A DNA stretch of 64,000 nucleotides from Oryzias latipes (taxonomy: Eukaryota > Chordata > Actinopteri > Beloniformes > Adrianichthyidae): the NCBI RefSeq assembly GCF_002234675.1, contig NC_019867.2:1258001-1322000 (forward strand). Direction: 5' to 3'. A program made the position numbers and the translations under genes. Shown here piece after piece: positions 1 to 64,000 of this stretch (within the stretch, counting starts at the first letter, position 1; every line of letters begins with the position of its first letter). A model generated the notes under the pieces. It was not told the DNA's origin and did no database searches. It saw only the letters and a program-made list of their open reading frames with translations.

Positions 1-7
1 TTTGCGC

Positions 8-308
8 TCAAGAACAAATGTTTCTGATGGGGTCACATGGGTTGCTGGAGCCTATCCCTGGTGCTGTCAGGGAAGGCGGAGCTTTCACCGGCGAGGTCGA
101 CAGCTGATCACACCAAACACACATATTCAGACCTGAAGGACAATTTAAAGTCCTGCTCTGCAAGGCACCAACATGGAGGCTGGAGAAAACCTGAACATGA
201 ACCAGGAGAACATGCAGACTCCAAACACAAAGAACCCAGCTGGGATTTGAACCAGGACCTTCTCTCTGTGAGATCAGAGTGCCGACCACTACACCACTGT
301 GCAGCCTT
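8..308 (-). repeat. tRNA-derived SINE, minus strand
   Basis: Read on the minus strand, the element starts near 308 with a tRNA-like head (GGCTGCACAGTGGTGTAGTGG). A B-box-like GGTTCAAATCCC follows, then the fish SINE body with 'GGAGTCTGCATGTTCTCC' and a tail containing 'GGGATAGGCTCCAGC'. It belongs to the same family as the plus-strand copy at 3280-3534. Short open frames across it are not genes. Confidence 0.75.
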
Positions 309-1088
309 ATGATGCAATTGCGATTTATAAAAAAAAAAAATCCATTCATATAAATGCGGAAACTGAACAAACAGGCTTCGGGACAGACAATGGTACAACT
401 TAAATTGTTATACAAATATTTAAGAATTAAACACAAAATATTGAATTTGAAGGGAGACCTTCAGGATAAGACCTCATGGTCACGGAAAAAAACGGTTTCC
501 AGATTCTGGGAGAAATTCTTTAAAAGAAAGAAAAACAAAAACATATTTAATACTTTGAATCCATCGTTGGATTCTGTTACCGGGTCACGTGGAGACCAGA
601 AGATGTCCTGCATTTGCTGCTCACCTGCAGCTGAAATCTTCAACCTTTACATAGAACGCCATCTCCTCAGAATCTAATATTTCAGATTAAATCTGTTCTT
701 CAGGAGAATAAGGCTCTAAACGTTGAGCTTCATTCTGAAAGACATCTTTGTTCCTCCTCCACACCTGCTCTCACGTGGGGAAAACTGGACTCAGGTAAAC
801 GAATTTCTCCCACAAAGCTCACATTCTTCTCTTTGTCAGATCGATTTTCTGCTTCATCTCTGAAGAGGAGCAGAGCAGCCTGGAATCAGGAGGTGGAGGA
901 GCCCTCGGTTTGACCCGGGCTCTTCCCCGCCACAAAGGCTGCGCGCGCCGGAGTGAGGGAGGAGACAGCCTTGTTTAGCAGGAAACACCTGAGACAGCAG
1001 GACATCAAAGAGGCCGCCTCCAGCGAGCAGGCCGAGCGCGGGAACATGAACGCATCCCGAGGAACATCCATGCACGCGTGATTTCAAA
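309..1088. other. intergenic, nothing recognised
   Basis: This is mixed-composition DNA with short open frames that have no recognisable protein similarity, splice structure or codon bias. No repeat family or RNA gene was recognised. Confidence 0.5.
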
Positions 1089-1317
1089 AGTCTGTGGAGG
1101 TCCTCGCGCCCCCACAGCCACAGGACTGTCCTCGCGCCCCTAAACCACACAGGTCAGGACTGTCCTCGCGCCCCTAGTACAACCACACAGGACAGGACTG
1201 TCCTCGCGCCCCTAAACCACACAGGTCAGGACTGTCCTCGCGCCCCTACAACCACACAGGTCAGGACTGTCCTCGCGCCCCTACAACCACACAGGTCAGG
1301 ACTGTCCTCGCGCCTGC
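1089..1317. repeat. minisatellite, 34-38 bp unit, about 6 copies
   Basis: Units begin CCTCGCGCCCCTA and end ACAGGTCAGGACTGT, with lengths of about 34-38 bp because of small indels (CTAAA, CTAGTACAA and CTACAA variants). The array is CpG-rich and directly abuts the CpG-dense block at 1320-1830. Confidence 0.85.
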
Positions 1318-1319
1318 AG

Positions 1320-1830
1320 CTCAAAGATCCGAAGAGCTCCCGTGAAGCGCAGTTGCAGCGGCCGCCATATGACTTTACACATAATCCAGATTAGGCAGCA
1401 GCGCTTCATGGGATTGTACAGTCTGGACCCCCCCACCTTGAGCATACCGAGGAGAACTCAATCGAGGCGCGCGCGTGCGCGCTCCACGCGACAAGAACTT
1501 GGCGTGAACTCACCCGGACGCCGACTGTCCCGGCCTCTCCGCGGACTTCCGTTCCGCTCCGGTGGACGTTTCCCTCCGGGACCGAAACTCCTCTTAAAAC
1601 CGGGAGGGTGATGCGTTCACGGCCCGCCAACGTCGACGAGCACCAACTTTTGTGGGATTCCGGCAACGAGCCGCATGCGGCGTCTGTCCTGAACGCAGGC
1701 GCTTTAACACCGCCGCAGGGACACCAAGCAGCCGTCCTGCTCATGCGCAGTGCAGCCCGCCCCGCGCGGATTCTTTTAGGAAGGTCCAATCCACAGGTGT
1801 AGTTTACCTGCGCGGCCTACTTTCATTAAA
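1320..1830 (-). promoter_or_regulatory. CpG-rich candidate promoter / first exon (minus strand)
   Basis: The block is unusually CpG-dense for this window. It contains GCGGCCGC, CGCGCGCGTGCGCGC, an NRF1-like CATGCGCAGTG near 1743 and a CCAAT box near 1787. On the minus strand GCGTCCGG|GTGAGTT (around 1514) is a strong 5' splice site. Together these suggest the promoter and first exon of a gene running left, out of the window. No coding sequence was recognised, so the gene is not named. A CpG-rich repeat-derived island is the alternative. Confidence 0.4.
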
Positions 1831-3279
1831 CCGTCTGTAAACAGCCGCACTATATTATTTATTCACTCTGTCAGTTAAATCATTCCGCGAAGACTTAACG
1901 AGTGCGAGTTACAAAAAACTGTTAAACTGTCTTCAAATACTTTATTATTTGGAGAAATGTGACAAATATCAACAATCCCTTAGAAAAACCCAAACAATGA
2001 CGCAGAAAAGCGGACTTCTGCAACACTTATGAAGTATTGTTTGACACAACACGCAAAGGGCATATGTCCATCCGCGGGACAAAGTAGTTCCTTGCATATA
2101 GATAATATAGGTCTTTTTGATCTTTTTCTTACCAGCGGCGCATTGATATCAAGAAAGTTGTCCGGCTGGCTAAAGAACTTATTGTCTTTAATTTGATGGA
2201 TTTTTAAAACATTTTAAACCAATATCTTAGTTATTCTCGTGTTAACTTCAGCGTAAATTCACATGGTAAATATTTTAAAACGGACTTTATATAATAAATT
2301 AAAAAGGTAAATCAGATTTTAATGGTAATGGTGGTTTGGAACGAGCAGAAAAATGCTAAAGCCAGCGCGACATCTAGTGGCAGCTTGTAGTTACTGCCAA
2401 TCAAGGTTTGGAAACTGCGAACGAAGAAAAGTTAAATTAACGATGTTTAATTGAAATAAAAGCAATTGATATCTTTGTTTTTATTCTCAGACGGTGACGT
2501 TTTTCATTTTTACACTTTGAGTAAAACTCAAAACCTCTACTTACAAAACTAAATGTGCAGGGAAGTTTCACAAAGTTATTAAAATTCCAAAACCGAAATA
2601 TTTAATCCAAACATTTTCTTGTCCACATGTTTCATTTTCGTGGGACTTTCTTCTTAGCACGTCTTTGACAATCTGACTAAATCTTGCCAGCTGATGGACT
2701 AAAATCACTTCTGAAAACATTTTTAAGTAGACAGAGAAACTGAACTGTGGAGTTTCAAATGTGTTCCCAAGAGTGGAGTTAGTTGGTTGAACACCAACTC
2801 TTCAGGATAGTAAGTTAAACGACGAGGTATGGTGGTGGTAGGATCATAGTGGGTGGGGGATTCGTAGCAGTGAGATCAGATTTTTATTTTAAAGGCAAAA
2901 CAACAGAAATCTCTGGAAAAGTTCTCAAGCAAGACTGCAGGAAAAAGTGATGATGGTGTGAAACCATGTTTAGATTTTTCTTCCCAGCATATTTACCTCA
3001 CTCCAATGATCAAATACCCTTAATGAAAGTCTAAAAAGTAATTGTCTATAATGTCAAACTTCTCATGGAAGCATATTTATTTGATAAAAAAAGATGTGTT
3101 TGTTCTCATTTTTGTGTTTTTCTTTTAGAACTGAGAAAGCAAAGACCTGCAAACAGGCTGGGCTCTAACTTCATGTGCTCATGAAAACAGACAAATGTCC
3201 ATGTTTTGTTTATGTGCTGATCATGAGATCCTCAGTCTGTTTTGTTCTTCCTGCTAACTTTAGCCTCAAGCATTACAGA
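1831..3279. other. AT-rich intergenic DNA
   Basis: The stretch is mostly AT-rich and has no open frame that looks coding. A segment near 2828-2870 (GGTATGGTGGTGGTAGG...) faintly resembles decayed Tc1-like transposase sequence, but the match is too weak to call. Nothing else was seen. Confidence 0.4.
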
Positions 3280-3534
3280 GCAGTGGTGTAGTGGTTAGCA
3301 CTCTCAATCTGGGCTCTGGTTCAAATCCCAGCTTGGACCTTTCTATGTTCTCCTCATGCATGTTCTCCGTTTCCATCCACAGACTTGGTTAACTGGCGGT
3401 TCTTAAATTGCCGCGGCGTGACTGCAGCCCTGCAACAACCTGTTCAAGGTCTTCTTCACCTTCACCCAACAGGTCGGCTCCAGCAGACCCCCAAAGGTAT
3501 TCAGGTGGTTCCGAATGTGGGTGGATGAATGTTT
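3280..3534 (+). repeat. tRNA-derived SINE, plus strand
   Basis: The head has GCAGTGGTGTAGTGGTTAGC and a B-box-like GGTTCAAATCCC. The body keeps 'TATGTTCTCCTCATGC'. The tail has 'GGCTCCAGCAGACCCCC' and ends in GTGGATGAATG. It is the opposite-orientation relative of the element at 8-308. Confidence 0.75.
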
Positions 3535-4149
3535 TTTTGATGTAGCAACCGTTGTCATGGTCGTCATGGAAACGGTTTGGGGTTTTGTAGGAATCTGCAC
3601 AGTCTGTGGACCGGTGCTGCAGGTGGACATCAGAACCAGTTTTAGTCAGCCTTCTGGACCAATAAGAAATGGGAAAGAATTGATGAAAAGCCAGAAGAGA
3701 GGAATAAGTCCACGACTATCCAGAAAGTCTGGGGTTGGATCTAAACAAACTAAAGACTTTGAGTGGCCTGATAAAGTCTGAAGATCTTCGGTTAGAACCT
3801 CAAATGGAGGAAAAACGGACTTTTGTTTGGGTTTTTTGCCGATAATGACAACGTTTTGTGGGGATCAGAGTCGTTTTTGTGAAACAACCTCTTCTCTCTT
3901 CAGGACCGCAGTGACCCGCAGCAGCCCCCAGACTAGAGCCGAGGGTTTGATTCCCGCTGAAGGACAAAAAGGAAAGCCAGGCGTGAAAGCTCCGAGTGCG
4001 CGTGTTTGAACTGTGCGTGACAGCTCGTGTGGAGCACAATAGCGGCTGCCTCTCTCCTCCTACCGCAGTCAAAGCCGCTGGAAAGTGCGCGACCTTTTCT
4101 TGCGCAAAGCCAGACCGAGTCCAGCTTCCATTGTTCGGGTCACATTCCC

Positions 4150-4340
4150 GCTTTGGAGACTTTATCACTTCATCGCCGCGCGGTCCTGTTTGAGCGGGCG
4201 CGCGGGGGGGCCTCACGGCCACGCCTCCCCCGCTCCCCTGGATTGGCCCCTCCGTCTTCTGTCACTGCCACGAGTTTCCGCGTTTCTGCGCATTTAAGTC
4301 CCGCAGCGCGTCCCGCAGCCTCCACTCCCAGACAGCAAGC
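4150..4340 (+). promoter_or_regulatory. fbp1 promoter and 5' UTR region
   Basis: A GC-rich stretch lies directly upstream of the fbp1 start codon. It contains an inverted CCAAT box (GGATTGGCCCC, near 4239) and a TATA-like ATTTAAG (about 4291-4297). That spacing would place transcription start near 4320, giving a short 5' UTR. The elements are visible; their use is inferred. Confidence 0.5.
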
Positions 4341-7300
4341 ATGTCCGACCGCGGGACGTTCGACACCAACGTGGTCACCGTGACCCGCTTCGTGATGGAG
4401 GAGGGACGGAGGGCCAAGGGCACCGGGGAGCTGACCACGCTGCTCAACGCGCTGTGCACGGCGGTGAAGGCCATCTCCAGCGCCGTGCGCAAAGCTGGGA
4501 TCGCGCACCTGTGAGAGACACGCGCACACTCTCGAACATGCATACCTTTAAAAAACATCCGTGACATGGGTGGATGTCACCTGCGCGGCGTAAACTGGAG
4601 GTTCAGGTTGACTCAGAATACCTGACAGACCACGCCCACTGGCAGGTTTAACCTGGGAGCCGAGATCCCGTTTCCTTTCACCTGTGATGACGTAGGGCCT
4701 TCTTCAGGTTCGGCGACCAGGTTAGGTTTTGGAGGCGAGCCGTGTGTGACCACAAACGGTTCCGTTTGAGGGTCAAAGCCACGCGCTAGTTTCGTTTCTG
4801 GACAAAAATCTGCGTCCAGATTGAGACACGTGAACACAACTGGTTAGTGGCAGGAAAGGGAATCAAACCAACAACTAGCAGAAAAGTTTAGGTTAACTAC
4901 AAGTAAACCTAAAAGTGAGGCAATACTCGAAGTTTACTTTTAATACACTATTGTAAACTTAAAATGTTCCAATTTAGTGTGAAGAAGTGTTCAGTTAGTA
5001 TACTTCCTATGGTACAAGTACATGGCCTGTAGCATACTTGCTATACTTGTACTCAAATACAAAGTACACTTCAAGTGTAGTACTGTTTGCTGAGGGAAAC
5101 TTTAATTTAGTCACTTTTTAGAAGTAAAACATTTCAGTTGATTTTTTTTGAGTTAAAGTAAAAATAAAGTAGCTGGGTGAGTCTGGCAGCGCCGTGACCC
5201 CGAAAGGCTTCAAGAGGTTTAAGAAGATGGATGGATGGAATAAATAAATACAAAGTGTTTGTATTGTAACTGTACTATGCTGTTATATTCGTGATGATGT
5301 CACTGAATGGCATTTTGATTCAGATCTCATTTTTGTGTAGAATATACTGAACAAAAGCACATTTATTAATAACATTGTAACTCTGAAGTTTAACCGTTTT
5401 TCTTTTTTTTTTTTTCAAATTAGCTCAGGTAAAGTAAAATGTCAAAGTAGTTTTCAAAAAGTTTTTGAGCTAATTGTAACCTAAATAACTCAACGTTCAT
5501 CTCCAAACCAAGTTATTTATTTTGTGCATCTGTTTAAAAAATGACTGGTTTTGGTTAAACAAAGAAAAATAAAAACATGTTGCTGTTTGTTGGATGTTTG
5601 TTTTAAAGACATTTTCCATTTTCCTGTCAGTTACGGCATCGCCGGCAGCACCAACGTGACGGGCGACCAGGTGAAGAAGCTGGACATTCTGTCCAATGAC
5701 ATGGTCATCAACGTCATCAAGTCCTCCTTTACTTCCTGCGTTCTGGTGTCTGAGGAAAACGAGAAGGCCATCATCGTGGAGCCGGATAAACGGGTACGTG
5801 TCAGAGCGGCGGCGCAGACGGGGGTCAAACCGACGAGCCGCGACGCTCAGGTTTCACCAAGAAAAGACTTATTGCAAAAACTGTTTGGCAATTTGAAGCA
5901 GAAAGTTCCTGTTTTTCTGAAGGAACCCGTTTTATTTATTTTTTTGTCTGTGGCTCAATCTTGACACCCCCCCCCCCCACCCACCCACCCACACACACAC
6001 ACACAGCCTTTGATCAAAGTCAGTCTGAAAACTCCAGGCCTTCAGAGCCGCTGGCACCACTTTCAGACATTCCTGCCTCCGCTCCACCGTTCTGTCAGGC
6101 GTGTTCATCATCATAGTGGGACGCTATGAGGGCAGTTGGAGAAACCCATGCCGCCCTCCCCCACCCCTGACTTGACACCCAAAGTTAATTTCTACAACTT
6201 CCTGCTTGAAACTGCTTTTTATTGTGAAAGGAGCCAGATCAGTTCATCGGGTAACCACTAGAGGGGGCGTTTCCACAAGATGGAGCGTCCACGTTAATGT
6301 CAAAGTGGTGCAGATGCCTGTAACAAATGAGCATTTGATGCCCCTGGGACCTGGATGGATGGATGGATGATGGATGGATGGATGGATGGATGGATGAAAG
6401 CCTTGGCCTTTAGACGGACTGTAGAGACATTTAAACCACTTTTATCTGCTAGAAATGTGAAGAGCTCTGGCCAAATAGAAACTTTTTTACCAAGAAGAAC
6501 AAAAGACTAAATAACTAAAATAAAAGTTAAAATACAAAGGAACAAGTTATTAATTATTGAACAAAGTTAGAATAAGGTTTATGCTGCTGTTTAAGGACTT
6601 GGAGTTATGAAGTAATGTTCCTACAGGTCCTATTTTCTGAAGTTCAAAGTTTACAGAAGGAAAAATATCCGAACTGGATGAATCAACATGTCATGATGTC
6701 ACTCCGGTTTTTACTGGATGTACATTTCACTCATATTTTGATAGTTTTAATAGTCTTTCATTGTGACAGGAGTCTCCCCTTAAACATGAAGAACAATTAT
6801 GTTCTTTATGAAGCAGCAGAACTGAGCTAAACCTGGACGTTGAAGTCAAATCCTCTGAATTTCAGCTGGAACTTTATTTTTCAGGGTAAATACATCGTCT
6901 GCTTCGATCCTCTGGATGGCTCCTCCAACATCGACTGTCTGGTGTCGATTGGAACGATCTTCAGCATTTACAGGAAGGTAGGACTCTGGATGGAAAGGTC
7001 TGGTCTCTGTGGAGGAAGCTTCACTTCAACCGTACCAGACGGCAGACTCATCATTTGGAGTTGACTGGGACACCAAACGTCCTTCCAGGAGGATCTTCGG
7101 TAATCAGACGTTTCCCGCTCTGTTCTGCAGACCACAGACGACGAGCCGTGTGAGAAAGACGCTCTGCAGCCGGGCAGGAACCTGGTGGCGGCGGGTTACG
7201 CCCTGTACGGCAGCGCCACCATGATCGTTCTCTCCACCGGCCAGGGAGTCAACTGCTTCATGCTGGACCCGGTCAGTGCGCTCCGTCCCGGTCTGCTGCA

Positions 7301-10097
7301 GGGTTTCCATCTTCTCATTTTGTTTGATCTCAACGTCAGGCGATCGGCGAGTTCATCCTGGTGGAGCGCGACGTGAGGATCAAAAAGCGGGGCAACATTT
7401 ACAGCCTGAATGAAGGCTACGCCAGGGACTTTGAGCCGGCCGTCACCGAGTACCTACAGAGGAAGAAGTTCCCTGAGGTGACCGGCATTCACACCACCCA
7501 GCACCTCCAAAAACCTCCCTCACGTTGTCGTTCTTGAACCTCTGCAGGACGGCAGCGAGCCGTACGGATCGCGCTACATCGGCTCCATGGTGGCGGACGT
7601 CCACCGGACGCTCATGTACGGAGGAATCTTTCTGTACCCAGGAAATGCCAAGAACCCAAAGGGGAAGGTGAGCTCCCACTGCAAACCCCTCACCTCGCCT
7701 TCATCCCTCACAGATTTGAACCTGTGACACGGTGTCAAACCACATTCAGGAGGGCTTTATTTTGAACATGATAAGCCAGCTGTGCGGATGCCGCAGTCTG
7801 AGCTTTTATTGTGAAAGTTTATTCAGTGAAACCTTCAACAGCAGGTTTACCTCAAATGAGCTTTGAACTCTGTTTTCCTGTTTCCTAAAATGTTTGACCA
7901 TGATCTATTATGTTTATTGGGCTGAATATATGAGGTGAAACTGGAGAATCCCGTATAATCATAGCCCCACCTCTTTGCTTAACAGTTTAGCTTCATCTGG
8001 TCTTCAGATGTTGAAGCAGCAGTCCCGTGGTTTGTTCACATGCCGTTTTGTGAGCCTCATTCATGCTTTTTTTTTTTTTTTTCTTTCGGTGCTCATCAAA
8101 CAAACACTGTTTTTCATGAACTTCAACTTTAAAAGGCTCCGTTCAGCCTCGGGGTCCAACCATCGGAGTCCGACCATGGGGGTCCTTCGTGGTCTGACTT
8201 TGGAGTAAATGTGTTAGGATGTGAACCGAAGAAGATTCTGATCTGATCCAAACGTCTTTGAGTCGTGAAAATGGCTTCTTTGTGTGGTGTGGTGTTTTTA
8301 TGGAGCTCCACATCACTTCACATTGGCTATTTTCCACAACAGTTCTGTTTTCCTTCTACAGTCGGAGTCTGATTTAGTTTTACTCCCATGGGTCACCAGC
8401 TTTTGTGGCACTTTATTCTCCGTGAAGGTTAATGTTTTTTTTCTTGATCAAATCAACTTACACCAAACTTTATTTGCCAGCTTTTTCATCCACAGGATTC
8501 AGTTATGGTTGAACTGGTATTTATAGATATGTAGTTATACATAAACAAATACAAAGTATAATATAACTAAAAAGTTAGACAGAAAAGAGAAAAAAGGTTC
8601 CCTCCGTCCCACCCGAGGCTCTTAAATGAGATGAAGGAACACTAAATAGAAAGAATGATTGATAACAGTCTCAATTTCTCACATCAAACTCCAAAGGTAA
8701 ATACTTTCACATATGCAATAAGGGGTTCCATGTCACCGAACATTTTTGTTGGGTTGATCGGTGCCTGAGCTTTTTCCAAAGGCAGGAAGGAAAGTAACTC
8801 TTTGAACCATTGGGAGACGGAAGGAGATCAGATCAGATGGAATAAGATCCGTCTACGTGTGAGTAGCAGGCAAATGCGATGGCATTTTCTTGGGTTTTGT
8901 TTGCTTCATGTTGAGGTGTCATAATTCCAGAAATACCGAACTGGAAGTCAAATCTTTACCATAGATGCGGGATAGGACCTGAAAGAGATTCCCCCAGTAA
9001 TTATGGGGGTTGGGGCAGGACCAAACCATGTGGCCCTCAGTCCAAACCTGATTTTTAAAGTAGTTTTTCTACAGACGTGACTCTGTGGTGAAGCTCAGAG
9101 TTTCCAAACGTTCTTTCCTCACATCCGTGAGTCTCAGCTGATGGAGACAAAACCTCCTGTTACCCAAACGACAGGATTGAATCACCGTGTTCTGTTTTGG
9201 CGGGGGGCGGGGGGTTAGGCAAGAGTCTTTTTTGATTGAAACATCTGTATATGTCAGTGCAGCAGAGGACGAGGAAGGAGAACCTCCACCCACTGTTTTA
9301 GTCTAAGTCTGATGACGCCGTTTTTAGCCAAACCCTAAAAATGTGTCGTTTTCTAGAACATAGTTTCTGCAGAGCGGCAGAAGTTCATTAGAAATTCCCC
9401 TCTGAGTTGGTGCAAAGGGTCTGTCTGTCTCACTGTTGCTGAGAGCTCTCTGTTTACACTCTCTCTAGCTAGCTTACGGCCCCTCACCCCCTCCCACCAA
9501 CCAAACGTTAGCGGTTCAACAGAAACAGCAGCAACATCAGATCCATCCATCCGTCCAGTTCTGATCCAGATTCCAGCTCAGACCAGGAAAACAAAGACGT
9601 TCATGGATCTGTTGGTCTACAGGTGGAGGATCAGAAAGGGGCGGAGCTTGGAGACTGTGGCCCCGCCCAGAGTATTTTCTATGTCATTCTCAACTCCAAT
9701 TCATCTGCTACTGATTCACAATTTCAATAAAAATACTTAGAAATACAGTTTTATTTTAAGCCTAATTTTCTTTATAAATGACTTCCATCAGAAAAATGCT
9801 ACAAATACCCCCCCCCCCCCTCACTGGAGTGAGGCTTCAATTTAGGTATTTTTTGATGAGGTGCAATGTGGAGGAATTGACCTCTGACCTTCTTCTTCTT
9901 TGAAGCTGCGACTCCTGTACGAGGGCAAGCCTATGGCGTTCATCATGGAGCAGGCGGGGGGCATGGCCTCCACCGGCTTCGAGAACATCCTGGACATCCA
10001 GCCGGAGAGCATCCACCAGCGCGCCCCGGTGGCGATGGGCTCCCCCGAGGACGTCCTGGAGTACATCGCCATCTGCCAGAAGCACGCCAAGAAGTGA
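4341..10097 (+). CDS. fbp1: fructose-1,6-bisphosphatase 1 (liver type)
   Basis: It hydrolyses fructose-1,6-bisphosphate to fructose-6-phosphate and Pi, a rate-limiting cytosolic step of gluconeogenesis. The coding exons are 4341-4510, 5631-5793, 6885-6977, 7131-7271, 7340-7477, 7548-7667 and 9906-10097, all GT-AG. They total 1017 nt, or 338 residues, the same as mammalian FBP1. The protein starts [10 protein letters not shown]. It keeps the AMP-site loop KGTGELT, the dynamic-loop Tyr (HLYGIAG), [10 protein letters not shown] with the liver-type Gln, SEENE metal ligands, DPLDGSSN metal/substrate motif, IYRK with the AMP-contacting Arg, and MEQAGG with the catalytic Glu. Introns 1, 2 and 6 are long and repeat-rich. 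A poly(A) signal lies at 10289. Liver rather than muscle type is clear from [10 protein letters not shown] and GDQ; the teleost a/b paralogue cannot be decided here. Confidence 0.97.
5168..5240 (+). repeat. SINE tail fragment in fbp1 intron 1
   Basis: The segment reads AGCTGGGTGAGTCTGGC, then GCCGTGACCCCGAAAGG, and ends in GATGGATGG. This matches the 3' tail of the tRNA-derived SINE family seen elsewhere in the window; the head is missing. Confidence 0.55.
5967..6006. repeat. simple repeat: poly(C), (ACCC)n and (CA)n
   Basis: A run of ten C is followed by CCCA units and an ACACAC tract, in fbp1 intron 2. Confidence 0.9.
6353..6397 (+). repeat. (GGAT)n microsatellite
   Basis: About eleven GGAT units, interrupted once by a GGATGATGG slip, in fbp1 intron 2. 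Such arrays are often SINE tails in fish. Confidence 0.9.
8545..9060 (-). mobile_element. L1-like LINE ORF2 fragment (C-terminal part), antisense
   Basis: Translation of the minus strand around 9040-8930 gives [20 protein letters not shown] followed by [13 protein letters not shown], ending at a stop. This resembles the C-terminal region of L1/Tx1-type ORF2, where a HMxWSCP-type motif precedes W/F-rich sequence. Further downstream codons (e.g. [15 protein letters not shown]) continue the resemblance with stops. It is a decayed fragment in fbp1 intron 6, opposite to the gene. Confidence 0.6.
9310..9720. repeat. interspersed repeat, family also at about 20695-20850 and 60147-60250
   Basis: TTTTTAGCCAAA..., then TGTCGTTTTCTAGAACATAG and TTTCTGCAGAGCGGCAG, recurs with similar order at the other two places. 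The downstream half contains GGCCCCGCCCAGAGTATTTT, with a counterpart in the ctsl intron copy. The family name is not known to me. Confidence 0.5.
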
Positions 10098-10288
10098 AGC
10101 CAGACGGTTTCCTCCACGTTGTTTTATTCTGAAAAAGATTTTTGTTATGAATGAAAGAAAGCTCAAATGTGTGAAAAGCTCCAAAGGTTAAAGGACGAGC
10201 TGCAGCCGTGTCTTCAGGAAACGACCAGATAAAGTGTCTGAATGAACCTCCATGGTTCCTGAACCTGCTGTTTCAGAGGAAAAGTCAC

Positions 10289-10294
10289 AATAAA
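10289..10294 (+). terminator. fbp1 poly(A) signal
   Basis: AATAAA lies 192 bases after the fbp1 stop codon, a normal distance. A second AATAAA near 10741 could serve a longer 3' UTR. Confidence 0.7.
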
Positions 10295-10299
10295 CTGCA

Positions 10300-11024
10300 G
10301 GACAACCTTTCTGCACCCATGACCCTCTTTTAACATGAAGACATTTGGATTAAACACCTATTTTATTTGTTTCAAACATCCTAAAAGCAGGTTTCATTTG
10401 ACAGAAAAACAATGGGTTTAAAAAGAAAGTCAAATATATTTTAAAAGAAGCAGGATATTTTCATCAGTCCGGTCCCCATTTCTCATTGTTTTATCCATTT
10501 GAACACTTTGTTTACCGTAATCAGTGGAAAAACAGAAACTTTCACTACAATTTAAGGAACGAATAAACGATTTTCCACCATAAATCTGCTGAATGCTGCT
10601 TTTTTTGTTTTATGACAATATTTCCGAACTTGACTTTTCGTTGTGTTTTTGTCTTCATTCCTGCCTGTTTGTCACAAACACGTCATTTAAATGAAATCTA
10701 ATAAGATTTTGCTTCTATTCCCCTTTTGACACCCAAACTAAATAAAGACTCCGCTTCTTTCCCACAATCCTCCTGTTTTTGTTTGAGATGGAAGTGACAG
10801 AGGGGGGGGGGGGTTGACCCTCAGAGTGAAGGTCAGGTGACATTTAAAGCTCCGGCTCGTGTCGATCTGCTTCCACTCAAGATTTTACTCATCTTGATTT
10901 TAATGTGGCTCAAATCTGCAGTAATCAGATTACTTTGGTTCAGTGAGTATTCAATCGTTTTCGCGTCGCCTTTGTTGTGAACCCCTCTTTCTTGTGCAGC
11001 CGACCGGGTAGACACCCGACACCC
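10300..11024. other. short intergenic spacer between fbp1 and fbp2
   Basis: AT-rich DNA with a G12 run near 10802-10813. No gene is seen. The two FBPase genes are only about 1.05 kb apart, stop to start. Confidence 0.6.
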
Positions 11025-11142
11025 CCGTCTCTAAATACCCCCTCACTCTCACAAATAGCCCCCCAGCTCTGAGGAGGAAACCCGCGTGCTTCACTTGAAG
11101 ACTCCACACGCAACAGGAAGCCCAGGGGAGTCGAACCGCAGC
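11025..11142 (+). promoter_or_regulatory. fbp2 promoter and 5' UTR region
   Basis: CTCTAAATACCC (11029-11040) sits about 110 bases before the start codon. It could act as a TATA-like box, and it also partly fits the MEF2 core expected of a muscle gene. Which, if either, is inference. The translation start is set at 11143 because [10 protein letters not shown] aligns with the family N-terminus, although an upstream in-frame ATG exists at 11086. Confidence 0.4.
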
Positions 11143-14100
11143 ATGTCGGACCAGTCCCAGTTTGACCCAGACGTGTGGACCCTGACCCGGTTCATCATCG
11201 AGACGGGCCGGCAGGCCAAGGGGGCCACGGGGGAGCTGACCCAGCTGATCAACGCCATGCTGACGGCCATCAAAGCCATCTCCTCTGCCGTACGCAAAGC
11301 CGGCCTGGCCCACCTGTGAGTGGAAATGACGGTTCAGCGTCCGTGAAGAGTGAAGGTCAAGACATTTACTGCTGCAAGGCGATCTGTCTGTGACCCCCCA
11401 CGCATGCACACGGGGAGAGGTCAGCCTGCAGGACGGCCTGAGTTCGGACTCCTGCAGGACGGCCTGAGTTCAGACTCCTGCAGGACGGCCTGAGTTTAGA
11501 CTCCTGCAGGACGGCCTGAGTTCAGACTCCTGCAGGACGGCCTGAGTTCAGACTCCTGCAGGACGGCCTGAGTTTAGACTCCTGCAGGACGGCCTGAGTT
11601 TAGACTCCTGCAGGACCGCCTGAGTTCAGACTCCTGCAGGACGGCCTGAGTTCAGACTCCTGCAGGACGGCCTGAGTTTAGACTCCTGCAGGACGGCCTG
11701 AGTTTAGACTCCTGCAGGACGGCCTGAGTTCAGACTCCAGCAGGACGGCCTGAGTTCAAACTCCTGCAGGACGGCCTGAGTTTAGACTCCTGCAGGACCG
11801 CCTGAGTTCAGACTCCAGCAGGACGGCCTGAGTTCAAACTCCTGCAGGACGGCCTGAGTTCAGACTCCTGCAGGACGGCCTGAGTTCAGACTCCTGCAGG
11901 ACGGCCTGAGTTCAGACTCCTGCAGGACGGCTTGAGTTCAGACTCCTGCAGGACGGCCTGAGTTTAGACTCCTGCAGGACGGCCTGAGTTTAGACTCCTG
12001 CAGGACGGCCTGAGTTCAGACTCCTGCAGGACGGCCTGAGTTCAGACTCCTGCAGGACCGCCTGAGTTCAGACTCCTGCAGGACGGCCTGAGTTCAGACT
12101 CCTGCAGGACGGCCTGAGTTTAGACTCCTGCAGGACGGCCTGAGTTTAGACTCCTGCAGGACCGCCTGAGTTCAGACTCCAGCAGGACGGCCTGAGTTCA
12201 AACTCCTGCAGGACGGCCTGAGTTCAGACTCCTGCAGGACGGCCTGAGTTCAGACTCCTGCAGGACGGCCTGAGTTCAGACTCCTGCAGGACGGCTTGAG
12301 TTCAGACTCCTGCAGGACGGCCTGAGTTCAGACTCCTGCAGGACGGCCTGAGTTTAGACTCCTGCTGGTTACTGCTGGATTCTCTGAACACAGAATCAGC
12401 ATCACAGTCTTTCTTTCACTGAACATGTTCCAGATCTTCTTTTCCAGAATTTTTGAGCTACTTTTGTCACAAATGAAACTGAGTTTGAGCAACTTGTTGA
12501 CACGCAGCTTTATGTTTGCGGAGCAGAACCTGCAGAAAAGAGGATTTTTTAAAACAAACTCCATTAGCGGAGGTCAGCTGAGCTTTCTGCACTCAGCTCA
12601 CCAAACAGAACGAAGATAAAGCTTTTCTGCTGCTGTTGCTTGCAGGCAGGGCTTGGCGGGGGCAGTGAACGTGACGGGGGACGACGTGAAGAAGCTGGAC
12701 GTGCTGTCCAACGACCTGGTCATCAACATGCTGCGGGCGTCCTACAGCACCTGCTGCTTGGTGTCCGAGGAGAACAAGGAGATCATCATCACTCCTAAAG
12801 ACAAGCGGGTGAAAATCTGTTCCCCCTCTATGACTTCAAGCTTCTCTGTCCTGGGGAGATGGTGGGGGTCAGTTACCAGCAAACTGGAGTCTGACAAAAT
12901 ATTTGTGAGATGGAGAAGGAAGACCAAACCAATGTTTCCCCCTTTGTTCTTTTCAAAATAAGACTTTAAATTTTCTCATGTAAATGTGAGGACTTTATGA
13001 CTTCCGTTGTAAAAACCTCTTCAGGGCAGTTTATCTCCTCAGATACAGGTGAGTGCAGGTGAGCAGGGGGGTTATCAAACCTTTCCTTCAGGCGTCACTA
13101 ATAAACAAATTAAAAAACATGCAAAACTGTAAAACTACTGCGAAGCACGGGGGTGGCAGCAGCATGGTGTGGGACTTTTCTGTAACTGCAATTGTGTAGC
13201 AGTTTTGACAAAAAAAAAAATTGACACAAAAGTGGTGCAGAAATATTAAATCGGTTCAGTCTGAAAGTGGAACCGGAGGCTGTGTTTGTGTAAATAAAGA
13301 AGCGTCATGTTTGTTGCCATGACGCTCATGATGTGTCGTCACTCCACGTGGTTTGGTGTTGTTTTCAGGGGAAGTACGTGGTCTGCTTCGACCCTCTGGA
13401 CGGCTCAAGTAACATCGACTGTTTGGCCTCAATCGGCACCATATTTGCCATCTACAAGCGGGTGAGTCTGAAGGCTGCAAACCAGCAGCAAAAGCCACCG
13501 AAAGTTAGATTTGTCATTCACTGAATCATTTCTAACACCAATATTCATTTTGCTCTAAACATGTGGGAAAATCAGCAAAAATGTTGGTTTCTTTTCTTTC
13601 AAATGCATCTCATGACAAACTAGCAGAGGGGACAGGATTTCTAATCCACTTCCAGCCATGAACCACTGCAGCCACTAGAGGGCGCTGCTGTCCGGTTATT
13701 TATCTTCAGTTTGTTTCCAGCTGACAGACTCGAAGCTGCTTCACTTCAGGGTTCACTCCGTTTCTGATTGACATGTAATAAAGTAAATGGTTGTGTCGTT
13801 CATGCTGAGAACACAGATGAGTTGGGGGGGGGGGGGGGGGGGGGGGACTTTGTTGCCACAACGTCCAGCTCATGGCCTCTGAGATGAGGGAGTTGGTGAT
13901 TGGTTTTTTAAACTTGTCCTGTCCAACAGCTGAGAGCTGAAAGCCTCTTGTGTTGGACAGATTTTAATGTTACAACATGGGCTATGAATCTTCGGACACA
14001 CCAGAGGTATATTTGAATAAACCCCTTTTATAATTTAGGCTAAACGTTATTCATCTTAATTATATTTGTAACAGTTTTTTGTTACAGAGGAACAGGCTCC

Positions 14101-17100
14101 TCTGTGCGTCCAGGACCAACAGACTCCTCCCTGAGAGGAATGCGGTCTCAGGAGCTGCTGGATCCTGAAGGATTTCCGCATTTAGCCTAAATTTCTGATC
14201 TTCCTGACCTCAGGTTTCCGACGGGGAGCCAACGGAGCAGGACGCTCTGCAGCCGGGACGCAGCATGGTGTGTGCGGGTTACGCCCTGTATGGCAGCGCC
14301 ACGCTGGTGGCCCTCAGCACCGGAGCCGGCCTCAACTTCTTCATGCTGGACCCTGTGAGTCCCTAGACCCCCCCATGTGGTTCCAGGTCGTGGGTTTTGT
14401 CTCTTCTTTCCCCCACAGCTGTCCTGGACTGAAGGTCCAGGTTGTTGGCACAATTCTTCTTTCTGCACCTTTGAGCAAAAACCTGACTCACAAATGAAAA
14501 CATTTGCACACGCCTGGTTCCTGGTGAAAACGAATTTTAGTCATAACAACCCCCCCCCCCCCACACCCATTTTATACATGTGCCACCAGGTTAAGTCTAC
14601 AGTCAAGTTTCTTTGACCTTTGACCCTGGAAAGAGCCCGCCATCTTGAATTGTACCTAAAAAAATCCTCTTTAGCAGCAGATTCAAATTTAAACTCTTTC
14701 CAGGGACTTTAATTGATCGCGTTCTAAACTCTGCGAGCATCGCTGGGAAGCTTCTTGGGTAAAAACTTGAAGTAGGAATTCTAGATTATAAACGGCGTTT
14801 TAACGGCGTTAAAAGCTGAGAGTTTGATCCAAACGTGACGTTTCCCGGTTGTTTGCACATTTTTCACCAGAATGTTTTGAAAATTTAACACAGGAATCGT
14901 TGGCTTAAGCTGAACGAAACAACATGGAAAAACTACACGACCATGTTAGGAATGTGGGCGTGGTCAACAAAAAACCTCCACTGCCAAGGAAATCCAAAAG
15001 TTCCCTTTTTCCGATTCTTCTAAAAATTGCGTAGATCTGTTCGTCATCCCCAGGAGATAGAAAAATAAAATGGTTGCTATGGAGATAAAACCAACAGAAA
15101 TGAATTTGTCACATGCAGCTGAAACTTCCTGTTGTTTTCTGTCAGGCGATCGGCGAGTTCATCCTCATCGAGAGGAACGTGAGGATCAAGCAGAAGGGAA
15201 AGATCTACAGCCTGAACGAGGGCTACGCCAAGTTCTTCCATCCTTCCGTCAACGAGTATCTCAGACACAAGAAGGACCCAGAGGTTAGCGCCCCCCCACC
15301 ACCTTCCTGTCTGTCCCGGCAGAACCGGCCCCCGGACCGGGACGGGCACTGATGTTCTGCTGGAAGCGTTTGGGTCAAACCAACGTTGATCCTCCAGAGA
15401 GGAGCTTAGTTTCCACAGACGGACGTCAGGAAACGTTGTCCTTTGTCGTCGCTGTGAGGTTAAAGTTGAAAGAGAACCTCCTTCTTCATCTGAAAATGAG
15501 AGTGAAGCTGGGGGGCGTCACGGGACCGCTGGTTCCTGGAGACGACAGGAAGCTGCTGAGCTGCAGAAAATGCTGCAGGACGCTCAGCGGCTTTTCAGCC
15601 TGGTCACACGCCGGACGCCGCTCATCGTAGCCACGCCTCCCCTCCTTCAGCACTGAGTCACCTGATCCTGAGTCTCAGACACAGAGGTCAAATGGCTTGA
15701 CGGCCCCCCCAACATGCATTTCATCACCAACAAAGGGTTAAAAGTCACTGGTTACCTGTTCAGTTCGGCAGTCCTGCAGACGGACTCGGGCAGCAAAATG
15801 GAACCAGGGAGGTTAGAAAAAAACGCCAAAAAGGCCAGGGCACGTGGGGGGGGGGGGGGGGGCGCTGTTTGTTTTACTTAGAGTCTGAATATTTAAGGTA
15901 AAAATGTCCACAAATTCTGTCTGTGGACAAAAACAATCTGAACTAGTTTTGCTTCAGTGGGTCAGGCTCAGGAAATCCTTCTATTTGCCCCCCCAGCGAG
16001 CGCATGGCCCCCGTCACACTGAACCTGTAGCCTCACAGCGCATGACTCCTGTTCTTAACCACCGCTGCAGGTTTGAATCCGGAGCTCAAAGGTTGAGTTC
16101 AGGTTCAGCTTGTGAGCTCCGTCACTGTTTGTTTGTTCCAGCTGCTGCGGTGGACTCTGCCCCCCCCGACACACATGTGCTGGGTCAGCAAAACCAGGTC
16201 ACGTCTCGGATCCTTTAGGACAGGGGTGTCAGACTTCAGCCTTGGAGGGCCGACCTCCTGCTGGTTTTCCAGAAAAGCTGCCTCACCTGCTGCAGATTAC
16301 CTGGATCAGGTGTGTTCAGCCAATGAGGAGCTTCAACGGCTTCAATGGTTGGAAACCATGTTGGGTCCCTCGAGGCCTGGACCCCCTACCTTTAGGACCA
16401 GCAGGTCTTTACATCAGATCCTTGCCAGGCTCTCCCAGGAAAACTGAAATGATCAAAAAAACAGATTTAACGTCCTATTCAGCGACTGAAGGTCAAAACT
16501 TTCAGTCAAGCTGGAAACCGAAGGACGTTCTGTCCCGATTCACTAATTTCCTGTCGTGAACCAGGAAATCCCTTTGGCCTTTCAGGATGTGAACCTAAAC
16601 ACGTCAGTCTGGACTTCTGCAAAAACAGAAACTCTGCTTTTACTGCTGACTGAAAAAGTACTGGGCTTTCATCCATCCTAATCCAGGGGTTCGAGTCCCA
16701 GGGCAGCAGCCTTGACTGGAGGCATGACGCTCTTCCTGTTAAAGTTGTGAACAGAATCATGAAGAAATTCCAACCTGGAGGTGTCCCCACTTCTCCCTGG
16801 AGTCGTTTCTCCTTCGTTCGGTTGTTACCTTCAGCTGCGCCTCCTGCTGAGGGTTCTGGAAGTGTCCCTCCTGCTGAGGGTTCTGGAAGTGTCCCTCCTG
16901 CTGACGGTTCTGGAAGTGTTCGTCCTGCTGACGGTTCTGGAAGTGTCCCTCCTGCTGACGGTTCTGGAAGTGTCCCTCCTGCTGAGGGTTCTGCAGAACT
17001 GCAGCTCAGACTAAACCTAACAAACTGAAAAAGAGACCCTGGAACCTCAGCCCCGCCCCCTTTTTCACAGCCAGGAGCCGCCAGGTCCTGGTGAAACCAG

Positions 17101-17961
17101 GGTGGACCTGCTCCATCCAGAACGTCTAGTCAGAACCGCACTGTCTGATGAGGTCTTTGTGTTCAGAGAAACTGGGTTTGGATCAGAACCTTGACTTAGT
17201 TCTGGTGTGGGTCACATCAGTCACGTGGACTGAAGGTTTACCTCCAGTTTTCTGAAGAACAACCAGAACCACAGAAGTTCTGAGTCTGAATGTTCTGCAG
17301 ATTCTGACCCAGGTCAACTCTGTAAAACGTTTCATCTTCAGTCTGTGTTTTTTTTTAACCTTTCTTCAGCTTCAGAAATGATGAAGCAAACTGGCGTCCG
17401 TTCACTTTGAACCCCCCTCCCTCCCCTACAGGATGGCAGCGCCCCCTACGGCGCTCGGTATGTGGGCTCCATGGTGTCCGACGTGCACCGCACCATCGCC
17501 TACGGGGGCATCTTCATGTATCCAGCCAACGAGAAGAGTCCCAAAGGAAAGGTGAGCGGAACAACCAGAACCAACATGGAGGAGCTTCTCCTCGGAACCA
17601 GAACCCACCTGCAGAAACATTTCGTGTCCATGAGTGAGGGGGCTGCTGGGAAAGGCCTTTTTGTTTAAAAATACTCCATAACAGCCGAGAGTTTGATCCA
17701 AACCTCAACAGTGTCTGGACAGAAGAGTTTGTCCCTGCAGAAGTCCTTCATTGGGTTTGTGATGTTCTTCTGCAGCTGCGACTCCTGTACGAGTGCAACC
17801 CCATCGCCTTCCTGGTCGAGCAGGCGGGGGGCCTCGCCACCACCGGGACCCAGAGGGTCCTGGACGTCCAGCCGGAGACCATCCACCAGCGTGTGCCCTT
17901 CGTGGTCGGCTCACCTGACGACGTAAACGAGTACCTGTCCTTCGTCCAGAGGTTCTCCTAA
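11143..17961 (+). CDS. fbp2: fructose-1,6-bisphosphatase 2 (muscle type)
   Basis: It catalyses the same FBPase reaction as its neighbour; the muscle isoform acts in glyconeogenesis from lactate. Coding exons are 11143-11315, 12646-12808, 13369-13461, 14214-14354, 15146-15283, 17432-17551 and 17776-17961, or 1014 nt and 337 residues. Muscle-type identity is shown by [36 protein letters not shown] and TLVALSTG. Catalytic and metal residues are kept ([22 protein letters not shown]). Odd points: one extra Ala in the AMP loop (KGATGELT instead of KGTGELT), Gln for the dynamic-loop Tyr (HLQGLAG), Lys for the AMP-contacting Arg (IYKR for IYRK), and Asp where muscle FBPases have the Ca2+-sensitivity Glu (VTGDDVKK). 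The exon 5 donor is GTTAGC. Introns carry a 26-bp minisatellite, long G runs and a MITE. Confidence 0.96.
11425..12366 (+). repeat. 26-bp minisatellite, about 36 copies
   Basis: The unit is built from CTGCAGGACGGCCTGAG plus TTCAGACTC. Variants are TTTAGACTC, TTCAAACTC, GGACCGCC, CTCCAGCAGG and GGCTTGAG. It occupies most of fbp2 intron 1. The variant pattern repeats with a 364-bp period (14 units). Confidence 0.97.
13824..13846 (+). repeat. poly(G) run, 23 nt
   Basis: An uninterrupted run of 23 G on the sense strand of fbp2 intron 3. The length may be unreliable in the assembly. Confidence 0.9.
15846..15862 (+). repeat. poly(G) run, 17 nt
   Basis: An uninterrupted run of 17 G on the sense strand of fbp2 intron 5. 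Confidence 0.9.
16221..16389. mobile_element. hAT-type MITE with 8-bp target duplication
   Basis: It starts CAGGGGTGTCAGACTTCAGC and ends GGCCTGGACCCCCTAC, imperfect inverted ends of a common fish non-autonomous family. Direct 8-bp duplications CTTTAGGA flank it at 16213-16220 and 16390-16397, as expected for hAT transposition. It lies in fbp2 intron 5 and has no coding capacity. Confidence 0.8.
16846..16997 (+). repeat. 27-bp minisatellite, about 5.5 copies
   Basis: The unit is CCTGCTGAGGGTTCTGGAAG plus TGTCCCT, with GAGG/GACG and CCT/CGT variants. The 27-bp period keeps a frame open (PAEGSGSVP), which creates a spurious open frame. It lies in fbp2 intron 5. Confidence 0.95.
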
Positions 17962-18123
17962 AACGCCTCCAGTCCAGGAAACGTCGATGTTTCCTCTAAA
18001 AACACTTCAGATTCTGTAGTTTTGGTTCTGAAAATGCTGGATGGTTTCAGCTTGAATCCCAAACGTTTTAGAGATTTGTAAAGTTTTTGTTTTGTTAGTT
18101 TGTTCACAATAGGATGTGTCGAC

Positions 18124-18129
18124 AATAAA
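18124..18129 (+). terminator. fbp2 poly(A) signal
   Basis: AATAAA lies 163 bases past the fbp2 stop, followed by an A-rich stretch. Confidence 0.7.
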
Positions 18130-18143
18130 AAACACAAAAAACT

Positions 18144-18560
18144 AGAAGGAGCTGCTTGTCCAGAAGAAAATAGAGGGTTGATGCTTTACTGCTGAATGAA
18201 ACTTCAAGGGGAATATTTGGCAAAAAGAAAAGAAAGAAATGATCAAAGTTGACCATTAATAAAGTGAAAACAGCACAATAACAAAAAAGTAAGAGACTTT
18301 TTTGTAGAACAAAAAAGGAGTATCGAACCAGCGAGCTTCTGCACCAAGGATTCCCCGTTTATTTCAATGGAGGCAGAAATCCTGGAAAATCTGGAAAAGT
18401 TCAAGATTTGAAGGACCAAAAGATGAAAGAGATGAACATTTGAATAGTTGAATGGTTGAAATAGATGAAAAATTGCAGGAGGAGTTTAAGCAGCAAAAAA
18501 TGGAGGAAGATACTAGAATAAAGAAACAGAAGCAGGAAAACGATGGGATGAATGATTTAT
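18144..18560 (+). repeat. interspersed repeat, copy 1 (copy 2 at 47129-47560)
   Basis: The stretch from ACTAGAAGGAGCTGC through GATCAAAGTTGACCAT, ATCGAACCAGCGAGCTTCTG and GGAGGCAGAAATCCTGGAAA is repeated almost line for line at 47129-47560 in the same orientation. The antisense GCTGGTTCGATAC resembles a Pol III B box, so a SINE origin is possible. Confidence 0.85.
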
Positions 18561-18659
18561 AGTATTTAACCAAATATAAGATCAGTATTTCCTTACATAC
18601 AAGGCAAGCAGACCCTTCAACTATCTAACATAACATCTGAAAGTCTCACCCCTTTTCTC

Positions 18660-18990
18660 CCAAACTCACTTCTCCAGCAACACAAGATGCTAACCATCCA
18701 TCCATCCTCTGCCCCTCCATGACCGGGTCCCGGGGGCAGCAGTCTAAGCAAAGATGCCCAGACTTCCCTCTCCCCAGCCACTTCCTCCTGCTCCTGTGGG
18801 GGGACCCCAGGCCAGCAGAGAGACAGTCTCTCCAGCGTGTCCTGGCTCATTACCAGGGCCTCCACCCAGTGGCACATGCCCGGAACACCTCCCCAGGGAG
18901 GCATCAGGAGTAGATGCCCGGGTCACCTGAACTGGATGGGGAGGAGAAGCGGTTCTACTCAGAGCTCCTCACTCTCTCCAGCCACTTCAG
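18660..18990. repeat. fragment of a fish interspersed repeat (LINE 3'-end type)
   Basis: The text around AGGAGGCATCAGGAGTAGATGCCCGGGTCACCT, cited here only by position (18897-18930), followed by GAGAAGCGGTTCTACTC and AGAGCTCCTCACTCTCTCC, matches a widely dispersed fish LINE 3'-end pattern as I remember it. No open frame is kept. Confidence 0.45.
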
Positions 18991-19480
18991 GCTGATCGGC
19001 TCCATCTGGAGAGACGGCAGGAAGGACTCTGCTCAGAAAACAAATCAGCCAGGATTTCAGAGTTTATGGTTTCCCTAAAGGTCAGATAACCCCCAGAATC
19101 CTGTGAGGATCTGGACTTTTATGTTCAAACAGATGATGAATCACTGGTGAACATTTTTCCTGCTCCAGTCCGATTCCTCCACATCGTCTCATGAAGCTCA
19201 AACCAAACCAAACCTCCAGAGCTGAGCTCTGACCGACTCATCTAGCATCTTTCAGACGGTCCGTCGTTCCAACGGGAGGCTTTGGCCGCGGCCCGCTGAG
19301 CTTCCCGCCTCACCATCTTCAGGTTCCTTTGGACCGTCTGACCAGGACGGCTTCTGTCTCCTGCTTCCATTCAGGACCGTCTCCCTCAGTAAACTCTCCG
19401 TTTCTGCCTCCATCTCTCAGTTTCCGTCACAGAAACATTTGGATGTGAATGTTTGTAAAAAAAGCCACATTTCTTTGTTA
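18991..19480. other. intergenic between convergent fbp2 and ctsl
   Basis: Unique-looking DNA with no coding or RNA features recognised. Confidence 0.5.
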
Positions 19481-19487
19481 AAGTGAT

Positions 19488-19493
19488 TTTATT
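19488..19493 (-). terminator. ctsl poly(A) signal
   Basis: TTTATT on the plus strand reads AATAAA on the minus strand, about 310 bases after the ctsl stop codon. This gives a 3' UTR of roughly 330 nt. Confidence 0.65.
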
Positions 19494-19801
19494 TGCTGGG
19501 TCCACATTGTAAACTTTGTCCAGTCTTTGTGCGACTCTGAACGCCCAACTAGTGTTTTCACAACTTTAATTGATCACAGTAAAAGTAGAAAAAAAAGAAA
19601 AAAAGTCATTTACAATGACCAGAGCGAGTGTGACGGACACACTCACCGAGCAGCACACACACATATTTACAGAGAATAAAACGCACAACTAAAATCTGAA
19701 ACTTTAGGTTTGTCAAACCGGCCAGAACAACGTGGCGTCATTTCCCTAAAAATCGAGCGTTTCTCTGCGTGAAGAAACTCTTCCCGCGGTCCTCCTGAGC
19801 T

Positions 19802-21775
<1,974 letters not shown>

Positions 21776-21792
21776 GGTGGCTCCTGGAGAGG

Positions 21793-21835
<43 letters not shown>

Positions 21836-21836
21836 G
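21793..21836. repeat. (ATC)n trinucleotide repeat beside the ctsl start exon
   Basis: About 15 perfect ATC units. On the ctsl strand this reads (GAT)n / (ATG)n and lies immediately before the CCTCTCCAG acceptor (21784-21792) of the start-codon exon, so it is intronic by the predicted structure. Confidence 0.95.
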
Positions 21837-22599
21837 TTCAGCTCCCAAACAACAAACATGCCCCCCCCCCCCCTTTTCTGCAGTTCTTTACTGACAGCAC
21901 TGAGTGAGTCTCGGGCCGCAGGACTCGTTCCTCACACGCAGATTCCTCCGCCCGGAACACCGTCGTTGGTTAGGCCCAACCAGCAACGCGAACCGGGAGG
22001 ATTTCCGCTGCGGTTCGGCGGTCAGTGGCCGTTAAGGAAAGCCCTGACGGGCGGCTTATTTTTAAATTTCTTCCAGGAAGTTAACCGTATTTGCTGAGAG
22101 TTGGGAACCGGAAACCTGGCGCCGTTCCAACCGTCCCTGTTTTTCTGCTCGGTCACGGGACTCGCTGCTTGGCTCGGAGCCAAAGAACACCGAAACTAAA
22201 ACGGGAAAAACCAAAAGAAAACCAAAACTTTTCCCGGTAAAACGCCAAACGGGGCGGACGCTACCACTGGGCCCGCCGCCGGGGACGTCACCGGCTTTTT
22301 GCACCGAATGGTTTCAAACCGGAGCAGATTGAACAACAATGGATCATTGGCTGCTGCCGGAGCAAAAACGGTGGAAAATAGAATCTACGGAATCTTTGAA
22401 GATCTTTGGGGATAAAAGAGTAAAGAGGAATGAAATAATATATTTAAACCAACACATCTAAAAAATAATGGTAAACAATAAAACGAAGCTCCACGTCTAT
22501 TTAGTAACTGCTATAATCTCCTGAAGGAATAATTTGTGTTTAACATAAAATTTACCTCAATTTAAAAACAAACAAAAAATATAATAGTTGAAAACTCAC

Positions 22600-22630
22600 C
22601 GAACAATCCTGTCTGAGGGTGAAAATATAA
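22600..22630 (-). other. predicted non-coding first exon of ctsl
   Basis: On the minus strand, a TTTATAAA box at 22654-22661 is followed about 30 bases later by a short exon ending ATTGTTCG|GTGAGTTTTC, a near-consensus donor at 22599. It would splice to the acceptor at 21784, eight bases before the start codon. This is predicted from signals only. Confidence 0.5.
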
Positions 22631-22653
22631 ACCTTCAGCGGAGAAACACAAAG

Positions 22654-22770
22654 TTTATAAAGGCCGAAAGGATCCCTGGGTTACGTCCCACCGCGCTCTC
22701 TGATTGGCTCCCATCTTGTTTGTTACAGCAAAGTCCCGCCCCGTACATGACGTCATTGAGAAGCACGTGA
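22654..22770 (-). promoter_or_regulatory. ctsl promoter
   Basis: In minus-strand order the block has an E-box ATCACGTGCT (22762-22771 region), a perfect palindromic CRE TGACGTCA (22748-22755), a GC box (GGGGCGGGAC, about 22732-22741), a CCAAT box (GAGCCAATCA, 22701-22710) and TTTATAAA (22654-22661). TCACGTG is the core of the TFEB/CLEAR element typical of lysosomal genes, so lysosomal-stress control is plausible. Confidence 0.6.
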
Positions 22771-22799
22771 TGTTCCCTTATGGAATGATCAAAACAAGT

Positions 22800-24450
22800 T
22801 AGAATTGTTTTTTTTTACCTAACTTTAAAAACAGAAATAATTAATGAAATAAATAATTCCAATCTCTGGAAAAAAACAGTTTAATTCACACATTTATTTG
22901 TCCAAAAAATATTTAAAAATCTGTCTACATTCCTACATTGTCTGACATAAAGCCCCTTTGCAACATCAGTAAAGATAAAAACTTTAACTTTTACGTTTGG
23001 AGTTTTTTTTAAATTGCTATTTCATTTGAATAACAGAAAGAAAAACGTGCTAAACATTGTCCCCAAATTGAAATGTGTTTCAGTTTAAACATGCAAACAA
23101 CACAAACGGTGCAGTCAGCAATAATCTATGTTGATCAGCCCTGAAGACGCATCAGAGCAAAACTTCCCAGAACTGCTGGTAAATCAGAGCCAGAGTTAAT
23201 CAATGCTGACGCTCATGTGACCGATTGAGAAACAGCCGAGGCCGTTTCAGTCCAGATTAGGCGTCATGTTTTATGATAATCTGTGCTGCTGACTCTGTGT
23301 GAGTTTTGTCTTTTGGAGAAATCCAGGTTCTGCCTCACAAATACAGAAAACACTGTAAGTAATAAAATGAAACAAACATGTTACACATCAGAAAGCATTT
23401 ATATGACAATTAAGAAGATTTATTTCTGCACTTAAAAATAATTTGGAATTATTTCAGGATCATTTACAGGAAAAATTGCTTTTCATGTCATAACGGTCAT
23501 CAGAGCAATATATGGCTCTTCAGTTAAAAAAATAACCTAAAAAAATTATATGAATATATAATTACTTTTAACAAAAAACAAGTGAATCTAATTAGGAAGT
23601 TTTCCTTGAGTCTGTAATTTGATTGTAATTGTGTTTGCTGCTAAATACTTGTGCCTTACTATTATCTTTATAGTGGTTTTCTTACTGCTTACTTATAATG
23701 AAATAGTTGGAAATAAAAAGGAAAATATTTAGAAATGTTGCTTTGGATTTGTTCAGCGTTTGTTCGGGGTCAGAAACCCTCCAAACACCCCTGGATATGC
23801 GGCACAAAGGTGGACGGGACCTTTTTCTTTGGGTGGCTTTTTTAATTTCAAGCAAAGCTGAAAACATTTTCCTTTTTTAGTGAAACACGAGTTCCCTGCC
23901 GGCTCGTCTTACCTACACAGCCGTTTTTGTCACTTAAGTGCATTTTGCAGCGCTCAGATGTTCAGCCGGATGATGGGACATGACTCAGCACCCCGGTCAT
24001 CCACAAAGTCACGCACAAAACACAACGTTTCCAGAATCACGCCAGCGTGCTGAAGTTGGCATGATTTCTTACTTTCCAGCCGACTTAAAAATACTGCAGG
24101 AAGAGCTGATGTGCAACATGACAGAGTTGCTCAAGCAGTGTGACTGCATTGATTCAGGAGTATTTTCTGACCAGCTGGTCACCGAATCGTCCTTTGGAAG
24201 AGTCTGAAAACAAGATAAACCTGAAGAGAACGTTATCAGAGGAGCTCCAAAAAAATGTTATCAGGAAAAGTCAATCATGCACGCTGATGCTGCAGAATAG
24301 TCCTGAAGAATGTTACGTCAGTCTTTTTACATTTCAGCCAGAGTTTAAAAAAAGAATCTTTTTAACAGAGGCTAAATTTAACAGCAGGAACTTTTTCTCT
24401 TTTCTGAGACACGTTATGTGATCTGTTCTAGTAACAGAACAGATTTAAGG
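22800..24450. other. AT-rich intergenic DNA
   Basis: No open frame with coding character, no RNA gene and no recognised repeat were seen. It lies between the ctsl promoter and a SINE. Confidence 0.5.
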
Positions 24451-24454
24451 TAAA

Positions 24455-24593
24455 ATGACCGACGGCGCTCCTGCCGAACACTGGCGCCGACTTATGACCA
24501 CTTACAACCACCCTGAAGGCAGGGCGGGAACCGAACCCGAGACCCTCCCATCAGAGGTTGACCGCTCTACCTATGCGCCACGGCCGCCCCTGT
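24455..24593 (-). repeat. tRNA-derived SINE head, minus strand
   Basis: Minus-strand reading gives GGGGCGGCCGTGGCGCATAG, GTAGAGCGGTCAACC and a B box GGTTCGGTTCCCGCC, followed by a short body. Spacing resembles a tRNA, but no closed cloverleaf is evident, so it is scored as SINE rather than a tRNA gene. Confidence 0.65.
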
Positions 24594-25150
24594 GTGTGTG
24601 TCAGGGCAGAGTCATGAAGTTATTTTAATTAGTGAATTAAAATGAACAAATAATCCAAACTTTTCTTACAATTTAATGTTAACAATTTTAACACTTTAAT
24701 GTCTTATATATCCATGTTTTTAATGACTTATGCTTTAGTCGTAAATTTTACTGCATCAAACTGTTTTAATGTGTAATAAGCAAAGAGCGTTTTAAAAATC
24801 CGTCCGTCCGTCGAAAAATGTTGTGATCAAAAAAGAAGTTTGACTTTTTTATTCTTTACAAGAAAATAAGAAAAGAACGGAAACAAGTCAAAGTTTTCTG
24901 GAGAACTGGACCGTTAATGGCAGAAACAGGAAGAAAGGAATCAAAGTTACAGAAAAACCTCAGATTATCTGAAAACATCAAGAATATTTTTATTATTTTT
25001 ATCTTTTTGCCGGTTCATAAGCGCTGATATAAATAGAGATTCTTGTTGGTTTTCAGGAAACCAAAGTTAATTTTAGACTGAGGACAAAGATCCTCAAAAC
25101 CTGCAGACTAAAAAAACCAAAAACCACGTCAGACCAGCAACCGTCTCGTG

Positions 25151-25186
25151 GCTGCTGTGTCACGCTCAGGTGCGTGACACAGCAGC
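25151..25186. repeat. perfect 15-bp inverted repeat with 6-nt loop
   Basis: GCTGCTGTGTCACGC at 25151-25165 is exactly complementary to GCGTGACACAGCAGC at 25172-25186, separated by TCAGGT. Confidence 0.9.
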
Positions 25187-25199
25187 TCAGGCAGGCTGA

Positions 25200-26030
25200 G
25201 ACAAACCTGCAGCCGCAGGCGCAGACGCAGTCATGTGAGCCGGGGGCGGCTGCAGGCTGACGTCTGCAGCCCAGGAGAAGCATCAGGATCCTTCAGAGGA
25301 AACCTGCAGCCGCCACCTTTTCTCCTAAAGCCACATTCACGTAAGACACAACGCATGCTGACGGCTCAGGTTTGTAAGGGAAAAGTCAGCAAAAGCACAG
25401 AACTCTGAGGTAAAGGTCAAAGGTCAAAACCTCCAGACGTTCCACCTCAGTACCTTCTGTGCAGCACCTCTGCAGAAGAGACATTAGTCTTATGGATCAT
25501 TTCTGGCCTGGCAGAGCTCCATCAGGGACGTCTTGTGTGTTTTTTTGAATCCATTCTACCTTCATTCCATAAAAGCGATGTACACGTTTTCTGTTTTGGA
25601 GCAGGAAGTCTCTGCTTTTGGAAGATCAGCTGATTTCTTAACCACAAATGTATTTAATGAATTTACCACATTTAGCTCTGACTTGCTTTAATTGTGGCTT
25701 CCAGCTTATAATTACTCCTGACCTGTTGATTATCGGTGGCATTTATTTCAGTTTATTTCTAAATCTGCAGGAATTTGGCGATTTCCAAAAATCCTGAATG
25801 GATGAGTGAGATGCTAGAAGCCAGTGAAATCTATTTCCTGGCGTGATCTATGAGTGTAAGTCATGTCATGGTCACACGCTAAATTGAACCCCCCCCCCAG
25901 CATATTTCTGTGGTGTGCAGGTGATGCATCTCCGTCTGTTTGAGTGACACACAGCTGCTGGATAAATGACACAAAGGGAGGCAGGAAAGTTCCTGAAATC
26001 TGATTGAGATGAGATTATTATGGTTCTTTA
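25200..26030. other. intergenic, nothing recognised
   Basis: Mixed-composition DNA between the inverted repeat and a short interspersed repeat. No coding or RNA features were seen. Confidence 0.4.
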
Positions 26031-26110
26031 GGGGGCAACCATTAACTGTACACGAGAACTGGACTGAGTGGCCCCTCCCCCCTGGCGTTCCAAACAGGAA
26101 GTACCTGCCG
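26031..26110 (+). repeat. interspersed repeat fragment (also at 49300-49380)
   Basis: GAGAACTGGACTGAGTGGCC, CCTCCC and GTTCCAAACAGGAA recur at 49300-49380 in the same order and orientation. Confidence 0.65.
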
Positions 26111-26839
26111 GTTGACAGAGTTGGTGTAGCTGCTTTCAAGTGGTAGGGGTGTAGTCTTCCAACAAGCTGATTGGCGGTTGCCATAGAAACGACTCAGAAA
26201 CTCAAACCAGTCACTGCCAACTGTCGTCTGGCTCCAACATGGCGGCGTCCGTATTATGAAAAAATGGTGACTTATAAAAACAACTAATAAACATGAACAT
26301 TTTATGAAGAATGACTGTTCTTATGATGAAAACCTGGAAAATTATGAAAAATAAATGTAGATGCAGTTTTTCTTTTGGACAAAGAAATCGTTCAAATGCA
26401 ATGCATTGTGGTCTATACTCGCCAATCTAGTGAGCAGTGATGCACACTGTGACCCATACCCACTGGGCACGAACCAGAACCGGGCTGAAGAATCTGAGCA
26501 AACAGAACCAGTAGCCCGGATTGGGTGGGGTGAACCCGCTCGTCTGTGATTGGCTGATTAGGAGGCTCATCTCTAAAAGAACTAACAATTTCAAATAAAA
26601 AAGATTTATAATAGGATCCAAATTAAAAATATATTTTGTAGCTAAAGCAAAGTAAGAACAACAAAACACATTTAGCATCTAAGATGTTAATACTTTAAAC
26701 ATCAAATATTTCTGATGCAGTTCAGGACATTTTAGGTTTGACTTTTTTTCTTTGGCTCTCATTCTAGTGACACAAATATTAGTTTGTCTAAACATTGTTT
26801 TCATTCTGGAACAAGAATAAAGTCGAGGAGAAACAGACG

Positions 26840-28387
26840 GCAGCAACGAGTCAAGAATTTATTATAAAACGTATTCCACTATAAAGTGTCATATGTACTA
26901 AGAACATGGCATTCGCACACATGCTGAAGGAATGTAACATAAATAGCCACAGAAAGATTTGTGCAATTAGCTTCAAGACTGTGAAGCAGAAAGGGTTCGA
27001 TTCTCCTCATCCAACAGAAAAAACTGCAGCTGGATGAGGAGCGTCCAGCCGAGACACGGAGCCGTGGAGCGGCGTGTTCCCGCCACAACGCCAACACAAC
27101 GTCGACACGAGACTCAGAAAAGCACAGGAGCAAAAAGCCTCGTTTAGAGTTCGTGACACGCCGTCAACTGGGATTTTCTCTTTTCCATATATTACATTCT
27201 TTCTGCCAAACAAATTTGGGGCACGGAGGAGGAGGAGGAAGAGGAGGAAGAGGAGGAGGAGGAAGAGGCCGTATGTACATCACAGCTACATGGTTGCTGT
27301 GCAGATTGGCCGAGTCAGGCTGGGAAAAGCAGCCGTTCACGCCCCCCTGAACAGGCGCTAACACTGGAGGAGCCGGTGGGAATACTGCGCTCGGGCGCGG
27401 GAAAAGCTGGAAAACACTTTTGTTTCTTGATCCTCGTGTGGCGCAGACGTAGCGTGAAACACGCAGCTTTGGCCTCTGAGCTCAGCAGAATGAAACGGAT
27501 CTGCGTCTGCGGCTTCATAATGAAAGGGACGCCACGCCGCGCTGACGGGAGGAGCTCAGGTTTAGCTTAACAGAAGCGGCGCCGATGCCAAATGTGCAAA
27601 GAGCCGACCGTGAAGGCGGGGCTCGAACCAGCGTCACGCCGTTTCCCGGCGACTAGCTGCTCACAGCAGCTGCAGAAAGAAGCAGAGAAAAACCTTCAAC
27701 CCCCCACCCCCCCATCCTCAGGGCTGCAGCGACACCTGAAGGCACAAACGTAAAACCGCAGCCCGGCCCCCCACCCTACAAGGAGAACCGCCACTGTGCT
27801 GGCTGGTGGTTACCATGGAAACCAGGTGACTCTGCGGTCAGATGATCCTGCAGTGATTAAAGAAGGATTTGTGTAAACATCACGTATGAAACTTCAGGAA
27901 AGCCCAAAGGTCCGACAGACGGCACGACGTCACCGACACACCGGATTCTTCAGGGTTGAGTTCTGACGGTAAACGGACCGGAAACCCGCTTCACTTTGCT
28001 TTAAAACCTTAAAGAGAGAAATGGAAAATTCTGAAAAAAACGTTTTCTTTTGCTCCGCCTCGACAGAAACTTTGGGGTTTGTCAAGAATCTGAATTCGCC
28101 GTTTTGATGTTGGCGTCTAAAAGGCACGGATCCTCGCGGTTCTGGACCGAACTGCCACCGGCGCCAGGAGCTGTTGTGCTTTTAGGGAGGTAGAAGGCCA
28201 CAGAGGGGCGGGGCCATCTCAACCACAAACACTCTGATGTTCAGATTGGGGTTGGAAATATTGTGGCGAGGAACACCTGGTTCAGGTGCGCTCTGCTACC
28301 ACATCACACAGGGGGGCGGAGCTTCGTTCACGAGGCAATATACTGTAATTAACTACTGAAAGCAGGGGGCGGGGTTACGTCACTCCC
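26840..28387 (-). other. predicted dapk1 3' UTR with poly(A) signal
   Basis: The dapk1 stop is at 28388. Downstream on the minus strand, the AATAAA at 26863-26858 is a good poly(A) signal candidate, giving a 3' UTR of about 1.5 kb. The stretch contains a (GGA)n-rich polypurine tract (27228-27270, plus strand) and a decayed tRNA-like segment near 27604-27656. The UTR end is inferred from the signal only. Confidence 0.55.
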
Positions 28388-52947
<24,560 letters not shown>

Positions 52948-53329
52948 TTACAAACATAGAAAACCGCTCAGACAATTGGAGCAGGTGGACAAACTGATGA
53001 AGGAAAAACCAGCAGCAGATCTCATGAACCGTCTGCTGCAGGCCAGACGCTGGCCTCAGAGGAACCGGGTCCCGTCAGCCGAACGGCGCTGGAGGGGATC
53101 AGAAACGGCTACAGCGCCGGACGCCTGAAGATGCTGCCGAGGCGACAAACGCCTCCATCAAGAGGATTCAGACATCTAAGCGCTTCTAGTTCACAGCGAC
53201 ATCAGGAATCTAAGGTTTCACAGAGGAAGCATCAGGGTTCTCCAATGACCACGCTCGTCTGCAGCGTGCAGACGGCTGAAACTGCATCTGCAGAGGCATA
53301 AAGGTGGATTCTATGGAGTTCAGTCAGGC

Positions 53330-53560
53330 TCAATAATCAGAAATGCACACAACCTGTTTCACAAACACACACCGAGTGTTTCTCACAAATGTGCACGCTG
53401 TGTTTCACAAATTCACAATAAATGTATCAGAAATGCACAATAGATGCTTCACAAACATCATTTGAGGTACACCTGTAATATGAACTCACAGATCGTTGAA
53501 ATGTTAGAATGTGCATTCACAAACCCGCTCTCATTCGTGAATTTCCCCACATTTGTGAGA
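53330..53560. repeat. degenerate TCACAAA-rich repeat
   Basis: Related words (TTTCACAAACACACAC, CTCACAAATGTGCAC, TTCACAAATTCACA, CTTCACAAACATC) recur irregularly. It is probably a decayed interspersed repeat upstream of the first dapk1 exon found. Confidence 0.45.
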
Positions 53561-54165
53561 GATTTCTCTGCGGTGAATATTGAGACTCCCTTCATGCTGC
53601 AGGTCAACCATGTCACCATTGGCTAATTAATCTGTCAATCAAACTCATCAGCAAAGCAGGCGTGCTCGCCCACACTGTCACAGCTCTACTCCAGAGCGGT
53701 TTAATGAAGAATCAATCTTCTGGGGAAACCTTTTATTACTGTTCTCCTTCACTCCTAACAACAAACATGAACACGCACCGCCAACACACGCAGCGCGCTG
53801 ACACACACACACACACACTCATTCTACAACACCTATATAGATAGTCAGTAGTTAGTCGTTAATGTTATCTGTTAATTGAGAATACTGCGTTGTAATTATT
53901 TTTTTGCTCTTTTCCCGCCGTGTTTCCATGGGGTCAAATCCGGATCAGCTTCAAGACCCGCTCGGATGAAAACAGTGTTTTTAACGTGTTCTGGTGGCAT
54001 TTTTCTGGTGATGGATGACATAGATAAAGAAAATGTAACTGTTACCAAATAAAAAAAGGTTTTAGGATCAGCTGCTGTTTTGAATTTTTTACTTTTATTT
54101 GTTATTTCTCTGGCTCTTTGCTTTCAGTTTACATCCTCAGTTCAGGCTTCTCATTTTTGTGGGGG

Positions 54166-54342
54166 TGGGGCTTTGAGCCCATTGGCTGCTGGAACATGAT
54201 TGACATCAGGAGTTGGTGCCGCCTGTGTCGTCCCTCCTCTGATGTGGGTTACAGTCGTAGATGTACTCTCCCAAAGTTTTGTACGTCAGACGTCCCCGAT
54301 GTCAATCATGTCATAATAGCCAATGGGCTCAAAGGCCCGCCT
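54166..54342. mobile_element. fold-back element with about 45-bp imperfect inverted arms
   Basis: The left arm GGGGCTTTGAGCCCATTGGC ... CATGATTGACATCA (54168-54208) pairs with the right arm TGTCAATCATGTCATAATAG ... CCAATGGGCTCAAAGGCCC (54300-54340), around an 85-bp centre. It is probably a MITE. Confidence 0.7.
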
Positions 54343-55164
54343 CCTTGTAAATAAAAAATATGGGTTAAATGAGAACCAGAAGTCTGAAGAGAAACTGTAA
54401 ATGGAGACCAGAAGTAAAATGGGAAACAAAATGACTAAAAGCGGCTGTTACCAACAAACCGTTTTACGTTTAAAGTTTTCAGAATTTCTTTAAATTCTAT
54501 TTTTTTCCAGAATGATTGTAGTGTTTTTCAGTTGAAAACTTCAATCTGACCCCGATTTGACCCTGTCTGCTTTTCCTAATATCGGATCAATAAAGATTTT
54601 GTTGTTCAAAAGCGTCCCAGCCTGCGGGGTAACAGATGTTTTGGTGGTTTCAGGTGTCTTTAGCGTCCTTCACAGCAGGCGTCTGTCTGCGGCGCATTCA
54701 CTCAGCTGTCTCCACCTGCTCAGGTGTCCGCCGCGCTGCCCGGATGCAGAGCTGCTCATGCGGAAAAGCAAACGGCCCGCGGACGCGGAGCACATGGCTG
54801 ATGTAAAAACCGATCGCTGCGACGGAGAACAACAGGTGATCCACCGCCGCCGCTCCCAGAAAACCAACTGTGGAGGTGAAAACACTCGGCTGAGGGCAGC
54901 TGATGCCTCCTCATGCCCCCCCCCCAGCAATCATGAAGCACTGAGGGTGCCAGACGACCACAGATGGAGGCAGAGGAGTGTGATGGCGTGACCGGAGCCT
55001 CGCCGTTCTCATCCAGAACATCTCGCTCAATTTCTGCAGGGTTCCTTCTGCGCCACAACAAGGGCTGGTTTCAAAACATACGTGACTGGAGCCGGGTCAG
55101 TTACACAGGTTACAGGGTGGCTCTTTGAGCTTTAAGGTCAGAACCGTTTAATCTGATTCAAAAA

Positions 55165-56455
55165 CAAAAAGAAGAAGCAGACAATCAGAGGAACACGGGA
55201 CAATTAAAGGAACACGGGACAATCAGAGAAACACGGGACTATCAGAGGAACACGGGACAATTAAAGGAACACGGGACAATTAAAGGAACACGGGACAATC
55301 AGAGGAACACGGGACAATTAAAGGAACACGGAACAATTAAAGGAACACGGGACTATCAGAGAAACACGGGACTATCAGAGGATCCCGGGACTATCAAGAG
55401 GAACCCGGGACAATCAGAGGAACACTGGACAATTAGAGGAACACGGGACAATTAAAAGAACACGAGACAATAAGAGGAAAACGGGACAATCAGAGGAACA
55501 CGGGACAATCAGAGGAACACGGGACAATTAGAGGAAAACGGGACAATCAGAGGAACACGGGACAATCAGAGGAACACGGGACAATTAAAGGAACACGGGA
55601 CAATCAGAGGAACACGGGACAATTAAAGGAACACGGGACAATTAAAGGAACACAGAACAATTAAAGGAACACGGGACAATTAAAGGAACACGGGACAATT
55701 AAAGGAACACGGGACAATTAAAGGAACACGGGACAATTAAAGGAACACGGAACAATTAAAGGAACACGGGACTATCAGAGGAACCCGGGACTATCAGCGG
55801 AACCCGGGACAATTAAAGGAACACGGGACAATCAGAGAAACACGGGACTATCAGAGGAACCCGGGACTATCAAGAGGAACCCGGGACAATCAGAGGAACA
55901 CGGGACAATTAAAGGAACATGGGACTATCAGAGGAACCCGGGACAATCAGAGGAACACGGGACAATTAAAAGAACACGAGACAATAAGAGGAACACGGGA
56001 CAATCAGAGGAACCCGGGACTATCAGAGGAACATGGGACAATTAAAGGAACACGGGAATATCAGAGGAACACGGGAATATTAGAGGAACACGGGACAATC
56101 AGAGGAACATGGGACAATCACAGGAACACAGGACTATCAGAGGAACCCGGGACAATCAGAGGAACACGGGACAATCAGAGGAACATGGTTCAATTAAAGG
56201 AACACGGGACAATCAGAGGAACACGGGACAATTAAAGGAACACGGGACAATCAGAGCAACACGGGACAATTAAAGGAACACGGGACAATCAGAGGAACAC
56301 GGGACTATCAGAGGAACACGGGACAATTAAAGGAACACGGTACTATCAGAGGAACCCGGGACAATCAGAGGAACCCCAGACAATCAGAGGAACACGGGAC
56401 AATCAGAGGAACCCCAGACAATCAGAGGAACACGGGACAATCAGAGGAACTCTGT
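55165..56455 (+). repeat. 19-bp minisatellite, about 67 copies
   Basis: The unit is GGAACACGGGACAATCAGA or GGAACACGGGACAATTAAA, with ACCCGGGACTATCAGAGG variants, over 1.29 kb. It is the largest tandem array in the window, in the 5' intron (or upstream DNA) of dapk1. Confidence 0.97.
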
Positions 56456-56459
56456 TCGC

Positions 56460-57465
56460 CAAAATTCCAGAATGTTCCACAGCAAAAGCCAAACTCGCGT
56501 CATCTTATTCAACTTTAAAAAAGAAAATTCCAAACGTTCCTCTCCCTGTTCTCTGAACATCACGGTGATTTTTCAAACAGAAGATTATCTGATTATAGGA
56601 AACCATAAATCAATAAATTTAAACCATTAGCCTGAAAGTTGATCAAGATCCACCAGTGAACATGAGATCTGAAGATCTGTTTAGAAAAAAACCACATGAA
56701 TCTGCTGTGAGCTGCCCCCCCCCCTCCCCTCCGCTGATCATTTGGATTAAAGGTGACCCGAAAGGACGACTGGCCGTTTGAGGAAGTGACTGAACCACAG
56801 ACGCTGAAGAGGCTGCAGAAGCCTTTCTCATGCTAATCACACCTCCACCCACGCTCAGTCTGCCTCCAACCATTGTTGGTCCAGAACTTCATCCACTGCT
56901 TCAGGAGAACCCGAGCAGGAAGCAAAGCTGCTCACATGTGAACACACACACACATGCACATATACATTCATACACACACACTTACACAGAGTTCAAAGTG
57001 CATGAACAGGAACTACAGACGTTTGTGTCAAAATGCTCTTTAAAATCCTTTTATGAATCTGGTGGATTGCCATCATCCTCATCCTCATCATCATCAGACG
57101 TCTCCTCTTTTTCTCTGGTCATTCAGAGGTCGAACGCTTGATCTGCTCGATCACAGAAAACATCTTTATTCAGAGATGTACATGGATTCAGGAGATCTGA
57201 CAGAAATGTTACCAACTAAACCGACCGTCTGCGTTTTCAAAGGCGTCTTGATGCTAATTAACAACCAATCCACAAATGTCGCTTCGTCTTCGAACTGGAA
57301 CTAATTCCCATCATCATTGACCTCATGAACAGTAGAATTATGTGGCACATTGATAATGTAAATGATAGAAACATGATGTTAGCATCATTTCTATTAAATG
57401 GGCCTCTTACTTCATTTATTCATCACCTCCTCTACCTGCAGACTTTCATTGGGCTCCTCCAACAG

Positions 57466-57470
<5 letters not shown>
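56460..57470. other. dapk1 5' intron or upstream DNA
   Basis: Contains a C-run near 56717 and a CA-rich stretch at 56940-56985. No exon with the expected dapk1 N-terminus (MTVFRQENV-like) was seen. Confidence 0.5.
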
Positions 57471-57496
<26 letters not shown>

Positions 57497-57510
57497 GGGG
57501 GGGGGGGGGT
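57471..57510 (+). repeat. (TG)n followed by poly(G)
   Basis: About 13 TG units run directly into 14 G. Confidence 0.95.
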
Positions 57511-57625
57511 TCTCGTCTCACTTCTGGTAAACACGTTCAAAATCTAACTAGAAAGCTGAATCCATACCTGTATTTTTATAGAAAGATCTGACACATTTGA
57601 CATGTCTCCTCTGTCATACTGTCTG

Positions 57626-57870
57626 CTGGGGCTCCACGATATGCAGAAAACCCGATTTGCGATATTAGTGATCAAAATAGCAACGACAATATAACTTGCG
57701 ATGCATGAACAAATAGCAAAACAACTAAATACTTCAAGCTGCCATTAGATTGTTTTAGCCCATTTGAGGTAACCATTGACCGCAATTTTCGCCATCTTTT
57801 GCGATATGCGTATTGCACAGCTAGATATGGTGATAACGACAAATTTGCTCTTTATTGTGCAGGCCTACTG
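57626..57870. mobile_element. probable DNA transposon remnant
   Basis: GGGGCTCCACGATATGC at the left and GATAACGAC...TTTATTGTGCAGGCC at the right are typical of a fish element family with CGATAT-rich ends. No coding capacity. Confidence 0.4.
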
Positions 57871-57913
57871 TCTGCCTGTCTGGTCATTCCCATCACAACC
57901 CTTGACCCTATAG

Positions 57914-58372
57914 CCCACATGTGTCAAACGCAAGGCCCGCGGGCCAAATGTGGCCCCCATGTCATGTTATGTGGCCCGCGAAAGCAAGTTTTTCATTTCT
58001 TTAAACAAAAAATAAAAATGTGTGTGTATTTATTCATATCTAGGGGAAATCTGATTTGAAATATCGGACTGGACATCTTTACATTAGGACTTAAACACAG
58101 TCCATATAACCTAACCTGACAGAATCAAATGTAAAAGGATTTATGCTAAAGTAACAAGCAAACAAATGTTTCTATGCATCTGTAATTGTCACTTTAAAAA
58201 GTTATAATAAATAAATGATGACTTATTTATCATTAAGGAGTAGTTACATTTATTTTTCATTACATTTAGTTACATGTATAAGTTACATTTATAAGTTACA
58301 TTTGGCCCTTTGAGGACAGACACTATGCTGATGTGGCCCTCAGAGAAAATGGGTCTGACCCTCCTACTACAG
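57914..58372. mobile_element. hAT-type non-autonomous element
   Basis: CCCACATGTGTCAAACGCAAGGCCCGCGGGCCAAA (quoted by position 57914-57948) starts a well-known fish/vertebrate hAT pattern, and GTGGCCCTCAGAGAAAATGG plus TCTGACCC ends it. CCTATAG flanks both sides (57907-57913 and 58373-58379), a likely target duplication. Confidence 0.7.
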
Positions 58373-58379
58373 CCTATAG

Positions 58380-59080
58380 GATCCATACCAGGCTGCCAGG
58401 CTTGACTCACTATGGCTCCGTATCGTCATGGTCTCATGCTCTGCCATCCAGAACAAGGCCTCGGAATTTAACTATTTCACTACTTCAACAACACTTTCTG
58501 TGCTAAAAAGCAGTTTAAGTTCTGAACTAGCTACCAGACCTGCCACTAAAGGACTTTTGCCATCAGGAAATCCTACGGACACACATCCTTCCTTCATGTA
58601 AGGAAAAACAGATTACGGAAAAAAAGAAGACCCCTCGGGGTTTTTCCTCACAAGACATCAGGGCTGTAACCTCATTAGGTCTATTCATCCTTCACCTAAC
58701 GGACGGTTAAAGTGCAAACACTGATCTGACTTCCCAGGTTCCCCTCATGCTGCTTCTCTTTGAACCCTAACAATTGTAGAATCGCTCGGTTTGTCTGGTC
58801 ATGTGTGTTGGACGTCTGAGTTACATGTTCTGCAGACCAGGACTAGTTTTAAAATGAATCGGCTTAGATTGTTTTTTAATCTTTTCCAGTTTGAAACATT
58901 AAATAAATAAATACATGTAAATGTAAGGGAACCATCTTATTGTCACCAACACAGACGGAAAACCTCAGCTCCATTGACCCCATGACCTCTGATCCTTTCA
59001 GGAACCTAATGTCAATGTGGAGATGTTTTTACAAAATAGGAAGGTTTTTCTGATCTTCAGGCTTGTCGCTGTTGCTCTAG
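58380..59080. other. unannotated DNA between transposons
   Basis: No gene, RNA or repeat recognised. Confidence 0.4.
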
Positions 59081-59082
59081 TT

Positions 59083-60083
59083 CAGTGTTTCTTAACCGGT
59101 GTGCCGTGGGAAATTGCCCATTCAGCTCTGTTTTAGGAAAAGTCCCGCCCCTTTAACTGTCTCCACCAATCATTCTAGGAGGCTTAATCACACATCATCA
59201 GTCTGACCAATCAGAAGTGGTTAAAGTCTTCACTTCCTTGTTCTGATTCTGCTCATAAAGTCTCTCAGTTCCAACAGAAATAGCAGCTAAAGCTCGTCTT
59301 TAGCGGTGCAGCTTTCCACAGAATCCGGTGTCAGACCGTGGAACAAGTGATTAAAACAATGAAGCTCAGAGAAGAGAGACTGTCTGACATCACTATATCT
59401 CCCAGGATGCATTGTGGTAGAGTGACAGCATCTCTGCGCTACAATGAGTCTTCCCTGTTAAACGTCTGAAACCACAACAAACACACATCAACCAGTTTAT
59501 AAATCTTCTTGATGAAATCAGAGGTCAGAGGTCAACAGTTTAGTTCTCCTTCCAGGTTTGAGTTTCTTAACAGCCAAACAAAAGAAAAGCTAATAAAACT
59601 TCAACATGTTCACTTTTTCTGTAACTACAGAAAACAAATATGTTAGTTTTGTTGTTTAAATTTTATCAAACATATTGTTATCATATAATTGTTTAAAAAT
59701 TACAGTTGCCTTTGCACCAACATTGAAAAATATATAAAATAAATAAATCACTATTTAGAATGAATATTTGTTTTTTTTTTAGGTTACGTAAAATTACATG
59801 TTAATAAACTGGAGGATAAAACAACCACCAGGGTAAAATGTCAAATAATTTAGTTGAAAATTATTACTGAAAACTAACTCAACTTTAATTACAACTTTTA
59901 GAAAAAATAGCTGCAGCTTCCAGCTTTTCTGCCACAATTATCACAAAAATGCACGTGAGATCATGGAGGGACTGTAGATCAATACAGACCATCGAGTTTC
60001 TGCTTTTTCAATTTTTGGATGCTGGTGTGGATTTTTGTCAAGGATAAAGTCTGCCTTGGCTCAGAAAAGGTTGAAAAACACTG
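59083..60083. mobile_element. non-autonomous hAT element, about 1.0 kb
   Basis: It starts CAGTGTTTCTTAACCGGTGT with GCCGTGGG and ends GGTTGAAAAACACTG, inverted ends with mismatches. The flanks CTCTAGTT and ATCTAGAA share TCTAG, a decayed target duplication. No transposase is seen. Confidence 0.75.
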
Positions 60084-60146
60084 ATCTAGAAGAACTGAGT
60101 TCTTCCTTAAATTCAGCTCAGATCATCTTCTGATCCATTTTCAAAG

Positions 60147-60255
60147 TGTTCCCGGTGATCTTTTCATTCTGATGATGCTGTTTTAGCCAAAATCCTGTGC
60201 CGTCTAGGACATAATTTCTGCAGGGGGGCAGGAGTCATCAGAAATTCACCTCTGA
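60147..60255. repeat. interspersed repeat copy interrupted by the LINE
   Basis: TTCCCGGTGATCTTTTCATT, TTTTAGCCAAAATCCTG and TTTCTGCAGGGGGGCAGGAG match the families at 9310 and 20695. The match stops where the LINE frame begins. Confidence 0.5.
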
Positions 60256-62796
60256 GAAAAAGTCACTCCTCACATAATTGACTTTGATCAAACTGGATTC
60301 ATCAAAGGCAGACACTCGGATGACAATGTCCGCAGACTCGTTAACATAATAGACTTTGCCACCATCAAAAACCAGGAAATGACTATACTATCACTGGATG
60401 CTGAAAAAGCCTTTGATAGAGTAAATTGGAAGTTCCTCATTGCTGCCCTCCATAAGTTTGGGTTTGGAGAATCATTCATCAATTGGATCAAAATATTCTA
60501 TCACAACCCCAATGCATCAGTTAGAACTAATAAACAGACTTCAAACAGGTTTTTTCTTGGAAGAGGAACTAGACAGGGTTGCCCACTCTCCCCCTCTCTT
60601 TTTGCAATATTTATCGAGCCTCTAGCTGCAGCAATAAGACAGAATGAGAGTATTAAAGGAATTAAAACCAAACACAGCCATCATAAAATTAGTCTCTATG
60701 CAGATGACATATTACTGTTTTTAAGTAATATACATTCTGTAAATGAAACGGCAACAATCATTAATGAATTCTCTTCTATATCAGACTATTCCATTAATTG
60801 GAATAAATCTGTTTTATTACCACTGAACAGTAATGCGGAGCAAGGACTCACAATACCAGTTAAATCAGGCAATATAAAATATCTAGGTATTTATTTTTCC
60901 CCCAAAATATCAGAACTGGTGCAGCTAAACTACACCCCATTACTGAAAAACATACAGGACGATCTAACACGCTGGACCAACCTGCCTCTGTCCCTTATGG
61001 GCAAGGTAGCCACGGTTAAAATGAAAATCTTACCCAAAGTTAATTATCTCTTCTCAATGATTCCCACACAACCGCCATTAAAATGGTTCAAAACATTAGA
61101 CTCATCCATATCAAGCCTTCTATGGAACAATAAACCTGCAAAAATTAGTCTAAAAACTTTAAAATCTGCAAAAAGCTGTGGAGGATTAGAATTACCTAAC
61201 TTCCACAATTACTTTCTTTCAAATAGATTACAATACATCTTAAAATGGTTAAAAAATAATCCAGAAACCAACTCATGGTTAGACTTGGAACAGGCGTTAT
61301 GTGGAAAGATCAACCTGTCAGATCTTCCATTTATTAGTCAAATAGTTAAAAAACAGGATTGTTTCAAAAGTATTAATATAAATGCCGCTTTAACAGCCTG
61401 GTGGGAATTTCTCAAAATATCAAAATCATCAATTCAACCGTGCAAAATGACACCCATCTGGAACAACCCAGACATCCTCATAAACAAAAAAATTATCCAC
61501 TTCCCAGCTTGGCAAGCAGGGGGCATAAAACAACTAGAGCACATAATTATTGATAGAAGATTCATAACTCCCCAGGAACTTCAAGACAAACATGGAATAT
61601 ATAACTTCTTGGAATATCAGCAACTTAAATCAATTATTACTAAAAAGTTTAAATACAGAGACAACGATTTAAAGCTACCAGATGTAGTTACCACTCTGAT
61701 CAATTTCTCAATGAATAAAACTCTCTCCAAAATATACAAACTTTTATGTAATTTAGATAACAATATTTCACTTCCGACAACAAAATGGGATGCGGATTTG
61801 AGCATCAGCACAGATGAAAGTTTTTGGTCAGAACTTTGTCTAAACACCTTTAAAATGACAAAAAATCCAAATCTGCAGCTAATCCATCTCAAAACTCTTC
61901 ACAGAATTTACTACACTGGACAGAGGATGTTCAAGATGGGTCTCAGTAACTCAGACATTTGTCAGCACTGTGACAGTAATCTACCCGACAATTACATGCA
62001 TGCACTATGGTTCTGCACGCCTGTCCAGGCTCTCTGGCAGCAGGTATGTGCCGATCTATCAGTCTGGCTTAAGGTTTCTATCACAGCTTCACCGTCACTT
62101 TGTGTGCTTGGTGACATGAGTGCCATCAATGTAGAAGGAGGATTAGGCTCTATCATTTTCATAACTCTTTGCATTGCTAAAAAAACTATTTTAATAAATT
62201 GGAAAAGCAAAAAAAATATAAATATAAGTCAACACAGAAATCTGCTGCTTGATCATATCAGCTTGGAAAAAATGTCAGCCCAAAGTTCAAGTAACTTTGA
62301 AAGAATTCGGTCTCTCTGGTCTCCCATAGCCTCCGGTGCCTGGCCGGGGGTGGTGGGGGCTCCGTTGGTCGGGGGGTCGGGTCCGGCGCCTGGGTGGGGC
62401 GGCCTGGGGCGCTGCGTGGTCCTCTGGGCTTGGGTGTGGGGGGGCGTGGTGGGGGGTGAGGTGGTGGTCTGGCTTGGCTTGGGGGGGTGGTCCCTTTGCC
62501 TGTGCTGGGGGGGTTGGCGGGGGGCGCTGCTCGGGGGGGGGCCCAGCGGCGCTGGATGGGCTTCCCGTCTACACCTGGGGCTGGGATCGGCCCTTCCCTG
62601 GCCCTGGGGCGGGACGGGACAACCCTCTTGGGGCCCCCGGTCGCTCTGGGTGTCATCCGCTTCGGCTGCGGGGTCTGGGGGTGGGGTGGAGTGGGGGTCT
62701 TGTCGGCCCTGTCCTGTGGGGGGGCATTCTGGGGGAGGGGGGGGGGGCACTATTGGTACGGGGCAGGGGGGGTTGACGGGTCGGGGTCTCCGCTGA
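60256..62796 (+). mobile_element. L1-like LINE, 5'-truncated ORF2 with reverse transcriptase
   Basis: The frame is open from 60256, before the first Met at 60379, and begins in the RT domain (DFDQTGFIKGRHSDDNVRRL, LDAEKAFDRVNW). It continues with RQGCPLSPSLFAIFIEPLA, the catalytic SLYADDILLF, NWNKSVLLPL and KYLGIYFSP, the thumb, and a C-terminal Cys/His segment (ICQHCDSNLPDNYMHALWFC). The endonuclease and ORF1 are absent, as expected of 5' truncation. No stop or frameshift occurs across about 690 codons to near 62330, so the insertion is fairly recent. After 62330 the frame only stays open because the DNA is G-rich; the true end of the protein is uncertain. Not a host gene. Confidence 0.9.
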
Positions 62797-63224
62797 GGCC
62801 ATCGGCGGTTTCCCCGGCCGGTTGGCTGCCTCGGTCCCGTCGAGGCCTGACCAGAGCTCTTCTAGGGCCGGCGTTTGGGGGTGGGGGCCTGGGCTTGCTC
62901 CGGGGGGGCCGGCGCTTTCTGGCTCCCCTCTCTCTGTGTGGGGGTGGTGGTGCTGGGCCTGGGGTGTCTGCGTCTCCGGGGGTGGGGCCCCGGGGCTGGG
63001 TGGGCCTGGCCCCCTTGCTGGGGGGGGGCGGGGGACGGCTGTTTGACCACCGGGGGACAGTCTATCATCTGTCCCCAACTTACCCCTTTCCTCATATAAC
63101 CTCATAATAGGGTGAGGGGGTGGGGGGCTTAGCCTGCGATGAGCCTTGGGGGGGGTTTACTAGGCAGTGGCCCCCCTCCTGTGGTTGCCGTATGGAGTGG
63201 GCCCCCCCTCTTTCGGTTTTATTT

Positions 63225-63424
63225 GCACCTTAGACATGTAGGGCCCTTGGTAGGGGGGTGCTTGGACATCACTGCCAGCAAGCAGCGGATGTCCTCCTAG
63301 CACCCTACCCACCAATTTTAACCGCACCTTAGACATTTAGGGCCCCTTGTGGGGAGGGTGAGGGGACGTCACTGTGAGTAATCAGGAGATGTCCCCTTAG
63401 TGCCCTACCCGCCAATTTTAACCG
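63225..63424 (+). repeat. tandem duplication, about 100-bp unit
   Basis: GCACCTTAGACATGTAGGGC (63225) and GCACCTTAGACATTTAGGGC (63324) begin two diverged copies, each ending CACCAATTTTAACC or CGCCAATTTTAACC. A third start, GCACCCC, is at 63424. Confidence 0.85.
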
Positions 63425-63475
63425 CACCCCCCTTAGTACACACACCCCTCCCCCCTCAATATATACATCCCAACA

Positions 63476-63532
63476 TAAACACACACACATGCACACACAC
63501 ACTCTCTCAAACACACATACACGCACACACAT
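63476..63532 (+). repeat. (CA)n-rich microsatellite
   Basis: Interrupted ACACACA tract with ATGCAC and CTCTCTC interruptions, inside the LINE 3' region. Confidence 0.85.
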
Positions 63533-64000
63533 TTTGCAAGGAAGGTGGGACCTAGGACCATCTGTCCCCTGCCTCTTCCCTGGTGGGGGGTACGGGCTCC
63601 TTTGCAACGGTGGCTGTGTCCCCGGGGTGCCGGCTTCCTGGGCCCGGCGGTGCTCTCTCCGCGCGGTGGGGGGGTTCACATTACATCTGAGCCGGGGGTG
63701 TTCGTGTCCCTGGGGGGTGGGTTCTGGTCCTTGCTCCTGAGTGCTGGGCCCCGCCAAATTTCCAACTGTGGCCGAGCCTGGTCGGGCCATATTTACAACA
63801 CCCCTTGTGGGCCCTCTTTTTTCCCCGGGGTTCCCCCCTCCTGGGCGGGGGCGGCGGGCCCCTGCCTCGCTCCTCCCTGGACCAACCGTGGGCCGGGCGG
63901 ATGGCTGCCTGGAGTGCGGAGTGGGTCTCCCTTGGGGGGTCCTGGCTCGTACCTGGGGTTGGGGCGGGGGGATGCCCGGAACTCCTGGGTGGTGGTGGGG

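Follow-up and report, generated by a model that had tools for sequence, protein, structure and literature searches.

Previous studies attribute the high AMP affinity of human muscle FBPase (FBP2) to Lys20, Thr177 and Gln179, and AMP sensitivity is 22-fold lower in the human FBPase mutant K20E and 11-fold lower in T177M/Q179C (PMC3785478; PMC4822563). They also place Arg140 in contact with the AMP ribose in the human muscle enzyme and describe a “leucine lock” (Leu11, Leu13, Leu190) for human FBP2 only; two FBPase genes are given there as the general state in vertebrates (PMC4822563). Two further residues bear on calcium: the Y57W substitution in human muscle FBPase raises Ki(AMP) from 0.031 to 0.81 uM with catalysis little changed and Ki(Ca) from 0.98 to 21 uM, and Glu69 is needed for high calcium sensitivity, which Glu69-to-Ala lowers (PMC3795747)—though for the AMP effect of Y57W the table implies ~26-fold and the adjoining text says 5–6 fold. 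According to PMC5639204, which cites Gao et al., AMP inhibition requires Ser/Thr31, Lys/Arg112 and Tyr113, yet this rule is not strict, as Leishmania FBPase, with Asp112 and an Arg140 that does not bind AMP, is still weakly inhibited (Ki 63.8 uM; PMC5639204). An I0.5(AMP) of ~0.2 uM is reported for the human muscle enzyme. Within the portions of the literature covered by our search, no report of fish FBP2 residues or kinetics was found. Among more distant relatives, E. coli FBPase is said (by the title of a paper by Hines of 2007) to be inhibited by AMP and, again by title, reportedly has a separate glucose 6-phosphate inhibition site.

Two complete FBPase genes lie on the plus strand of the window, i.e., the 64,000-nucleotide stretch of Oryzias latipes DNA analysed here. 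The upstream gene, fbp1 (4341..10097), has seven exons (4341-4510, 5631-5793, 6885-6977, 7131-7271, 7340-7477, 7548-7667 and 9906-10097) coding for 338 aa, matches Pfam FBPase and FBPase_C, and is 79.8% identical to human FBP1 (317 columns). Downstream of it, fbp2 (11143-17961) codes for 337 aa in a single open frame of seven exons, with all six introns GT-AG; the segment originally flagged, 11143-13461, is its exons 1–3, bounded exactly by the ATG and by the end of exon 3. Since vertebrates generally carry both genes, the duplication is old. Exon 1 (11143..11315) begins with Met and stops two bases into the Leu56 codon, exon 2 (12646..12808) supplies the remaining base, and exon 3 (13369..13461) ends with Lys140-Arg141; the exon 1 translation matches Pfam FBPase, and exons 2 and 3 also have Pfam matches. 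They are followed by exon 4 (14214..14354, carrying Cys161, Thr177 and Ala179), exon 5 (15146..15283, carrying Ile190 and Gln204), exon 6 (17432..17551) and exon 7 with the stop codon (17776..17961).

The first-pass annotation had called this gene a muscle-type FBPase with intact catalytic residues, and both statements hold. The protein scores 252.2 bits against Pfam FBPase (cut-off 34.8) and 162.9 bits against FBPase_C (cut-off 27), its best PDB match is FBPase isozyme 2 (E 1.7e-176; best FBPase 1 chain 7.9e-161), and it shares 76.9% identity with human FBP2 (334 columns) versus 71.0% with human FBP1 (317 columns). Of the 65 positions that distinguish the human isozymes, fbp2 agrees with FBP2 at 33, with FBP1 at 9 and with neither at 23. 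Identity, PDB ranking and diagnostic positions thus all favor FBP2, and “muscle-type” is the right label. None of the 16 catalytic and metal positions scored differs from human FBP2. Apparently, fbp2 is an ordinary-looking, intact muscle-type FBPase gene.

We regard it as probable that this gene encodes a functional muscle-type FBPase that is inhibited by AMP, with lower AMP affinity than the human muscle enzyme and a shifted calcium control. Human FBP2 (PDB 3ifa, 4he0 and 5q0c, the last of which we take to be human) and fbp2 share, besides isozyme type and catalytic residues, Thr31/Lys112/Tyr113, Thr177 and Gln32. They differ by one added residue in the AMP loop, by V17I, K20T, Y57Q, E69D, R140K, A161C, Q179A and K204Q, and, within the leucine lock, by L11W and L190I. 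Three of these differences (the longer loop, Gln57 and Lys140) had been singled out before as signs of weakened or altered AMP inhibition, on a functional map—AMP loop, Arg140 and Tyr57 switch—that stands, e.g., in the Arg140 contact with the AMP ribose and in the effects of Y57W. They do not carry equal weight.

The AMP-phosphate loop reads KGATGELT in fbp2, one Ala longer than KGTGELT in fbp1, as the first-pass annotation had reported; the added codon, GCC at 11224..11226, falls in exon 1 between Gly26 and Thr27 (mammalian mature numbering). The comparison on which that report was based had fbp1 alone as its partner, which gives the insertion no polarity. Our panel has 13 sequences: fbp1 and fbp2 from the window, two human and seven bacterial proteins, and one segment each from yeast and moss. 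Six panel sequences come from plasmid records, hand-picked for differing genera before their residues were seen, from among the matches listed (40 of 226), and some rows are incomplete (human FBP1 starts at position 11, the yeast segment has 94 residues and the moss row is without its N-terminus). Loops of the fbp2 length occur in E. coli FBPase (SHATGELT) and yeast (KNATGDFT). Positions 16 to 31 span 17 residues in 6 of 13 (fbp2, E. coli, Aeromonas, Spirosoma, Cupriavidus and yeast) and 16 residues in only three, fbp1 and both human enzymes; of the remaining four, two have 18 residues, one has 12 and the moss segment is truncated. Within this 13-sequence panel, the short loop is confined to vertebrates. 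Profile matches over exon 1 vary: Pfam aligns 46 residues of fbp2 on 46 positions and 45 of fbp1 on 46, and NCBIfam NF006778 aligns fbp2 46 on 46 with no net gap and fbp1 46 on 47 with one position unfilled, whereas with NF006779 the short loop fits better (fbp2 44 on 43, fbp1 45 on 45).

A derived, damaging insertion was considered and rejected, given the equally long loops of E. coli and yeast and the gap-free Pfam match. As the length is shared with the AMP-inhibited E. coli enzyme, the longer loop is compatible with AMP inhibition, and the extra Ala drops out as an argument for altered regulation; its presence in E. coli and yeast would leave room for at most a weaker AMP and calcium response than in mammals, rather than a new kind of enzyme. 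More generally, a one-residue “insertion” judged against a neighboring paralogue can be a state that is common across the family as a whole.

E. coli class I FBPase (2gq1, 2q8m; the PDB chain was assigned by identity to an E. coli record) shares with fbp2 the ATGELT loop length, a residue other than Tyr at 57, and Thr31/Lys112/Tyr113, but is only 45.0% identical, keeps Arg140 and has Leu57. For PDB chains other than those of human muscle FBPase and E. coli FBPase, the species are presumed. Pattern scans for further relatives gave 138 pattern matches and no relative in viral contigs. In genome contigs there were 44 pattern matches and one relative, an FBPase from Rokubacteria whose AMP site is divergent; the patterns were drawn from two vertebrate proteins and thus missed bacterial FBPases in general.

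The second change, HLQGLAG for HLYGIAG, was also read correctly: the Leu56 codon is split between 11315 and 12646, and exon 2 has Gln57 as its first complete codon. We looked for another junction of exons 1 and 2 nearby that would restore Tyr57, and rejected the idea. Combining 11 donors (11261-11420) with 8 acceptors (12600-12720) gives 88 GT/AG pairs, of which five remain open in-frame through exon 2; none of these five gives Tyr at 57, and the conserved HLxGLAG comes from 11315/12646 only. All 11 donors lie downstream of the Ala codon, so by construction a shifted junction does not remove the Ala either. Within the panel, Tyr57 is limited to vertebrate sequences (3 of 13), with Leu in E. 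coli and Val in yeast. By analogy with the human Y57W mutant, an effect of Gln57 on the AMP and calcium response of fbp2 is plausible. The surrounding loop 52–72 differs at 4 of 21 positions between fbp2 and human FBP2, versus 0 of 21 between fbp1 and human FBP1; this loop has thus diverged more in fbp2, leaving room for fbp2-specific change.

The third change, IYKR for IYRK, is likewise present, Lys140-Arg141 being the last two codons of exon 3. Arg occupies position 140 in 9 of the 12 panel sequences with a letter there, with Lys in fbp2 and moss and Pro in one (the yeast segment stops short). R140K, though conservative, is the strongest of the three arguments for an altered AMP response. 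The moss enzyme (5iz1, which we take to be from a moss species, of chloroplast nature and under redox control) shares Lys140 and Asp69 with fbp2 but lacks Lys112 and Thr27 (Asn and Asp instead), and by analogy with spinach chloroplast FBPase it would be AMP-insensitive. Loss of the AMP-phosphate residues would then mark the AMP-insensitive chloroplast type, and fbp2 has no such loss, as Thr27, Lys112 and Tyr113 are all present; with Thr31, Lys112 and Tyr113 it also has each residue named in the quoted rule for AMP inhibition.

Several regulatory differences go beyond those first flagged. The AMP-hypersensitivity network of human FBP2 is kept at one of three positions in fbp2 (Thr20, Thr177, Ala179; i.e., K20T and Q179A), a network described for human FBP2 only and no requirement for orthology. 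The calcium determinant Glu69 is Asp69 in exon 2, acidic but shorter. Neither had been mentioned in the first-pass annotation. The leucine lock reads Trp11, Leu13 and Ile190, with one of three residues kept and all three hydrophobic, and fbp2 reads KQKGK at the nuclear-localisation motif KKKGK. In its neighbor fbp1, Val13, Thr32, Asn207 and E20/T177/Q179 are encoded, of which Thr177/Gln179 are muscle-like in a liver-type copy.

Taken with the human mutants, these residues suggest how the enzyme may work. AMP would still bind and inhibit via the usual R-to-T switch, with an affinity below that of human muscle FBPase and closer to the micromolar values of the liver enzyme, given the broken Lys20-Thr177-Gln179 network, Lys in place of Arg140 and Gln in place of Tyr57. 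Calcium control would also be shifted, via Glu69-to-Asp and Tyr57-to-Gln. The predicted effects of Gln57, Thr20, Ala179 and Lys140 are extrapolated from other substitutions. Most likely, then, AMP (and perhaps calcium) sensitivity is lower than in the human muscle enzyme but not lost. Of the earlier suggestion that AMP inhibition may be altered, this retains the core, now carried by K20T, Y57Q, R140K and Q179A and relieved of the Ala. If the sensitivities are indeed lowered, fbp2 would offer a natural variant for testing which residues lie behind the large gap in AMP sensitivity that separates the muscle from the liver enzyme, and would also inform the question of how glycogen is rebuilt in fish muscle.

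A stronger version—that selection in the lineage has removed much of the AMP inhibition or re-tuned it, as a metabolic adaptation—we consider unlikely. It can draw on three changes in AMP contacts and switches joined by K20T, A161C and Q179A, on the lowered AMP and calcium sensitivity of human Y57W, on a Lys140 found elsewhere in the panel only in moss, and on the unequal divergence of loop 52–72 in the two copies. Against it, changes are not enriched in the allosteric system. Relative to the overall divergence of fbp2 from human FBP2 (77/334, the inserted Ala not counted), 4 of 14 AMP-site positions taken from papers differ (3.2 expected, P = 0.41), as do 5 of 16 on a longer list that adds positions 26 and 161, the latter added after its difference was seen (3.7 expected, P = 0.30), and 4 of 21 in loop 52–72 (4.8 expected, P = 0.76), in tests of low power. 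Over the 219 columns where fbp1 agrees with both human enzymes, AMP positions are changed in fbp2 at 2 of 11 (P = 0.38) or, on the longer list, 3 of 13 (P = 0.19), the loop at 3 of 18 (P = 0.36) and the union of longer list and loop at 6 of 31 (P = 0.14). A concentration of changes in the AMP site was rejected on these counts. The E. coli/yeast loop length and the retained Thr31, Lys112 and Tyr113 also speak against the stronger version. The catalytic set, with 0 of 16 changed, falls below its expectation of 3.7 (P(<=0) = 0.014). As judged from these counts, the catalytic core appears constrained and the remainder drifting, with no sign of change aimed at the allosteric system; the changes look like ordinary divergence at a regulatory site that is less constrained than that core.

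A related and similarly doubtful possibility is that K20T, Y57Q, E69D, R140K and Q179A together have released the muscle FBPase of this lineage from tight AMP and calcium control. If so, AMP and calcium at concentrations that inactivate the mammalian enzyme would leave it active, which would allow working white muscle to resynthesize glycogen or to run substrate cycles.

Less probable still is a relaxed constraint on the whole copy, with fbp2 drifting toward loss of regulation or function. At 26 positions fbp2 alone departs from a residue common to fbp1 and the two human isozymes, which might be read in this way, but the mirror-image count gives nearly as many for fbp1 (23), the catalytic positions are unchanged, and all exons and splice sites are intact. 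Between the copies, dN is 0.24 and dS 0.83 (dN/dS ~0.29 over 334 codons, an average over both lineages since duplication), which indicates purifying selection averaged over both. With this ratio, the identities of the two copies to their human orthologues and the age of the duplication, the relaxation after duplication proposed in the first-pass annotation finds little support. Finally, a sequencing or assembly error behind the Ala codon or the substitutions is very improbable: the letters rest on one assembly and the Ala codon sits between two runs of five G in a G-rich context (GGCCAAGGGGGCCACGGGGGAG), but an error would have to add exactly three bases net, preserve the frame and happen to produce the known ATGELT form, and the remaining changes are whole-codon substitutions in well-aligned exons.

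Intron 1 of fbp2 holds a 26-bp minisatellite at 11425-12365 (36.2 copies, 95% matches, unit CCTGCAGGACGGCCTGAGTTCAGACT). Convergent with fbp2, at 19802-20647 on the minus strand, two open frames matching Pfam Peptidase_C1 are pieces of what would be a cathepsin-L-like cysteine protease gene. Farther on, 28391-50334 on the minus strand has Death domain, COR-B and ankyrin repeats that pass the Pfam cut-offs, together with a kinase piece that falls short (27 bits vs 31.7), a domain order as expected for a DAPK1-like gene, the gene name being our inference. On the plus strand, 60256-62793 is open for 846 codons from stop to stop and encodes a reverse transcriptase domain (Pfam RVT_1); this is probably a LINE-type element. 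Long open frames of simple tandem peptide repeats, recognized by eye at 38202-38966, 44778-45219 and 55741-56232, are probably translated minisatellites and not genes.
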